From positions 1 to 64,000 of the forward strand of contig NZ_JAENIM010000008.1 of assembly GCF_016595495.1 (NCBI RefSeq): 64,000 nt of DNA, in the 5' to 3' direction. The notes beneath the pieces are model-generated. The model was given only the letters and a program-made list of their open reading frames with translations. It did not search any database and was not told the DNA's origin. The stretch is from Persicirhabdus sediminis. GTDB taxonomy: Bacteria; Verrucomicrobiota; Verrucomicrobiia; Verrucomicrobiales; Akkermansiaceae. The position numbers were made by a program, and so were the translations under genes. Numbering within the stretch: the first letter of the stretch is position 1; every line of letters starts with the position of its first letter. Of the stretch, positions 1-64,000 are shown piece after piece.

Positions 1-30
1 TCTTCGCTATGTCTTCTACGTGGTTGTGTC

Positions 31-417
31 ATGGTCTCTATGATTTCTTGGTATCAATTAGGAGACCTGCTGGCTAGTATTTTGGGGAAGTTCAGATTGT
101 TGACGAGTGAGGACATTGACGCATTGCCCGCGACACTTACTGCATCGCAACTATTTAATAAATTTTGGCAGATGGATCTCCCAGACCCGCCAATCTTTAT
201 TTACCCCTCGGCAACGCCCAATTATCAATACATTGCATTTGCTGATCCAGCTGACGATGAGGCGTTATTCAACGAGGAGTATGATAATGTGAAGATCGTG
301 GCTATCGCTCATCTTAGCGACGATCAAAGTGTAAGATCAATAGTTTGGGGCGCAGATCCTACATCGATCCCGGAACATCCTGCCTCAGATCCATTTCAAG
401 AAGCTTCCAAAGATTAG
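31..417 (+). CDS. hypothetical protein, possible first cassette gene
   Basis: I do not recognise this 128-residue protein. It is acidic, has no signal peptide or membrane span, and contains a compact alpha/beta-looking body followed by a Pro/Asp-rich tail. The first ATG is at 31, but the frame stays open back to base 1, so the true start could lie outside the window. The stop is followed 6 bases later by ATAACAAG, the same word that follows the next two genes. That fits an integron gene cassette whose attC begins there. Size and acidity would suit an immunity or small effector protein, but nothing in the sequence proves that. Confidence 0.6.
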   Translation: MVSMISWYQLGDLLASILGKFRLLTSEDIDALPATLTASQLFNKFWQMDLPDPPIFIYPSATPNYQYIAFADPADDEALFNEEYDNVKIVAIAHLSDDQSVRSIVWGADPTSIPEHPASDPFQEASKD

Positions 418-423
418 AAGAAG

Positions 424-546
424 CATAACAAGTCGGAGCACACCCCGTCACATACATCATCTCCCATAGCACCGAGCGGGTGATGACTTTGTTACTGACG
501 CACCAGCTGATGTGGTTTTGCATCGCTGGCGTGGCATGTTTGAAGT
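424..546 (-). pseudogene. antisense remnant of a HAD-like C-terminus (copy 1)
   Basis: Read on the minus strand from about 544 to 438, this non-coding stretch translates into ATPAMQNHIS followed by SNKVITRSVL. The same peptide is encoded in the same orientation at 2543-2716 (ATPAMQNHIC, SNKCITLSVL). No start codon or complete reading frame is present, so it is a relic. It begins right after the TAACAAG downstream of the first gene. Its right end, AGTTAGCA at 545-552, resembles the right end of an attC site, but the two arms pair poorly, so I do not call a functional attC here. Confidence 0.5.
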
Positions 547-552
547 TAGCAT

Positions 553-716
553 GGTGAAGCCTATCTGACTAACTGCTAGCTATTTGATTGACTGATTAGA
601 GCGATCTAGCAAACTTCATTAGGTTCACTGAGAGCTGAAAACTTTCAGTTACTAACCAAGGACACAGCCCGCCATCATTATGAGAACGATCCATCAAGCT
701 AAACATGCCGCCCGCC
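553..716. other. non-coding spacer within the cassette patch
   Basis: About 160 bases without a credible gene between the antisense remnant and the candidate attC at 717. Several CTAAC or TTAGC words occur (for example ACTAACTG and ACTAACCA) and could be debris of older recombination sites, but none pairs convincingly with a partner. I see no promoter that I would defend. Confidence 0.4.
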
Positions 717-808
717 AGCTAACCCTAAGCCATGATCGTAGTCTCGGCTAATCGGATTTCCGAAATGTTAAATCCACCACCAATTACTACGAACCAATAC
801 TGTTAGCC
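717..808 (+). other. weak candidate attC site
   Basis: The segment starts with AGCTAAC and ends with GTTAGCC, which are inverted copies of each other. A second short inverted pair (CGTAGT on the left, ACTACG on the right) lies inside. Total length of 92 bases is in the range of attC sites. The right end lies 8 bases before the ATG of the lipoprotein gene at 817, the spacing expected of a cassette gene. The internal arms pair less well than those of the site at 1483-1608, so this is a tentative call. Confidence 0.35.
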
Positions 809-816
809 CAAGAAAA

Positions 817-1488
817 ATGCTTATGCGATATAACGCCATTTTAATCGCGCTCTTGATCACTGCATGTGCGCCAGAGGAGAATGAACAGGCCTCCCCCGAC
901 ACCGAATCAACAACTATGGAATTCATCGAATCTGAACTGCTTGGAGATGTCACGCTGTGGCTTTCGAAGTCCGGAGAATTATATCGTGAGGACGAGCTGA
1001 AGGCGCTTTCGAAGACGATCACCGCAGATCAGGCGGTTGAGCTTTACACCTACCTCCGAGACAACGGTGAGCGGTGGGAATCCGAGTGGAGAGAGTCATT
1101 CATTTCTCTGTTTCCGCAGTCGGAATCGAAGCTTCCGGAGATCGCCGAAGCCGATCGTTGGCAGACCGAAGTTTTCGAAGTCATAGCTGCCGGCGAGCTC
1201 CAAGGCGTAAAAGACTTCATCCAGGAGACAGGGATTTTGGAGAACATCAAGTTTGATCCTGCGGACACGTATCAGGAAGGGCAGTCGATGGGATTCACCG
1301 ATAAGGTTGATTACATCCCATTCGATTTTTTCCCGGTTCAGGTAGAGAACGAGGATGGTGATTATCCAGTTTCCTACGCCCGCGAGAAGGGGCTGACTGA
1401 GATTGCGGACTACCTTCAGTCTGTAATCGACGAGCTGAGCCAGCGATACCGAAATGCCTACGAAGCCGGACGCAAATCCAAGGGCTAA
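817..1488 (+). CDS. lipoprotein, probable integron cassette gene
   Basis: A 223-residue predicted lipoprotein of unknown function. Residues 1-17 form a lipoprotein signal peptide ending in a lipobox (LLITAC), so Cys17 should be lipidated and the protein anchored in a membrane facing the periplasm. The mature part is strongly acidic and rich in Glu and Asp. A pattern around residues 120-210 (a helix pair, then DYPVSYAREKG, then a helix) recalls ankyrin-type repeats, but I cannot confirm this. The gene starts 8 bases after a GTTAGCC box and its TAA stop lies inside the left box of a strong attC site. It lacks the AGCTGG and CTAGC words common in host genes, which suggests transfer. Confidence 0.75.
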   Translation: MLMRYNAILIALLITACAPEENEQASPDTESTTMEFIESELLGDVTLWLSKSGELYREDELKALSKTITADQAVELYTYLRDNGERWESEWRESFISLFPQSESKLPEIAEADRWQTEVFEVIAAGELQGVKDFIQETGILENIKFDPADTYQEGQSMGFTDKVDYIPFDFFPVQVENEDGDYPVSYAREKGLTEIADYLQSVIDELSQRYRNAYEAGRKSKG

Positions 1489-1608
1489 CAAGACGTCGCT
1501 CTCAGCACCTGCCCCGCCGCGAGTTCAAATCCGTTATGACCATTCAACCTTCAACCCGCAGTCGAAGCCTATCCCTCGGGCAGGTGTGAGAGGACTGCGA
1601 CGTTAGCT
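1483..1608 (+). other. attC-like integron recombination site
   Basis: The ends are GGCTAAC (1483-1489) and GTTAGCT (1602-1608), an inverted pair matching the attC outer boxes (RYYYAAC and GTTRRRY). Inside, the left arm reads GTCGC then CTCAGCACCTGCCC. The right arm, read in reverse complement, gives GTCGC then CTCACACCTGCCC. The arms therefore pair over a long stem with one unpaired G on one side, which is the extrahelical-base architecture that integron integrases recognise in folded attC sites. At 126 bases it has a typical length. It overlaps the stop codon of the upstream gene and ends 10 bases before the next ATG, the standard cassette layout. Confidence 0.75.
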
Positions 1609-1618
1609 CGGAACAACT

Positions 1619-2461
1619 ATGATAGAGAACGACACTCTAAAGGCATTCGCATTTGACATCCAACTGCCGGATGAGACATCGCCCCGGTTCTACATCTTCC
1701 ATGACCTTGCGGAGTTGTTCGGCGAAGAGTTCAACCGTGATGCCTTGAAGAGACTTCGAAAGTTGCTCCGTGGGCATCCTCAGAATCCTCGTGGCAAGTT
1801 GATATCGGACTACGAAGCGGATTGTGTTTCACTGAATGCCAGCAAGGCCGACGTGATCTACCTGGTGGCAAGGATTATCAATGAGGAATCCATATCCGCC
1901 TACAGACGTGAGTGTTCTGAAGAAGAGTATGCTGAAATCCTTGCAGAACTCCAGGGCTGGAAGAGACGAAAACCGAAGAAGTGGCAGGTCGGCGACGTGT
2001 TTTCTTTTTCTCTGAGCAACGGGGATCTCGGCTTTGGCCAAGTGCTCGCAAGGGAGTATGGGGCGCCAACATGTGCGTTACTTGATATCAGATCTTCTGA
2101 GCTTATAAGCGTGTCAGAGATCGAGAAAGCACGCGTCATTTCCATATTGCATCTCGGGTCCGATCTCTTGGATAAGGGGGGGTGGCAAGTTATTGGTACC
2201 GCCAGGGTTCTTGCGGATCCAGACAGCTCTCAACACGGTAGCCTCTTCGATGTCGGATCAACCTCCTTCGGATCTGGACAGCATTTGCAGGATCTCGCTG
2301 AAGCCTTCTACAGCCTTTCGCCATGGAATGTCGGTTATTGTGGAGATGACGAGTATTTCGACAAGCAATTGATGGCTGACGTGAAGCGACCGGAGAATTG
2401 CCTCTGGTTGAATGACGAGAAACGAAGAGCGTATCGTGACGAACATGGAATCACCGCTTGA
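1619..2461 (+). CDS. Imm26-like immunity-domain protein, cassette gene
   Basis: A 280-residue soluble protein. Residues 125-195 contain WQVGDVFSFSLSNG, GFGQVLA and a following strand-rich segment, which resembles the Imm26 immunity domain (consensus around GDVF.iPL.DG.yGfG.Vl). Imm26 proteins are known as antidotes in polymorphic toxin systems. I infer family membership from the pattern only. Residues 1-120 form a separate helical region that I do not recognise, with an RLRKLLRG basic patch. No toxin gene lies beside it. The ATG lies 10 bases after an attC-like site and the stop is followed by ATAACAAG. Together with the absence of the host AGCTGG word, this marks it as an acquired cassette gene. 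Confidence 0.65.
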   Translation: MIENDTLKAFAFDIQLPDETSPRFYIFHDLAELFGEEFNRDALKRLRKLLRGHPQNPRGKLISDYEADCVSLNASKADVIYLVARIINEESISAYRRECSEEEYAEILAELQGWKRRKPKKWQVGDVFSFSLSNGDLGFGQVLAREYGAPTCALLDIRSSELISVSEIEKARVISILHLGSDLLDKGGWQVIGTARVLADPDSSQHGSLFDVGSTSFGSGQHLQDLAEAFYSLSPWNVGYCGDDEYFDKQLMADVKRPENCLWLNDEKRRAYRDEHGITA

Positions 2462-2542
2462 AGGAAGAGATAACAAGTGGATTCATGCCCAACGAGGATC
2501 AGCCGCTGGCGCGTCTGCCCCACGTGGCATGATCCAGGACGC

Positions 2543-2716
2543 TCACCCCATCATATCCACCAGCTCCCGTAGTACCGAGAGCGTGATGCATTTGTTACTG
2601 TTGCTCCAGCAGATGTGGTTTTGCATCGCTGGTGTGGCCTGTTTGGAGTGGAAGCTGCCGTCTTGCAGAATGGCGTATTTTTCCACCTCGGGGTAATTTT
2701 CTAGCCAGATCTCCAG
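2543..2716 (-). pseudogene. C-terminal remnant of a HAD-like protein (copy 2)
   Basis: On the minus strand 57 codons run from 2716 to a TGA at 2543-2545, preceded in frame by a stop codon and with no start. The peptide begins with EIWLENYPEVEKYAILQD and ends LRELVDMMG. The WL..xPEVxxYxILxD pattern resembles the C-terminal part of HAD-fold domains found in Swiss-army-knife RNA-repair-type proteins, but this is recognition by eye. It is a fragment truncated at its upstream end near the 3' end of the DUF420 gene. A second, shorter copy lies at 438-544, also antisense and also downstream of a cassette-like gene. Confidence 0.5.
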
Positions 2717-2735
2717 CTAGCTGAGGTTTTGCTGT

Positions 2736-3299
2736 TTACCCGTAGTAGGGTTTGAGCATGAGGTAGCAGATGGGGCCGGTGATGCAGACGTAGAGCCAGA
2801 CGGGGAAGACCCAGCGGGCGAGTTTGCGGTGGCTGTGGAGCTGGTTGGTGAATCCGGCGATGAAGGTGAAGAGGATGAATGGGAAGCTTAGCGCGGCGAG
2901 GATGATGTGGCTGATCAGCAGGATGAGGTAGACGGCTTTGAGCGCGCCCTCGCCACCGTAGACGGTGTGGCCGCTGGTGATGTGATAGGCGACGTAGCAG
3001 AGCAGGAAGATGGTGGAGCAGGCGAAGGAGAAGCCGATCCAGAGCCGGTGGCCTGTGATGTTTTTCTTTTTGATGGCGATGACGGCAAAGATGAGGCCAA
3101 GGCCGGCGAGTGAGTTGAGCACGGCGTGAACGGCGGGCAGGAAATCTAGCGAGACGCCAGCTGGGAGTTCGAGGTGGATTTCTCGCATGGCGACGACTAA
3201 ACCGAGTACGGCGGCAGTCACGACCCAGGCGATGGGTTTTAGCTTTTGGGCGAGCCGATGATTTGGCGCTTTGAGCAGGGTTTTCGTGTATGCGTTCAT
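2736..3299 (-). CDS. DUF420 family membrane protein
   Basis: A 187-residue integral membrane protein matching the DUF420 (YozB-like) family in length and layout. There are about five hydrophobic spans at residues 25-42, 52-75, 86-108, 122-146 and 160-180. Conserved histidines sit in AVHAVLNS, GHRLWIG, AYHITSGHT, SHIILA and SHRKLARW. In many bacteria DUF420 genes lie close to heme-copper oxidase genes and the histidines are proposed to matter for that role, but no oxidase genes are present here, so the function stays open. The ATG at 3299 is the first in frame. Transcription runs away from the 1.2-kb repeat region. Confidence 0.8.
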   Translation of the reverse strand: MNAYTKTLLKAPNHRLAQKLKPIAWVVTAAVLGLVVAMREIHLELPAGVSLDFLPAVHAVLNSLAGLGLIFAVIAIKKKNITGHRLWIGFSFACSTIFLLCYVAYHITSGHTVYGGEGALKAVYLILLISHIILAALSFPFILFTFIAGFTNQLHSHRKLARWVFPVWLYVCITGPICYLMLKPYYG

Positions 3300-3475
3300 G
3301 CGTTTGAGATAGCGTTACTGGCAGATGATGCAAGTATTTCCTGCGCTTTGATGCACAGTAGGTGGGTGAGACCATTCTGCCAGCTAGCTAACTGGAATAG
3401 TTTTGATTTTGAGTTGAGAAAAATGGCGAGTTCAGCAGGCTGAGTTGATTATGAGAAACTTCGGTTTTGATTGGC

Positions 3476-4187
3476 GCTTATCCACGGGTTGCGCTCGCTG
3501 GTGCTCGTCGACCCGCGGCTAAAGTCCATTAGCCCTTCGGGCTAGCTAGCTGGCGTGATTTTTCTAGCTTGTAGCGAGTCAGCTAGATGACTTGAGCTGG
3601 CTAGCTTTGTCTCGCCCCTTTGGGGCTGCAGGTTTGTTGGGGGCGTTCTCCCTGACCTGCGTTAGGCCTTCAGCCTTGCCTTGGTCAGGGCTGTAGTTTC
3701 TCGGTCCTTTGGACCTTTTTTCGATAATGCAAGAATCTAGGGGAAGAGTCTGGCTAGATAATATCCTAAGCTGAGTGCTTTATCGTAGCTGGTTTTTCCA
3801 TTTTCCCTGCGGGAAATACGATGTTTGGGGTGCTTATCCACGGGTTGCACTCGCTGGGGCTCGTTGACCCGCGGCTAAAGTCCATTAGCCCTTCGGGCTA
3901 GCTAGCTGGGGTGATTTTTCTAGCTTGTAGCGAGTCAGCTAGATGACTTGAGCTGGCTAGCTTTGTCTCGCCCCTTTGGGGCTGCAGGTTTGTTGGGGGC
4001 GTTCTCCCTGACCTGCGCTAGGCCTTCAGCCTTGCCTTGGTCAGGGCTGTAGTTTCTCGGTCCTTTGGACCTTTTTTCGATAATGCAAAAATCTAGGGGA
4101 AGGGGTGGCTAGATAATATCCTAAGCTCAGTGCTTTATCGTAGCTGGGTTTTCCATTTTCCCTGCGGGAAATACGATGTTTGGGGCG
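3476..4187. repeat. 356-bp tandem repeat, two full copies
   Basis: The copies run from 3476 to 3831 and from 3832 to 4187 with an exact 356-base period and only scattered substitutions and small indels. Each contains CCACGGGTTGC, GACCCGCGGCTAAAGT, a string of small GC hairpins built as arm-TTT or arm-TTC-arm (TAGCCCTTCGGGCTA, GCCCCTTTGGGGC, GGTCCTTTGGACC, TCCCTGCGGGA) and a longer CCTGACC/GGTCAGG pair. No reading frame runs through the unit, so it is non-coding. The stacked hairpins recall REP-type repetitive extragenic elements. No transposase lies nearby. Confidence 0.9.
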
Positions 4188-4372
4188 GCTATCCACGGGT
4201 TGCACTCGCTGGGGCTCGTCGACCCGTGGCTAAAGTCCATTAGCCCTTCGGGCTAGCTAGCTGGCGTGATTTTTCTAGCTGGCGTTTGGGTGAGCTAGGG
4301 GGGAGCAGGAAGTCTCGGGCTAGCTAGCTGGCGTGATTTTTCTAGCTTGGGTGTGGGTGAGCTGGGGGAAAA
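4188..4372. repeat. partial third copy of the 356-bp repeat plus a mini-duplication
   Basis: From 4188 the beginning of the 356-bp unit repeats again (ATCCACGGGTTGCACTCGC through GCTAGCTAGCTGGCGTG) and stops near 4280. The short piece GGGCTAGCTAGCTGGCGTGA with its TTTTTCTAGCT tail then occurs a further time at 4317-4347. This looks like unequal exchange or slippage within the array. The sequence is non-coding. Confidence 0.75.
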
Positions 4373-4381
4373 TGGTGCCGT

Positions 4382-4480
4382 GAGCCGATTAAATGTGCTA
4401 ATCGGCTCAGAATTGGCTGTATTTTGAGCCGATTAGCGATTTTAATCGGCTCATAATTGGCGTTTTTTTGAGCCGATTAG
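4382..4480. repeat. 44-bp tandem hairpin repeat
   Basis: GAGCCGATTA begins at 4382, 4426 and 4470, an exact 44-base period. In the first two units it is followed 6 or 7 bases later by its inverted copy TAATCGGCTC, so each unit can fold into a strong hairpin (4382-4408 and 4426-4452). The third unit keeps only the left arm. A spacer of AATTGGC plus a T-rich stretch separates the units. The array lies just downstream of the membrane-protein gene at 4532-5095. On that gene's strand the hairpins are not followed by a U-tract, so they are not a plain terminator. Confidence 0.85.
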
Positions 4481-4531
4481 TTGTAATTTGTTTAGCGCGA
4501 AAGACTTGTATTTTTGGAGCCCGCTAGCTGG

Positions 4532-5095
4532 TTATTTGTTTGCTGGGGTGTGGTTGTTGAGGTGCTTGAGCTGGGCGTCGGCGATGTCTATCAATAGGGT
4601 GATGATGGTGAAGACGAGGTAGTTGACGGCTAGCGAGACGACGGTGGAGACGAGCACAAAAAAGGGGCTAGGGTTGGGGATAAATTGGGCATTGATAGCA
4701 AAGCCAAAGCTTATGAAACCGGCGAGGGCAATGAGCATGAACCCAATGGCATTGAGGGCGGAGACGACACGGCGTAGTGGGCCGTAAGCGCTGTGGTCGC
4801 GCAGCTTGTGCAATGTCTGCTCTTGCTGGTTGTTGAACCGAGTGGCTGTGTGTGGGTTTTTGGAGAGCGGAGTGGCCGATTGTGCACTTTTTGCAATGTC
4901 GGTAAAGATCTCGGTGAACGGAATGGTTTTTGATTCAGCTGCCACGCTCACATTTTCTGTGACGAGGATGGAGTCGTCGGCACACAGGTTTTCTAGACTT
5001 TGGGCAAATTTTCTAGCGGCATCATTGATGGACTGAGCCTCGATGGTGGCTTCCCATTGGTTGTTGCTGGTGCGGCGGACGCAGTATTCTTTCAT
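4532..5095 (-). CDS. unrecognised two-span membrane protein
   Basis: A 187-residue protein of no family I recognise. Residues 1-100 are soluble and begin with a small beta-alpha segment (MKEYCVRRTSNNQW, then an Ala-rich helix). Two membrane spans follow at about 112-132 and 142-168, and a short charged C-terminal tail carries LLIDIADAQLK. The gene at 6219-6752 encodes a protein with the same plan and a matching LLIDLADLRLR ending, so the two look like distant paralogues. The start is the ATG at 5095. This gene, the one at 5251 and the one at 6219 point the same way with gaps of 120-155 bases and may form one unit. Confidence 0.65.
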   Translation of the reverse strand: MKEYCVRRTSNNQWEATIEAQSINDAARKFAQSLENLCADDSILVTENVSVAAESKTIPFTEIFTDIAKSAQSATPLSKNPHTATRFNNQQEQTLHKLRDHSAYGPLRRVVSALNAIGFMLIALAGFISFGFAINAQFIPNPSPFFVLVSTVVSLAVNYLVFTIITLLIDIADAQLKHLNNHTPANK

Positions 5096-5250
5096 GAGTT
5101 TGTTAGTGGTGCTTGTGTGTGGAACTCTCAGCTGGTGATTTAGTTAGGTGAGCTGGCTGGGGGTGGCCAGCTCTAGTAGCTGATTCTAGCGGCTGCGTCT
5201 AACTTCTTCTTCTAGCTGAGAGTGTTTTACCATCAGCTAGCCAGATGACG

Positions 5251-6096
5251 TTAGGTCGCGGCGTTGATTTTTTGTTCTAGCTCGCGGTGGTCAGCTGAGC
5301 TGATGATTAGATTCTCCACGATGTTGAGGGCGCTGAGATTATCTTTACCGTCCTTATCTGTGGTGATGGAGCAATACTTCACGGTGAGGTAGCTGTCTTG
5401 GCTGCAGCTTGGGCATTTGGTGAGGCCTATTTGTGTGTAGGCTGATGGGTCTTCAATTTCAGTTGAGAGGTTTTTGATTGCGCTCAAGTCGCCATTTTCC
5501 AGCTGCTTGATGAGATGTTTTTTATTAGGAATGTCGGCGAATTTTTGATCTGAGTTAGAGGTTTTAGCCCACTTGTGGCAGCGCTCACAGAATGGCACGT
5601 CACCGGTGGCCCAGAGACATAAATAATAGCTAGCTGCGATAACGATGGCAGCTTCTGCTAGCCAGATGAGATAGAGGGCAATGCCTGTTGGGGTGATGTT
5701 GCGAATGCCCCACACGCCGTCGATAGCGATCATCTGCATTGCTTGCCATTGGTCTAGTGGTGAGAGAATGAGATACTCTGAATCTGTGTAGGCAAAGAGC
5801 CATGCTACCCAGCTGAAGTAGACGGCAATGACGGCAAAAATCACGGCTAAGGTAATGGTCGCCTTGTTGTTTCTAATTTTCCCCCAATTAGCGCATAGGC
5901 CAATCGCCATGCCAACTGCTGCGCCGAAGATGATGGTGAAGATTATATTGAGGTAGATGAAGGGAACATAGAAAGTAGCATAGGCATAGATGATCGCTAA
6001 CAGTAGGCAGGCTAGTCCTCCTAATACGATGCTGTAGATGATGCCTAGCGGGTTGATGCCACCTGAGTGGGTGTAGTAGTTTTGTGAAGAGTTCAT
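5251..6096 (-). CDS. membrane protein with cysteine-pair cytoplasmic domain
   Basis: A 281-residue protein with about four membrane spans (residues 15-38, 42-68, 75-102 and 138-165). It is followed by a soluble C-terminal domain carrying two CxxC pairs: FCERCHKW near residue 175 and KCPSCSQD near residue 228. Paired CxxC motifs suggest a split zinc ribbon. Between them lies a helix-rich stretch. I do not recognise the family. It sits between two smaller paralogous membrane proteins on the same strand, which suggests a shared membrane role. No substrate can be inferred. Confidence 0.65.
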   Translation of the reverse strand: MNSSQNYYTHSGGINPLGIIYSIVLGGLACLLLAIIYAYATFYVPFIYLNIIFTIIFGAAVGMAIGLCANWGKIRNNKATITLAVIFAVIAVYFSWVAWLFAYTDSEYLILSPLDQWQAMQMIAIDGVWGIRNITPTGIALYLIWLAEAAIVIAASYYLCLWATGDVPFCERCHKWAKTSNSDQKFADIPNKKHLIKQLENGDLSAIKNLSTEIEDPSAYTQIGLTKCPSCSQDSYLTVKYCSITTDKDGKDNLSALNIVENLIISSADHRELEQKINAAT

Positions 6097-6218
6097 GTTT
6101 GTGTAAGTGATAGGGCGACTTTGTTAGCTACACAGCGATGGTTCCAGTAAATTATTTGTTATGTGAATAAAATTTTCACGAACTTGTTCAGCTGATAGCT
6201 GTGAGGAGTTTGGTAGAT

Positions 6219-6752
6219 CTATGCACGCAGGCGAAGATCGGCGAGGTCGATGAGTAGGCGAAGCAGCTGGCTAGCTAGATAGATGAGCCCGCAGTAGAAG
6301 GCGGTGCTTAGGAGGATATAGATGGCTGCTGGCCAGCTCAGCTGTCTCTGGATGAGTCCGGAAGTGGCAAAGAGCCATTTTACGACCACAAAACACTTCG
6401 AGATGGCCAAGAGGTAGGCGATGACTGAGGTGATGGTGATGGCGCTGTGGAAGCCAGGATAGGCGGTGTGGGCGCGGGTGAGCAGGCGCTTGATGTTGGG
6501 GCCAACTGTGCGCGGGGTTTCTTGAGCGATGTATTCATAGATGGCTTGTACAGGAAATTGCTCCCAGCTGATGCGATTGTCGAGACTACCGACGACATCT
6601 TCTATGCCATCATTGCGCACATCTAGAGTAGCTGATTCTGGAGTCTCTGGGTAGCGGTGCAGGTATGCTATGGCTGCCTCGGTTGCTGTTGTCGCGCTGA
6701 TGGTGTCTGTGCTATCTTTGTCTCCCTCTATCTGTACCTGAAATTTCTTCAT
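6219..6752 (-). CDS. unrecognised two-span membrane protein
   Basis: A 177-residue protein with a soluble N-terminal part (MKKFQVQIEGD, then an Ala/Thr-rich helix, residues 1-90), two hydrophobic spans at about 103-125 and 140-165, and the short tail LLIDLADLRLR. The plan matches the protein at 4532-5095: a small N-terminal beta-alpha unit, a central charged linker, two spans and a LLID.AD tail. I infer paralogy. It is the promoter-proximal gene of a possible three-gene minus-strand unit and is divergent from purE, with about 215 bases between them. Confidence 0.65.
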   Translation of the reverse strand: MKKFQVQIEGDKDSTDTISATTATEAAIAYLHRYPETPESATLDVRNDGIEDVVGSLDNRISWEQFPVQAIYEYIAQETPRTVGPNIKRLLTRAHTAYPGFHSAITITSVIAYLLAISKCFVVVKWLFATSGLIQRQLSWPAAIYILLSTAFYCGLIYLASQLLRLLIDLADLRLRA

Positions 6753-6968
6753 CGCGGGTATGTTAGTTGTGCTTGTTAGTTGGGCAAGCGTAAACGATGG
6801 TTTCCTGCTGGGTGTTCGTTAGGGGATGATTAGGCACGCAGCTGATGATGGGGGATTTTCCAGCTGGCGGAGGATGCCAGCTGGACGTGGCGGACAAGTC
6901 TTGCGGGGGCGGGTGATTGGTGTTAAGGAATGGCAACGGAGGCATCTCCGCAACCAGATCACAGAGAC

Positions 6969-7478
6969 ATGTCAGAAGAGAATCAGAGCAAGCCAGTGGT
7001 GGGAATTATTATGGGAAGTTCGTCGGATTGGCCGACAATGGAGCACGCAGCGAGAACGCTGAAGACGCTAGGCGTTCCTTATGAAACCAAGGTGGTGAGT
7101 GCTCACCGTATGCCAGACGAGCTCTATTCATATAACAAAACTGCGCGCGAGCGTGGGCTGAAATGCATCATCGGTGGTGCTGGCGGCGCGGCGCATTTGC
7201 CGGGCATGTCTGCAGCGATTACAGATCTGCCAGTGCTGGGTGTGCCAGTGGAAAGCAAGGCGCTCAAGGGCATGGATTCTCTATTGTCTATTGTGCAGAT
7301 GCCGGGTGGAATTCCTACCGCTACTTTTGCTATTGGTAAGCCGGGGGCAATCAATGCCGCACTTTTTGCTGCAGCGATGCTGGCTAACGAATGTCCAGAG
7401 CTGCTCGAGCGTCTGGTAGAATTCCGCGCAGCACAGACTAAAGTAGCGACTGATAGTGAGCTACCAACCCTCGACTAA
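6969..7478 (+). CDS. purE: N5-carboxyaminoimidazole ribonucleotide mutase
   Basis: PurE converts N5-CAIR to CAIR in de novo purine synthesis, in the cytoplasm as an octamer. The protein shows the family hallmarks [11 protein letters not shown] near the N-terminus, [21 protein letters not shown] and the [12 protein letters not shown] segment. I chose the ATG at 6969, giving 169 residues and a normal class I PurE N-terminus. An upstream in-frame ATG at 6930 would add 13 unconserved residues. The stop is 9 bases before the purK ATG, so the two are almost certainly one operon. Confidence 0.95.
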
Positions 7479-7487
7479 TTTTTGACT

Positions 7488-8645
7488 ATGTCAGCGACTA
7501 AGAGATTTCAGCCAGGAAGCACGATTGGCATCGTGGGTGGCGGCCAGCTGGGCATGATGCTGGCGGTGAAAGCCAAACAATACGGGTATAAGATTGTCGT
7601 CTGGACTGGCGGCAGTGAATCACCAGCGGCGAAGTTTGCCGATGCTACGGTGGACGGCGCGTACGACGATCCAGCTAGTTTGGCTGAATTTGTAGCGGCG
7701 GCAGATTTTGCCACGGTTGAGTTTGAAAACCTACCTGTGGAGATGTTGCGCCAGCTGGAACAAGAGATTCCTCTATCACCTAATTCTAACGCGATCTACA
7801 CCTGCCAACGGCGCGATTTAGAAAAAACATTCCTGCGCGAGAATAACATTCCGCGCGCGATGTTTGAGCTCGTGCACAATGCCGACGAACTCGCCAAAGC
7901 GGTGGAGCGTGTCGGAGCCCAAGGGGTGCTGAAAACGGCTTCATTTGGCTACGACGGCAAAGGCCAACAACGACTGCACGGCGGCGAAGACCTCGCTCAG
8001 GTGTGGCAAGATTTTGGCTCCGACTGCGCGGTATTCGAGCAGTGGGTGCAGTTTGAAAAAGAGCTATCTATCATGGTGGCGCGCGATGCTGAGGGAAATT
8101 GTGTTTTCTACGATCCAGCTGAAAACGTGCATCGTCACCACATTCTCGACCATTCTATCGTGCCCGCTAGAGCGAGCGATGAAGTGATGGAGAATGCTCG
8201 CCAGATCGCGCAAAAAATCGTCGAGGCTCTGGATTACCAGGGCATCATGGGGGTGGAATTTTTCCTCAAAGCCGACGGCCAGCTGGTGGTGAATGAAATG
8301 GCACCACGACCACACAACTCAGGCCACCACACCATGGATGCCTGTGAGACATCGCAGTTCGAGCAGCAGTTGCGTGCGGTTGCCGGCCTTTCGTTAGGCT
8401 CAACTCGACTTCTCAGCCCGGTGGTGATGTTAAATTTACTCAGCGATGTGTGGAAAAATTCTGGCGACCAGCCGGACTGGAATCCACTTTGGGACGACGG
8501 CTCAGCCACGCTGCACTTATACGGTAAAGCTTATGTGAAGGGGCGTCGTAAGCTCGGTCACGTCAACTTTTTAGCCAAAGATGGGCTGGCTGATCCGCTA
8601 GATAGAGCGAAAACGATTCAGCAAAAATGGTTCGCTGAAGTGTAG
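7488..8645 (+). CDS. purK: N5-carboxyaminoimidazole ribonucleotide synthase
   Basis: PurK is the ATP-grasp enzyme that carboxylates AIR with bicarbonate to make N5-CAIR, the substrate of PurE encoded just upstream. The 385-residue protein has the N-terminal GIVGGGQLGMM dinucleotide-like loop, the ATP-grasp body with GYDGKGQ around residue 160, and the C-terminal VVNEMAPRPHNSGHHT signature that binds metal and substrate. The ATG at 7488 is used in preference to a TTG two codons earlier. An intrinsic terminator follows at 8721. Confidence 0.95.
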   Translation: MSATKRFQPGSTIGIVGGGQLGMMLAVKAKQYGYKIVVWTGGSESPAAKFADATVDGAYDDPASLAEFVAAADFATVEFENLPVEMLRQLEQEIPLSPNSNAIYTCQRRDLEKTFLRENNIPRAMFELVHNADELAKAVERVGAQGVLKTASFGYDGKGQQRLHGGEDLAQVWQDFGSDCAVFEQWVQFEKELSIMVARDAEGNCVFYDPAENVHRHHILDHSIVPARASDEVMENARQIAQKIVEALDYQGIMGVEFFLKADGQLVVNEMAPRPHNSGHHTMDACETSQFEQQLRAVAGLSLGSTRLLSPVVMLNLLSDVWKNSGDQPDWNPLWDDGSATLHLYGKAYVKGRRKLGHVNFLAKDGLADPLDRAKTIQQKWFAEV

Positions 8646-8720
8646 TCTTATTAGATTTATCTAGCCGTTTTAATTTTCGGGTGAAATCGGCGCTAGATGT
8701 AAATAAAACACCTTATCAGT

Positions 8721-8758
8721 ACCGCTTGGTGGGTAACTCCGCCAAGCGGTGTTTTTTT
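8721..8758 (+). terminator. intrinsic terminator after purEK
   Basis: The inverted repeat ACCGCTTGG ... CCAAGCGGT, with a 12-base loop, is followed by GTTTTTTT. It lies about 75 bases after the purK stop on the same strand and closes the purine operon. Confidence 0.9.
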
Positions 8759-8980
8759 GTGCTGTTGCTTTACTGACAATATCAGCTGGAAATCAAAGTT
8801 GATTGTCATTGCAAAAGACAAATGATAACACATGTTTTAAGGAGTTGTTTAACATTTTGCAAAATGAAGAGCCTACTAGTGAGTGAGAAATATGTGATAA
8901 CAAAGCAGCCGAACAACCGCTTGGCTGCGGATTAGCCTGGGGGATTCTAGGAAACCAATTGATGAATAATTTTAGATAGC
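8759..8980. other. upstream region of the mrp operon
   Basis: About 220 bases of AT-rich sequence between the purEK terminator and mrpA. It should hold the mrp promoter. I see no box pair close enough to consensus to call and recognise no riboswitch, although a sodium- or pH-responsive leader would make sense here. Confidence 0.4.
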
Positions 8981-11731
8981 ATGATGTCGATAGCAACTTG
9001 GGTTTGGATTCCCTTTATACTCGCGTTAGTCACGCTGGTGGCGACACCTTTGATGAAGCGCATGCCGCAGGCATTCTCCTTGGCGCTCGCCGCGGTGATG
9101 TTAGTTCCGGGCATACTCTGTGTGCAACAGCTGGTGGCTGGAGAAAGCCAGCAATATTCGCTAGCCTGGTTTGAGGCCTTAGGCATTAACTTTGACCTGC
9201 GATCTCACCCGTTCTCCTTGTTTTTTGGCGCGTTGATCTTTTTGATTGGTGCCTCGGTGGTGGCCTACACTGGCTTCTACCTAACGCCGAAGAAGTTTGT
9301 GAACCGCTTCATGGTGGCGTTGTTAGTTTTTGCTGGTTCCATGGTGGGCTTGGTATTTTCCAACAACATCCTGCTGATGTTCCTGTTCTGGGAGCTCACT
9401 AGTGTGTCGTCCTACTTCATGATCGGCCACTATCACGAGCAGCTAGACTCACGAAAAAAGGCGCTGCAGGCATTGCTCGTAACGGGTACTGGCGGACTCG
9501 TCTTGCTAGCTGGATTTGCTTTGTTAGGAAGCATGGGCGGTAGCTACTTGCTCAGTGAGCTAGTAGAAAAACGCGAGTTATTGGTCAACCACGAGCTCTA
9601 CACGGCGATGGTGATCTGTATCTTCATCGGCGCATTTACCAAATCTGCACAATTTCCATTCCACTTCTGGCTGCCAAATGCGATGGCTGGCCCAGCACCA
9701 GCAAGTGCGTTTTTGCACTCTGCAACGATGGTGAAAGCGGGTCTTTTCCTGCTAGCTGTGATGAGCCCAATCATTGGTGGCACCGCACTGTGGAACCAAA
9801 CGCTGATGGTGATAGGCGGCATCACTTTGATTATTTCCTGCCTCAGCGGGCTGGTGCAGACGGATGTGAAAAAGCTGTTGGCTTATTCAACCACGGCGGC
9901 ACTTGGTTTCCTAACGATGCTGTTGGGCATCGGTACGGAAGAAGCCTTTGTGGCTTTTGTTCTCTTTCTAGCAGCGCACGCATTCTACAAGGCGCCATTG
10001 TTTATGATCGCGGGTAGCATCGAGCATCACGCGCATTCACGCGACATTCGCACGATCTCAGGTCTATGCAAAGCGATGCCGGGCACCAGCATCGCCGCTG
10101 GCATGGCATTGCTCTCAGTAGCTGGTATTCCGCCAATGGCTGGATTCATCGGCAAAGAATACGCCTACAAAGCGACCAGCTTCTATCCATCTAGCGATAT
10201 CAATTTACTAACTATCGTTGCGGTATTTGGCGCAGCCGTGATGATCGCTCTATCAGCGCTGGCCGTTGTTGGGCCGCTGTGGAGAAAGAGTGAAAAACCA
10301 GAACATCGCCACGAAACCACCGTGCAGTGGGGGGCGCCACTTTTCCTTACCATGATAGGTTTGGCTGTTGGTCTCGCACCAATCTGGTTTGCTTCTACTT
10401 TCCAATCCATGGCCGCGTCGCTATGGAATGACGACGTCAACATGGCCATCAAGCTGTGGGCTGGCGTGAATTTGCCGCTGGTACTCAGTATCATCACCGT
10501 GGCTACCGGCGTGATTATTTACCTCTACATCGGCAGGTTCCGTCCAGCTGGTGAGAAGATCTACGCTGGCTTTGCCAAATGGGGGCCAGAGCGCGCTTAC
10601 GACGCCTCGCTAGCTGGCATGTTAGCCTTTGCCAAATGGCAGACCAATGCCATCCAGCACGGTAGACTGCGTGGCTACATCGCCGCTACTTTTGCTTCCG
10701 CCACCGCGCTGATCGCCTACAAACTTTGGTTCTCATGGTCGTGGCAAGACTATCAGGTGAGCTTTGATAACCCAGCCGCTGAGCTAGCTGTCGCCATCAT
10801 TGGTGTGATCATGCTTTTGGCAGCGCTGTTTGCGCTGAAGGCCAGATCGCGACTAAAAGCGATTGTAGGCATGAGCATTGTTGGCCTAGGCATCGCCTTG
10901 TTATTTGCTGTATTCAGTGCACCGGATTTGGCGATTACCCAGATCTTGGTAGAAACATTGGTAGCTATCTTGTTAGCCTTCGTTTTGCCACTGCTTCCAG
11001 AAATGCGCCGCTACGCATCCAAAGCGGTCAAGCGCACGGATTTGGCCATCTCACTGTCAGCTGGTTTGGTCATGGCAATTATCGTTCTGAAATCAACCAG
11101 CGTGAATTTGCATGTTCCTATCTCCGACTTCATGGGAGAGCAGAGTTACCTAATGGCACACGGTAAAAACGTGGTGAACGTCATCCTGGTAGACTTCCGG
11201 GCGATGGATACCTTCGGTGAAGTTACCGTTCTAGCGATTGCTTCTATCGGTGTGTTAGCGCTGTTGCGCACGACTGCTAAAGAAGCTGGCTGTGGCCATA
11301 AAACGTCGATCATTCTGCGTGTGGTAGGTAAGTTCCTCCTGCCAATCCTCATGGTGCTCGCACTCATCGTTTTCTACCGTGGTCACAACGAGCCTGGTGG
11401 TGGATTCATCGGCGCCTTGCTAGGTTGCTGTGGATTTGGCCTGATCTTGCTCAACAGCAGCGATTCTGGCCTAGTAGCCAAAACGCAAAGGCTCTCCAAG
11501 CTACTCTTGGGTGTGGGACTATTCCTGTCCGCCCTCGCTGGAGTTGTTGGTAGCCTTGCAGGTACAGATTTCTTCACTGGCCTGTGGATCGCCCCGAATT
11601 TGCCGCTCATTGGTGAGCTGCACTTAGGCACGCCATTGCTCTTTGATGTTGGCGTCTTTTTAACTGTCATCGGCTTCACCTGTACGGTGTTAGCTTCATT
11701 TTCAAATCAACCACTAGAGAAGGAGTACTAA
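8981..11731 (+). CDS. mrpA: Mrp Na+/H+ antiporter subunit A fused to B
   Basis: A 916-residue multi-span protein. Residues about 1-660 are MrpA, related to complex I subunit NuoL, with LFWELTSVSSYFMIGHYH near 140 and HSATMVKAG near 250 in the proton-channel core. The C-terminal 140 residues (from about 780) match MrpB: a YRGHNEPGGGFIGALL loop near residue 800, then four spans. The A-B fusion is the arrangement of group 2 Mrp systems (also called Pha or Mnh), which encode six polypeptides rather than seven. Mrp exports Na+ in exchange for protons at the cytoplasmic membrane. The next five genes supply the other subunits. Confidence 0.95.
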   Translation: MMSIATWVWIPFILALVTLVATPLMKRMPQAFSLALAAVMLVPGILCVQQLVAGESQQYSLAWFEALGINFDLRSHPFSLFFGALIFLIGASVVAYTGFYLTPKKFVNRFMVALLVFAGSMVGLVFSNNILLMFLFWELTSVSSYFMIGHYHEQLDSRKKALQALLVTGTGGLVLLAGFALLGSMGGSYLLSELVEKRELLVNHELYTAMVICIFIGAFTKSAQFPFHFWLPNAMAGPAPASAFLHSATMVKAGLFLLAVMSPIIGGTALWNQTLMVIGGITLIISCLSGLVQTDVKKLLAYSTTAALGFLTMLLGIGTEEAFVAFVLFLAAHAFYKAPLFMIAGSIEHHAHSRDIRTISGLCKAMPGTSIAAGMALLSVAGIPPMAGFIGKEYAYKATSFYPSSDINLLTIVAVFGAAVMIALSALAVVGPLWRKSEKPEHRHETTVQWGAPLFLTMIGLAVGLAPIWFASTFQSMAASLWNDDVNMAIKLWAGVNLPLVLSIITVATGVIIYLYIGRFRPAGEKIYAGFAKWGPERAYDASLAGMLAFAKWQTNAIQHGRLRGYIAATFASATALIAYKLWFSWSWQDYQVSFDNPAAELAVAIIGVIMLLAALFALKARSRLKAIVGMSIVGLGIALLFAVFSAPDLAITQILVETLVAILLAFVLPLLPEMRRYASKAVKRTDLAISLSAGLVMAIIVLKSTSVNLHVPISDFMGEQSYLMAHGKNVVNVILVDFRAMDTFGEVTVLAIASIGVLALLRTTAKEAGCGHKTSIILRVVGKFLLPILMVLALIVFYRGHNEPGGGFIGALLGCCGFGLILLNSSDSGLVAKTQRLSKLLLGVGLFLSALAGVVGSLAGTDFFTGLWIAPNLPLIGELHLGTPLLFDVGVFLTVIGFTCTVLASFSNQPLEKEY

Positions 11732-11734
11732 AAT

Positions 11735-12076
11735 ATGGATGTTATATTAGCTATTGTGATTGGCGGCTTATTTGCGGCCTCAGTCTATTCACTTCTTCAG
11801 CGGAGCCTATTCCGCATGGTGATTGGCGTGGTCTTGTTAAGTCAAACCGCTAACCTGATTGTCTTCACCGCTGGGGGACTAACACGTGGCAAAGCAGCAT
11901 TCATTGCTGACGACGCTACTCAGCTGGCTGAAGCCGCTGCCGACCCGCTCCCTCAGGCGCTGGTGCTTACCGCCATTGTTATTGGCCTCGGCGTGACTTC
12001 ATTCCTGCTAGCCCTACTGCTCAAAGGTGTGCGCAAAGCACAAATCGATGACCTCGATAAACTTAATCCACTCTAA
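11735..12076 (+). CDS. mrpC: Mrp antiporter subunit C
   Basis: A 113-residue protein with three hydrophobic spans, homologous to complex I subunit NuoK and of the usual MrpC length. The RMVIGVVLLSQTANLIVFT segment in the second span is typical. AGGAG lies ten bases before the ATG, and the gene begins 3 bases after the mrpA stop, so translation is probably coupled. Confidence 0.95.
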   Translation: MDVILAIVIGGLFAASVYSLLQRSLFRMVIGVVLLSQTANLIVFTAGGLTRGKAAFIADDATQLAEAAADPLPQALVLTAIVIGLGVTSFLLALLLKGVRKAQIDDLDKLNPL

Positions 12077-12096
12077 TTTCTAATTTTTCATACTCG

Positions 12097-13590
12097 ATGA
12101 ATCCTACATTGCTTATCATAGCTTGTATTCTACTGCCATTTGCTGGATCCGTTTTGGCTCTGCTCGGTGGTAAGTCGCTGCGCTTCCAACAGGCAGTTGG
12201 CATACTCGCTTTCTCACTCGCGCTCGCCGCGTCATGTGCTTTGTTGAAATTTACAGCTACTGGCGAGATCGCCACCGTAGTTGTAGGTGGCTGGAAAGCT
12301 CCATACGGCATCACTCTAGCAGCTGATATTCTCAGCGCCATGATGCTGGTGGTCTGTAACCTAGTAGCTCTGGGAGTAGCTATCTACTCACTCAAGGGGC
12401 TGAGCGTAGAACGCCAGACGACTTTCTTCTGGCCACTCTTACTAATCTTGATGTTTGGTGTTAGTGGTTCATTTGTGACGACTGACTTGTTCAACCTCTT
12501 TGTTTGGTTTGAGGTCATGCTCTTGTCATCATTTGTTCTCATGTCATCACGAGCTGGCAAAAGCCAGTCCGCTGGAGCGATCAAATACGTGGTGCTCAAC
12601 CTCATCGCATCCACCTTCTTCCTCTGTGGCGCTGGCCTGCTCTACGGAAAAGTGGGCACGCTAAACATGGCTGACCTCGCCGTGAAGTTAGGTGAAAATG
12701 ACTCCATGCTGGTGCAGAGTTCTGCTGCCATGTTGTTCATTGCCTACGCGATCAAATCAGCCGTTTTCCCATTCTTCTTCTGGCTGCCAGCATCATACCA
12801 TACGGCTCCAATCCCAGTTTCCGCTTTGTTTGCGGGCTTGCTCACGAAGGTTGGTGTCTACGCATTCATGCGTACCGGGACCTTGTTTGTCTTCACTGGT
12901 GATAGTAATATGGAGCGCATCCTCATGGTGGCGGCTATCCTAACGATGGTCACTGGCGTGCTCGGTGCTGCGAGTCAGTTTGCCATGCGCAAGGTGCTTT
13001 CATTCCATATTATCAGTCAGGTTGGATATATGATGTTGGGCTTGGCTCTCAATTCCACACTGGCCATTGCCGGCGCTATTTTCTACATTTTCCACCACAT
13101 CATCGTGAAGTCTAACTTGTTCCTTATCACTGGGGCTGTTGAACACAGCATCGGTACCAGTGACCTGTCCAAAACTGGTGGCCTCTACAAGAAGCTTCCT
13201 TGGTTGGCGATGTTATTCCTCATTCCTGCACTTTCTCTAGCGGGCATTCCGCCGCTGTCAGGGTTCTGGGCAAAGTTTGTTGTTCTCAAAGCGAGCTTAG
13301 ATTCAGGTGAGTGGATTGCCGCCGTCGCTGTACTAGCGGTTGGCCTACTAACATTATTCTCCATGACCAAGATCTGGAACGAAGTATTCTGGAAAAAGGT
13401 GCCTGAAGGCGAAGAACGCGAGCTGAAGAAGATTCCAGCTACGATGTTAGCACCTATCGTCGCTCTTGCTATTTGCACAGTAGTGATTGGTCTCTTTGGT
13501 AATGATTTATTTAAGCTCTCTGAGCAAGCATCAGAGCAGCTGCTTAACCCGCAACCGTACATCGAAGCTGTACTTAACCCGAACTCATAA
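12097..13590 (+). CDS. mrpD: Mrp antiporter subunit D
   Basis: A 497-residue, roughly 14-span protein related to NuoM/NuoN and of the normal MrpD length. It contains the proton-antiporter core with FVWFEVMLLSSFVLMSSRA near residue 135, a LPASYHTAPIPVSA loop near 235 and a lysine in LLTKVGVYA. It partners MrpA as one of the two large ion-moving subunits. It lies 20 bases downstream of mrpC and 5 bases upstream of mrpE. Confidence 0.95.
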   Translation: MNPTLLIIACILLPFAGSVLALLGGKSLRFQQAVGILAFSLALAASCALLKFTATGEIATVVVGGWKAPYGITLAADILSAMMLVVCNLVALGVAIYSLKGLSVERQTTFFWPLLLILMFGVSGSFVTTDLFNLFVWFEVMLLSSFVLMSSRAGKSQSAGAIKYVVLNLIASTFFLCGAGLLYGKVGTLNMADLAVKLGENDSMLVQSSAAMLFIAYAIKSAVFPFFFWLPASYHTAPIPVSALFAGLLTKVGVYAFMRTGTLFVFTGDSNMERILMVAAILTMVTGVLGAASQFAMRKVLSFHIISQVGYMMLGLALNSTLAIAGAIFYIFHHIIVKSNLFLITGAVEHSIGTSDLSKTGGLYKKLPWLAMLFLIPALSLAGIPPLSGFWAKFVVLKASLDSGEWIAAVAVLAVGLLTLFSMTKIWNEVFWKKVPEGEERELKKIPATMLAPIVALAICTVVIGLFGNDLFKLSEQASEQLLNPQPYIEAVLNPNS

Positions 13591-13595
13591 GCAAC

Positions 13596-13934
13596 ATGTC
13601 TATGATTACAAAACCAATTTCAGTGGCGCGATTTGCAGTTCTTTATCTCAAAGAAATCCTCATCGGCTGCTTGCGAATTGCTCGTCTCAGCCTCGCTCCT
13701 AAAGTCCACTTTTTGCGCAGCATTGAGTACATCGATATCCAGCTGGAAAATGATGTTCAGCGTCTCGCGTTAGGTAACCTCATTAGCATGACTCCTGGTA
13801 CTCTAACCATGGATTACTCTGATGACGGTCAGCAGGTGATTGTGCACATGATGTACGCTGATGAAGAAATTCGTCAGGAGACCATCGACACTATCGTTAA
13901 GGAGTTTCAACCCGTAGTTAAAATTTTATTCTAA
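13596..13934 (+). CDS. mrpE: Mrp antiporter subunit E
   Basis: A 112-residue protein with one N-terminal hydrophobic region and a C-terminal soluble domain. It is shorter than many MrpE proteins (about 150-170 residues), because the second N-terminal span is reduced. The MTPGTLTMDYSDDGQ segment near residue 65 is the MrpE signature. Its last base overlaps the mrpF start codon. Confidence 0.9.
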   Translation: MSMITKPISVARFAVLYLKEILIGCLRIARLSLAPKVHFLRSIEYIDIQLENDVQRLALGNLISMTPGTLTMDYSDDGQQVIVHMMYADEEIRQETIDTIVKEFQPVVKILF

Positions 13935-14227
13935 TGGATACGATAATATTGATTTCGTTGATGATATTGCTCATAGGCATGAGTTGTTTATTCGTCTGTC
14001 TTCTTAAAGGTAAGAACATGGCCAATGCGGTCATCGTACTGGACGTCGCAACTATCTTGGCGCTGGGTATTTTCTCCGGTCTAGCCATCATTGATAATGA
14101 ACCTAGATATGTGGATGTTGGCTTAGTGCTCGCGCTGGTCGGCTTCCTAACCACCGTTGCCTTGAGCCGATTGGTTAAAACCAAAAAGCAGGCTGAGACA
14201 GATAAACTTAACCAAGAAATCCTATGA
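13934..14227 (+). CDS. mrpF: Mrp antiporter subunit F
   Basis: A 97-residue, three-span protein with the MrpF pattern GKNMANAVIVLDVATILALG. The ATG overlaps the mrpE stop (TAATG) and the last four bases overlap the mrpG start (ATGA), so mrpE-F-G are translationally coupled. Confidence 0.92.
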   Translation: MDTIILISLMILLIGMSCLFVCLLKGKNMANAVIVLDVATILALGIFSGLAIIDNEPRYVDVGLVLALVGFLTTVALSRLVKTKKQAETDKLNQEIL

Positions 14228-14496
14228 TCGCAGCAATACTATTTCTTCTCGGCGCATTGATGATGTGCATCGCCACTATAGGTATGCTAAGGCTTCCTGA
14301 CCCATTGAGCCGCATGCATGCGGGGACAAAGGCCGCCTCATTAGGTATTTTGTTGGTTTGTTCGTCACTAGCTGTTCACTTTGCCAGTTGGGAGATTGCG
14401 CTGCGCGCGATCTTCATTGTGCTCTTAGTTTTCATGACCGTTCCTGTTGGCGCCCATATGGTGGCCCGCAAGCTCATTGAGGACGACTCAGAGTAA
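14224..14496 (+). CDS. mrpG: Mrp antiporter subunit G
   Basis: A 90-residue, three-span protein carrying the MrpG signature MLRLPDPLSRMHAGTKAAS near residue 22. It completes the set A(B)-C-D-E-F-G. A hairpin and T-run follow 36 bases after the stop. Confidence 0.93.
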   Translation: MIAAILFLLGALMMCIATIGMLRLPDPLSRMHAGTKAASLGILLVCSSLAVHFASWEIALRAIFIVLLVFMTVPVGAHMVARKLIEDDSE

Positions 14497-14532
14497 TCTC
14501 TAGCCAGCTAGAAAATTATTTCAGACCCTCTA

Positions 14533-14562
14533 ACGCCTCGGCATTTCGCCGGGGTGTTTTTG
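14533..14562 (+). terminator. intrinsic terminator of the mrp operon
   Basis: CCTCGGC and GCCGGGG pair with one mismatch around ATTTC, followed by TGTTTTTGTTT, just after mrpG. Confidence 0.75.
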
Positions 14563-14658
14563 TTTCTAATAGGAGACGTTTGTATAGAAATCTGGGTCAC
14601 TTTGATTGAATGCTTGGTTGTCTATCACCGTCATATTGGCAGATCATTAATCACCGAT

Positions 14659-15210
14659 ATGAAAAGAAGAAATCCATTGATGTTGGCCCCCCTGTTCAGT
14701 TTGTTATTTATTATATGCGGTGGTGTGGCTGGTGCTCAGTCTCATCATCATAAACCATCATCTAAGGTGACGGTTGTGCCTCATGGGTCGATTCATATTT
14801 CGATCGGTGGCATTAGCTATTGGATATCTAATGACAAGTTTTACAGATACGACGATAGACGAGGTTATCACACCGTGGGCCGCCCAGGCGGTTACAGATC
14901 TAACCAAAAGGCATCACTGCCGCGTGGCGCTAGAGAAATTACCCATAATGGTGAGCGCTACTGGAGCTACCGTGGCCAGTACTACAAGCATAACCCAAGA
15001 AGAGGTTATGAGATTGTAACCTTGCCTCCAAAGAAATCATCCAAGTGGGGATTCAAAAGTAAAAAGCCGGCAAAAGTTCACTACATGAAATCTCTACCAA
15101 GAGGCTCAAAGACAGTGGTTGTGCGCGGTAAAAAGTATTGGACCCATGGAGGCAGATACTATCAGCACGCTTCAAAACATGGTTATTACGAAGTTGCTAG
15201 ACCAAGATAA
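14659..15210 (+). CDS. secreted repeat protein, DUF6515-like
   Basis: A 183-residue protein starting at the ATG at 14659, which gives a clean signal peptide (MKRRNPLMLAPLFSLLF, cleaved after GGVAGAQS). The mature part holds three related units near residues 45-75, 85-120 and 145-180. Each reads roughly G..I...G..YW...G.YY...... GY..V..P (for example REITHNGERYW and SKTVVVRGKKYW). This matches the DUF6515 type of short Tyr/Gly-rich envelope repeat. The protein is very basic (many Arg, Lys and His). It should sit in the periplasm or envelope. Function unknown. Confidence 0.7.
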   Translation: MKRRNPLMLAPLFSLLFIICGGVAGAQSHHHKPSSKVTVVPHGSIHISIGGISYWISNDKFYRYDDRRGYHTVGRPGGYRSNQKASLPRGAREITHNGERYWSYRGQYYKHNPRRGYEIVTLPPKKSSKWGFKSKKPAKVHYMKSLPRGSKTVVVRGKKYWTHGGRYYQHASKHGYYEVARPR

Positions 15211-15218
15211 TTAGACAT

Positions 15219-15295
15219 TGGTCGGGCTGACAGGATTCGAACCTGCGACCTCTTCACCCCCAGTGAAACGCGCTACCAAGCTGCGCTACAGCCCG
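15219..15295 (-). tRNA. tRNA-Pro (GGG)
   Basis: On the minus strand a 77-nt cloverleaf runs from CGGGCTG to CAGCCCG-A-CCA. The D arm reads AGCGCAGCTTGGTAGCGC. The anticodon loop is CTGGGGG with anticodon GGG, and the T arm contains GGTTCGAATCC. The 3' CCA is encoded. The discriminator base A and C1 are normal for bacterial tRNA-Pro. Confidence 0.95.
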
Positions 15296-15393
15296 CAAAA
15301 CATTTATGCCTTACAGCCAAGATGGCTGTAAGGCAAAATGAAGCGCATCAGTTCACAGTTGGCAAGAGCATTATTTCATGGCATGGCTTTTTC

Positions 15394-16431
15394 ATGAACT
15401 CAACGAAGATTGCTGTTATTGGTGCTAGTGGATACACAGGGTTAGAGCTTTTGCGTTTGTTGCTCATGCACCCACAAGCTGAGCTAGTATGCGTTACATC
15501 GCGCGCAAATGCTGGTAAGTCATTGAAACAGCTATTCCCACGCTTCACGGGAGCCCCGGGAGCCGACCTCGAGTTTATTGCTCCTGACGCTGATGTCATT
15601 GCCGCTAGTGGTGCTGAAGTTGCTTTTCTAGCTCTTCCTCACGGCGTAGCTGCTGAGTACGCCACCTCATTGTTGGAACGTGGTCTGCGCGTGATTGACC
15701 TGAGCGCTGACTTCCGTCTGGATGATCCAGCTGTGTACGAAGAATTTTATGGTGCGCCACATCCAGCTGTCGATTTGTTAAAAGAGGCGGTTTACGGCTT
15801 GCCGGAAATCCGTTCTGAAGAAATTTCCAAAGCGCGTCTGATAGCCTCACCTGGTTGTTATCCAACAAGCATCATTCTGCCGCTGTTACCATTGCTGCGC
15901 AAAGGGCTCATTGACCCACAAAGCATTGTTACCTGTTCAATGAGCGGCGTCAGTGGCGCTGGCCGCAAAGAGGCCATCCCATTGCTTTTCTGTGAGTGTA
16001 ACGAGAGCGTTAGAGCTTATAGCGTGCCCAAGCACCGTCACCTCTCAGAGATCGAGCAAGAGCTATCCATTGCTGCTGGAGAAAAAGTAGTGATGTCATT
16101 CACTCCACACCTCGTGCCTACTAACGCAGGGATTTGTTCGACGACTAGCGCCAAGCTTGTTGGAGATCTTGCCGAAGTAGGCAAAGCGCTGGAAGAAGCC
16201 TATAACGATGCCGCCTACGTGCGTCTGCTAGGAAAAGGGGGCTGTGCGGATACCAAGAATGTGACTCGTACTAACTTTGTCGATATCGGCTGGGATTACG
16301 ACGAGCGCACAGGACGCATCCTGCTGCTCAGCGCAGAAGATAACCTAGGCAAAGGGGCTGCAGGCCAAGCAATTCAGAGCTTTAACATTATGTCAGGCTT
16401 TTCAGAAACTAGCGGATTGCTAAATTTCTAG
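15394..16431 (+). CDS. argC: N-acetyl-gamma-glutamyl-phosphate reductase
   Basis: ArgC reduces N-acetylglutamyl phosphate to the semialdehyde with NADPH in arginine synthesis. The ATG at 15394 gives 345 residues, the family length, and places VIGASGYTGLELLR at residues 6-20 as the NADPH loop. The catalytic cysteine lies in ASPGCYPTS near residue 154, and a conserved histidine is in PKHRHLSEIEQ. The frame extends upstream to 15322, but that segment overlaps the tRNA promoter region and has no ArgC similarity. argJ follows 50 bases later. Confidence 0.95.
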   Translation: MNSTKIAVIGASGYTGLELLRLLLMHPQAELVCVTSRANAGKSLKQLFPRFTGAPGADLEFIAPDADVIAASGAEVAFLALPHGVAAEYATSLLERGLRVIDLSADFRLDDPAVYEEFYGAPHPAVDLLKEAVYGLPEIRSEEISKARLIASPGCYPTSIILPLLPLLRKGLIDPQSIVTCSMSGVSGAGRKEAIPLLFCECNESVRAYSVPKHRHLSEIEQELSIAAGEKVVMSFTPHLVPTNAGICSTTSAKLVGDLAEVGKALEEAYNDAAYVRLLGKGGCADTKNVTRTNFVDIGWDYDERTGRILLLSAEDNLGKGAAGQAIQSFNIMSGFSETSGLLNF

Positions 16432-16481
16432 GTTTGCGGCATGTTGCTAACCTGTTTTTGATCAATTGTTTGCTTTGGGTT

Positions 16482-17729
16482 ATGTCTATTAAGAAAATTA
16501 AGGGTGGAGTTTGCGCTCCTAAAGGGTTTCTAGCCAATGCGGTTAGTGCGGGGATTAAAAACCCGGATGTCGAGCGGCTAGATCTAGCGTTGATCTACTC
16601 AGAGTTTCCTTGTGAAGCAGCAGGTACATTCACCACAAACCGTGTGAAGGCTGCTCCAGTCAAGGTTTCTCAAGCCTATATGAAGGCTGATAAAGTACAG
16701 GCAATTGTGGCTAACAGCGGCAATGCGAATGCTTGTACTGGCATTCAGGGGCTTAGTGACGCCCGCCAGACAGCTGCGATTGTTGGAAAAAAACTAGGTT
16801 TGCGTCAGCGCCAAATGGCGATCTGCTCGACAGGGGTGATTGGCTTGCCAATGCCGATGATGCGCATTGAACCAAAATTTGGCGAACTGGTGGATGGCCT
16901 AGCTGCGGACAAAGGCTTAGAGGTGGCGCAAGCCATCATGACCAGTGATACCACGCATAAAGAGATTTCTATCAGCGTGAAAATTGGTGATCACCGCGTG
17001 CGCGTTGGTGCCTGTGCTAAAGGCGCTGGCATGATTTGCCCGAGCATGGCAACGATGCTGTGTTTTATCACGACGGATGCTAACGTTTCCCAAGCATGTC
17101 TGCAGAAGGCGGTGCAAACTAGTGTTGAAGCGAGCTTCAACCGCATCACCATCGACGGTGACATGAGCACTAACGATACCGTGATCGTATTGGCTAACGG
17201 TGCCAGTGGCGCACCTGAGATCAAACGTAACAGCGTGGAGTGCGGACAGTTCCGTGAGGCCATTCAGTACGTGATGAAAAAGATGGCCACGTCATTGGTT
17301 CGCGATGGCGAGCGGGTGACTAAGTTTGTTACGGTTTCCGTCAAGGGGGCAAAGACATATCTCGATGCTAGAAAAGTAGCTGAAGCAGTGGCTAACTCCG
17401 CTTTGGTGAAAAGCTCATGGAATGGCGAAGATCCTAACTGGGGGCGTATTATTCATGCTGTCGGTTACTCGCGCGCTGCCATTAGAGAAGAGTTGGTAGA
17501 TATCTACATCGGTGGCAAAGCGGCATGTTTAGGCGGCCTACAGGCGGATACTCCTATGGAGCAGTTGCGTAAGATAGCAGCTAAAGATGAGTTTGAGGTA
17601 CGTATCGATCTGCACTTAGGGAAAGCCGATTATGAAGTCTACACCAGTGATTTATCACCTGAATATATCGACTTCAACCGATCTGAATACGCGTACTGGA
17701 AGCAGGCGCGGAAGGATGGATTGGCGTAA
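16482..17729 (+). CDS. argJ: bifunctional ornithine acetyltransferase / N-acetylglutamate synthase
   Basis: ArgJ recycles the acetyl group from N-acetylornithine to glutamate in the cyclic arginine pathway. The 415-residue protein has the autoprocessing site CPSMATML with the nucleophile Thr191. Further conserved segments are GGVCAPKGF at the N-terminus, ANSGNANACTG, TIDGDMSTNDT and the GEDPNWGRI motif near 310. The start at 16482 fits the family. An upstream in-frame ATG would add 16 hydrophobic residues that are not conserved. It is paired with argC in a short arginine operon. Confidence 0.95.
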   Translation: MSIKKIKGGVCAPKGFLANAVSAGIKNPDVERLDLALIYSEFPCEAAGTFTTNRVKAAPVKVSQAYMKADKVQAIVANSGNANACTGIQGLSDARQTAAIVGKKLGLRQRQMAICSTGVIGLPMPMMRIEPKFGELVDGLAADKGLEVAQAIMTSDTTHKEISISVKIGDHRVRVGACAKGAGMICPSMATMLCFITTDANVSQACLQKAVQTSVEASFNRITIDGDMSTNDTVIVLANGASGAPEIKRNSVECGQFREAIQYVMKKMATSLVRDGERVTKFVTVSVKGAKTYLDARKVAEAVANSALVKSSWNGEDPNWGRIIHAVGYSRAAIREELVDIYIGGKAACLGGLQADTPMEQLRKIAAKDEFEVRIDLHLGKADYEVYTSDLSPEYIDFNRSEYAYWKQARKDGLA

Positions 17730-17906
17730 TTTATACCTGACTATCTAGAGCAAAATAGTAGCTCTGCATGTATTGTGTAAGCCTTTGGTAGTATAGTTCT
17801 ATCTTAAGTTAGGATCGGTCATTTTTACGTTGATTTCAAGAGATTTGACATGACGGGTGGGGTGTAAGTGTCGTATAGTTTGGGTCAGGGATTAACCTGA
17901 ACCATA

Positions 17907-20000
17907 ATGAAACCACACACTATCAAAGATCTAATTTGTCGACCTCTGCACAGAGTCGTCGTAACTAGTAGTATGGCTGGGCTCGCGAGCGCGAGCTCGC
18001 TATTTGCTGCTGAAGGTTCACTCAGTTTGCCAGCTGAGTGGAATTTTTCCAAAGGCGTAAAATCGCAAGATGTCGCCGAGGTAAAGTGGGAGAAAGTCCA
18101 GCTGCCTCACACTTGGAACGCAGAGGATGCCAGCAATGGCGGCGGCAAAGACATGCAGAGCCGCGACGGTTATTATCGAGGGCCAGCGGCCTATCAGGCT
18201 TCATTCAAATCAGCGAAGTCGGCGATTGAAGGTAAGCGTGTTTTTCTTAAGTTTGAGGCGGTCGCTACGGTTGCCACAAGCTACCTCAACGGTGAGAAGT
18301 TAGGTGAGCACAAGGGTGGTTTCGCCGCTCATACCTACGAGATCAGCAAACAACTTAAAGCTGATGGTGAAAATGATTTATTAGTTCTCGCCAATAACGA
18401 GTGGCGCGAGGACGTCATCCCTCTATCAGGTGACTTTCCAGTGTTTGGTGGTATCTATCGTCCAGTTCACCTGATCGTTAAAAACGAGGTTTGCATCAGT
18501 CCGTTGATTTATGGATCTGACGGGGTACAAATTATCCAACAGAACGTCAGTAAGGAGAATGCGGAGCTGAAAGTGAATGTGTGGGTTGATAACTCACTAT
18601 CAAAATCAGCCGCTACCGAGCTGCAATTTATCCTCAGAGATGCTGAGGGAAAGCAAGTGGCTGAGAGCAAGCTGGATGCTGAAATTCCAGCTGGCGAAAG
18701 CAAACAAGTTAGCTCGCTGGTTAAGCTAGCCAAACCACATCTGTGGCACGGCATCGACGATCCTTATTTGTATCAATTAGAAGTGAAGCTTTCCTCAGCT
18801 GGAAAGCCGATAGATCAATTCGAGCATGCAGTAGGATTTAGATTCTATCACATCGACGCGGAGAAAGGATTCTTTTTGAATGGTGAGCCGTACAGATTAT
18901 TCGGTGTCAACCGCCACCAAGATTTTGGCGGCAAAGGTTGGGCTATCTCTGAGGCTGAGCAAGATCTTGATATGGAGCTGATTCGTGAGATTGGAGCTCG
19001 CTCATTGCGTCTCGCTCACTATCCGCACTCTCGTTATTTCTACGATTTGTGTGACCGTGAGGGACTCATGGTTTGGGCTGAGTTGCCACTGGTTGATTGT
19101 ATTTCCGATCATCCAGATTTTGCTGAAAACAGCAAAAATCAACTGCGCGAAATGATTCTGCAAAATGGCAATAACAGCTCTATTTTTACCTGGAGCATGT
19201 TTAATGAAATGTACCACCGTAAGTCGCCGCCAGCCAATGATGTATTGGTTGCGCTAAATAAACTTAGCCATGAGTTAGATCCATCTCGATTTACTGTTGG
19301 AGCAAGTAACAAGAACAATAAAGAACTCAATAACTGCACCGATCACTTAGCGATGAACAAATACCCAGGTTGGTACGGCGGTGGTGCTACAGGGATGCCT
19401 GGATCGATGAAGAAGCATAATGAGTCTGGCAATAAACGTGGTATTGCCATTAGTGAGTACGGCGCTGGAGCATCTATCCATCACCATGAGCTTGAACTAA
19501 AGAGACCTAAGACTAAAGGCAATTGGCACCCAGAAGGTTGGCAGGCGCACGTGCATGAGGAAAATTACCGCTCTATTGCAGCAGCTGGATATTGTTGGGG
19601 ATCATTCGTCTGGAACATGTTTGATTTTGCTAGTGTCTGGCGCACCGAGGGGGATAAAGATGGCATCAATGACAAAGGCCTGGTGACCTATGATCGTAAG
19701 GTGAGAAAAGATGCCTTCTATTACTACAAGGCAAATTGGTCAAAAGAGCCAGTAGTTCACCTAACTGCGAAGCGATTTGTCGAGCGCGATTCACAGAAGA
19801 CACCTGTGAAAGTTTATTCTAATTGCGGTGAGGTCACTCTGTTGGTGAATGGTGAGGAAGTTGGCAAGGCTAAGCCTGACGAAGTCATGATTACCAGCTG
19901 GAAAGATGTGGAGCTGAAGAAGGGTAAAAATACCATCGAAGTTAGAGCGACACGTGACGGCAAACAAGTCACCGACACTTGCGAGTGGATCGTGAAATAA
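17907..20000 (+). CDS. secreted GH2 family glycosidase (beta-galactosidase-like)
   Basis: A 697-residue protein with an N-terminal export signal ending around SSLFAAEG. It has the GH2 layout: sugar-binding jelly roll (about 45-200, with VQLPHTWNAED and GGFAAHTYEI), an immunoglobulin-like domain (205-315), a TIM barrel (320-610) and a small C-terminal beta domain with a LLVNGEEVGKA motif. The acid/base glutamate is E434 in WSMFNEMY and the nucleophile is E517 in ISEYGAG. NRHQDFGGKGWA matches the conserved NRH region. The exact substrate (galactoside, glucuronide or a marine polysaccharide) cannot be told. It stands alone with its own terminator. Confidence 0.88.
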   Translation: MKPHTIKDLICRPLHRVVVTSSMAGLASASSLFAAEGSLSLPAEWNFSKGVKSQDVAEVKWEKVQLPHTWNAEDASNGGGKDMQSRDGYYRGPAAYQASFKSAKSAIEGKRVFLKFEAVATVATSYLNGEKLGEHKGGFAAHTYEISKQLKADGENDLLVLANNEWREDVIPLSGDFPVFGGIYRPVHLIVKNEVCISPLIYGSDGVQIIQQNVSKENAELKVNVWVDNSLSKSAATELQFILRDAEGKQVAESKLDAEIPAGESKQVSSLVKLAKPHLWHGIDDPYLYQLEVKLSSAGKPIDQFEHAVGFRFYHIDAEKGFFLNGEPYRLFGVNRHQDFGGKGWAISEAEQDLDMELIREIGARSLRLAHYPHSRYFYDLCDREGLMVWAELPLVDCISDHPDFAENSKNQLREMILQNGNNSSIFTWSMFNEMYHRKSPPANDVLVALNKLSHELDPSRFTVGASNKNNKELNNCTDHLAMNKYPGWYGGGATGMPGSMKKHNESGNKRGIAISEYGAGASIHHHELELKRPKTKGNWHPEGWQAHVHEENYRSIAAAGYCWGSFVWNMFDFASVWRTEGDKDGINDKGLVTYDRKVRKDAFYYYKANWSKEPVVHLTAKRFVERDSQKTPVKVYSNCGEVTLLVNGEEVGKAKPDEVMITSWKDVELKKGKNTIEVRATRDGKQVTDTCEWIVK

Positions 20001-20025
20001 GCGCTACTTGAGCAATGATTATCAG

Positions 20026-20057
20026 AAAGCCGTCCAGAATTGGGCGGCTTTTTTTTG
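20026..20057 (+). terminator. intrinsic terminator after the GH2 gene
   Basis: AAGCCGTCC and GGGCGGCTT pair around AGAATT and are followed by a run of eight T residues, 26 bases after the stop codon. Confidence 0.9.
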
Positions 20058-20146
20058 CCAGCTACACGACCATCTAGCGACCTTACTTAGGTGAAAAATC
20101 CAGAGCGCCATTGCGGCGACTTAACTGCTCAACAGCTCAAATGCTA

Positions 20147-22264
20147 TTAGCTGCTTTGTTTAGGCAGTTTTGCTAGCTGGCTTTTGAGTTCCGCTGCGAG
20201 TTTGACTAAAGGTTGCTGGTTTTCAGTCGGTAACCCATTTGGGTCAAATCGTGCTTGTTGATGGAGTTTGCTAGCCTCTGCTAGGGTTTGGTCGTTGATG
20301 CCGTGCTCAGTTAGCTTTTGCAGCCATTGAGTGAGATCTTGTCCAAGTGGCCGCGGGCCAATGATCTTGCTAGCCATCGGCTCTAGCTGGTTGATGGCTG
20401 TAAGTGGTACTTCTTCCGACCAATAGCTAGTGATATGTGAATCTAGCTGTTTGGAGCTTTTGCGAGCATGATAGAGTCGCCAGCCGATCCAGCTGAAAAC
20501 GATGACGGCAGCCAATGAAACCCAACGGCTGAGTTTTCCTGTATTTTCTGGGCTGGTTCTCCAGAGGTGGAAATCTTCGCGCAATTCTTTCCAGCCATCT
20601 TGAATCCGCCCTAACCAGAGCCAGTTGCTATTACCGGTTTCCATCCAGCTGGGTGGTGTTAGGTCGACATCTACCCAGCGTCCATCAATGTAGGCTCGGT
20701 TCCACGCGTGGGCATGGGTGCCTCTCAGCAGCCATTGATTTGTGCCTGGTCGATTTTCTCTACAGGAAAATCCAACAGAATAACGAGTTGGCACGCCAGC
20801 TGAGCGCAAGATCATAGCCGTCGCCGTGGCAAAGTACTCGCAGTGGCCACGTTTACTATCGAGCAGGAAGTTAGTGATGTACATTCCTTCTTCGCCCCAG
20901 CCGAGCTTAGGAGTATCTAGGTGGCGGGTATAGGTGAACTGGGTATTGAAGTATTTGCGCAGCGCGATGACTTTTTGGTTATCGGGCATGTCGAGTAGTC
21001 CTAACTGGCGAACAACTTGCTCTACGCCGGCTCGTTCTGCCTCCGGAACTTCGAGGTCAAAGGCATCGTTAGGTGGGCTTTCTACCACGAGTTCAGAATT
21101 ATCCCAGCTAGTGTAGTCGACGATGGTGTAGTCTGGGTTAACAATGCGGATGGTGCCTAATGAGTTGCGCTCAATGGAGGTGGCTAGACCTAACTTGCTG
21201 AGATCGCCAATGGCATAAGTTTGGCTTGGCGATGGAATTGGGTTTTCTGCCTGCTCGGCACTCACTTCACCGCGGAATCTCAGATTGGCTTTTTTGTTCA
21301 CCTCAAACCCTTTGGGCAATGGTTGCGGAATGATAGGGCGGATGTCAGTTTTTCCAGCTAGACGGTTTTCGCGGTAGTAATCGTCTGACTTGTCGTAGCG
21401 CGCTCCAGTTTGATTTTTATATTCATGTAGCCAGACGGCATTGTTATAGCGGTTGAAGGTGGCTGTGCGCACGAGCTGCGGAGATGGCCCGCGCTCCACG
21501 GTCATGCGCCAGAAGATTGCGCGGCTTTGTTTGATCTCACCTAGATGGCCTAGGTTGGTGCGGCTTTCTGAGCTATTTGTTTGGTTGCCTGAGCCCATGA
21601 ATTTTCCGCTCATTAGGTATTCGTAGGCTTGCTTCATGGCGAGCTGGCTAACAAAGCCAATCGAGCAGGCAATTATAATGGCGAGGGTGAAGGCGAGTGG
21701 GCGAACGTCAGTAGCGCGCTTGCAATGGCTCCACAGTGCCCATGCGAGGATGGTGCTCATGCCGATGAAAAATTGTGTATCTTCAGCGGAGCCAATGGCG
21801 ATAGCTACAACCGTTAGGGCGATGTAGCCGTAGCCAGTATTGACTAACAAGTTGTTGGTTTTGCGGCCAAGTTTGCGGTCGTGTTGGTTGCGGCGGCGAG
21901 CAAAGTAGGAAAAGGTACTGGCTTTGATTGCCCGTTGGTTTCCGTAGCGCATGGCTAACTCAACGGGCAGAAAGATGAGCGGCAGCCAGATGAGTATGGA
22001 GTGAAACTCTCGCAGCCGCATGCCATCTAGCCACATCACCGCGGCGGTCATGCCTGCTATGAGCACGGTGAGGTGCCAGGCGCGGACATAGTGGATGTCG
22101 TCAAATTCCCAGCGGGTTTGGATCCAATTACACGCTTCAATGAGCAGGGCGACGATGATGCCTATCAGGCTGTTGCCTGTCATCGCACCCCAATAGATCA
22201 CGCTAGCTCCAGCTAACAAGCGTGGAGGTGACTGGGCATAGGCGAGGTAGGGTTGCTTAGGCAT
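20147..22264 (-). CDS. TgpA-like transglutaminase-domain membrane protein
   Basis: A 705-residue protein with six or so N-terminal spans (residues 15-225), a large periplasmic domain and one more span near 575-592 before a soluble tail. This is the DUF3488/transglutaminase-core/DUF4129 plan of TgpA. The catalytic triad is visible: Cys475 in RGHCEYFATA, His519 in GTHAHAW and the Asp in VDLTPP about 18 residues later. TgpA-type proteins often sit beside a MoxR ATPase and a DUF58 gene. Here it is alone, so its partner must be elsewhere. The role is probably in the envelope. The reaction (transglutamination or peptide hydrolysis) is not settled. Confidence 0.85.
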   Translation of the reverse strand: MPKQPYLAYAQSPPRLLAGASVIYWGAMTGNSLIGIIVALLIEACNWIQTRWEFDDIHYVRAWHLTVLIAGMTAAVMWLDGMRLREFHSILIWLPLIFLPVELAMRYGNQRAIKASTFSYFARRRNQHDRKLGRKTNNLLVNTGYGYIALTVVAIAIGSAEDTQFFIGMSTILAWALWSHCKRATDVRPLAFTLAIIIACSIGFVSQLAMKQAYEYLMSGKFMGSGNQTNSSESRTNLGHLGEIKQSRAIFWRMTVERGPSPQLVRTATFNRYNNAVWLHEYKNQTGARYDKSDDYYRENRLAGKTDIRPIIPQPLPKGFEVNKKANLRFRGEVSAEQAENPIPSPSQTYAIGDLSKLGLATSIERNSLGTIRIVNPDYTIVDYTSWDNSELVVESPPNDAFDLEVPEAERAGVEQVVRQLGLLDMPDNQKVIALRKYFNTQFTYTRHLDTPKLGWGEEGMYITNFLLDSKRGHCEYFATATAMILRSAGVPTRYSVGFSCRENRPGTNQWLLRGTHAHAWNRAYIDGRWVDVDLTPPSWMETGNSNWLWLGRIQDGWKELREDFHLWRTSPENTGKLSRWVSLAAVIVFSWIGWRLYHARKSSKQLDSHITSYWSEEVPLTAINQLEPMASKIIGPRPLGQDLTQWLQKLTEHGINDQTLAEASKLHQQARFDPNGLPTENQQPLVKLAAELKSQLAKLPKQSS

Positions 22265-22311
22265 GTGACTTTGCTAAGCTTAAGCTGGGGTGGGAGTTAG
22301 GGAAGCAAAAT

Positions 22312-22668
22312 TTAGCCGCGGGAGACTTTTGTAATTTTACCTTCAGCGATGGCAAAGTTGAGTCTTTCTGGCTGGTAATCGCTGGTGGCTGGCTGCGGCA
22401 TGCCATCTATCTCAATAATTCGATAGGTGATATTTTCTTCTTCGCATAGTTTTCCAGCAGCTTCTTGGTCCATGCCGATGAACCTATCATCTGGGTTGGC
22501 GGCTTCAGCTGGCGGTTCAGCTGCAGGCATGGTCTCAGCTTGTGGCTGGCCAGCTTCTTCTGAGCTATCAGAATTCGCAGCGGATTCTTCTTTTTGCTGA
22601 CATGATGCTAGGGCGATTGCTGAGCTGATAGCGGCAGCGGTGATTAGATGGCTTGTGGTCATTTTCAT
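22312..22668 (-). CDS. lipoprotein with peptidase-inhibitor I78-like C-terminus
   Basis: A 118-residue lipoprotein with a signal peptide ending in ALASC (Cys23) and then a low-complexity Glu/Ala/Pro linker to about residue 60. The last 57 residues (FIGMDQEAAGK ... DYQPERLNFAI ... GKITKVSRG) match the I78 inhibitor pattern. In that pattern a loop is followed by T.DYRPDRLN and a final GxIxxVxxG strand. I78 proteins inhibit serine proteases. That role is inferred here from the pattern only. The gene is downstream of no clear operon partner and points toward the transglutaminase gene. Confidence 0.65.
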   Translation of the reverse strand: MKMTTSHLITAAAISSAIALASCQQKEESAANSDSSEEAGQPQAETMPAAEPPAEAANPDDRFIGMDQEAAGKLCEEENITYRIIEIDGMPQPATSDYQPERLNFAIAEGKITKVSRG

Positions 22669-22751
22669 AATCGATTGGATGGAGTAAATTAATAGCTACC
22701 TATCGTACTGGCTAGATCACTTGTCAATTAGTCGAGTCATTATCAAACAAA

Positions 22752-22780
22752 CGAGCCAAACCATCTAGTGGTTTGGCTCG
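22752..22780 (-). terminator. strong hairpin downstream of the cysteine-rich lipoprotein gene
   Basis: CGAGCCAAACCA and its perfect inverted copy TGGTTTGGCTCG flank a five-base loop. On the minus strand TTTGTTTGATA follows. The hairpin lies 26 bases beyond the stop of the gene at 22807. Confidence 0.75.
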
Positions 22781-22806
22781 AGATGAAAATGTTTATGTGA
22801 AGCTGC

Positions 22807-23175
22807 TTATGGAGCGAGTGGCTTCATGGTTGGGATGAGGCCGAGTTGTGGCTCACCAGTTCCGCCTTGTGTGGTTGCGCGAGCGAGCACTTCGTCGCTA
22901 ACGATTCCGCAGCACTTAGATGCTGGGCAGTATGAAGAACCACATGTGAAGCAGCCGTCTTTAACTGTTTTTGTTTTTGTAACTGGGCGCTTGTAGCTTT
23001 CTTCGTATGGCATGCCACCTTTACCAGCTGGCACTACAGTGCGAGTAGCATCTTCGTACTCGGTGTATTCCACTTCAGCTGACATTCCACGGCCGCCGCA
23101 TGGGAATAGGCCACAGCATGATGAGAACATCATTGTCGCTACGGCTAGGGTGATAAGTTTCATTAGGTTTTTCAT
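22807..23175 (-). CDS. small cysteine-rich lipoprotein
   Basis: A 122-residue protein with a lipoprotein signal (MKNLMKLITLAVATMMFSSC). After the lipidated cysteine come CGLFPCGGRG and later GCFTCGSSYCPASKCCG, a cluster of six cysteines that could bind metal or form disulphides in the periplasm. I do not recognise the family. The ORF is preceded by an AGGAGG-like box upstream of the ATG at 23175 (minus strand). Confidence 0.6.
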   Translation of the reverse strand: MKNLMKLITLAVATMMFSSCCGLFPCGGRGMSAEVEYTEYEDATRTVVPAGKGGMPYEESYKRPVTKTKTVKDGCFTCGSSYCPASKCCGIVSDEVLARATTQGGTGEPQLGLIPTMKPLAP

Positions 23176-23393
23176 AGTATGATTACCATATGAGCAGGAG
23201 GAATTATTTCTGGCAAATAAAAAAAATGATTGAATGTGATGTTAGCCGCTGCATTTAATCATTTTAGCGAGATTGTGAATTTGTAATTTGTTGCTAGTTA
23301 TTAGTTAGTTGCATGGTGGGTGTCATACTTATTTTTATTTGTGGAAAATAATTATCTCTTATTTGCTGACACAGCATCCTCTCGCTAGCTGGC

Positions 23394-24935
23394 TCACATC
23401 ATCATCTTGCGGTCTAATGTGCGGTACTGGATGGCTTCTAGCAGGTGGTGCTCGGCGATGTCTTGGCATTGCTCGAGGTCGGCTATAGTGCGGGCTACTT
23501 TGAGAATTCTATCATGCGCTCTAGCTGAGAAATTTAGTTGGTTCATTGCCTGCTCTAGCAGCTGAGAGCTAGCATCATCAATTTTGCAATGGGTGCGCAT
23601 TAGCTTGCTAGACATCGATGCGTTATTTTTAATTTCTGGAGATTGGTGAAATCTAGCTAGTTGAGTTAGGCGGGCGTTTTCCACGCGGGTTTTAATTTCT
23701 TCTGACGGCTCACCGCTGCATCCATTATGCAGTTCTTGATAGTCTATCAATGGGACTTCGACGTGCAGGTCGATGCGATCTAGCAATGGACCTGAAATTC
23801 TACGGCGATAATTTTCTATCTGCATGGGATTGCAGCGGCATTGGCGTTTGCGGTCGCCGTAGTAACCGCACGGGCACGGGTTCATGGCGGCTACGAGGAT
23901 GTAGTTGCAGGGGAATGTGTGGCTGGCGCTGGCGCGGGAGATGGTGACGTAGCCATCTTCTAGCGGCTGGCGCATGACTTCTAATGTCTGGCGGCGAAAC
24001 TCTGGCAGCTCATCGAGAAAGAGCACTCCGTGGTGGGCGAGGGAAACTTCTCCTGGTCCAGGGTTGCTACCACCACCTAGTAGACCGGCGTCAGAGATGG
24101 TATGGTGCGGCGCGCGAAAGGCACGCGTAGCCAGTAGCGCTTCATTTTGAGCTAGCCGACCAGCGATGGAATGAATCTTGGTTGATTCTATCGCTTCTTC
24201 TTCGCTGAGATCAGGTAAAATAGTAGGCAGGCGTTTGGCGATCATTGACTTGCCGGTGCCAGGCGGGCCAACCATGAGCAAATTGTGTGCGCCAGCCGCG
24301 GTGATCTCCAGCGCACGTTTCACTTCCGCTTGGCCTTTGACGTCGTTGAGGTCGACGTTGTAACTGCGTTTTTGGTGAAATAGTTTCTCGCGGTCTAGAT
24401 CATAGGGGGCCATGGAAATCTGGCCAGTGATGAAATTCCACGCATCGCTGAGGTTTTCCACCGGATAAACTTCGATGCCCTCGACGACTGCGGCTTCAGC
24501 GGCATTTTCCACCGCTACAATGAGCCGAAGGCGACCCGATTTACGAGCTTGCAGAGCCATGGCGAGCACGCCTTTTACGGGACGCACTTTGCCGTCAAGT
24601 GCGAGTTCGCCAGCGATGCAGTAGCGCTCGGGGTGACGGATGGTGTCCTGCCCACTGCTGGTTTGGGCCATTGCCAGCGCGATGGGCAGGTCAAACCGTG
24701 GCCCTTCCTTACGCAAATCTGCTGGCGCGAGATTGATGGTAATGGTGCCATCGTCCCACCCTAGTCCGGAGTTTTTTAAGGCTGCAGTGACTCGTTGTGA
24801 ACTTTCTCTGACCGCTGCATCTGGCAGGCCAACGGTGAATATTTTTGGTTTTTCTGAGCCGCTTGCATTCACTTCTACCTCTACTTCCACGGCGTCTAAA
24901 CCAAATAATGTCGAAGAAAATAAGCGCACGGTCAT
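23394..24935 (-). CDS. comM: YifB/ComM family Mg-chelatase-like AAA+ ATPase
   Basis: A 513-residue protein. The N-terminal ChlI-like/Lon-S5-like domain (residues 1-180) opens with [20 protein letters not shown]. Next come the AAA+ core with Walker [16 protein letters not shown] near 220 and Walker [11 protein letters not shown] near 300, then the [10 protein letters not shown]...QCRCN cysteine motif and a helical C-terminal lid. ComM is a helicase that drives branch migration of incoming DNA during natural transformation in Gammaproteobacteria. The family is near-universal in bacteria, so competence cannot be inferred from it alone. No DNA-uptake genes adjoin it. Confidence 0.92.
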
Positions 24936-25270
24936 ATTGTTAGTCTAGCCGATCGCTTGACATGGTCAAGTCGTGATTTGTTTTCCTATTTTGATCATTT
25001 TCAATTACTTAGAGTTTTTGAAATATCATGATTTGAGGAATTGTTATTTTGGATAATTACAAAAAAAGTGTAGACGACGAGTGATGATGTCCGCTATATT
25101 GGAATGATTCTAAGTATAAATGAACAAAAACCCACGTCTGTGGCTCTTATAATATAACGGCGCCCCAAACAATCGTATTAAGCAAATAGAAAGTTTCACT
25201 TTTTGCGGAATAAACCATCGATTGAGCCGTCATAAGAGTACCTCCATAGCGAACAACCACGTAAACGATA
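24936..25270. other. divergent intergenic region upstream of comM and the sigma factor gene
   Basis: A 335-base AT-rich stretch between two divergently transcribed genes. It must contain both promoters. TTGACA occurs at 24957, but no TATAAT-like box lies at 16-18 bases, so I make no promoter call. No small ORF or RNA is recognised. Unlike most spacers here it is almost free of the AGCTGG/CTAGC words. Confidence 0.4.
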
Positions 25271-26128
25271 ATGTCACAATTTGACTCAGACTCTAGCCTG
25301 CGACTCTACTTGCGGGAAATCTCAAAAACTGACCTCTTGACTCCCGCTCAAGAAGTTGAACTCGCCGACCGGATCAAGAAGGGCGATGCAAAAGCGCGTG
25401 CGCACATGATTCGTGCGAACCTGCGCTTAGTGGTAAAGATTGCGCAAGATTATTCCAATTATGGACTGCCCCTTGCAGATTTAATTTCCGAAGGCAACAT
25501 CGGCCTGATGAAGGCAGTTGAGCGATTCGACCCAGAAAAGGGTGGCAAGCTCAGCACCTACGCAGCTTGGTGGATCAAGCAGGGCATCAAACGCTCGCTG
25601 GCCAACCAAAGCAAAACCATTCGCCTACCGGTTCACATGGTAGACAAAATCGCTCGTATGCGCCGTATCTCAGCGATGCTTACCGAGTCACTGGGACGCG
25701 AACCTAGTAATGACGAACTGGCTGAAGAACTGGGCATTCCAGCTCGCAAGCTAGCCTTACTGAAGCGCGCAGCGCAGCGACCACAATCGCTGAATGCACC
25801 GGTGCACGAAGGTGAGGAGTCTGACTTTGGCGACATCATTGGTGATGACAAAGCTGTCGATCCATACCAAGCGCTCGATAATAAGAGCATGCACGGTGAG
25901 CTCGATGGATTGCTTCACTTGCTCGACGAGCGTGAGCACCGCATCATCGATGCACGCTTTGGCCTCAATGGAGCCAAACCGAAGACGCTTGAAGAAGTGG
26001 GCCGTGAATTCGGTGTCACTCGCGAGCGCATTCGCCAGCTGCAAAATATCGCGCTGGAGAAAATGAGAAAAGCGCTCAGCCGCAAGGATGAGCCACAAGT
26101 TGAATCCCTCGTGAAGGGCAACGCGTAA
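25271..26128 (+). CDS. RpoD-family group 2 sigma factor
   Basis: A 285-residue sigma-70 family protein lacking region 1.1 and the long non-conserved insert. It has region 1.2 (SLRLYLREISK), region 2.1-2.4 (LRLVVKIAQDYSN, DLISEGNIGLMKAVERFDP, YAAWWIKQGIKRS), region 3, and region 4.2 with the helix-turn-helix EVGREFGVTRERIRQL. The length and missing region 1.1 fit a group 2 (RpoS/SigB-like) factor rather than the housekeeping RpoD, which is usually much longer. It would redirect RNA polymerase to a subset of promoters. It stands alone, with a terminator directly downstream. Confidence 0.9.
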   Translation: MSQFDSDSSLRLYLREISKTDLLTPAQEVELADRIKKGDAKARAHMIRANLRLVVKIAQDYSNYGLPLADLISEGNIGLMKAVERFDPEKGGKLSTYAAWWIKQGIKRSLANQSKTIRLPVHMVDKIARMRRISAMLTESLGREPSNDELAEELGIPARKLALLKRAAQRPQSLNAPVHEGEESDFGDIIGDDKAVDPYQALDNKSMHGELDGLLHLLDEREHRIIDARFGLNGAKPKTLEEVGREFGVTRERIRQLQNIALEKMRKALSRKDEPQVESLVKGNA

Positions 26129-26159
26129 GCGTTAAAATTTTGATAGTATCTGTGTGTTT

Positions 26160-26198
26160 GGCCGCGATTCATCAGCTGATGGGTCGCGGTCTTTTTTT
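26160..26198 (+). terminator. intrinsic terminator of the sigma factor gene
   Basis: GGCCGCGATTCATCAG and CTGATGGGTCGCGGTC form a long stem, followed by seven T residues. Confidence 0.92.
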
Positions 26199-26234
26199 GA
26201 AAAATGGCCAGTGAGAGCGTGGGTTGGGGCCATT

Positions 26235-26963
26235 TCATGATCTACGACGGCGAAATAGGCCAGCTGAGCTCAGAGCGAGCAGTGAGATAGTAGCTGGTTC
26301 GGGGACTTGAGCGACAATGGTGAACCCTACACTATGTGGCGTAAGATAGTCGTAGTTTGAGCTGTCAAAGCTGATGCTGTCAAAGCTGCCCGTCAGCTGG
26401 ATGGCAAAACCAGAATTGGCTGTATTATTTCCTTCGCTAGCATTGATGAAGACTTGGTTGCCAGCTTGAATGAGCGGATTTACCTGATTGGAGTCGTGCA
26501 AGATCAATAGCGGCATCAATGAGTCAAATAGCCATTGGTGGGATTTATCGTCCACAAAGTTGATGAGAATGGTTGGGTTCACCACCGCCTCACTAAATGT
26601 AATGGTGGTTGTTTGGTAGCTAGCTCCTCCCATGTCTAAACTGGCGGCATCGTTGGTAATGCCCGCCCCGTCAATGCCTGGTACATTATTCGATCCCAGA
26701 TTGGTAGACCAGTCGGTGCTGAAATATAGTCCACCATTGCGGGCTGCTGGATCCATGTTGCTTTGATTGTTTACACTGACGCTAATATTTCCCAGCTGAC
26801 CGGAAATCTGGCCATCAGCTGATGTATCGCTGCTGTCCCAGGCTACAGACATCAATGCCGCCTGTGAGCTGACGATTAAACTGAACCAGACTGCAGGTAT
26901 CAGCCAGCTGGAACGAGTGCCGCTGTGTGAAAGGAAAACTGGGATAATTGGTGGACGTTTCAT
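26235..26963 (-). CDS. PEP-CTERM sorted secreted protein
   Basis: A 242-residue exported protein. An N-terminal signal segment (WLIPAVWFSLIVSSQAA) precedes a beta-rich body, and the C-terminus is the PEP-CTERM sorting signal: VPEPATISLLAL, a short span and the basic end RRRRS. Such proteins are cut and anchored or released by an exosortase (XrtA/EpsH type), which is not encoded in this window. The body is typical of envelope or matrix proteins without enzymatic motifs. Its stop is 36 bases from the sigma-factor terminator hairpin, which may also serve this gene from the opposite strand. Confidence 0.85.
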   Translation of the reverse strand: MKRPPIIPVFLSHSGTRSSWLIPAVWFSLIVSSQAALMSVAWDSSDTSADGQISGQLGNISVSVNNQSNMDPAARNGGLYFSTDWSTNLGSNNVPGIDGAGITNDAASLDMGGASYQTTTITFSEAVVNPTILINFVDDKSHQWLFDSLMPLLILHDSNQVNPLIQAGNQVFINASEGNNTANSGFAIQLTGSFDSISFDSSNYDYLTPHSVGFTIVAQVPEPATISLLALSSAGLFRRRRS

Positions 26964-27041
26964 GATTAAAACAAGTTTTCAAACTATAAGCATGTTTCTA
27001 GATATCCGTCAATAAGTCATCAATGATGAGTGAGTTAGGTT

Positions 27042-27734
27042 TTAGTCCTTAGCTGGAGGACCTTCATAGCGATAGACCATCAACTTGCCTGAGCTAAGTT
27101 TTTTCAGGTCGAACTGGTAGCTGTGGACGAATTTTTTTCCCGCCCAGTTTTGTTGGGCCACTTTGACCACGCCACGCCCGGTACGCTCGATGACGATGGC
27201 TGTATGGTTAGGTCCGGTGCGTGAGCCGTCGGAGAATTGGGTGCTTTCCAGCTCGAGGATATCGCCGGGACGTGGGTGCTCGATGTTGATGTCTAACTTT
27301 CTCCCCCAGATGCGCTGTCCTTGGCGCGGCAGCTCTAGCGAGGTGAAGGCGACGTGAGCTAGCGTCCAGCACTCGCCATTGCCAACTTGCTGGCCCATCT
27401 TGTTGTTGCAGAAATTGACAATCTTTCTAGCAGCTAGATCGGCGGCAGCAATCTTGTCCTCGGCGGCGCGGCGTTTTTTTTCTTCTTCCTCATCCGTCCC
27501 ACGCACGGATTGCACAAACTCGCGGTCAAAGGCTGATAGGCTCGCTAGCGGGATGGTATACATTTTGCCATTGCGCTGGAGTTTTACCGTGACGTGTGTC
27601 GTGGTAGAATATTGATATTCAGCGGTGATTCTTTGCCCCTTATCATTGGTGAAAACATGCACCTCAGCGCGCCCAGCTGAGATGCTAGCAGCTAGCAAAA
27701 TCAACATCGCGGTTTGTTTTATGTTCAAAATCAT
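27042..27734 (-). CDS. secreted SHD1-like plus CHAP/NlpC-type cysteine peptidase-like protein
   Basis: A 230-residue exported protein (signal MILNIKQTAMLILLAASISA, cleaved before AEVH). Residues 25-80 (TNDKGQRITAEYQY ... IPLASLSAFD) resemble the SHD1-like domain frequent in Planctomycetes and Verrucomicrobia. Residues 105-225 look like a CHAP/NlpC-P60-type fold with a cysteine in NGECWTLAH and a histidine in GPNHTAIVIE, and RPGDILE and VAQQNWAGKK nearby. This order suits an amidase acting on peptidoglycan or a derived binding protein. The reaction is an inference. Confidence 0.65.
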   Translation of the reverse strand: MILNIKQTAMLILLAASISAGRAEVHVFTNDKGQRITAEYQYSTTTHVTVKLQRNGKMYTIPLASLSAFDREFVQSVRGTDEEEEKKRRAAEDKIAAADLAARKIVNFCNNKMGQQVGNGECWTLAHVAFTSLELPRQGQRIWGRKLDINIEHPRPGDILELESTQFSDGSRTGPNHTAIVIERTGRGVVKVAQQNWAGKKFVHSYQFDLKKLSSGKLMVYRYEGPPAKD

Positions 27735-27871
27735 GGACGAGGTGGGCAGCTAAGTAGCTATCTATCAAACTAATATCGTCGGGCATTTCTTAGCAACTAT
27801 CATTTGCTCGCTAGCTGGAAATTGCTGCGCTTTCTGGTTGAAAGGCAGCGCCAGCTAGCTAGCTTATCGGC

Positions 27872-28246
27872 ATGTCAGAACAATTGATTGCTGAAAAGTG
27901 GCCTGAGGCCAAAACAACTGAGAGCGGGCTGAAATACGTAGTGACCGCTGAAGGTGCTGGTGGCGACAAACCACAGCGCGGCCAAGCAGTGAAAGCTCAC
28001 TACAGCGGCTACCTGCTGGATGGTTCTAAGTTCGACAGCTCTGTCGACCGTGGCCAGCCATTTGAATTTCCTGTAGGCATGAGCATGGTGATTGCTGGCT
28101 GGGACGAGGCATTCCTCGACATGACCAAAGGTGAAAAACGCACATTGATCATCCCTCCACAACTCGGCTACGGCGAACGTGGATTCCCACCTGTGATTCC
28201 TGGTAACTCACACCTCGTCTTCGACGTTGAGCTCATCGATTATTAA
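27872..28246 (+). CDS. FKBP-type peptidyl-prolyl isomerase
   Basis: A 124-residue single-domain FKBP without a signal peptide, so cytoplasmic. It shows the family motifs AVKAHYSGYLLDGSKFDSS, FEFPVGM, VIAGWDE, KRTLIIPPQLGYGERG and LVFDVELI. These include the aromatic pocket residues Tyr, Phe, Trp and Tyr. It catalyses proline isomerisation in protein folding. The gene is monocistronic, with a terminator 28 bases downstream. Confidence 0.93.
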   Translation: MSEQLIAEKWPEAKTTESGLKYVVTAEGAGGDKPQRGQAVKAHYSGYLLDGSKFDSSVDRGQPFEFPVGMSMVIAGWDEAFLDMTKGEKRTLIIPPQLGYGERGFPPVIPGNSHLVFDVELIDY

Positions 28247-28272
28247 TCGACCCGCTAGATTATTGATTTTAG

Positions 28273-28307
28273 AAAACCTCACCGCGACGGCGGTGAGGTT
28301 TTTTTTG
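28273..28307 (+). terminator. intrinsic terminator after the FKBP gene
   Basis: AAAACCTCACCGC and GCGGTGAGGTTTTTTTT pair around a GAC loop and end in an eight-T run. Confidence 0.93.
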
Positions 28308-28311
28308 TATT

Positions 28312-28340
28312 GTTAGCTAGCAATCACTAGCGGTAAACGA
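28312..28340 (+). repeat. upstream block shared with the paralogous DUF3592 gene
   Basis: GTTAGCTAGCAATCACTAGC here resembles GTTAGCTAGTAATCACTGGT at 30572, and both lie about 55 bases before the start region of a DUF3592 gene. It may be a duplicated promoter or operator carried along with the gene duplication. Confidence 0.4.
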
Positions 28341-28393
28341 TTGTGCAAGATTGTGATGTTCAGCTGGCTGGCTGTTTGTCATCTTGAAGGCAG

Positions 28394-30130
28394 ATGAATT
28401 TTAGGGTTAGAAATAATCAGAAAAGCCAGCCGCCGCTCATTGTTCTGTTATTGTTTGGTGCTGTGTTTGCGGGCATGGGCTGCCTGTTTTGCTATCTCAT
28501 TGTTAGCTCTGAGCTGAAGGACGCGGAGATTAAAAAATGGCCGCAGGCGCAGGCAGAGGTGAGCCAGTCGCAGGTGAAGGTGCGGGCGAAGCAGGATAAG
28601 CCATTTGAGCTGGTGGTGAAATACCAGTATGACTGGGACGGCGAGAGCTACGAGGGCGACAATGTTTCCCGATCAGGCCAGAAGGATAAAGATTATACTA
28701 AGCTCTGGCTGATGAGCCGTGAGTTTCCAGCTGGCGCGAAGGTGTTAGCTTATGTGAATCCTGAGGATCCAGCTGAGGCGTATCTGCAAAGTGATGGGAT
28801 GGGGGGGACTCTGTTGTTTGTGCTCTTGCCGCTGATATTTGTGGTGATTGGCGTGGGGATCATGTGGGCCGGCATTTCAGCTAGAGCAAATGCCAAGAGG
28901 GAAGCGGCAGGCGAGTTGCCCGTGAGCACACAGCAGAAGTCGAAGTTCATGAATAAACATGGCTGGCTGTTTGGGGTTCTGTTTGGTTCTGTATTTTTCT
29001 TTATTGGGTTGGGGGTATTTTATGGTGTCGGGCTAAAGGGCTGGCAGCAGGGAGTCGCAGCGAAGAGCTGGCAGGAGACGCCGTGCCGAGTGATTTGGAG
29101 TAAAGTTAGAACGCACAGTGGTGACGACAGCACTACCTACAGCGTGGATGTTTTTTACCGCTATCAATGGGACGGTCAGAGTTATCGATCTAATCGTTAT
29201 GATTTTTCCTCATCTAGCAGCAGTGGCTACGACGCAAAAAGAGCGCTAGCCGATCGCTATAAAAAAGGCAGCGAGCACACCTGTTTGGTGAATCCAGCTG
29301 AGCCGTGGATCAGCGTGATTGATCCCGATGGTGGTCATTGGTTTGGCTTCATTTTTGGTGGCATATTTGCTCTGGTTGGCGGAGGTGTGATGATAGCCAG
29401 CGTGGCTGCTAAGGCAAAATCACGCCGGCAAAACAAAGCTGACGGCGGCTCCAAAGCGGGCAACCCATATTTGGCAAAATCTAGCAGCGCGGCAGTTTCA
29501 GCTAGTGGTTTAGTGGAGCAGCAGCTCAGCAAGGGGCGCTGGGGAAAAGTAATTGGCGCCTGTTTTCTCGCTCTGTTTTGGAATGGCATCGTCTCAGTAT
29601 TCCTGAAAATCCTTTATGACAGCTGGGTGGCTGATAACTTGGAAATCTTTCTAGCAGTATTTTTGATTCCTTTTGTCTGTGTTGGCATTGGTTTTATATT
29701 CGCTGCGGTATTGACGATTATCGAGCTCGGGCATCCTAAGCTATTAGTGAGTTATCTAGCTGAAGATTTGGCCTTGGGTGAAAAGGTGACGATTGCTTGG
29801 AAAATTCCAGCTGGCAGCGCTGGTCGTCTGAAGCGCATGCAGATTCATCTGCGTGGTGAAGAGCGGGAAAGCTATGAAGGGGGCAGAGATAACGGCACAG
29901 CGGTGGCGACTGAGATTTTCGCTTGGTTGCCGCTGCTAGATACTCAGCGGGAGATTGAGATGATCAATGGCAAGGCAACAATTGAGCTGCCGCTAGATCT
30001 GATGCACAGCTGGCACGGAGAGGAACATTCAGTGATCTGGTCGATTGAGGTGAGTGGGGAGATAGGATTTTTCCCCAATATGCATGATGAATGTGAAGTT
30101 GAGGTATTAGCCCCTAGAATAGAAAAATAG
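28394..30130 (+). CDS. DUF3592 double-domain membrane protein with arrestin-like tail
   Basis: A 578-residue membrane protein with two DUF3592 units. Each is a span, then a beta-rich extracytoplasmic domain, then another span. Unit 1 (residues 15-160) has KKWPQAQAEVSQS and AKVLAYVNPEDPAEAYL. Unit 2 (190-345) has ETPCRVIWSKVRTHSGD, YDFSSSSSSGYDAKRAL and CLVNPAEPWIS. Two more spans follow (about 390-445), and the last 130 residues look like an arrestin/beta-sandwich domain (LVSYLAEDLALGEKVTIAW). The following gene encodes a free-standing domain of similar type, and the gene after it repeats the DUF3592 part. No reaction is known for the family. Confidence 0.8.
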   Translation: MNFRVRNNQKSQPPLIVLLLFGAVFAGMGCLFCYLIVSSELKDAEIKKWPQAQAEVSQSQVKVRAKQDKPFELVVKYQYDWDGESYEGDNVSRSGQKDKDYTKLWLMSREFPAGAKVLAYVNPEDPAEAYLQSDGMGGTLLFVLLPLIFVVIGVGIMWAGISARANAKREAAGELPVSTQQKSKFMNKHGWLFGVLFGSVFFFIGLGVFYGVGLKGWQQGVAAKSWQETPCRVIWSKVRTHSGDDSTTYSVDVFYRYQWDGQSYRSNRYDFSSSSSSGYDAKRALADRYKKGSEHTCLVNPAEPWISVIDPDGGHWFGFIFGGIFALVGGGVMIASVAAKAKSRRQNKADGGSKAGNPYLAKSSSAAVSASGLVEQQLSKGRWGKVIGACFLALFWNGIVSVFLKILYDSWVADNLEIFLAVFLIPFVCVGIGFIFAAVLTIIELGHPKLLVSYLAEDLALGEKVTIAWKIPAGSAGRLKRMQIHLRGEERESYEGGRDNGTAVATEIFAWLPLLDTQREIEMINGKATIELPLDLMHSWHGEEHSVIWSIEVSGEIGFFPNMHDECEVEVLAPRIEK

Positions 30131-30132
30131 AC

Positions 30133-30537
30133 ATGAAGTTAGAGATAGAAATTCCCTACGATCAGAAAGTATTTGTGCCCGGCGAGGTGATCAGCGGCCG
30201 CTGTGTGTGGCAGCTAGATAAAATACCAGACTCATTGCAGCTGTCATTACTCTGGCTAGCTAAAGGGCGAGACCGCAATGATACTGAGCTGGTGGCGACT
30301 GAGTATCTGAAAGCTTCAGCTAGCGGTGAGCAGACATTCAGCTTTGAGCTGCCGAGCCAGCCATTATCCTTCCGTGGCAATTTGCTGCGCTTAGGGTGGA
30401 TGTTGGAGTTGGTTAGTGATGGCGGTAAATTTTGCCGTTATGAATTTGAGCTCAGCGCCACTGGTGAGCCTTTGATTTTGAAGAAGGCAGATGTGGCTGG
30501 ACGGAAAAAGCCGTGGTTCAGGATGAAATCACGTTAG
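30133..30537 (+). CDS. arrestin-like beta-sandwich protein
   Basis: A 134-residue soluble protein beginning 2 bases after the previous stop and therefore co-translated. It starts LEIEIPYDQKVFVPGEVISG, a strand pattern seen in arrestin-like and Spo0M-like domains (binding of a partner protein at the membrane). The C-terminal tail of the upstream protein seems related. I infer that the small protein associates with the DUF3592 membrane proteins. The family assignment is tentative. Confidence 0.6.
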   Translation: MKLEIEIPYDQKVFVPGEVISGRCVWQLDKIPDSLQLSLLWLAKGRDRNDTELVATEYLKASASGEQTFSFELPSQPLSFRGNLLRLGWMLELVSDGGKFCRYEFELSATGEPLILKKADVAGRKKPWFRMKSR

Positions 30538-30571
30538 TTGTCGTTGGCTAAGTAGCTGGCTGGAAATTTGA

Positions 30572-30600
30572 GTTAGCTAGTAATCACTGGTGATAAATTT
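30572..30600 (+). repeat. upstream block shared with the 28394 gene
   Basis: GTTAGCTAGTAATCACTGGT lies upstream of the second DUF3592 gene and matches the block at 28312 with a few changes. It probably marks the extent of the duplication and may carry the promoter. Confidence 0.4.
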
Positions 30601-30654
30601 TTGTCATAATTTTTGGTGTTCACGATGCTGCCCTATAGGCATCTTGCGCGTTCG

Positions 30655-31743
30655 ATGAACACCAAGAATATAAAACGAGCTGAAAAGAAGCCTCCATTGT
30701 TATTGATGGTGTTGTTAGGTTCGGTTTTTGTAGGCTCGGGGTGTGTGGCTATTTTTCTAATGATCTTCTTTCAGATGAGTTCGTTAGAGATAGAGAAGTG
30801 GCCGCAATTAGAGGCAGAGGTGACGAAGTCGTATGTGAAGATTCGGCCGCAAAATGACCAGCCATTTGAGCTGCAGCTTAAATACCAATATGAGAGGGCG
30901 GGGATAAACTACGAGAGCAGCTATTTTTCCAAACAGGGGAGTAAGTCTAAGGATTATACGCAGATCTGGCGGCAGAGCCAAGATTATGCCGTCGGCACCT
31001 CGGTGCTAGCTTACGTCAATCCAGCGGATCCAACAGAGGCCTATTTGCATGCCGGTGGACTGGGCTGGATGAACCTTTTTATTCTTATACCGATGAGTTT
31101 TGTATTTGTGGGCGTGTTTGTTATTTGTGTAGCGAGGAGTCAGCATGGACATGCGCGGCTCTTGGCGGCTGGTGAGTCACCTGTGGATTCTCCGCTGAGC
31201 TTAAGCTTGCCGGAAAAATATACATGGCTGATAGGTGGGCTTACGGGAGTGGTATTACTAGCCATCGGCATCGCGGTGATCTTTGGCTTTGGTGTTCGTG
31301 GCTGGCAGCAGGCTGAGGCCGCAAAGAGCTGGCAAGCGACGCCGTGCAAGGTGATTTGGAGTCAGCTCAGGTCTCACGCTGGTGATGATAGGGAGACTTA
31401 TAGTGTGGATATTTTCTATCGCTACCACTGGGAGGGCCAAGCATATCGATCTAATCGTTATGATTTTTCTTCCTCTAGCAGCAGTGGCTATGAAGCGAAA
31501 AAGGCACTGACTGAGCGCTATGGCAAAAGCAGCGAGCATATTTGTTTGGTGAATCCAGCAAAGCCATGGCAGAGCGTGATTGTTGCCAATGGGGATTATT
31601 GGTTTGGTTTCATCATTGGCGCTGTGATTGCATTGATTGGCGGCGGCGTAATCGTGAAGTTTGCTGCTGTAGGTGTGAAAAAATTTCAGCGGGAGCAAGT
31701 TCTCCCTGAGCCATCAGCGTCGCAAAATCCGTATTTGGCATAA
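30655..31743 (+). CDS. DUF3592 double-domain membrane protein (paralogue)
   Basis: A 362-residue protein from the ATG at 30655, chosen because its N-terminus (MNTKNIKRAEKKPPLLL) then aligns with that of the 28394 protein. It has the same two DUF3592 units: IEKWPQLEAEVTKS and VLAYVNPADPTEAYL in the first, ATPCKVIWSQLRSHAGD, YDFSSSSSSGYEAKKAL and CLVNPAKPWQS in the second. It ends after the fourth span with the tail ASQNPYLA and lacks the arrestin-like region. The DNA of the second unit is still very similar between the two genes, so the duplication is recent or under gene conversion. Confidence 0.78.
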   Translation: MNTKNIKRAEKKPPLLLMVLLGSVFVGSGCVAIFLMIFFQMSSLEIEKWPQLEAEVTKSYVKIRPQNDQPFELQLKYQYERAGINYESSYFSKQGSKSKDYTQIWRQSQDYAVGTSVLAYVNPADPTEAYLHAGGLGWMNLFILIPMSFVFVGVFVICVARSQHGHARLLAAGESPVDSPLSLSLPEKYTWLIGGLTGVVLLAIGIAVIFGFGVRGWQQAEAAKSWQATPCKVIWSQLRSHAGDDRETYSVDIFYRYHWEGQAYRSNRYDFSSSSSSGYEAKKALTERYGKSSEHICLVNPAKPWQSVIVANGDYWFGFIIGAVIALIGGGVIVKFAAVGVKKFQREQVLPEPSASQNPYLA

Positions 31744-32021
31744 GCATCGTGATGCCGGGTGGCGAGGTGTGTTAGTTTGAAATTGGTCTCGCTGGCGGGT
31801 GAATGGTTTGCTGGCTGGCCGTGGTGAGTAGAAATTTTTTCAATGTAAATCTGGCTGAGCAGATCAGACGTGAGGGATGCAGGATTTCGCCATGTGTTAG
31901 AAATAATTTTTCTATTGCACATTGTTGGATGTCGTTGCATCTGCGTGTGTAGCGAATGGAGCCAGCTGGTTAGTTTTGTCGCCCGAGTTGTTTGGGCGAG
32001 TCAGTTGGTTCGCGTCATTTA
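31744..32021. other. spacer between the DUF3592 and YspA genes
   Basis: About 280 bases with no convincing gene. TCGCCCGAGTTGTTTGGGCGA near 31978-31999 can form a small hairpin just before the next gene and may be a terminator remnant or a leader structure. Nothing else is recognised. Confidence 0.3.
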
Positions 32022-32414
32022 ATGATTATGAAAACGATTGTAGCAGGAGGGCGAGATTATGAATTTACGCCAGCAGATATTGAGTTCATGGACAGCTTGA
32101 AAGAGAAGGTTTCTGAGATTGTGTCTGGCGCGTGTGGGGCGAAGTCGGCGGCTGATCCAGCTACTGGTGCGGATGGATTTGGTGAAACTTGGGCGGCTAA
32201 CAATGACGTCAAGGTGGAGCGGTTTTACCCTAACTGGAAAGAACACGGTCGCGGAGCTGGGCCACGTAGAAACCGCACGATGGCGGAGTATGCCGATGCG
32301 GTGGTGCTTTTCCCTGGCGGGCGTGGCACGGAGTCGATGTACAGAGAGGCGAAGTCGAAGAAGTTGGTGATTTACGATCGCCGCAAGGAAGTGGTTCAGT
32401 TAGGTTTGCTGTAG
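32022..32414 (+). CDS. DUF2493/YspA-type SLOG domain protein
   Basis: A protein of about 130 residues. Its N-terminus MKTIVAGGRDY and later segments RNRTMAEYADAVVLFPGG and RGTESMYREAKS match the YspA/DUF2493 branch of the SLOG superfamily. SLOG domains bind nucleotide-derived ligands such as ADP-ribose or NAD derivatives. The start may be the ATG at 32022 or the next at 32028. Function is unknown, and relatives are sometimes found in phage or conflict-system settings. Here it stands alone, 365 bases from a Nudix gene. Confidence 0.8.
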   Translation: MIMKTIVAGGRDYEFTPADIEFMDSLKEKVSEIVSGACGAKSAADPATGADGFGETWAANNDVKVERFYPNWKEHGRGAGPRRNRTMAEYADAVVLFPGGRGTESMYREAKSKKLVIYDRRKEVVQLGLL

Positions 32415-32477
32415 CGGGTGAGTTGGCTGGCATCACGGGTGTTCCATTCAGCCTTCGGCAGATGATTTTTCTGGCTG

Positions 32478-32545
32478 GTCGACCACGGGTGGCACTCGCT
32501 GAGCTCGTTGACCCGCGGCTAAAGTCTGTTCAACCCTGCGGGTTG
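32478..32545. repeat. degenerate copy of the 3476-4300 repeat core
   Basis: CCACGGGTGGCACTCGCTG followed by GAGCTCGTTGACCCGCGGCT and AAAGTC reproduces the first 60 bases of the 356-bp unit at 3476. It is followed by a different small hairpin (CAACCCTGCGGGTTG). The repeat family is therefore dispersed and not confined to the array. Confidence 0.8.
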
Positions 32546-32779
32546 GGCATTGGCTAGCTGGAATTTGTGCTGCTATCTGAAGAAGGTGCGGTGGGAGATT
32601 TCTAGCTGGAGAAGGTGCCGCTGGTGAAGGGGGCATTTTTAGCTGGGGAATGTGTCAGCTGGGGAATGAGCAAAAAAATAGCCAGCTGGTTATTGGCCAG
32701 CTGGCTTGGTGATTGGTTTACTGCTTGTGGGCTGAAAGTGTGGCTGTGGGCGGTGGACTTTCAGCTGCGGGCTGTGGGC
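32546..32779. other. CAGCTGG-rich non-coding spacer
   Basis: Non-coding sequence crowded with the host word (TTTCTAGCTGGAG, TTAGCTGGGGAATG, GCCAGCTGGTTATTGGCCAG and others) and with G-rich imperfect repeats such as CTGTGGGCGGTGGACTTTCAG and GCTGCGGGCTGTGGGC. GCCAGCTGG twice around TTATT could form a hairpin at the end of the Nudix gene. No gene is seen. Confidence 0.5.
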
Positions 32780-33394
32780 TTACAGCTGGGCGAGGGCGTC
32801 GACGCATTTTTGCGACCAGCTCTCGAGTGATTCGTAGTATTCGCCTTGCAGCTGCTCTAGTGTGAGGAACTGGAGCTCGGCGATGGCGTCTTCGTTGGCG
32901 GTGACTTGGTCATTTTCCAGCTCGAAGAGGTGAACGACGCCGAGATGGACTTTGCCTACTTCGTTGGAGTCGTCGTTGAGCAGGGCGATGATTTTCTGGC
33001 TATGGCTGCCTGAGATGTTGAGTTCTTCTTCGATCTCGCGCTCTACGCCAGCCATGTAGGTGGCTTCGCCGAGGTGGTCGGTGCGTTCGTCGATGGGGTT
33101 GATGTGACCGCCAATGCCGACTGAGCCAGCGGCGTGCAGGCGCGCTTCGCCACCGGATTTGCCACGTCTGTAGTGGAGGAATTTGTCACCAGCTTTGAAG
33201 ATGGCGTAGGGGATGAGTTGTTTATGAGTAGGGTCTTCCTCGGCGGCGGCGCGGTCCATGAAGAAGTTGTTCTCCGGGTTGAGTATGACGGGCAGGTATT
33301 TGTCGATGTCGGCGTTGGTGCCTTGGAAGCTGCCGAGGTCATCGAAGAGTGGACGTGGAATGACGAGGATTTGCTCGCCGGCGTATTTGCTCAT
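32780..33394 (-). CDS. Nudix hydrolase
   Basis: A 204-residue protein. From about residue 115 the Nudix box can be read as GGHINPIDE ... VEREIEEELNI, matching GX5EX7REUXEEXGU with a longer spacing between the glycine and the REXXEE core. The glutamates should bind the magnesium used to hydrolyse a nucleoside diphosphate-linked substrate. The start is the ATG at 33394. The open frame upstream overlaps the neighbouring gene's end. It lies 25 bases downstream of the DUF5069 gene, probably in one operon. The substrate cannot be told. Confidence 0.85.
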   Translation of the reverse strand: MSKYAGEQILVIPRPLFDDLGSFQGTNADIDKYLPVILNPENNFFMDRAAAEEDPTHKQLIPYAIFKAGDKFLHYRRGKSGGEARLHAAGSVGIGGHINPIDERTDHLGEATYMAGVEREIEEELNISGSHSQKIIALLNDDSNEVGKVHLGVVHLFELENDQVTANEDAIAELQFLTLEQLQGEYYESLESWSQKCVDALAQL

Positions 33395-33419
33395 AGTGGT
33401 AAATTGGATGTCTGGTTGA

Positions 33420-33932
33420 TTATTTCGATGCTGCTTTGACGTAGTCTGCAATGCGCTGGGTATCGTCACCTGCGGCCCAGACGTTGCGTAGGAAGTCAGC
33501 TGGATGGAGATTGTTGGCGCTGAGGAAGCGGCGGTCGCCACCACAGCTGAACATGATGTCTGGGTCGAGCTCGCCAGCTAGTTTGGCTTTGGCTTTGGCA
33601 ATAATGCGCGGCAGGTAGGCGATGCCGTCGAGCTGCTCGCTTTTGCCAGGAAGCTGGTCGCGGGTGATTTCTTTGTCGCTCAGCGTGCCATCTTGCACGA
33701 CGGTGAGGAAATCACGGCGCACGGCGGCGATGAGCAGGGCGGTGGACATGGAAGGAACGCCAGCGTCACCAAAGTCTTCAACAAAATCAAAGAACTCGCG
33801 TTGCTTGTAGCCGATGGACTCGAGGAAGAGCAAGTCGTTGTCTGTATAGTAGCTGGTGAAGTCGGTATTGCCGCTGAGGTATTTTTGTAAACAGCGGTCA
33901 AAGAGTTCTAGAAATTGGTCGTTCCACGTCAT
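33420..33932 (-). CDS. DUF5069 domain protein
   Basis: A 170-residue soluble protein. The C-terminal half (YLPRIIAKAKAKLAGELDPD, FSCGGDRRFLSANNLHPADF) matches DUF5069, a family common in Verrucomicrobia and Planctomycetes with no known function. The N-terminal half is helical and acidic. It is the first gene of a two-gene minus-strand unit with the Nudix gene. Confidence 0.75.
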   Translation of the reverse strand: MTWNDQFLELFDRCLQKYLSGNTDFTSYYTDNDLLFLESIGYKQREFFDFVEDFGDAGVPSMSTALLIAAVRRDFLTVVQDGTLSDKEITRDQLPGKSEQLDGIAYLPRIIAKAKAKLAGELDPDIMFSCGGDRRFLSANNLHPADFLRNVWAAGDDTQRIADYVKAASK

Positions 33933-34390
33933 GGGCTGACGATGATCATTGGGTTTAGATTTGTCACGCTTGGAGTCTGAGAATTGTCCACCAGTTCTTG
34001 TCGTGCCTATTTGTGGTGAATTTCCCAGCTAGAAATGGGCGTGCGCTGATCTGAAATCACGCGCATTCCCAGCTGGATAATTTTTTCATTCTCAAGCGGA
34101 TCGTTTTGCTAGGTTGCAAAAGTTAATGCCAAAAAAAAGAAACCGAACGGTAGTATGAAATCACGCTTGTTTAGCTCATTTAGGATGAACGATTTACTGG
34201 AGTTGTGGCGTCTTAAATGCTTGTGAAAGAACGCTTGGACCATGACACGAAGGCAAAATAATGCTTGTCGCCTGCAGGAATTATGGGTAGCGATACGCGG
34301 GTTTTTTTTCATTTTGGAAGGTTTTCTATCATGGAGGAAAACGATAATTTCGTGAAACCCCACAAAAAACACAAATACTAGAGTTCCATT
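33933..34390. other. intergenic region upstream of the DksA-like gene
   Basis: About 460 bases without a believable gene. An 87-codon minus-strand frame at 34109-34372 has no family resemblance and a composition unlike neighbouring proteins, so I reject it. GCGTG ... CACGC near 34041-34067 can pair. The region must hold the divergent promoters of the DUF5069 and DksA-like genes. Confidence 0.4.
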
Positions 34391-34888
34391 ATGGCTGCAA
34401 AAGACGATACAAAAAAGGTTAGCTCAAAAGCTAAATCAAGTCCATCCACTACTAAGGTAACCAAGCCCGTGAAGATGACTGCGTTTGTCAAAAAGCAACA
34501 CCAGCGATTATTGGACCTCAGGGATAATCTTCTCGATGCCATGCACCAGGTGACGCGTGATACGCTGAAAAATGCACCTATGGGTAGTGAGGCCTCAGGT
34601 GGCGAACACAGTGGTGATGCCGGTAGCGATACTTACGACCGCGACTTTGCTCTACAGATCCTTTCTAAAGAGACTGACGCGCTCCACGAGGTGGCTGCAG
34701 CCATCGAACGTGTAGAAAAGGGAGTTTATGGCGTTTGCGAGATGTCTGGGGATAAAATTCCCAACGAACGTCTCGAGGCACTGCCATTCGCCCGCTACAC
34801 TGTAGAGTGCCAATCTCAGTGGGAGCAGGAAAACGGTGTCAGCCGTGGCCGCGCTAGCACTGCCAGCTATCCAAACTTCCGCTTATAA
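34391..34888 (+). CDS. DksA/TraR-like RNA polymerase-binding protein with degenerate zinc finger
   Basis: A 165-residue protein with a basic, Ser/Lys-rich N-terminal extension (1-28), a coiled coil (35-110) and a C-terminal DksA/TraR-type finger. In the finger only the outer cysteines remain. The first pair reads CEMSG instead of CxxCG and the second reads YTVECQ instead of CxxCQ, so zinc binding may be lost. Family members bind the secondary channel of RNA polymerase to tune transcription. The AAAGDVGSD-like acidic loop tip is here SGDAGSDTYDRD near residue 78. The gene is monocistronic, with a terminator downstream. Confidence 0.85.
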   Translation: MAAKDDTKKVSSKAKSSPSTTKVTKPVKMTAFVKKQHQRLLDLRDNLLDAMHQVTRDTLKNAPMGSEASGGEHSGDAGSDTYDRDFALQILSKETDALHEVAAAIERVEKGVYGVCEMSGDKIPNERLEALPFARYTVECQSQWEQENGVSRGRASTASYPNFRL

Positions 34889-34948
34889 GTAGCCAGCCAG
34901 CTGGAAATCAGCTGGCTAATACTTAGCAAAATGAAATTTCTTTGCTCT

Positions 34949-34983
34949 CCGATGGTTGATTGTGTTGACCATCGGATTTTTAT
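34949..34983 (+). terminator. intrinsic terminator after the DksA-like gene
   Basis: CCGATGGT and ACCATCGG pair around an 11-base loop, followed by ATTTTTATT. A second hairpin, AGCCAGC ... GCTGGCT at 34895-34916, lies closer to the stop and is built from the AGCTGG word. Confidence 0.85.
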
Positions 34984-35116
34984 TGTCTATTCGTCTCTGC
35001 AGATGGCCTGCAGGGGAGGATTTTGCAGAAATGTGATTAATTGCGTATTCTTCGCTTGACCTCGGGCTGAAAATGGGTAGCTTCCCGCTCCCCAAGAATT
35101 TCCCAAAAAAATTACT

Positions 35117-35290
35117 ATGCCACGCGACATCATCATCCTCGAATGCACCGAAGCAAAAGCTGAAGGAAAACCAACTTCACGCTACACATCAACTCGCAAC
35201 AAGAAGAGCCTTAATACACCGGGTCGTCTTGAGAAGATTAAGTACAATCCTTTTCTTCGTCGTCGCACATTGCACCGTGAGCTTCGCTAA
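35117..35290 (+). CDS. rpmG: 50S ribosomal protein L33
   Basis: A 57-residue basic protein: [14 protein letters not shown], then [12 protein letters not shown], then [19 protein letters not shown]. This is the L33 pattern (xxLxCTxxx ... RYxTxxNKxxTxxRLExxKYxPxxxxHxxxxE). It keeps a single cysteine and lacks the zinc-binding CxxC pairs, so it is the zinc-free type. It is followed 39 bases later by rpsR. Confidence 0.92.
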
Positions 35291-35329
35291 TTGAAGTCGC
35301 ATTCGTTAACTATTTAACTATTCAAATTC

Positions 35330-35572
35330 ATGTCTACACCTAAGACCAAGCAGCGCCGCATCAACTACTGGAAAGCTAACCGTCCGATGCCGCATCGTCG
35401 TCACGACATTCCAGAAGCTGAAGTTAACTACAAGAATCTTCCACTTCTTACTCAGTTCACCACTGAGACTGGTAAGATCCTTCCTCGTCGTGTAACTGGT
35501 ATTTCTGCTAAGCTCCACCGCAAGATCACTCGTGAGATCAAGCGTGCTCGTGCAGTAAACCTCATGGCCTAG
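35330..35572 (+). CDS. rpsR: 30S ribosomal protein S18
   Basis: An 80-residue basic protein with the S18 core: [19 protein letters not shown] followed by [20 protein letters not shown] and KRAR. S18 sits on the 30S platform with S6. An L33-S18 pair is a common mini-operon. A terminator-like hairpin follows. Confidence 0.95.
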
Positions 35573-35599
35573 AGATCTACGGGAAATAGATTTTTCACA

Positions 35600-35641
35600 G
35601 AAGCCTGTCCGCTATGTTTAGCCGGGCAGGCTTTTTATTTT
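35600..35641 (+). terminator. terminator after rpmG-rpsR
   Basis: AAGCCTGTCCGGC-like arms (AAGCCTGTCCGCT and GCCGGGCAGGCTT) pair and are followed by TTTTATTTTT. It lies directly before the folE2 start. Confidence 0.85.
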
Positions 35642-35655
35642 TCAGATTAGAAAAA

Positions 35656-36438
35656 ATGCAGGAACTCAAGGATACTCAAAACGAGCTTGATGATCGCAAT
35701 CTCGCCATCGATCGAGTTGGTGTGAAAGCATTGCGGTTTCCGCTCGAAGTGCGCGAAAAAGATGGCACCACTCAGCGCACCGTGGCGACTACCGCATTGG
35801 CGGTAGATCTGCCTCATCATTTTAAAGGCACCCATATGAGCCGCTTCGTAGAAGTGCTCAACTCACATGGCAACTGCCTAGATGTGCGCGAAATGCAGAA
35901 ATTACCAGCTGAGTTGCTTGGCCGTCTCGACGCCAGCAAAGCTCATGTTGAGTTTAAATTTCCATTTTTCCGCAGCAAACCAGCACCTGTGACAGGAAAA
36001 GCTGGCGTGATGGACTACGAGGTTATCTTTGAGGTGGAAGCCGGCAAAGATGGCAGCCACGATTTTATTCTCACCGTGATGGTGCCAGTGGCCACACTTT
36101 GCCCGTGCTCCAAGGCGATCAGCGAACGCGGCGCTCACAACCAGCGCGGTGTAGTGACTTACTCCGTTCGTTTTAACGAGCCAATCTGGATTGAAGATCT
36201 TATTGATCTGGTAGAAAAATCAGCCAGCTGCGAACTCTACAGTTTGCTCAAGCGCCCAGATGAAAAGGAAGTGACCGAGCGCGCTTACGATAACCCAGTC
36301 TTCGTAGAAGATTTGGTGCGCAATGTAGCTGCTCGCTCAAATGCTCAGGACAATATCACTTGGTACAAAGTGGAAGCTGAGAACTTTGAGTCGATCCACA
36401 ATCACAATGCCTACGCGGTGATTGAGAAACCACTCTAA
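35656..36438 (+). CDS. folE2: GTP cyclohydrolase FolE2
   Basis: A 260-residue protein of the FolE2 (type IB GTP cyclohydrolase I) family, which opens GTP to dihydroneopterin triphosphate for folate or queuosine synthesis and works with Mn or Fe in zinc-poor conditions. It shows VGVKALRFPL near the start, HFKGTHMSRFVEVLN, the metal cysteine in TLCPCSKAIS (Cys149), GAHNQRG and ENFESIHNHNAYA near the end. The ATG at 35656 fits the family. A frame extension to 35614 overlaps the terminator of rpsR. Confidence 0.95.
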   Translation: MQELKDTQNELDDRNLAIDRVGVKALRFPLEVREKDGTTQRTVATTALAVDLPHHFKGTHMSRFVEVLNSHGNCLDVREMQKLPAELLGRLDASKAHVEFKFPFFRSKPAPVTGKAGVMDYEVIFEVEAGKDGSHDFILTVMVPVATLCPCSKAISERGAHNQRGVVTYSVRFNEPIWIEDLIDLVEKSASCELYSLLKRPDEKEVTERAYDNPVFVEDLVRNVAARSNAQDNITWYKVEAENFESIHNHNAYAVIEKPL

Positions 36439-36460
36439 GTTAGCATTGATCATTTTTAGC

Positions 36461-36496
36461 AGCCCAGCTGGATTTTTTCCAGCTGGGCTGTTGTAT
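36461..36496 (+). terminator. intrinsic terminator after folE2 made from the AGCTGG word
   Basis: AGCCCAGCTGGA and TCCAGCTGGGCT are perfect inverted copies around TTTTT, with TGTATTT after. The host word forms the whole stem. Confidence 0.85.
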
Positions 36497-36602
36497 TTCT
36501 AGCTGGCTGGAAATGATGACTTCATCTCTAGCTAGATAGAATTTTGCTTCCTAGCCGGGGAATTTTCTTTATCCACCAGCTAGATTCTCTATCAATGAGG
36601 CC

Positions 36603-37343
36603 ATGAGAGAAGCGGATGAATTTACTGAATCTGGCCAGCCAGTGTATCATTACAACGAGGCTCCAAAGGAATTTGAGGTCGCCCAAGGTGATGAAGAGAA
36701 TATTGAGCTCATCAGCCAGCACATTGAAAAACACATCGGCCCCGTGGCCAATGTATTTCACGAGCTGATCTCTGATGCCGTTCACATCGATATCCATATC
36801 GTCGAACCCAGTGCGGAGAGAAATTTCTACACCCTGGTGACCTCAGGCATGAGTGATAAAGCCATGGAAACGCCAGAACAATGTGCCGACTGCCAGTACA
36901 CTGAGCTGATGATCTGTTTGCCAGCTGACTGGCCAATGAGCCAAGAGGAATGGAAGGATACGGCTAACTATTGGCCAGTCCACATGCTGAAGTCTATTGC
37001 TCGTTTCCCACATCTTTATAACAGCTGGGTATGGGCGATGCATACGATCCCTAACGGTGATCCGCCAGTGCCATTTGCTGAAAATACCCAGATGTCTGCG
37101 ATCTTGTTAGCTCCGCCAGTCACCTTGCCTGCTGATTTCTATCAGCTGAAGGTAGACGACGAGAAAACCATCCATTTCCACTGCCTAATTCCGCTACATA
37201 ACGATGAACTCGTGAAGAAACTCAAAAAGGGAGGTGAATCATTATTTGATGACTTTGATAGGTGTGGAGTGAATGAAGTGCTCGACGCTGGCCGCCCGTC
37301 TAGCATCGGCCCGCAAAAACCTTGGTACGCATTCTGGAAGTAA
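36603..37343 (+). CDS. SUFU (suppressor of fused)-like domain protein
   Basis: A 246-residue cytoplasmic protein. HIEKHIGPVANVFHELISD followed by VHIDIHIVEPS, then FYTLVTSGMSDKAM and YTELMICLPADWP, is the bacterial SUFU-like domain. The last 60 residues are a less conserved C-terminal region ending PWYAFWK. In animals SUFU binds Gli factors. Bacterial versions are of unknown role, and some act as immunity proteins in toxin systems. No toxin gene is adjacent. The start at the ATG at 36603 gives a complete domain. Confidence 0.85.
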   Translation: MREADEFTESGQPVYHYNEAPKEFEVAQGDEENIELISQHIEKHIGPVANVFHELISDAVHIDIHIVEPSAERNFYTLVTSGMSDKAMETPEQCADCQYTELMICLPADWPMSQEEWKDTANYWPVHMLKSIARFPHLYNSWVWAMHTIPNGDPPVPFAENTQMSAILLAPPVTLPADFYQLKVDDEKTIHFHCLIPLHNDELVKKLKKGGESLFDDFDRCGVNEVLDAGRPSSIGPQKPWYAFWK

Positions 37344-37415
37344 ATCCATGGTTTTCAGCTGGTAGCCGATAAGCTAACGTTGACAGTTAGCATCAACAGG
37401 TAATACTAGCTAACC

Positions 37416-38933
37416 ATGGGAACTGAGCGTCAGCGGAGAATTTTCGAATCACTAATATCGCGGATTCCTGTTCTGGGCCGTTATACTGGCGCCTTGCGAC
37501 AACATCGCAAAAAGGTAGCGACCATTCTAGTCCTGATTGCTCACCTAGCTGGCGCACTAACTTCTGTGCGCGCAGTGATGGAGACGAGAACAGCCCAAGG
37601 CGCAATTGCCTGGGTGATCTCCCTGAATACTTTCCCCTACGGAGCTGTGCCTGCGTATTGGGTATTTGGTCGCAGCCGCTTTGAAGGATACTCAATTGCT
37701 CGACGACAGGATTTGATAGATACCATGCCAGTTGCTAGTAATTTGATGGCTGAGCTGAAATCAAAGAATCTAGCTGTGGATGGTTTGAGTAACCAAGCAG
37801 TGCTGCTGGAGCGTCTAGCTAAGTTGCCATTTACTGGCTACAACGAGGTGGACTTATTGATCGATGGTGAGCAAACTTTCGATGCCATTTTTGAATCTAT
37901 CGACCGCGCTGAAGACTACATCTTGGTGCAGTTCTATATTGTTCGCAATGATGAGTTAGGCAAAAAACTCAAAGCCAAGTTAGAGGAAAAGGCGCGAGCT
38001 GGCGTGAGGGTTTATATGCTTTACGATGAGATTGGCAGCCATCAATTACCGCGTAGCTATAGACGTGAGTTGCGCGATGCGGGAGTGGAAATTTATCCAT
38101 TTCACAGTACCAAAGGATCAGCCAACCGGTTTCAGCTGAACTTCCGTAATCATAGAAAGATCGTGGTTGTCGACGGTCACGAAGCATTTGTTGGGGGGCA
38201 TAATGTTGGTGACGAATATTTAGGTGTGGCGGCTGGCATGCCAGAGTGGCGTGATACTCACGTTAGACTCCGAGGACCCGTTGTACAATCAGTACAAATC
38301 CCTTTTGCGGAAGATCTTCACTGGGCTAGCGGCAAAACATTGATAGATATTAATTGGTCACCCAAACCAGCTAAGTCAGGTAACAATGCAGCCGCTTTGT
38401 GCCTAGCTACCGGGCCAGCTGATACTCTGGAAAGTTGTACCTTGTTTTTCCTCAATGTGATCAACTCAGCTCAAGATAGACTGTGGATAGCCAGTCCATA
38501 CTTTGTGCCCGACGAGCAAGTGGTTTCCGCTCTCCAGCTGGCTGCATTGCGTGGCGTGGATGTGAGAATCTTAATTCCCGAGAAAGCAGATAGCCAGCTG
38601 GTATGGCTATCGTCGTTCTCGTACCTCAACCAGACGGAGAAGGTAGGGGTTAAGGTTTACCGCTATCAGCCAGGTTTTTTACATCAAAAAGTGACTTTGG
38701 TGGACGATCAATTTGCTAGTGTAGGCACGGCTAACTTCGACAACCGCTCATTTCGTCTGAACTTCGAAATCACCATTGCGGTGAAGGATAAAGATTTTGC
38801 CTCACGTGTTGAGGCGATGTTATTAGATGACTTTTCTGAATCCGAGCTAGCTACTGTGGATGATTACAATAGCCGCTCGTACTTGTTTAAGTTCCTCGTG
38901 AAATCATCCCGTCTAATGGCTCCAGTGCAGTAG
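37416..38933 (+). CDS. cls: cardiolipin synthase-like phospholipase D family protein
   Basis: A 505-residue protein. Hydrophobic segments at about 35-55 and 65-90 anchor it. Two PLD active-site motifs follow: NHRKIVVVDGHEAFVGG near residue 247 and HQKVTLVDDQFASVGTANF near 430. Together these form the two HKD half-sites that join two phosphatidylglycerols into cardiolipin. The layout (two spans, then two PLDc domains) is that of bacterial ClsA. It converges with the CDF gene with 4 bases between stops. Confidence 0.92.
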   Translation: MGTERQRRIFESLISRIPVLGRYTGALRQHRKKVATILVLIAHLAGALTSVRAVMETRTAQGAIAWVISLNTFPYGAVPAYWVFGRSRFEGYSIARRQDLIDTMPVASNLMAELKSKNLAVDGLSNQAVLLERLAKLPFTGYNEVDLLIDGEQTFDAIFESIDRAEDYILVQFYIVRNDELGKKLKAKLEEKARAGVRVYMLYDEIGSHQLPRSYRRELRDAGVEIYPFHSTKGSANRFQLNFRNHRKIVVVDGHEAFVGGHNVGDEYLGVAAGMPEWRDTHVRLRGPVVQSVQIPFAEDLHWASGKTLIDINWSPKPAKSGNNAAALCLATGPADTLESCTLFFLNVINSAQDRLWIASPYFVPDEQVVSALQLAALRGVDVRILIPEKADSQLVWLSSFSYLNQTEKVGVKVYRYQPGFLHQKVTLVDDQFASVGTANFDNRSFRLNFEITIAVKDKDFASRVEAMLLDDFSESELATVDDYNSRSYLFKFLVKSSRLMAPVQ

Positions 38934-38937
38934 TGCA

Positions 38938-39870
38938 TCAGCTGTGAATACCACGCTCAACAAGGTGGTCGGCGGTAGCTGGCTCAATGTGGACAAAGAC
39001 ATTGAGAACCTCTGGATGAGCATCTAGCAGCGCTTGTTTGACTGCGCCAGAGACATCGTGCCCTTGCTGGATAGTGAGGTCGGCGGTTACTTGCAGGTGG
39101 AAATCGACATCATAAAAATCACCAACTTTGCGCACTCTGAACTGGTGATAGGCAATGGCGTGATCATTAGTTAGGATGTGCTCTCGTAGGTCATCAATGA
39201 TTTCTTGGCGCGGCGCGGTGTCCATCAGGTCCGAGCAACTTTTCCATACAATCTTGCCAGCTTCGAAGATGAGATAGGATGCTAGGACTGCTGTTAGTAT
39301 GTCGTCGAGCATCAGCCAGTCGGGGCCAGCTAGCCAGATGAAAAGCAGGGTGACGGCGACGGCGAGTGAGCTCACACTATCGCTGCGGTGGTGCCAGGCG
39401 TTAGCCATGAGAAGGTCGGATTTTTGTTTTTTAGCCACCGCGCGTGTCCACCAGAACAGTGCTTCTTTCACAGCGAGCGATATCAGCGCCACAATAAATG
39501 GAAGTGCGCCGAGCGCTTGCTGGTCAGTCTGAATATTAACATCTGTAAATGCAGAGAGAACTAAGCCTGAGGCAAACACTATCAGCAACATACCAATGAA
39601 TAACTGCACGAGGCTGGTAAACTTATGGTGACCGTAGTGGTGGTTTTCGTCTTCGGGTTCGAAGGAGAATTTGAAGGCTAGCAAAACGGCGAAATCCGAG
39701 ATGAGATCTAGCAGGCTGTGCACGCCGTCAGCAAGTAACGCCTTGGTACCACAGGTCCAACCGATGATGATTTTAGCGATGCCAATGGTGAGGTTGATGA
39801 ACAATCCCCAGAGCGTTACTTTTTGCCCTTGTTGTTGTTGCTGCTGTTGGTGACGGTTGGAATCAGGCAT
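38938..39870 (-). CDS. cation diffusion facilitator (CDF) metal transporter
   Basis: A 310-residue protein with six membrane spans (residues 18-220) and a C-terminal cytoplasmic metal-sensing domain (225-310). The metal-site residues are visible as LADGVHSLLDLISD in span 2 and NAWHHRSDSVSS in span 5. An N-terminal Gln/His-rich stretch (NRHQQQQQQQGQK) is a low-complexity segment. The family exports Zn, Fe, Mn or Co against protons. The DxxxD/HxxxD pattern here (H in span 5) is more common in zinc exporters, but the ion is not certain. Confidence 0.9.
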   Translation of the reverse strand: MPDSNRHQQQQQQQGQKVTLWGLFINLTIGIAKIIIGWTCGTKALLADGVHSLLDLISDFAVLLAFKFSFEPEDENHHYGHHKFTSLVQLFIGMLLIVFASGLVLSAFTDVNIQTDQQALGALPFIVALISLAVKEALFWWTRAVAKKQKSDLLMANAWHHRSDSVSSLAVAVTLLFIWLAGPDWLMLDDILTAVLASYLIFEAGKIVWKSCSDLMDTAPRQEIIDDLREHILTNDHAIAYHQFRVRKVGDFYDVDFHLQVTADLTIQQGHDVSGAVKQALLDAHPEVLNVFVHIEPATADHLVERGIHS

Positions 39871-40138
39871 GACTGGGGATATGCTAAGCTAGCTGGCGGC
39901 ATCTGTAAACCCAGATGGTGCTGGGTTAGATAGGGCGATGGACATTCTAGCTCGCTGGCACATTGTTTGGCCTGCGACGGTTGCATTTGAGATGTCTTAA
40001 ACAGTTCGCCGTGCAAATGCTGAAGATTTCGCAAGTCCTGCTGAGCATTGAAAATTTCAGCTGTCTATGTTATAGTGCATCTCTGTGTAGCTAGTGGCTG
40101 GGTGTGAAATCGCTGCCCGCACCTAGTCTCAACAATAA

Positions 40139-40867
40139 ATGAAGCCGACGATGATTGATGATACTGACGATCCTGCCATTGCTAATTTGGTGAATACCAA
40201 AACGCTAGATGACAAAGATTATTATGCAGTGATGGTGCATTTCTATCGTGGTGAACTCGGACGTATTATGGTCTGGCGCCAGCGGCTTGATGTGACGACT
40301 AACTGGGCCATTGTTGGTACGACGGCGATGATCACCTTCGGCTTAGGCTCCGCTGAGAATACCCACTTGATCTTCTTATTTGCCAACTTCCTAGTGTTTT
40401 TATTGCTCTCTATCGAGTCGCGTCGCTATCGGTTTTACGATGCCTTTCGCGCCCGTGTTAGAATGTTGGAGGCGCACTTCATCATGCCGACCTTGATGCG
40501 GGAAACCAAGCTGCTTCAGGGCGACTGGAAGAAGGTGATGGCTGAAGATTTGTTGATGCCAACATTTAAGATGAGCCGCTGGATTGCCACCTTACGTCGC
40601 TACCGGCGCAATTACATGTGGATCTTTGCGCTAATCAACGCAGCTTGGTTTGTGAAGATCTGGATTCATTACCCTGAGTCCCACACGATCAAGGGCTTTA
40701 TTGCAGCGATTTCCAGCCACCATCCATTGCCTGAAGAAATTTTCTGGATCTTATTTGTCCTTCTAATGGCATTATTGACTGCGCTTACCGCTAGCTGTTT
40801 GTTAATGAATCACCAAATGGGGGAGTTTGGCTCAAAGGCAATGCACAGGAAAAAGTGGCTTCGTTAG
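40139..40867 (+). CDS. DUF2270 membrane protein
   Basis: A 242-residue protein matching DUF2270: [22 protein letters not shown], a span pair (about 55-100), [18 protein letters not shown] and a second span pair (158-176, 200-222). The family is widespread in bacteria with unknown function. The stop codon overlaps that of the convergent gene at 40864. Confidence 0.85.
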
Positions 40868-41130
40868 TCACCTTCTTCTAATACCTCAAAGACATCGCCA
40901 GATTGTTCGATTTTGAGATCTTCGTATGGCGCTGCAAGTCGACGGTAAATTTCTAACTTTGCGCACTCCAGCGCGCCAATGGCTTCGTTCAGGTGACTGT
41001 AGCGAATGCCTCCTTTGTCGATCACGTAGGCGTCGATGATTTTGCTGATGGTGTAGTTGAGTTCGCCCGCATTTTGTGGACGCTCTCCTTTGTCGATGCG
41101 CTCTCTAGCAGCTTGGTCTATATATGGCAT
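40864..41130 (-). CDS. small DUF6899-like protein
   Basis: An 88-residue protein starting [13 protein letters not shown], followed by [17 protein letters not shown], then [23 protein letters not shown] and [11 protein letters not shown]. The order MPYI ... GELNY ... IGALE.AKLE.YRR...PYED ... GDV matches the family DUF6899, also frequent in phages and mobile regions. A longer reading frame upstream carries an implausible N-terminus, so I use the ATG at 41130. It is convergent with DUF2270 with a 4-base overlap of the stop codons. Confidence 0.75.
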
Positions 41131-41215
41131 AATCGAAACGATAGCCATGTTAGCTGTGAGGTACAGCGAAAAGCCAGCCAGCTGGAAATAGCAACCAACT
41201 GGCTGGACGATATTG

Positions 41216-43765
41216 TTAGTTGAACTGGATGCTCCAGCTGACTTGCTTGCTTTCAGCTGAATCAAAAGTGACTTTGAAGTAGTCACTAGTTTCGCTGTGG
41301 ATTTTGTAAGCTGCGCCGTCACAGTCGATAGTAGGCGTTTTTAGATAACCATTTTTGGCTACTGTCACCGTAGCAGGGTCGTTAGAGATAATCTCTAGCT
41401 TGCCACTTAGCGTGGATTTTTCCGTATTCCAGCTGATGTCAGTTAGCTCAAACATTCCCTGCATGATGTGTCTATCAGACGAGATAATCTGTGGCTGCGG
41501 CTGAACTTCTCTCACTGAGACCATGCATGATTCTTGAGGTTTTAGGCTGAGCTCGATGCTGTCTGATCCAGCGAAGGTTCCCAAGTACTTATCGGCCCAG
41601 AAATCGTAGACGTGGTATGATTTTTCAGCGGTTAGGCCGAGACTGCCAGTGCTGAATTGATCGCCGCTCAATGGCGCTTTGATTGTCTGCACACCAGCTG
41701 GATCACGATTGAGTGCGTAGAAGAGGTCTTCACCTTTGAGTGAGTTTATTTCTTCATCGGTGAGCCCGCGGTGATAGGTATTGATGAACATGACTTGATT
41801 CCAGCCAGGCTCAACTTCGTAGCTGTAGATTTGTGGATTTTCTTTATCTAAGAAAAGGTCTACTGGGCGCGGTGATTTGGCGCTATTTAGCACTGGGAAA
41901 ACGCGGCTGAGATCGTGACGAGTCTCGTTATCCAGCGTGGAGATTGCGGATGATAGTTCTAACCGTCCACTGATGAAATACATCTGTGTTAGTATGTTCT
42001 GGCGGGCCGCTGGCTGCATAGGCACGGGCTTAATCTCGCGGGTGCTAGGTTTCTCATTGGTGAAGAATTTTGGCGGAATATGTAGCGCTTTACAATCTGG
42101 GTAGTAGTTGTAGAGGACACGGTTTTTGTACCAACGCTTACCAATGAGACCCATCATGTTAGGCTCGAGGTGGCTGTTATCTTTGGCGGTGCGTTGCAGG
42201 TCAACAATGCCCAAAGTTAGGTCGCTAGGCATGTACTCAAATTCAATGTATTCGCCTTTTTTATCCCACAGCCAATGTTCGAGGCTGCGTTCGTGAATGA
42301 ATGCGTCTGAGCCGAGCCCAGTGCGTGAGATCTGAAAGTTTTCTCGGTAGGCTGATGAGGTAGTTGCAATTGGATCTTCAAAGCCACCGTCTTTCATCCA
42401 GCCAGATTGTGGGTAGTCGAACTTGATGCCTTTGAGTCCATTGCCCTGCCAGCGTTGCCAGACTTTTAGGTAGTAGTCTTGCCATTCTTTGTTAGTGAAA
42501 TCCATGAAGATGTTGTAGCGTTTGTAGCTGGCATCGATTTTGGAAATGTCTTTGTTAATTACCCAGTTAGGATGGCTGCGGACAAAATCTCGTGAAGGAA
42601 TGTTGACCTGATGGTATGTGAATGGAATGCAGTTAGCATCGGTAATTCCTTGGCAGAATTTTTCGAAAGTCTCGTAGGGGGCAGCTAGGCGATCGTATTT
42701 GAGCATGTGTTTGTCGTCCCACCACCCTTGGCTGGTATGGCCATTATCTCTCCACGCGTAGGTGTCTGGCTCTAGGCGGATGGCCACTGGGGCGAAGCGA
42801 GTGAAACCTGTAGCATCTATCAATTTTGCTTCTTCTACGAGATAGTCAGAGCGGTTGAACGGCACATTGTGCCCGAGCCTATTACCCATCGCCCAGCCAC
42901 ATAAGGTGGGGAAGTTATAATAGTTCAGCTGGATTTGGTTCAGCTGTGCGGTATAGTTTGCATAGTTCTCAAGCACCTCGAATGGATTATTTCCATCTAG
43001 GGTGATGATAGATTGGTCTTCACTGGCATAACTCTGTCCAGCGGTGATGAGTCTACCAAATGGGTCTCTAGCAATAATGTCTAGCTGGGGGATGTTGCCA
43101 GCTTGGCTGATTTTGATGTGGCGGAGAAAATCTTTATATTTCGATCCGCCGGCGACTAATGAGATTTGTTGATCACCAACTTTGCTAGTGATCATGCTAG
43201 AGTTCAACCCTTGGCTCGCCATGCCCTCGGTCACATTGTTGAGCGTATTGCCTGAGGAGCCTAGCAAGGTGCGAAAACCAGTGCCATTTTCTAAAATAGT
43301 TAGTTTGCCGGATAGCATGGTAGCTGCGCCATAACAGCGAAGGTCACTCTGGCTGGCGTTGTTAATCGAAAAGCCCATGGCTACGATTGGCTCAGCTGAG
43401 TCGTAAAGTTTGTAGCTGAACTCGGCGATGACGCCGTCTTTATTTTGCTCGGTAATGATGAGCGTATTGCCAGCTCCCACTTGATCGTGGAATCTTTCCG
43501 TGCGTTGTTGGCGCTTGTTAGCTTTCCATTGAGATAAATTTTCTAGCTGAAAGTCTACGGGCTGGAAGTAAACGGCTCGCTGCGCCCCGCTGATGATGGC
43601 TTTTTTATCTTTATCGTAGATATTAAGAGATCCGTCCTCTGCGACTTCGAGTGTGATGGTATTATTGCTGAGCTCTATTGCGCGGGCTGCCGATAACAGC
43701 GAAATGGTTGTGCTCAGTAGTAAAGCTGGTAGTCTAGCAGGCGGGTGCAGGTGGTGAAATTTCAT
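41216..43765 (-). CDS. secreted alpha-galactosidase-like glycosidase (clan GH-D type)
   Basis: An 849-residue exported protein (signal [15 protein letters not shown]). Residues 30-300 form an N-terminal beta domain. A TIM barrel spans about 310-640, with [11 protein letters not shown], the nucleophile-type motif [11 protein letters not shown] (Asp near 465) and [16 protein letters not shown] as a possible acid/base region. A C-terminal beta domain (640-849) includes the [15 protein letters not shown] strand pattern. The K.D motif resembles GH36/GH27 alpha-galactosidases. The exact family and substrate cannot be fixed by eye. It is an extracellular polysaccharide or glycoside hydrolase. Confidence 0.7.
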
Positions 43766-43956
43766 GATTGGTTATGTGCTGGTGTGGCGTCGTTCTATAT
43801 ACTTGTATATGAATCGATATCTTTTCAAATATAACAATTAATTCCTTATTGGAGTGTGCGGGTGTTAGCGTCTTTTGTTACTAAACATTTTCAATAGATT
43901 ACCTTGCAGACCGCTGGCGGATGGCTAGCATTCGTCAGGGGAAAATCCTAAATTTT

Positions 43957-45264
43957 ATGAAAATCACCATCATTGGAACTGGCTATGTAGGCCTGACAAC
44001 TGGAACATGTTTTGCTGAGGTAGGCCATGAGGTTTGCTGTGTGGATAATAATGCTGAGAAGGTTAAAATGCTTCTAGATGGGCAGATTCCTATTTATGAG
44101 CCAGGCTTGGAAGAGCTGGTTGTGAAGAATGTAAATGCCAAGCGCTTGCAGTTTACCACCTCTACGGAAGAGGGCGTAAAGCACGGTGAGGTTGTATTTA
44201 TTGCGGTGCCAACACCTCCGCAGGCAGACGGCTCAGTTGATCTTTCGTTCATTGAAAAAGTAGCGCGCGAAATTGCCGAGAGCATGACGCCTGAAATGGG
44301 CTATCGCTGCATTGTGGATAAATCTACCGTGCCGGTGAAGACTGGTGAAAAAGTTGGAGAAACGATTCGCCGTTACGCGCCAGCTGGCGTTGAATTTGGC
44401 ATCGCATCTAACCCAGAGTTTCTTCGTGAGGGTTGTGCCGTTGATGATTTGCTCAATCCTGACCGTATTGTTTTTGGTACTAATGACGACCGCGCAGGCG
44501 AGCTGATGCAAAAGGTTTACGCTCCATTTGTTGCACCAGTGTTAGTCACCGATATCGAGAGTGCTGAGCTGATCAAACACGCGGCAAATTCATTTCTCGC
44601 GCTGAAGATTTCTTACATCAATGCTGTGGCTAAGATTTGTGAAAAATCTGGCGGCGACATCGAAAAAGTAGCTGAAGGCATTGGCATGGACGAGCGCATT
44701 GGCCGTTCATTCCTTAATGCAGGTCTTGGTTATGGTGGTTCATGTTTCCCTAAAGATGTCAAAGCGTTCATTGCTATCTCCGAGTCACTCGGCTACCCGT
44801 TCCAACTGCTCAAAGAAGTTGAGAACATCAATGCCTCACAGATGACTCATTTCCTCGACAAAATCCGCGAAAAACTGTGGGTGCTGCAGGATAAAAAAAT
44901 CGCAGTTTGGGGGCTTGCATTCAAACAAAATACCGATGACGTGCGCGAGTCTGTCGCTATCAGACTCATCAAACAAATGGTAGAAGAAGGCGCGCAGGTC
45001 ACTGCCTATGATCCTGAAGCTATCGGCACCGCAAAAACTATGGGTGAGCTCGATGGAGTCATCGAATTTGCTGACAACATGTATGATTGTCTGGATGATG
45101 CCGAGGCGCTGGTCATTGCTACGGAGTGGCCGCAGTTTGCTAATGTCGACATTGCCGAGCTGAAAAAGCGTATGCGTAGCCATTTGATCTTTGATGGTCG
45201 CAATCTTCTCGATCCTGAGACAGTTAAGGCTCAGGGAGTTGAGTACTACAGCATTGGTCGATAA
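43957..45264 (+). CDS. ugd: UDP-glucose 6-dehydrogenase
   Basis: Oxidises UDP-glucose to UDP-glucuronate, a precursor for capsule and exopolysaccharide. The protein has 435 residues from the ATG at 43957 (the upstream extension to 43921 is not conserved). The NAD loop is TIIGTGYVGLTTG at residues 3-15. The catalytic cysteine is C263 in GGSCFPKDVK, and NPEFLREGCA, LKISYINAVA and ALVIATEWPQF are further family segments. It is monocistronic in appearance and divergent from the GH gene. A role together with PEP-CTERM/exopolysaccharide export is plausible but not shown. Confidence 0.95.
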   Translation: MKITIIGTGYVGLTTGTCFAEVGHEVCCVDNNAEKVKMLLDGQIPIYEPGLEELVVKNVNAKRLQFTTSTEEGVKHGEVVFIAVPTPPQADGSVDLSFIEKVAREIAESMTPEMGYRCIVDKSTVPVKTGEKVGETIRRYAPAGVEFGIASNPEFLREGCAVDDLLNPDRIVFGTNDDRAGELMQKVYAPFVAPVLVTDIESAELIKHAANSFLALKISYINAVAKICEKSGGDIEKVAEGIGMDERIGRSFLNAGLGYGGSCFPKDVKAFIAISESLGYPFQLLKEVENINASQMTHFLDKIREKLWVLQDKKIAVWGLAFKQNTDDVRESVAIRLIKQMVEEGAQVTAYDPEAIGTAKTMGELDGVIEFADNMYDCLDDAEALVIATEWPQFANVDIAELKKRMRSHLIFDGRNLLDPETVKAQGVEYYSIGR

Positions 45265-45406
45265 TTTACCCGTCTGATCATCTGCCCCCAATCCATTATA
45301 GAGTGAACTAGCCATGTGTTAGTTCGCTGTGTAATGGATACGCTCATTAGCAGCGTGAAATAAATTATTAGCTGTAATTTGTTGATTTTTGAGCTAAACA
45401 GCGGCT

Positions 45407-46657
45407 GTGAGCAATCCGAAAACCAACGTGCGCCGCGCCGCTGTATCAGCCCTAAAAGCATGGGCTAATGGTCATACCTACATGGATACATTGATTGATA
45501 GGCATTCCAGCCGCAATCATTTGTCCCGCGAGGATAGATCACTATTGCAGAATATCCTAAACACAGTACTGCGCAATCGCAGGTTGTTGGACCACTGGAT
45601 TAGCAAACTACGTAAAGGCAAGCTGGACCACGATACTCGTGATATACTGCGAGTCGGGCTCGCACAGATTTTGATCATCGGCATTCCCGATCACGCCGCC
45701 GTCAATGAGACCGTAAACTGTGGTAAAGCTCCAGTTCGTGGATTGATTAATGCCGTGCTCAGACGTGCTATTTTGAAAAGAAAGCAGCTCCTGTCAGATG
45801 CTGAAGAACTAGCTCCCGATGTGCTTTATTCTCATCCGGGCTGGCTCTACAAACGCTGGAGGCAGGAATTTGGCAAAGCCAATGCTATCAAGCTGATGCA
45901 GCTAAATAACCAGTCTGCTGATACTTTTGCTAGAGTAAATCCGCTAGTCGCTGAAGGCGCTGAGGCTCTCGCTAACTCCGACGTCGCCGAGGCTGTGGAG
46001 GATGTTGATGGCTTTTACCGCATCACTGGCGCAATGCCTCACGAATGGCTGAACAATGGCTACATCTACATTCAAGATCTAGCGACTAGGCATTCAGTAG
46101 AGCTGATGGACCCTCAGCCAGATGAGATTATTCTGGATGCCTGTGCCGCTCCTGGAGGCAAGGCTGTCCTCGCTGCCGCTGCCATGCAGAATAGCGGTGA
46201 GCTGGTCTGTACTGATTCTAACGCCAAGCGCTTGCCGAGATTGCAGGAAAATTTACAGCGACTCAAAGTGGCTAATGCAAGTGTTGACGTGCACGACTGG
46301 ACCAAACCAGCTCCGGCTGATTGGCATGGAAAATTTGATGCGATCTTGTTGGACGTGCCGTGTTCCAACACTGGAGTAATTCGCCGTCGTATTGATGTGC
46401 GCTGGAGGCTTCAGCTAGAAAGCATCGACGAGCAGGTAGCTACACAGATGAGTATTTTGGAAAATGCACTTCCTTGCCTGAAACCAACTGGCCGATTGAT
46501 CTATTCGACTTGTTCGATTGAAAGCCGTGAAAACTCTGAGCTAGTAGCCGAATTTATCGCCAAACATCCCAAACTAAAGTTGGCAGACGAGCGTATTATT
46601 ACGCCATTTGCTGACGATACGGATGGTGCTTATGCTGCAAGGCTTGAGCTCAAATGA
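45407..46657 (+). CDS. rsmB: RsmB-like 16S rRNA (cytosine-C5) methyltransferase
   Basis: A 416-residue protein starting at GTG (45407), since no ATG gives a full-length N-terminus. Residues 1-140 form the NusB-like RNA-binding domain (DRSLLQNILNTVLRNRRLLD). Residues 145-416 are the SAM methyltransferase with DACAAPGGKA (SAM loop), Cys319 in DVPCSNTG and the catalytic Cys369 in IYSTCSIES. RsmB methylates C967 of 16S rRNA. The order of the domains and both cysteines support the assignment. Confidence 0.93.
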   Translation: MSNPKTNVRRAAVSALKAWANGHTYMDTLIDRHSSRNHLSREDRSLLQNILNTVLRNRRLLDHWISKLRKGKLDHDTRDILRVGLAQILIIGIPDHAAVNETVNCGKAPVRGLINAVLRRAILKRKQLLSDAEELAPDVLYSHPGWLYKRWRQEFGKANAIKLMQLNNQSADTFARVNPLVAEGAEALANSDVAEAVEDVDGFYRITGAMPHEWLNNGYIYIQDLATRHSVELMDPQPDEIILDACAAPGGKAVLAAAAMQNSGELVCTDSNAKRLPRLQENLQRLKVANASVDVHDWTKPAPADWHGKFDAILLDVPCSNTGVIRRRIDVRWRLQLESIDEQVATQMSILENALPCLKPTGRLIYSTCSIESRENSELVAEFIAKHPKLKLADERIITPFADDTDGAYAARLELK

Positions 46658-46699
46658 TTAGACTGGACAGCTGGCCTTGCTTAACCCAATGATTCAGCC

Positions 46700-46867
46700 A
46701 TGAAGTCTTGTCTTGGAATGTTGATTTTAATGGTGCTGTTATTGGTGATTACCGGAACAGCCGCCATTTTGTGGTATGGCAGCCAAACGACTGAGATTGG
46801 CCCGCGCTCAGCTGAGGTTAACGAAGCCGATGCCGAAGCCGCACCAGCCGCCCAGCCAGCTGAATAG
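46700..46867 (+). CDS. small membrane protein
   Basis: A 55-residue protein: MKSCLGMLILMVLLLVITGT, then an acidic, Ala/Pro-rich tail (EADAEAAPAAQPAE). It has one N-terminal span and resembles small proteins often found in the same neighbourhood in Verrucomicrobia. No start site conflicts exist. It lies 27 bases before menA and could be co-transcribed. Function unknown. Confidence 0.65.
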   Translation: MKSCLGMLILMVLLLVITGTAAILWYGSQTTEIGPRSAEVNEADAEAAPAAQPAE

Positions 46868-46894
46868 TTTGTTAGTTATCTACCAGCGAGTCCC

Positions 46895-47758
46895 ATGAAT
46901 CTTAAATCAGTGATTCTAGCGGCGCGGCCGAAAACTCTGCCCGCCGCAGTAGTCCCTGTTTGGTTGGGCTGCTTACTAAGCTCGCGGGTTTTTGGTCAGC
47001 TAGACCTGTGGTTAGCATTTTGTACCCTGATGGGCGCCATTTGGATTCAAATTGCGACCAACTTTTTTAATGACGCCATCGATGATGAGAAGGGGGCTGA
47101 TACCGAGGCGCGCATTGGGCCGACTCGGGCGACAGCGTCCGGTTTGATGACCCGTAAGCAAGTATACAGCTGGGCATTTGCATGTTTGGGCATAGCTGCA
47201 CTGTGCGGCATTCCTATGATCATGGAGCGCGGGCCAATCATGTTAGCTATTGGTTTGCCGTCGTTCTATCTAGCATACGGATACACGGGTGGACCGCTGC
47301 CGCTGGCCTATCGTGGTTTGGGTGAGTTATTTGTGATTTTATTTTTTGGCCTCGTTGCGGTGATGGGCACGGTATTTGTCCAGCTAGGTGAGTGGCCATG
47401 GCAGGCGGCTGTGTTAGGATTACAGCTAGGTTTTTTATCTGCCTTGTTAATTTCTATCAATAACTTGCGCGACGCTGAAGAGGACGCCGGCAATGATAAA
47501 CGCACCTTGGCGGTTCGCTGGGGGAGAAAACCTGTACTGCTGAGTTTGCTAGCCATGTTTATCACGCCTTATCTGTTGTTAGCATTTCTACCAGGTTTAT
47601 CACTGCAGCTACTGTGGTTCCTGATTCCTTTTGCTTTGGGCGCTAAGGTGATTGTTTCAGTTTGCACCACGCCCGCTAGCCCAGTTTACAATAAATACCT
47701 AGGCATGGCAGGTGTGCACCTCATCTTGTTTGCCTCTGTGTGTACTTGGGTTTATTAA
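46895..47758 (+). CDS. menA: 1,4-dihydroxy-2-naphthoate polyprenyltransferase
   Basis: A 287-residue, 8-9-span UbiA-family prenyltransferase that attaches the isoprenoid tail in menaquinone synthesis. The family motifs NFFNDAIDDEKGADTE near residue 54 and NNLRDAEEDAGNDKRTL near 187 bind Mg-pyrophosphate. The Arg-rich segment RIGPTRATASG is typical of MenA. It starts the menA-menC-menE cluster; menC follows 9 bases later. Confidence 0.95.
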   Translation: MNLKSVILAARPKTLPAAVVPVWLGCLLSSRVFGQLDLWLAFCTLMGAIWIQIATNFFNDAIDDEKGADTEARIGPTRATASGLMTRKQVYSWAFACLGIAALCGIPMIMERGPIMLAIGLPSFYLAYGYTGGPLPLAYRGLGELFVILFFGLVAVMGTVFVQLGEWPWQAAVLGLQLGFLSALLISINNLRDAEEDAGNDKRTLAVRWGRKPVLLSLLAMFITPYLLLAFLPGLSLQLLWFLIPFALGAKVIVSVCTTPASPVYNKYLGMAGVHLILFASVCTWVY

Positions 47759-47767
47759 TCATTACCC

Positions 47768-48718
47768 ATGCAGATTGATGTTCATCATTACCAGCTAAGG
47801 AGCCGAGCCGCTCTTAATAAGCGCTCGTCTAGCACGCGGCACGATGGTGCCTTGTTGCGCGTGGACGGCGGATATGCCTGTCTGCACCCGTGGACGGTGC
47901 TGGGAGATCCCAGTTTAGATGAACTGCTAGGTCTGTTAGCAGCGGGCAATGATCACCCGATTTTGCAGTCGGCGCTGCATTGCGCTCGTCACGATGCTCT
48001 AGCGAGAAGGGAAAAACGTAGTCTGTTTGATGGCCTCACCGTTCCTCGTTCACATGCCACTATTCCCGCTGAGTTAGATGAACTCGATAGAGCTGTCGCT
48101 AGAGGGTTCACGACGGTGAAAATAAAAAGCGCGGGAGAGCCAGAGACTTGGCAATTTCTTGTGCCGGCGAATGAAAAGTTTCCGCACTTACGTTGGCGAA
48201 TCGACTTCAATGAGCTAGCTGATCCAGCTGAGTTAGAATTCAATCTTCAGCAACTGCCGTCATCTTTGATCTCGCAGATCGACTTTTTTGAAGACCCATT
48301 TCCATTCCAGCCAGAACAGTGGAAGAAGCTGAGTTCAAAGTGGGGGATTTCATTTGCGCTGGACCGCCAGTGGTCTCCAACAGACCCTAGCTGTGAAGAC
48401 TTTATTTCGGTGATCAAGCCGGCGATTAATCCTCTAGCTGGTGATTTTCAGCTAGCTAACTTGAGCCAGCCAGCGGTGGTCACCTCATATATGGACCACC
48501 CTCTTGGGCAAAGTTATGCCGCCTGGATGGCAGCTCGTTTGGCTAGAGAATCGGCTAAAAGCATAAGCACTTGTGGGTTGATTACTCATGGGCTTTTTGA
48601 GTCTAACGAATTTACTGATGCGTTGTCTCCAGTGGGCCCTGAGTTCTCGCCAGCGGCAGGCACAGGATTAGGCTTTGACGAATTACTAACTTCACTAACA
48701 TGGACACGACTCAGCTAA
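47768..48718 (+). CDS. menC: o-succinylbenzoate synthase
   Basis: An enolase-superfamily enzyme of 316 residues, dehydrating SHCHC to o-succinylbenzoate in the menaquinone pathway. The catalytic lysine pair is in TTVKIKSAG (K.K) and the metal ligands are in WRIDFNEL, DFFEDPF and FALDRQW. A second catalytic lysine is in SVIKPAINP near 220. The gene runs into menE with an overlap of 19 bases, so translation is coupled. Confidence 0.9.
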   Translation: MQIDVHHYQLRSRAALNKRSSSTRHDGALLRVDGGYACLHPWTVLGDPSLDELLGLLAAGNDHPILQSALHCARHDALARREKRSLFDGLTVPRSHATIPAELDELDRAVARGFTTVKIKSAGEPETWQFLVPANEKFPHLRWRIDFNELADPAELEFNLQQLPSSLISQIDFFEDPFPFQPEQWKKLSSKWGISFALDRQWSPTDPSCEDFISVIKPAINPLAGDFQLANLSQPAVVTSYMDHPLGQSYAAWMAARLARESAKSISTCGLITHGLFESNEFTDALSPVGPEFSPAAGTGLGFDELLTSLTWTRLS

Positions 48719-49857
48719 TCCAGCCAGCATTTTGGGAAAATGATTCTACCGGCATGGTGATGGAAAATACCATCATCGGCCAGCAGGTGGATGAGCTGAA
48801 GCAATGGGTGAGCGGACAGCGAGAATTAGATAATCATTTGTTATTTGCCAGCTCCGGGTCGACTGGTGAGCAGAAGTGGATCGCTCTATCAAAGCGCGCT
48901 TTGCTGCAGTCAGCTCAGGCGGTGAACAGCCACTTGTCGGTTGATAAAAATGATAGATGGATGTTGTCGTTGCCAATTTTTCACGTGGGTGGATTTGGCA
49001 TTCTAGCGCGTGCCTACGCAGCTGGAATTGGTGTGAGTACTTATCAAGAAAAATGGGATGCAGCTGCATTTGCTCATCAGCTAGACCGCGACGGCTGCAC
49101 CTTGACTTCCATGGTTCCTACCCAGCTGGCTGATTTGGTTCAGCTCAATTGTCCAGCGCCAGCTTCATTGCGCGGCGTAGTGATAGGTGGTGGTCATTTA
49201 GACCACACGGTCTATCAACAAGCGGTGAAACTTGGCTGGCCAGCCTTGCGCAGCTACGGCATGAGTGAGGCTGCGTCACAGATCGCCACTGAGTTGCCTG
49301 AGCATATTGGCCAAACTGAACCGTGGATGCGTCCATTGGCTCATTGGCAACTGCGCAATGGTGAGATGGGCTTGTTGCAGATAAAAGGACAGGCTTTATT
49401 CTCTGGTTACGTTCGCTCAGTTGGTGAAAACTTCGAGTTCCACCCTGTGGATAAAGACGACTGGTTTAGCTCTAATGACGTTGTGAGCATTAGTGAGCGC
49501 GGAATCAAATTCGACTACCGATTAGATAACCTAGTGAAGGTGCTGGGTGAGCTGGTTAACGTAACTAGCTGTGAAGCTCACCTGCGCGAGTTGGCGGCAG
49601 CGGATTCATTGATTGCTGACCGTATCGCGGTCGTAGCCATTGCTCATCAGCGCCGCGGTCATCAGCTAGTTGCGGTGATAGAAGGCGAGCTAGAATACTC
49701 GCAGCTGGAAATTTTGTTAGCCAAATACCATCAACAGGCCAACAGTCTAGAGGCGCTTGCTGATGTTGTTCAGCTGGCTGAATTTCCACGCAGTCCCTTG
49801 GGGAAAATCCGCTATCAAGCGCTGGCAAAGTTAGTCAGCGAGAGCTTGGCTAGATAA
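48700..49857 (+). CDS. menE: o-succinylbenzoate-CoA ligase
   Basis: A 385-residue acyl-CoA synthetase of the ANL superfamily. It shows the ATP loop LFASSGSTGEQKWIALSK, the FHVGGFG segment, RSYGMSEAASQIATELP and the C-terminal lysine region PLGKIRYQAL. It activates OSB with CoA. It is shorter than many MenE proteins (about 450), consistent with MenE of Bacteroidetes/Verrucomicrobia type. Its stop lies inside the last codons of the convergent hemW-like gene (8-base overlap). Confidence 0.88.
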   Translation: MDTTQLIQPAFWENDSTGMVMENTIIGQQVDELKQWVSGQRELDNHLLFASSGSTGEQKWIALSKRALLQSAQAVNSHLSVDKNDRWMLSLPIFHVGGFGILARAYAAGIGVSTYQEKWDAAAFAHQLDRDGCTLTSMVPTQLADLVQLNCPAPASLRGVVIGGGHLDHTVYQQAVKLGWPALRSYGMSEAASQIATELPEHIGQTEPWMRPLAHWQLRNGEMGLLQIKGQALFSGYVRSVGENFEFHPVDKDDWFSSNDVVSISERGIKFDYRLDNLVKVLGELVNVTSCEAHLRELAAADSLIADRIAVVAIAHQRRGHQLVAVIEGELEYSQLEILLAKYHQQANSLEALADVVQLAEFPRSPLGKIRYQALAKLVSESLAR

Positions 49858-50983
49858 GCTTCTCGGCAATTGGGTCGACTAACATGCGTCCTTCATTTTT
49901 CAGAACCAGTCGGTGTTCATTGAGTTCTGCGTAGTTGCGTTCTAGCAATTCTTCTATGAATGGTGAGCTGCTGTCGTGAATGTAATTTACAGGCAATCCC
50001 TCGGTCGTACGCAAGAGCAGGGCGATGCGCTCGATGCGTTGATCATCATCGCTGAGTTCTTCAATCTCAGTCATCGCGTGGCGGTTCAGCTGGATCGCTT
50101 TGATGTAGCCAGCTGTGTCTGCTAGGTTTTTCCAGCGCGTGCCATTGATGGTGGAAACGGCTGACGGGCCGAGACCGATGTAGTCAGCTCCCGCCCAGTA
50201 GCTTTGGTTGTGGCGTGATTGAAATCCTGACTGAGCGTAGTTAGATGTTTCGTAGTGTTGGAATTTGGCTTTGCCTAGCAGCTCGTCCGCCAGCATGTAC
50301 ATCTCCGCATTATCGTCATCAGTTTGCTGGTAGCTACCCAGCTGGAATTTCTCGAAAAAATCAGTATCTTCTTCGTAAGTTAGGTTGTACGCAGAAATGT
50401 GATGTGGCTTGAGAGAAATCGCAGTTTCTAGGGTATCACGCCAGCTAGCTAGTGATTGTTTGGGGATGGAAAACATCAAGTCGATGTTGATTTCTGGCAT
50501 GCCAATGGCGTGCAGAATTTTCACCGACTCAATCGCTTCCGCTCTTGAGTGTTCGCGGCCCAGTGTTTGAAGGATTTCATCGTCAAATGACTGGATGCCT
50601 AAAGAAATTCGCGTCACTCCTTGGTCGACAAAAAAGCGTGCTTTCTTTTCATCAAAGGTAGCTGGGTTGGCCTCAAAGGTGAGCTCTTCGAGCTGGCTGA
50701 GGTCAAAGTGGCTGCGCAGCCCGGTGAAGAGAGTTTCTAGGTGTGTGCGCGAGAGCATGGATGGTGTACCGCCGCCTAGATAGAGGGTTTTCAGCTGGCG
50801 GGATGGAAGTTCGCTCGCACGACGCTCAGCCTCTAGCAAGATTGCTTGAATAAACGCCTTCATGTCTGTGCCGCCCGGCGTATGCTTGTAAAACGAGCAA
50901 TACGGGCAGATGCGGTGACAGAATGGAATGTGGATGTAGGCGTGCACGACTGCTAAATGTGCTGGCGATTGCCTTTGTGTCAA
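49850..50983 (-). CDS. hemW: HemW-like radical SAM protein (heme chaperone family)
   Basis: A 377-residue radical SAM protein. The iron-sulfur motif is CHRICPYC (Cys22, Cys26, Cys29, CxxxCxxC) followed by LYLGGGTPSMLS, ARFFVDQGVTRISLGIQSF and NIDLMFSIPKQSL. The pattern of one extra cysteine-poor N-terminus and a HemN_C tail matches HemW, which binds heme and is now thought to insert it into proteins, rather than true HemN. The 3' end overlaps the menE 3' end by 8 bases. Confidence 0.9.
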   Translation of the reverse strand: MTQRQSPAHLAVVHAYIHIPFCHRICPYCSFYKHTPGGTDMKAFIQAILLEAERRASELPSRQLKTLYLGGGTPSMLSRTHLETLFTGLRSHFDLSQLEELTFEANPATFDEKKARFFVDQGVTRISLGIQSFDDEILQTLGREHSRAEAIESVKILHAIGMPEINIDLMFSIPKQSLASWRDTLETAISLKPHHISAYNLTYEEDTDFFEKFQLGSYQQTDDDNAEMYMLADELLGKAKFQHYETSNYAQSGFQSRHNQSYWAGADYIGLGPSAVSTINGTRWKNLADTAGYIKAIQLNRHAMTEIEELSDDDQRIERIALLLRTTEGLPVNYIHDSSSPFIEELLERNYAELNEHRLVLKNEGRMLVDPIAEKLI

Positions 50984-51045
50984 GGGTTCTCGGATTGTCG
51001 CTCTCGCTAACTTGCTTTCTCAGAACCAGCTGATAGTTTGCTAGT

Positions 51046-52497
51046 ATGGATAAAAAATCAATCTTGGTTACTGGTGCCACAGGTTATGTAGGCGGTCGTC
51101 TGGTACCGCTCTTGCTGGAACTTGGCCATGATGTGTCTGTGCTCGTGCGTGATGCTGAGCGCGTGGCATGGCGTGATTGGTTTTCTCAGGTCACGGTGAT
51201 CGAAGCTGACTTGTTAGCTAGTGATGCTAGCTGGGGTGAGGTTACTGGTTTGGCGGACCATTACGATGTCGCCTATTACCTCGTCCACTCTATCAACTCG
51301 GGTGAAGGGTTTATTGAGCGGGAGAAGAAAATGGTTAGTCAGTTTAATAAAGTATTCTCACAGCTGGATCATGTGATTTATTTAGGTGGCCATTTTCCGA
51401 GTGAAGGAGAAGTGTCTGAGCATCTAGCTAGCCGAGCGTTGACTGGTGAGTTGTTAGCTGAAAACTACCAATGCACACAGTTTCGCGCTGGGCCAGTGAT
51501 TGGTTCAGGCTCGGCCTCATTTGAGATGTTGCGTTATCTCACTGAGCGCCTACCAGTGATGGTAGCGCCAAAATGGGTCATGAACTACGTGCAGCCGGTG
51601 GCGATTCGCAATGTGCTAGAATACTTGGTGGCAGCGCTGGATGTCGGTCCTGTTGGAGTGGTGGACATTGGTGGTGAGCGCATGAAGTTTGTAGATATGA
51701 TGCTGCGCTATGGCGATGTACGCGGGCTCAAGCGTCTGGTGATTCCCTTGCCTGTATTAACGCCAGGTCTAGCGGCTCACTGGGTAGGATTTGTGACGCC
51801 TATATCTAACGACCTCGCTGTGCCTATCATCAAGAGCGTGATTTCCTCAGTGGTTGCTGATACGGCTATGGCTGAGAAATATTTTCCGCAGGTTGTGCCG
51901 ATGCCCTTTGAGCGCGCGGTAAAACTGGCCTTAGAGAAAAGTGAACAGAAGATGATAGAGACTCGCTGGTCTGGGGCAATGGGCAATCGTAAGACGACTG
52001 AGCTGCACGATAGCCAGGGTATGATCAAAGAGATCCGCAGTATTTATGCGGACGTGCAGCCTGAGCACGCCTATGCGGCTTTCACCACGCTGGGCGGCGA
52101 AGAAGGTTGGTTAGCGTGGAATTGGGCGTGGGTGATCCGTGGGCGCTTTGACGCGCTGATAGGTGGGCCAGGCTTGCGTCGAGGTCGTCGCCATCCGAGC
52201 GAGATTGCAGTTGGTGACGCGGTAGATTTTTGGCGGGTAGAAAAAGTGATACCGCAGCGCGAGTTACTTTTGCGCGCGGAGATGAAGGTTCCGGGGCCAG
52301 CCTGGTTACAGTTTAAAGTTGAGCCAGAGGGTGACGGTTGTCGGATTTTTCAGACGGCGTATTTTGAACCAATTGGTCTAGCTGGGGTGTTGTATTGGTA
52401 TGCATTGTACCCAGTTCACCGGCTGATTTTTAATGCAATGATTTCAGCCCTAGCAGCTAGGGCTGAAAGTTTTGCCAGCGGTGAGAAATCAATCTAG
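51046..52497 (+). CDS. SDR family oxidoreductase with DUF2867 C-terminus
   Basis: A 483-residue protein. Residues 1-300 are an extended SDR Rossmann fold with SILVTGATGYVGGRLVPLL. Residues 330-480 resemble DUF2867 (a SRPBCC-like domain; WLAWNWAWVIRGRFDALIGG, WLQFKVEPEGDGCRIFQTA). The two-domain combination is typical of a widespread bacterial family of unknown substrate, usually annotated as NAD(P)H-binding protein. No partner gene shares its strand. Confidence 0.8.
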   Translation: MDKKSILVTGATGYVGGRLVPLLLELGHDVSVLVRDAERVAWRDWFSQVTVIEADLLASDASWGEVTGLADHYDVAYYLVHSINSGEGFIEREKKMVSQFNKVFSQLDHVIYLGGHFPSEGEVSEHLASRALTGELLAENYQCTQFRAGPVIGSGSASFEMLRYLTERLPVMVAPKWVMNYVQPVAIRNVLEYLVAALDVGPVGVVDIGGERMKFVDMMLRYGDVRGLKRLVIPLPVLTPGLAAHWVGFVTPISNDLAVPIIKSVISSVVADTAMAEKYFPQVVPMPFERAVKLALEKSEQKMIETRWSGAMGNRKTTELHDSQGMIKEIRSIYADVQPEHAYAAFTTLGGEEGWLAWNWAWVIRGRFDALIGGPGLRRGRRHPSEIAVGDAVDFWRVEKVIPQRELLLRAEMKVPGPAWLQFKVEPEGDGCRIFQTAYFEPIGLAGVLYWYALYPVHRLIFNAMISALAARAESFASGEKSI

Positions 52498-52579
52498 CGG
52501 GAATGGTTTTGATTTTAAGCTAACAAAATGACTAGCTCAGCAAGCTGAGTTTGTGATTAGAAGCTCAAATGGTATTTAG

Positions 52580-53473
52580 CTAGAGTGTTTCCGCGGAAAT
52601 AATAAGTGAGCACAAGTGCTTGCCCATAGCTGGCACGCTAACGGATTTATCGTGTGCGTTGGCGGTTTCTACACAGATGAAATCATGGTATTCCTCGTCA
52701 GCTAGATCGCCGAGGTCAGCCGCTTTTTCGTTCCACGGGTTCCAGACAACCGTGGAGCCACTGCCAGATTTTTGTATCTTGATGATGCGGTTCCAGTTTT
52801 TATCGAGGATGTGGGTGGTGGCATCACTTTGATAGATTCTATCTACTTCACCTGAGAAAGAAACATCGCCTGATTGTAGACGCTCAGTTTGCTCACCGAC
52901 GGTGTCGATGTAGCGGGCTTGGTCTAGGCCGGTGACGCTGACTTGGCTGCTGTCTGAAACACAGAAATAGCTGTGCAGCGCCTCACTAACCGTGATGGAT
53001 TCATTGCTGAAGTTTTCGCTGAGCAATTCTAGCTGCAGCTCGTGACCGATGCGAACGCGCAAGGTGGTGCGAGTTGATTGTGGTAGCCAAATTTCAGTTC
53101 CTTGGGTGGGCAGCTCAAAGGTGAGCTCAACAAATTCTTCATTTGCTTGGCTAGCAATGAGGTTCCAGAAGCGGTTGCGGGCAAAGCCGTGAGATGGAAA
53201 TGAGCTCTCTGTTGGATGGGCATTAAACCACGGCCAGCAGATTGGAATGCCTCCACGGATGGCTTTGCCTTCAGTGTAGATAGCCTGTGAGCTGGTGAAA
53301 ATGATAGGTTTCTCGCCAGCTGGCTGGAAAGCAGTTAGGTGAGCACCATGCAGGGCGATTTCGCCGCTGGCTTTTGGGTGGGTGATTTGCGCTACTGGAT
53401 AGCCAGCTGATTTTTCAACAAATCGAAGTTGTCCGGTGATTTCGTATTCGGCTAGATCGGGAAGTGTCTGCAT
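52580..53473 (-). CDS. D-hexose-6-phosphate mutarotase (YeaD-like)
   Basis: A 297-residue aldose-1-epimerase-fold protein. The histidine in GEIALHGAHLTAFQP, the RGGIPICWPWFN segment, FPSHGFARNRFW, LHSYFCV and the C-terminal acidic segment EYHDFICVETANA match the YeaD family, which interconverts the anomers of glucose-6-phosphate. The two catalytic residues (His in PSHGFAR and Glu in VETAN) are present. Minus strand, monocistronic. Confidence 0.88.
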   Translation of the reverse strand: MQTLPDLAEYEITGQLRFVEKSAGYPVAQITHPKASGEIALHGAHLTAFQPAGEKPIIFTSSQAIYTEGKAIRGGIPICWPWFNAHPTESSFPSHGFARNRFWNLIASQANEEFVELTFELPTQGTEIWLPQSTRTTLRVRIGHELQLELLSENFSNESITVSEALHSYFCVSDSSQVSVTGLDQARYIDTVGEQTERLQSGDVSFSGEVDRIYQSDATTHILDKNWNRIIKIQKSGSGSTVVWNPWNEKAADLGDLADEEYHDFICVETANAHDKSVSVPAMGKHLCSLIISAETL

Positions 53474-53554
53474 AGGGTGGTCTGTGATTTCACGCAGTAG
53501 TTAGCATGTGTCCCTATTGTAGCAAGTGCCAAGCCAGATTTGTGGCCGAAAAAA

Positions 53555-53582
53555 AGCCTCACCACTGTGCGATGGTGAGGCT
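53555..53582 (-). terminator. terminator of the IclR gene
   Basis: AGCCTCACCA and TGGTGAGGCT pair perfectly around CTGTGCGA, with an eight-A run on the plus strand (T-run on the minus strand) immediately beyond, about 26 bases from the stop of the gene at 53608. Confidence 0.85.
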
Positions 53583-53607
53583 CGGAAAAAATGTTTGGGT
53601 GTGTCGC

Positions 53608-54330
53608 TTAGTCTAGGCCTAAGTTAGCATAGATTTCATCGCGGCACTGGAAGAGCAACTTGCAGATTTCTTCTTCGTCGATCTTCTTCTTTTTCAGCTT
53701 CATGCTAGGTACTGCTAGAGCGACTGGGCGCTCGGCGAGTGGAAGCAGGATGCTGTAGTCAGTAACGCTCTCGTGGAAGCTACTCTCGGCGCGGAAAATC
53801 TCGTCATTGCCACCTTCGACTGCGGTCATTTTTTTGCCAACACGTGGTGAGCGCTCGTTGTTGCGTCTCGCCAGCTCAAGCAGGAGAATTCTACCTGAGA
53901 GAGTTTCCATTGGTGGCTGCATGCTACCTACTTCAACGGACAAACTGATGCTCTTCTGTGGCAACTCTTGAGCGATGGCTAGGAGTTGATCTTCGTAGAT
54001 GATGCTGAGGTGGACTGAGGCGTCCATTTCTTTGGCAAATTTGCGCATTGGGCGGCGTGATGCATCTAAGATCTGGCGCAGCGGAATGTGCATGTGTGCT
54101 AAGCTAAACATCTTGAGTGACATTTGATAGCAGCCAGTCTCAGGATCACGGGTGATATAGCCCTGCTTATTAAGCACTTCGAGAACTCGGAAAATCTCAC
54201 TATTACTTCTTCCTAGTTTACGGGCAATTTCTGTCTGGCTCAGTGGAGTTGCCTCTTTGGCTAGGGTTTCAAGAATATTGAGGCCCTTTTCTAATGCTGG
54301 GGCGCTGTATGTTCGTTTTGGTGTGCTCAT
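53608..54330 (-). CDS. IclR family transcriptional regulator
   Basis: A 240-residue regulator from the ATG at 54330, with an alternative start at 54384 that adds 18 residues. The N-terminal winged helix (LEKGLNILETLAKEATPLSQ, then EIARKLGRSNSEIFRVLEVL) matches IclR. The C-terminal ligand domain (RRPMRKFAKEMDASVHLSII, ISLSVEVGSMQPP) is shorter and less conserved than in typical family members. IclR proteins repress or activate small catabolic operons. The target is unknown. Confidence 0.85.
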   Translation of the reverse strand: MSTPKRTYSAPALEKGLNILETLAKEATPLSQTEIARKLGRSNSEIFRVLEVLNKQGYITRDPETGCYQMSLKMFSLAHMHIPLRQILDASRRPMRKFAKEMDASVHLSIIYEDQLLAIAQELPQKSISLSVEVGSMQPPMETLSGRILLLELARRNNERSPRVGKKMTAVEGGNDEIFRAESSFHESVTDYSILLPLAERPVALAVPSMKLKKKKIDEEEICKLLFQCRDEIYANLGLD

Positions 54331-54621
54331 TTTATCTCTGAGGATGTTTTCGCCAATGAAAATTTGTTGTTTCCATTCTGGCATGGTTTTTTTGTTAAAA
54401 TCAAGAGATTTCTTTCCTGCGGCAGCGAAGCTTTGCTCGCTGAGATTTGTAATATAGCGCTAGATGACAACGATGCAACCGTTTACATTGAGTTTTTTCA
54501 CGGGTGCAAATTACTTTTCAGGTATGAGCTTTTTATGGTTAAAAATCAATAACTTATGGCTATCGTGTAACTAAAACGATTCAATTAAATTACGAGTGAT
54601 AGGCACTATAGACCCTTATTA
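54331..54621. other. spacer between the IclR and DUF1501 genes
   Basis: About 290 bases of AT-rich sequence (including the optional 5' extension of the IclR gene). It holds the IclR promoter and the region downstream of the DUF1501 operon. I see no obvious terminator for the latter and no further gene. Confidence 0.35.
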
Positions 54622-55929
54622 TCAGGTGTGATTAAATATCGATGTGAGTGGCTGACCTTTTCTGCCTGACATTTTAAATGGCCGCTTGGTAGGAGACATA
54701 ATGACTTTATCGTAGGGGACACCCATAGCGTAGCCAATTGTGGCGTTAAGTGAATCAGGGTGAATCTTATCAGCCTCATGAGCGACCTCGTGGCCAAATT
54801 CACTGGTACCACCATAGACGGTGCCACCTTTGACACCTCCGCCAGCGATTAATCCGCTGAATGCTTTTGGATAATGACCGCGGCCAGCGTTGCCGTTGAC
54901 TTCCGGCGAGCGGCCAAATTCGGTGGTGAGCACAACTAGAGTTTCGTCGAGCAGCCCGAGAGTTTTCAGGTCATGGAGCAGTGCGGCGAGCCCTTGGTCG
55001 ACCTCTGGCATTTTCAGGTCCATGAGGTTGAAATTGTCAGCGTGCCAGTCAAACCCGCCGTTAGAAACTTCGATGAAGCGCACGCCGCGCTGGACGAGCC
55101 GGCGGGCGAGTAGGCAGCCACGGGCGAACCGTCCACTGCCGTAGAGTTTCTGGGTTGCGTCAGATTCTTGGCTGAGGTCGAATGCCTCGAGGTCTTCGCT
55201 TTTCATCAGCTTGATGGCGGCGTCAAACATCTCGTTGTACGCGCGCACATCGCGGTAGCCGCTGTGAAATTGTTCATCAAAGGGAGCGTCAAGCTTGTGG
55301 CGCAGGTCGACTTGTTGGTGAAAATCGGCCTCGCTGGTGCCATTGAGTTTGGCATTTTTGATGCCGCTATTGGCATCGCCAATGGGCAGCGGCGAATAGG
55401 AGGGATCAAAAAATCCCGCGCCGGGGTGTTTGTTGCCCGTATGCACGGTGATGTAGTTTGGCAGCGTGGATTTGCTCTCCGGCGACAAATAGTTGACCCA
55501 CGCGCCATTAGCTGGATGCACGATGCTACCGCGTGGCTCGTAGGAGGTATGCATGGCGTAGTTGCCCTGCGCGTGCGCCCCTTGAGTGGTGGTGAGTGAG
55601 CGCAGCAGGCAAACATTGTCCATCTGCGCGGCGAGCAATGGCAGACAGGCGCCTAGCTGGATGCCGTCTACGGCGGTGCTGATGGCCTTAGCTGGGCCAG
55701 TGTATTTTTCGGGCGCGTCAGGTTTGGGGTCGAGCGTATCGATGTGCGACATGCCGCCGCTCATGTAGAGGAAAATGACATGTTTGGCGGTGGCTGCTTG
55801 TGGTGGTGGCGCGGCGCCCTCGCCAAATAATGATGAGGCTGAGGCGGCAATGCTGACGCCAAAGCAGGTTTTTGCCGTTCTGGCTAGGAAGGCTCGGCGT
55901 GAGAGTTGGTTGAGCTGGTTGGCATTCAT
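54622..55929 (-). CDS. DUF1501 protein, Tat-exported
   Basis: A 435-residue protein of the DUF1501 family. The N-terminus carries a twin-arginine-type signal (LSRRAFLARTAKTCFGVSIAA), so it should cross folded. The body is a sulfatase-like alkaline-phosphatase fold (HVIFLYMSGGMSHIDTLDPK, TLVVLTTEFGRSPEVNG, GRGHYPKAFSG, GGTSEFGHEVA). DUF1501 and DUF1549/DUF1553 genes occur together in large numbers in Planctomycetes and Verrucomicrobia. They are thought to act in polysaccharide use or surface processes, but the reaction is unknown. It is 15 bases from the upstream DUF1549/1553 gene. Confidence 0.9.
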   Translation of the reverse strand: MNANQLNQLSRRAFLARTAKTCFGVSIAASASSLFGEGAAPPPQAATAKHVIFLYMSGGMSHIDTLDPKPDAPEKYTGPAKAISTAVDGIQLGACLPLLAAQMDNVCLLRSLTTTQGAHAQGNYAMHTSYEPRGSIVHPANGAWVNYLSPESKSTLPNYITVHTGNKHPGAGFFDPSYSPLPIGDANSGIKNAKLNGTSEADFHQQVDLRHKLDAPFDEQFHSGYRDVRAYNEMFDAAIKLMKSEDLEAFDLSQESDATQKLYGSGRFARGCLLARRLVQRGVRFIEVSNGGFDWHADNFNLMDLKMPEVDQGLAALLHDLKTLGLLDETLVVLTTEFGRSPEVNGNAGRGHYPKAFSGLIAGGGVKGGTVYGGTSEFGHEVAHEADKIHPDSLNATIGYAMGVPYDKVIMSPTKRPFKMSGRKGQPLTSIFNHT

Positions 55930-55944
55930 CGTGGCAGTAGGTAA

Positions 55945-57996
55945 TTATTGGACAAAGAGGAAGCGCTTGGAGGTCAGCATGGCTCTGACGAGCGACTCCC
56001 TTTGTTTGCTGTTTTTAGGGTTTTGCAGATAGGGGGAGAAATCCAGCCGCTCAGATTCGCTAGGGTAGGCGGCATAGATGGAGAGAAATAACATGTCTAG
56101 CTGATCGGCGGGCGACTCCTGCTGGTTGAGCTCATGGGTGAAATTTTTGCTATTTCTGGCGAAATTGCGGATTTCACTGCCATTCATCAAAGTGAGCGAT
56201 TGTGGGATTGATGCTTGGGTATGGCCAGCGTCTGGTGTCATGCGGTCAGAGGCGCCGAAGTTGCGCAAAAACTCACCTGGATGGTGTGGTGTGGGCAGCT
56301 CAGAGCTTCTCATGAAGGCGGCTTTTTCAGGTTTCCCCTGATAGGTCATGCCCATCATGCTGACTGAGCTGGCCATACTTTCTTCGCTCTGCTCTTTGAG
56401 TTTTCGTTTGTAGGCTTTGCGTTTGGCGGCGACTTGCTGCATCAGCAAGCTGGCCTTTTTCATGTCACCTGCTTTGCGGGCATCTTGGGCCTCCAGCTGT
56501 AGGGCACGAGTCTCACGCTGAACGGCTCGTTTTTCTTCTTCAGATTTGTCGTAGGCGGCGTCGATTTTTACCAGCTCATCTGGCTGGCCGTGCAACAGCT
56601 GCAGCGCTGTCTGCTGGTTGGTTTGCCATTTTTGCAGCATCTTCTGGTTGCGTACATTATCTACATTGCCGGCATTCAGAGTGACTAGAGAATCGCGCAA
56701 TTCTTCAGCGGATAGGCGCCGCAGCGGCGGTCCTGCCCAGTGAAATGCTTGTCCCATTGGTGGTTCGTCGCCATTGGCGTGGCGCTGGAACAGCTGCGTG
56801 TGGTAGAGCACACGGAGGATTTCGCGTGTATCGTAGTTGCTAGACTTGGCTAGCTCCGCGAGGTAGTTGAGCACTTCGGGGTGGGAAATCTTCGTTGTCT
56901 CAGTCCAGTCATCTAGCGGCTCGACGATGCCGCGGCCAAACACATGGCTCCACAGCCGGTTGACGTAGACGGTGGTGAAATAGGGATTGTCGCGCGCGCT
57001 CAGCCAGTCGGCAAATACTGCGCGTCTATGTTCTGGCTGGAAATCAGCTGGATTATTGCCAAACAGCACCGCTGGGGTGACTTTTTCTCCAGGCTCACCG
57101 TCGTTGTATTTGTAGTCGGCTGGCAGTTTGAGTGCTTTGCTTGGATTTTCATAAATCGCATCCTTCTGCACATCTTTAAATAATGAGGAGAAATTTTTGT
57201 AGAGCACTTTGCTGCCGCGCGCGCCATTGGAGTTTTGCCCTTTACTAGCTTTAGGCGCGTTACCGACATTGGGCCGTTGGCTTTTCACCATGGCGGCGAC
57301 TTGATCTTTGGCTTTCTCGCTGCGGTACTCGGTGCCAGCGGCAAAGGCAGCCATCTGGAAGTACTCTTTTTGCGTCATGTTCTCGAATGGATGGTCGTGG
57401 CACTGGGCGCAGCCAATGCGGTTACCTAAGAAAATCTGCACGGTATTGCTCATATTATCCAACAGCATGTTGCGGTCGCGTAGGTAATAACCAACCGCTG
57501 CATTTTCCGCAGCGTGGCCAGACGCCTTGAGCATCTCGCGCACCATTTCATCGTAGGGCATATTATTTTCCACAGCGTCGCGCAGCCACAGGTTCCACGC
57601 CAGCCCGCTGCTTTGGCCGCCGCCGGGGTTGGTTTTCACCCGCAGCAAATCAGCCCACATGTTGAAGAGGTGGCTATTCATTCCCGCTGAGCCGACGAGC
57701 TGGTTGACTAGACTGACGCGTTTATCCACGTCTGGGTCAGTTAAAAACTGCTTGGCTTCTTGGTGGGTGGGAATGCGACCAATGATATTGATGTACGCGC
57801 GGCGCAAAAAGGTGGCGTCATCGATCAGCGCGTTGGCGGTGACTTGATCGCGCTGGTTGGCCTTTTCCATCAGCAAGTCGAGGTTGAGAACGTGCTCGGT
57901 CACTTTGCTGTTGGCCATCTCCGCATGCAGCTGCAGCGGCTGGATGAATATGAGAGACAGGGCGAGTGCCTGTTGGGTGAATTTTAGGGTATCCAT
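55945..57996 (-). CDS. DUF1549/DUF1553 protein with a CxxCH motif
   Basis: A 683-residue exported protein (signal near MDTLKFTQQALALSLIFIQ). DUF1549 lies at about residues 38-230 (ATFLRRAYINIIGRIPT, FLGNRIGCAQCHDHPFENMT). DUF1553 lies at about 330-600 (RRAVFADWLSARDNPYFTT, NRLWSHVFGRGIV, PPLRRLSAEELRDSLV). CAQCH is a heme c type motif in some relatives, but here it stands alone. The arrangement DUF1549-DUF1553 directly upstream of DUF1501 is the standard two-gene module of the phylum. A long Glu/Lys coiled-coil insert (about 490-560) precedes the C-terminal part. Confidence 0.9.
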   Translation of the reverse strand: MDTLKFTQQALALSLIFIQPLQLHAEMANSKVTEHVLNLDLLMEKANQRDQVTANALIDDATFLRRAYINIIGRIPTHQEAKQFLTDPDVDKRVSLVNQLVGSAGMNSHLFNMWADLLRVKTNPGGGQSSGLAWNLWLRDAVENNMPYDEMVREMLKASGHAAENAAVGYYLRDRNMLLDNMSNTVQIFLGNRIGCAQCHDHPFENMTQKEYFQMAAFAAGTEYRSEKAKDQVAAMVKSQRPNVGNAPKASKGQNSNGARGSKVLYKNFSSLFKDVQKDAIYENPSKALKLPADYKYNDGEPGEKVTPAVLFGNNPADFQPEHRRAVFADWLSARDNPYFTTVYVNRLWSHVFGRGIVEPLDDWTETTKISHPEVLNYLAELAKSSNYDTREILRVLYHTQLFQRHANGDEPPMGQAFHWAGPPLRRLSAEELRDSLVTLNAGNVDNVRNQKMLQKWQTNQQTALQLLHGQPDELVKIDAAYDKSEEEKRAVQRETRALQLEAQDARKAGDMKKASLLMQQVAAKRKAYKRKLKEQSEESMASSVSMMGMTYQGKPEKAAFMRSSELPTPHHPGEFLRNFGASDRMTPDAGHTQASIPQSLTLMNGSEIRNFARNSKNFTHELNQQESPADQLDMLFLSIYAAYPSESERLDFSPYLQNPKNSKQRESLVRAMLTSKRFLFVQ

Positions 57997-58095
57997 TGTA
58001 CAGAGGTGGGTGGCTCAGTGGGGCTAATGGGCGGGTGAATAATTTAGCTTAACATTATATTAACGGTCATACAGATGGAAAAGTTGCGAAAAAAA

Positions 58096-58120
58096 GAGCC
58101 CGCTGGAAGTCAGCGGGCTC
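58096..58120 (-). terminator. terminator of the yaaA gene
   Basis: GAGCCCGCTGG-type arms (GAGCCCGCT and AGCGGGCTC) pair around GGAAGTC. On the minus strand the T-run is the complement of AAAAAAA at 58089-58095. It lies 34 bases past the yaaA stop. Confidence 0.9.
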
Positions 58121-58153
58121 GCAAAATGACGATCAATTTCGCTAGTTTGAGGG

Positions 58154-58927
58154 CTATTGCTCAGCTCTGAGGAAGACTAGCTGGCCGTCCTTGCTAGACG
58201 CTGCATCGTAGACGTAGCCAGCTTCAGAGAAGTTTTTTAGCTCAGCGGGATCGGTGATTTTATTGCGGATGGCCCACGCCGCCATCAGCCCGCGCGCTTT
58301 CTTGGCGTAGAATGAAATGATTTTGAATTTGCCATTTTTCTCATCCTTAAAGACCGGCGTGATGATGGGAGCTTGCAAGTTTTTTGGCTGAATCGCTTTG
58401 TAATATTCGTTGGATGCCAGATTGACCACCGCTGGGTTGCTTTGGCCTGCGAGTTCGGCATTGAGCGCGTCCGTCAGCTGGCTGCCCCAGAATTTGTACA
58501 AATTCGCCCCGCGCTCATTTTCCAGCTTGGTGCCCATTTCTAGACGATAAGGCAGCATCAAATCCAGCGGGCGCAACATGCCGTAAAGGCCTGAAAGAAT
58601 GCGAATCTGCGACTGCGCGCTGGCCAGCTCGTCGGCATTCCAGCTGGCGACGTCGAGCCCTTGGTAGACATCACCTTTGAACGCAAAGATAGCTGGGCGA
58701 CCTTTTGGCGCGGTGTAGTTTTTGTGCCATTGCTCGAAGCGGCCAGCATTGAGCTCGGCGATTTTCTCTGACACTTTCATCAGCGCGGAGATTTGCTCCG
58801 GCGCATACTCAGCCAGCTGGCTGGCTAGAACCTCCGAGTCGTCGAGAAAGCTCGGCATACTGGCGGTCAGCTCGGGAAGTGGGGATTCGTAGTCGAGTGT
58901 CTTAGCGGGTGAGAGTAAGAAAATCAT
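58154..58927 (-). CDS. yaaA: YaaA peroxide stress protein
   Basis: A 257-residue protein of the YaaA (DUF328/UPF0246) family, which binds DNA and lowers intracellular iron to limit hydrogen peroxide damage. The N-terminus MIFLLSPAKTLDYESP, the segments GDVYQGLDVA, SGLYGMLRPLDLMLPYRLEM, and the C-terminal FYAKKARGLMAAWAI are diagnostic. The ATG at 58927 is preferred to one 6 codons upstream. Confidence 0.92.
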   Translation of the reverse strand: MIFLLSPAKTLDYESPLPELTASMPSFLDDSEVLASQLAEYAPEQISALMKVSEKIAELNAGRFEQWHKNYTAPKGRPAIFAFKGDVYQGLDVASWNADELASAQSQIRILSGLYGMLRPLDLMLPYRLEMGTKLENERGANLYKFWGSQLTDALNAELAGQSNPAVVNLASNEYYKAIQPKNLQAPIITPVFKDEKNGKFKIISFYAKKARGLMAAWAIRNKITDPAELKNFSEAGYVYDAASSKDGQLVFLRAEQ

Positions 58928-59007
58928 GCTGCTAGCAAAGCGCATCTATCTGCATTGTCAATGCAGGCTTTTTGGCTGATAGATGTTAGCCAGCGGGCTA
59001 AGCAGCG

Positions 59008-59170
59008 GAAAAAAAAAGCACTCGAGGGAATCATTACCCCGAGTGCTCGCAAATCTAGCTGGACTAGATCCAGCTGGCTGGAGAAGTTCTATCAGCTAGC
59101 CGCGGCGACGTCTAATCAGCGCGATTCCGCCCAGCGCTAACAAGCTCATGCTTGTTGGCTCAGGGATAGG
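59008..59170. repeat. 3' module repeat, copy 1 (terminator + AGCTGG block + PEP-CTERM 3' end)
   Basis: GCACTCGAGGGAATCATTACC is followed by CCGAGTGC, AAATCTAGCTGGA, ATCCAGCTGGCTGGAGAAG, TTCTATCAGCTAG and the last codons of a PEP-CTERM gene. The same sequence occurs at 60093-60255 and, in its first half, at 61167-61241. The hairpin at 59019-59047 is the terminator of the PEP-CTERM gene at 59096 (minus strand, with a poly-A on the plus side). Confidence 0.85.
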
Positions 59171-59797
59171 ATTAACAGAATCCCTAGCCTCCAGCTGGAA
59201 TGATTGCCCGTAACCGTAGTTTAGATCAGAGATATACTTTTGCTCGCCTACTAATAACTCACCAACAGTGTTTTCCTCATCAACAGAGTATTCTGATAGA
59301 TCCAATGTGGAGCCAGCCTGATCATGGAACACGGATGCTCTATATTTGTAAATCAAGACTTCTGAAGAGGACTCAAAAGTACTTCCATTGCCGATAAACA
59401 AATAGATACTTTTTCCATAAAAGCCATCGCCTTTTGTTATGTCTTGCTCTGTTGTGAAGTTATATAAACCAGGATTGCCATCTCTAGCGGTTTCTCCATC
59501 ATATCCGAAAGCTGAGGTTTCGCCAACTTGATGGAAATGTTCGGCGAGCGTCTTAATGGTGGTCTCTTTGTCTTCGATTTCATCGTCCGCGATACCAAAA
59601 TAACCGATACCAATGACGCCTGAGCCCTCCTCCATCGGCTTGTCTTTACTGTCAGCGATGCCGCTATACTTGGGGTTAGTGTTATATGGGTCCTCTTCTG
59701 CGTTGTAGATTTTGAATGTCACCATGGCTGCATTAAGAGTTGTTAGTGTGGTGATGAAAACAAAACCTACCAAGAGATTTTTTAGTGCGAATTTCAT
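59096..59797 (-). CDS. PEP-CTERM protein, member of a tandem pair
   Basis: A 233-residue protein starting at the ATG at 59797. It has a signal peptide (VGFVFITTLTTLNA), a beta-rich body with AEHFHQVGETSAFG and a PEP-CTERM sorting signal (IPEPTSMSLLALGG, then RRRRG). Its C-terminal 50 codons and 3' noncoding block are nearly the same DNA as those of the gene at 60182. It is thought to be sorted to the surface by an exosortase encoded elsewhere. Confidence 0.8.
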   Translation of the reverse strand: MKFALKNLLVGFVFITTLTTLNAAMVTFKIYNAEEDPYNTNPKYSGIADSKDKPMEEGSGVIGIGYFGIADDEIEDKETTIKTLAEHFHQVGETSAFGYDGETARDGNPGLYNFTTEQDITKGDGFYGKSIYLFIGNGSTFESSSEVLIYKYRASVFHDQAGSTLDLSEYSVDEENTVGELLVGEQKYISDLNYGYGQSFQLEARDSVNPIPEPTSMSLLALGGIALIRRRRG

Positions 59798-60103
59798 AGG
59801 ATTTTTTGATATATAAATTAATAGACTGTCTATCTCTGCTCTAGCTGATGCATTTTGCTGGCTTAATGATGCTTTCTCCAAGTGCACAACTTAGTGCATT
59901 GGTCTGGTGCTTGGAGGATGCAAATTTTTTAGCAAGCGAGTGAGACTAAACCGCGTCACCTCTAATTCCTTTTTTGTTAAAAATGGCGACAAGTCAAATC
60001 AAGAAATAGAATACTTTATTTACAGGTTAAACGCTTGTAGTTGTGAGGAATAGTGGGGCAGACTGCCTGTAGCTCAATCAGCTAGGATTATGGGCAGAAA
60101 AAA
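59798..60103. other. spacer upstream of the first PEP-CTERM gene
   Basis: About 300 bases. It contains the promoter region of the gene at 59096 and the beginning of the terminator module of the gene at 60182. An open frame to 59887 could extend the CDS, but the added residues have no signal character. No other gene is seen. Confidence 0.35.
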
Positions 60104-60255
60104 GCACTCGAGGGAATCAATCCCCCGAGTGCTCGCAAATCTAGCTGGAATCCATCCAGCTGGCTGGAGAAGTTCTATCAGCTAGGCACGGTGGCGCAAA
60201 ATCAGCGCGATCCCACCCAGCGTTAGCAAGCTCATGCTTGTTGGCTCAGGAACAG
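60093..60255. repeat. 3' module repeat, copy 2
   Basis: This copy has the same order as at 59008: a poly-A, the hairpin GCACTCGAGGG / CCCCGAGTGC (60104-60132), AAATCTAGCTGGA, CCAGCTGGCTGGAGAAGTTC, TATCAGCTAG and the 3' codons of the gene at 60182. The match to copy 1 is near-perfect over the hairpin and block and continues at lower identity into the coding end. It serves as terminator of that gene. Confidence 0.85.
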
Positions 60256-60865
60256 GGATGGCAGCCAGCCGTAAGGTCAGCTGACCATCGTCGTTTTGCT
60301 GGCTCTTGTAGCGGATATCTGAAACTAACAATTCGGCGACGGTGTTTTTTTGCCGATAGCTATTTGCAGCAAGGTGGTTGGTGGCGCCTTCAGAAAAAAG
60401 CTGGGTAGTTTCAAATTTATATAAAAGGACCTCCTTCATTTCATTGAAGCTGTCTTCGCAGTCTTCGCTGCCGATAATGAGGTAAACATTATCACCATGA
60501 AGTGGGTCATTTTCTACCATTTCTATATTTGCGGAAAAATCAAATCTTCCGGGGTCGTCTGAGTTCGACGCTCTGCAGTCGCGGCGTCGGTTGAAAGTAG
60601 ATGTTTCACCTGCTTGCTGGAAGGCTGCCGACAAAGTCTCCACCGTGGTATCTTCTGATCTTTCGTCATCGTCACTAATATCAAGGTAGTCGATGCCAAT
60701 GGCTCTTGTATTGCTAGGAATCAAGCCGCCGTCACTAGCTGCGGTGCCGTTGTCTCTGTTATTAGATAGCTGAACGTTGGTTACCGTTATGGTCGCGGCA
60801 TTTGTAATTGCTAGACAGCTAAGCGAAAACAAACCTACCAAGAGTATGATTGCATATTCTTTCAT
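60182..60865 (-). CDS. PEP-CTERM protein, paralogue of the 59096 gene
   Basis: A 227-residue protein with a signal peptide (IILLVGLFSLSCLAITNAA), AAFQQAGETSTFNRRRD near residue 85 matching AEHFHQVGETSAFG in the paralogue, and the sorting signal VPEPTSMSLLTLGGIA ending RHRA. The two genes are tandem duplicates separated by about 390 bases. The body has diverged, while the signal and 3' end are conserved. Confidence 0.8.
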   Translation of the reverse strand: MKEYAIILLVGLFSLSCLAITNAATITVTNVQLSNNRDNGTAASDGGLIPSNTRAIGIDYLDISDDDERSEDTTVETLSAAFQQAGETSTFNRRRDCRASNSDDPGRFDFSANIEMVENDPLHGDNVYLIIGSEDCEDSFNEMKEVLLYKFETTQLFSEGATNHLAANSYRQKNTVAELLVSDIRYKSQQNDDGQLTLRLAAIPVPEPTSMSLLTLGGIALILRHRA

Positions 60866-61174
60866 TAACTTTGATTAGATGAAGTTGTAAATTCGAAGCC
60901 TTCGTCTATATTGACTGTCTATTTTTATGAATTAGAGCAAAAGGGAACTTGCACCTCATGATAGCCTCAATAGCTTAGGTTTCTTATTTGGGGGTACAAT
61001 TTTCTAATCAAGTGGGGTTGACTAAATCGTTGTGGTGGCGGGCGCTTATTTGTTAAAATTCATGCTTTAGTCAATTCTAGAACCGTAAAACATTGTTTGA
61101 AATAGGAAACGCCAGTTTGGTGTTATAGCGGGGCTTAACGATTGCGCCTTAGCCTTATATGCAGGCACAAAAAA
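60866..61174. other. spacer upstream of the second PEP-CTERM gene
   Basis: About 300 bases, AT-rich, without a credible gene. It should contain the promoter of the gene at 60182 on the minus strand. The right end enters the third copy of the terminator module. Confidence 0.35.
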
Positions 61175-61241
61175 GCACCCGAGGGAATCATTCCCCCGAG
61201 TGCTCGGAAATCTAGCTGGCATAGATCCAGCTGGCTGGAAA
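61167..61241. repeat. 3' module repeat, copy 3 (cyclophilin terminator)
   Basis: The hairpin GCACCCGAGGGAATC / CCCCCGAGTGC (61175-61203), the poly-A on its left, AAATCTAGCTGG, ATCCAGCTGGCTGGAAAG and the cyclophilin stop follow. Here the gene body is unrelated to the PEP-CTERM genes, so the module has spread independently of the coding sequence, or the cyclophilin gene has kept an older copy. Confidence 0.8.
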
Positions 61242-61242
61242 G

Positions 61243-61752
61243 TTAGGCAAGTGCCTTGTTCCACTCAGCGATGCGGTCAGCCTGTGCAGCAAAGAGCGCG
61301 TCAGTAGAACCGTGGATTTCGATAGACTCGATCTTGTCGCCTTGAGCGATAGAATCAACAACGTCCTGACCTTCAGTAACCGCGCCAAATACTGTGTGGC
61401 GACCGTCGAGGTGTGGAGTAGGGCCGTGTGTGATGAAGAACTGTGAACCGTTAGTGTTTGGTCCAGCATTGGCCATTGAGAGGATACCTGCTTTGTCGTG
61501 TTTGTACTCAGCTGGCTTGCATTCGCACTCAAACTTGTAGCCTGGGCCGCCCATGCCTGTACCAGTTGGATCGCCACCTTGGATCATGAAGTTTGCGATC
61601 ACGCGGTGGAAAACGATGCCGTCGTAGAATCCTTTGCTCGCCAGGTTAAGGAAGCTGGCGCAAGTCACTTGCATGTCAGCTGCAAACATAGTGAGTTTGA
61701 TGGCGCCCTTGTTGGTTTTGATGGTGATGTCGATATCTTGGATGTCGCTCAT
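61243..61752 (-). CDS. cyclophilin-type peptidyl-prolyl isomerase
   Basis: A 169-residue single-domain cyclophilin without a signal peptide. Conserved segments are [49 protein letters not shown] and [12 protein letters not shown], including the catalytic Arg in FHRV, Phe in QFFI and the [12 protein letters not shown] loop. It catalyses prolyl isomerisation in the cytoplasm. Confidence 0.95.
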
Positions 61753-61840
61753 AGTGCGCTGAGAAAATCACAGATCGGCCAGCTTGAACATGAAATTTTT
61801 ATTTCTCCCCGCTGTGCGAATGATCCAGCTGTTTAGCGAT

Positions 61841-62104
61841 TTACTTCTGCATCAAGTACAGCCCGCACGACGGGCAATGCTCAGCGGCATGTTTGCTGCG
61901 CAGCAAGGGTGTTTTTTCTGAAATGGGCACGCCGCCAAGAAGCATTTTGCGTGCCTTTGACTGCGACTCGCCCATCCAGCGTATGCTCGAGCTGGAGATC
62001 AGGTGGCCAAATTCCATCGCCTTGCCGCACTGCGGGCATAGCCGCTCCACGCTTGGGTCGGCGCTGGGCGTGGTATACATGGCTTCGTCTGAACTATTTT
62101 GCAT
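61841..62104 (-). CDS. DUF6487-like zinc-ribbon protein
   Basis: An 87-residue protein starting at MQNSSDEAM (62104). It has LCPQCGKAMEFGHLISSSSIRW near residue 23 and HCPSCGLYLM near the C-terminus. The two CxxC pairs flanking a variable core match the DUF6487 pattern (CP.CG..M..G......  W....), so zinc binding is likely. Function unknown. It is on the same strand as the cyclophilin gene with an 88-base gap. Confidence 0.7.
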   Translation of the reverse strand: MQNSSDEAMYTTPSADPSVERLCPQCGKAMEFGHLISSSSIRWMGESQSKARKMLLGGVPISEKTPLLRSKHAAEHCPSCGLYLMQK

Positions 62105-62304
62105 GATGAAAATGAAAGCTAACAAATACGCCAGCTGCAGTCGATAGTGAATCTCCAGCTAGCTGGGAAGTTCAAGTCACGCTTGGCTTGAGGCGAAAGT
62201 GCCTTTGGCTGCGAGCTAGGCTCAGTGTTTACAACTTGTGAGTCAGCTAGCTATCAATGAGGAGTGCCTACTGGCTGGAACTTTGGGAAGTTCAGTTGTG
62301 CTTT

Positions 62305-62763
62305 CTAGCGTATAGTTCTTCTTATGTACTCGACGTACATAGTGCCCAGCATCTCTTCACCTGAGCTGAAGAACTCGTCTACATCTCTGGTCAACAACTC
62401 GTATTCCTCAGGCCGCTCCTCCATGAACTTATAAAATATATCTTCACGATCCTCTTGAGATTCAGGAAACTGCCCATCTGGAAAAATTCCACAAACGCTA
62501 GCTAGCTTGAGCCTAGAACCTTCAGCTCCTATTTCATCAAGAATGTTCATGAACTCTGGGAAGTGATCTCCGCCAGCTCCTACGATATACAGGTCTATAC
62601 CCGTGCCATTAATATCCATGAGAAACCATGATATTAACCATACAGCCTTAGATACTCTGTCCAAGTCATCCACGGTACAGCCTGACATTATATATCGTTC
62701 ATCTACATAATTTGCCGTGAAGGAAAAACCTTCCTTGATAAGCATTTCAGCTGTTTCGTTCAT
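62305..62763 (-). CDS. hypothetical acidic protein
   Basis: A 152-residue protein of no family I recognise. It is acidic and contains KAVWLISWFLMDINGTGID and YIVGAGGDHFPEFMNILDEIG segments suggesting a small alpha/beta fold. No signal peptide or membrane span is clear. The ATG at 62763 has no strong ribosome-binding site visible. It stands between the zinc-ribbon gene and the C39-like gene. Confidence 0.55.
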   Translation of the reverse strand: MNETAEMLIKEGFSFTANYVDERYIMSGCTVDDLDRVSKAVWLISWFLMDINGTGIDLYIVGAGGDHFPEFMNILDEIGAEGSRLKLASVCGIFPDGQFPESQEDREDIFYKFMEERPEEYELLTRDVDEFFSSGEEMLGTMYVEYIRRTIR

Positions 62764-62822
62764 TCATTGTGAAAATTTAAGTTTTTGTCATTTTGCGGAG
62801 GAGCTCCAGCCAGCTGAGAAGT

Positions 62823-63995
62823 TTAATTCACGGTCGGCTTGAGGGTGAAGAGCCCCTTGGTGGCGTGGTAGGCGTCGCGCATTTTCATGGTTTTGAATTC
62901 GTGGCCAGCGCCCCATGAATCACTGAAGATGATTTTCTCTTGGTCATCGTTGTAGCCGATGATGATTCTCATGTGGCCGCCTTGTGTTTGTGGGTTCAAG
63001 TTAGGTTCTTCTTGGTATTTGCCTAGCTCGAGCGACCAGAGCAATGGCACGCCGATGTTGATAGAGTCGCGGATAGCTTTGAGGACACGGCGTTCGTCTA
63101 GCTCTTTGCCTTGGTAGTAGACATCGCGTTTTTGATCAACAGTGACCATGCGCCCGTTAGACCCCATCATGCCAATGATTTTGAGTCTGGTTTTGAATCG
63201 GTAATCGATGTCGCCGAGTGCGTCTGCCATTTTTAATGTATTGGTTCCCATCTGCGGGTCGGCATTGGTGATTTGAGCGAGTTGGTGCATGTCTGCGCCA
63301 ATGCCAAAATGTTCAAATAACCGCTGTACGGAGGCGACCACACAGTATCCTTTGCGGCCCTGGTCAACCATAGGAATGCCCTTGATGAAGACGTTGCCTT
63401 CCTTGTCTTCGACGAGGAAATCTTTGAGTTTAGATGATTTGATAGATGCGCCACCACGGGAGTTGAGCATGGAGGCAGCCAGCCCGCTGCGGGCAGATTT
63501 ATTGGCGACTCGGAGACGCAAAAATTCGGGTGTTTGTGATCCTAGTGCGCCCTCGTTGTATTCGAGCAGGGCGATGCCTTTGGGAGAATTCCAGCTGTAT
63601 CCTTCGGTGAGTAGCCCGTTTCTAGGATCTGCTTTGCGTTGGTTAGGCCTGCATTGCAGCGCTTCGCCCATGCTTTTACCAGTGAGCATGTAGATTTCGT
63701 TGAGTTTGTCGCTGGAGATTTCGCCCATGTCACCGCGGTTGTAGATTGAGAAGGTGACGAGGTTGAGTTTATCATCAGCAAAATCGACAATGACTTCTTC
63801 GACTTTGAGTTTTTTATCAAACAGGTTGAGAACGATTTGCCCATTACTATGGGTGATGCTGTTCATCTTTGCGCGTGATTTGTCCGCGGTGAGCCATTTG
63901 TAATATTTCGATTTTCCCTTAGCGAATTCTTGCTCAAATTCCTCACTCGTCATTTCCCAGTTGCTTGGGAAATTAATCAATTCGTCCAGCGGCAC
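62823..63995 (-). CDS. C39-type papain-like cysteine peptidase, cut by the window edge
   Basis: 390 codons to the window end. The frame is still open, so the true start may lie outside; the GTG at 63995 is only a candidate. The catalytic residues of the C39 fold are visible in the C-terminal half: Cys in GRKGYCVVASVQRLFEHFG, His in GGHMRIIIGYND and Asp in FSDSWG. The N-terminal 200 residues are a mixed alpha/beta region unique to this group in Verrucomicrobia, with KAMG/MGEALQC elements I do not recognise. The substrate is unknown. Confidence 0.75.
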   Translation of the reverse strand: MPLDELINFPSNWEMTSEEFEQEFAKGKSKYYKWLTADKSRAKMNSITHSNGQIVLNLFDKKLKVEEVIVDFADDKLNLVTFSIYNRGDMGEISSDKLNEIYMLTGKSMGEALQCRPNQRKADPRNGLLTEGYSWNSPKGIALLEYNEGALGSQTPEFLRLRVANKSARSGLAASMLNSRGGASIKSSKLKDFLVEDKEGNVFIKGIPMVDQGRKGYCVVASVQRLFEHFGIGADMHQLAQITNADPQMGTNTLKMADALGDIDYRFKTRLKIIGMMGSNGRMVTVDQKRDVYYQGKELDERRVLKAIRDSINIGVPLLWSLELGKYQEEPNLNPQTQGGHMRIIIGYNDDQEKIIFSDSWGAGHEFKTMKMRDAYHATKGLFTLKPTVN

Positions 63996-64000
63996 GGAGG

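Follow-up and report, generated by a model that had tools for sequence, protein, structure and literature searches.

Small cassette arrays on dispersed attI copies, probably served in trans by one integron integrase, in Persicirhabdus sediminis

In the usual description, an integron consists of a single integrase with a single docking site and a single array of cassettes, of which the first are the best expressed. The sedentary chromosomal integrons of Vibrio and of the Verrucomicrobiota, a phylum in which integrons were already reported (PMC8618304), resemble the system of Persicirhabdus sediminis in their intI family, an attI beside intI, long and uniform attC sites, and mostly unknown genes; in itself, an integron with attC sites in this genome is ordinary and of a kind already known. 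The difference lies in the number of attI sites: a typical integron has a single one (although this is not strictly defining), whereas this genome has about 30, and in the literature searched we found no published description of a natural multi-attI genome. According to the authors of IntegronFinder, a single attI close to the integrase is the typical arrangement, and attI sites outside class 1 go undetected by their program (PMC9024848), so satellite attI copies would have been overlooked. CALIN likewise hold attC cassettes without a neighbouring intI, but they are defined by attC alone, whereas the clusters discussed here begin at an attI copy. The delta-attI cassettes of class 1 and class 2 integrons (PMC12901181) also use an attI within arrays as a recombination site; however, they are single resistance cassettes that carry a piece of attI in place of attC, unlike the repeated module of about 235 bp that lies upstream of arrays some 30 times in this genome. 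Insertion at attG or other secondary sites, finally, is alike in that one integrase serves scattered chromosomal cassettes, as we propose here, but there the insertion points are unrelated genomic sites and here they would be attI copies.

The window, i.e. the whole stretch of 64,000 nucleotides that was analysed, begins at the first base of contig C8, so the contig holds no sequence farther left. At 1483-1608 (+) it carries a genuine full-length integron attC between two captured genes. A sequence-only reading had called this stretch attC-like because of its inverted ends, an imperfect stem with a one-base bulge, an overlap with the upstream stop codon, and a gap of 10 bases to the next start, all of which are present: the end boxes are GGCTAAC (R'', 1483-1489) and GTTAGCT (R', 1602-1608); CTCAGCACCTGCCC (1501-1514) pairs with GGGCAGGTGTGAG (1579-1591) in an inner stem with one extrahelical base (L'', about 1495-1514; L', about 1579-1601); the left box contains the stop TAA (1486-1488) of the ORF at 817-1488; and the next ATG, at 1619, lies 10 bases past the site. 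The boxes are mutually complementary except for one G-T pair, and compared with RYYYAAC/GTTRRRY their AAC/GTT core is exact with one consensus letter off per side. Folding reaches -28.4 kcal/mol on the bottom strand (z -3.46, with 0 of 200 shuffles doing as well) and only -22.5 kcal/mol on the top strand (z -1.78; 10 of 200). A covariance model was trained on 17 attC sites collected from other contigs of this genome, the window site being excluded. It recognised 1483-1608 from end to end with 84.9 bits (E 9.2e-21) and had no second match in the 64-kb window; the attC call is safe. Compensatory changes occur at 14 of the 19 stem pairs in the alignment of these 17 sites, and relatives of the window attC with 86-88% identity are found on contigs C19, C40, and C14. 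An Rfam scan of the window gave one tRNA only, the attC family being unmatched. The loops of most attC sites of the genome (1536-1589 in the window) hold a top-strand frame of about 11-23 codons from ATG to stop; these short frames, which at first sight resemble conserved peptides, end shortly before the next cassette gene and are missing from a few attC types.

Upstream of this site the window opens with an ORF at 31-417 (+; 128 aa counted from the first ATG, with the frame still open where the contig begins), a probable cassette gene directly followed by a truncated attC (421-437, +). By comparison with the R''-L'' part of a full attC, this site has kept no more than its left part (GCATAACAAGTCGGAG), up to a junction. 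Next comes, on the minus strand (438-546), the 3' fragment of a putative HAD-hydrolase-like frame (our own reading), a repeat whose other copies start at an attC right end. The module follows at 568-806: its upstream half (568-676, +) is common to most satellite attI copies, and its right part is a satellite attI copy (677-804, +) with the recombination point after G802 (AATACTG^TTAGCC) and 77% identity to the intI-linked attI on C16, which places it among the more diverged copies. Cassette gene 1 (817-1488, +; 223 aa, with a lipoprotein-like start by eye and no Pfam family) has its ATG 14 nt past the attI crossover, and on the far side of the attC lies cassette gene 2 (1619-2461, +; 280 aa). 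The two genes are orphans, as the sequence-only reading had said; the second has a weak Imm26-domain match only and no relatives among the 116 other family genomes searched, so the pair does not form a fixed syntenic block in these genomes. Cassette 2 is closed by a probable degenerate attC (2466-2541, +) with the left box GATAAC and a right box, GCTCACC, that no longer matches; its bottom-strand hairpin has z -4.72 (0 of 200 shuffles as good) and scores under the covariance-model threshold. The HAD-like 3' fragment reappears at 2544-2713 (-) as the right end of the array, with ordinary chromosomal genes beyond. This array thus has one clear and one degenerate attC on a contig that lacks intI, where CALIN stands for two or more attC without intI.

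The assembly is a draft of 47 contigs, which limits both the integrase count and the order of most arrays; within the reach of the searches there is one intact integron integrase, and a second may be hidden in an assembly gap. An integrase profile search had no match on C8, and the best integron integrase match is on another contig (C16:404-1897, 497 aa; 344.9 bits with TIGR02249, whose cut-off is 265). It aligns to the V. cholerae integrase structure 2A3V across the catalytic motifs and the integron-specific region. The sequence-only reading had proposed to look for an intI with this patch III region and for more attC sites, and the genome has both, with about 67 attC sites by the covariance model and several short contigs dense in them (C4, C6, C10, C18, C19, C28, and C40). 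The intI-linked attI is at C16 92-220. Overlaps of 95, 468, and 399 bases chain the left end of C16 to C19, C19 to C40, and C40 to C4, respectively, and the first attC of the intI-linked array (C19:4275-4399) is on the expected side of intI. The same reading had seen the left edge of the window as the array of a chromosomal integron. The attC site, the intact intI elsewhere in the genome, and the many further attC sites agree with this; as assembled, however, the edge is not the tail of the intI-attached array but a small satellite array on its own attI copy. In a subgroup of these integrases, which includes the C16 protein and those of loci L130, L133, L138, L139, and L140, the usual integrase is preceded by a Trp-rich N-terminal extension (about 80 aa or more) to which no Pfam family corresponds.

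With the 325 bases adjoining intI as query, a search of the whole genome, complemented by an HMM search, gave 33 matches in about 30 separate places (677-818 in the window) on C8, C9, C14, C15, C16, C21, C31, C39, C41, C42, C45, and C46, nearly all of them without an integrase. Most matches end where the query has its crossover, or just past it. Among the 29 copies with an intact right end the crossover G is present in 27 (the exceptions are C41 and C46:71301); conservation amounts to 72-100% in the 20 columns that lead up to it, drops to 34-69% in the five that come after TT, and beyond these is near background except for a short A-rich leader. Conservation that ends at the crossover is the product expected of recombination between attI and attC, since the bases past the G come from the cassette. 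An ORF starts 0-60 nt past the crossover in all 29 copies (at most 30 nt in 25). In 19 of them a same-strand attC follows, either ahead of the next attI or no more than 4 kb away, at 33 bits or more in 16 cases, and the 10 satellites with no recognisable attC downstream imply that many arrays may be frozen. The order attI-gene-attC-gene-attI recurs in C14, C15, and C46; C15 has seven good attI copies in 18 kb and joins the right end of C46 (540-base overlap), where another copy sits. Most satellites share an upstream segment of about 100 bases that was not found beside intI, which points to a founder module that multiplied.

Repeats of a genome's own attI region were sought in four genomes: this one (G000), G020 from the same family, G028 (complete, in a single contig, from another family of the order), and G031 (a draft from the genus of G028). 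In G028 the intI-linked attI has its crossover near C1:2,975,796, and a second copy (93% over 108 bases) lies 240 kb away at 2,735,046, where it starts its own attC array, with sites downstream on the same strand and no intI match. As far as sequence can tell, the satellite attI is not an assembly accident, since it also occurs in this single-contig genome. About nine satellites of its own attI are present in G031; most of them break off at the crossover or a few bases from it, and a gene starts next. By eye, the G031 copies also hold a short frame (MTASTDIT..). G020 has a single attI, so multiple attI recurs but is not universal. The motif AATA..ACTG^TT next to the crossover is common to the attI of these genomes and the remainder differs, so that one old habit and repeated events are both possible. 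The module of P. sediminis gave only short matches (22-35 bases), in two of the 116 other family genomes, and an exact 21-base attI pattern had no match in the public genome collection. Of 37 sampled relatives, 12 have an integron integrase that exceeds the cut-off, and the attC model gave arrays beside many of these 12.

The reading that we favour, and hold to be fairly probable, is that small cassette arrays sit on dispersed attI copies with one integrase serving them in trans. The window feature would then be an attC in a two-cassette satellite array of the chromosomal integron, on its own attI (677-804) and without an adjoining integrase. The C16 integrase would act in trans by joining the folded attC bottom strand at G^TT to any of about 30 attI copies, and cassettes would be captured, excised, and moved at many chromosomal places rather than one. 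From the sequence patterns we infer that IntI may act in this way on the satellite attI and that cassettes may still be moving there, that each module may also aid expression, and by what route attI may have spread. On this last point, the attI module may itself be mobile, as a gene-less attI cassette that IntI puts into attC ends, an idea that we entertain only tentatively. In C21 and C46 the HAD-like fragment directly adjoins a full attC and is itself followed by the next attI, and the stretch between the two crossover points resembles such a gene-less cassette because it leads from the attC right end through the HAD fragment and attI to the next crossover. If the module were mobile, the integron would multiply its own docking sites, and hence the places of capture and expression.

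Several other explanations have to be weighed against satellite arrays served in trans. For 1483-1608 itself, the long hairpin right after a stop codon could belong to a transcription terminator or a chance inverted repeat, but with a 67-site family that agrees in sequence and structure, with compensatory changes and conserved R boxes, this is extremely improbable, and it is refuted by the covariance result. The satellites could be remnants of several complete integrons whose intI has decayed, and degraded integrons were proposed in the literature as a source of CALIN (PMC9024848). One place fits this well: C42:60120-60426 keeps the intI leader and attI (80% over query 12-321), adjoins what by eye is the start of a broken intI, and has six attC sites downstream, so that ordinary decay is supported for the C42 array. 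As a general account we judge decay to be quite unlikely, because the intI leader is missing from the other copies, most of which have one defined upstream segment not found beside intI; moreover, the cuts in the G031 copies fall about equally far from intI, and thirty independent losses at one breakpoint are hard to expect.

The intermixing of modules, about 70-92% identical, between contigs would also suit a repeat that was dispersed through homologous recombination or by some transposable process, no longer works as an attI, and has fossil cassettes beside it. We regard this as unlikely, since conservation is higher in the last 20 bases before the crossover than in the middle part of the module and the crossover breakpoint recurs in two other genomes. 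Alternatively, the modules could be the 3' sites of attI-type cassettes in which gene and attI move as a unit, as in the delta-attI cassettes, which function with IntI1 (PMC12901181); parts of C15, C31, and C39 do read gene-attI-gene-attI without attC. However, the spacer that separates the module from the stop codon before it ranges from 3 to about 290 nt, and what precedes several modules is an attC or the HAD-like fragment instead of a gene, which makes this explanation very unlikely.

About thirty docking sites would mean about thirty 'first positions', which would alter the view of cassette capture, expression, and silent storage. Likewise, some of the orphan clusters (CALIN) that are now viewed as degraded integrons may stem from attI copies that current software ignores.

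Within the attI runs a reading frame of 23 codons (MKTINLAKHPARQL...DRSLG; window 680-751, C16 92-220, and other copies) that is intact in 18 copies. A conserved peptide was considered and rejected, as purifying selection was not seen (270 synonymous versus 778 other single changes, with an expected synonymous share of 0.25). By analogy, the frame may have a role like that of ORF-11 of attI1, in which substitutions matter little (PMC8876359). An attC-like hairpin in the module was likewise rejected (1 of 19 pairs compensated), and a scan of the module for a sigma-70-like promoter found none. Among the genes of the array contigs, an IS110-type transposase-like gene (by eye; locus L013 1180-2330, on C19) lies within the main cassette array near an attC, and a cassette gene of the C42 array (locus L017 2880-3660) resembles, by eye, a phosphotransferase of the APH/choline-kinase type. 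Array contigs (e.g. the ends of C14 and C15) end in transposase-like or other repeats that are common to other contig ends and mark assembly breaks; the left end of the window (1-60) is a repeat common to the ends of C39, C31, and C12. Farther into the window, at 3440-4480, lie intergenic direct repeats of about 350 bp that are rich in GCTAGCTAGCTGG.
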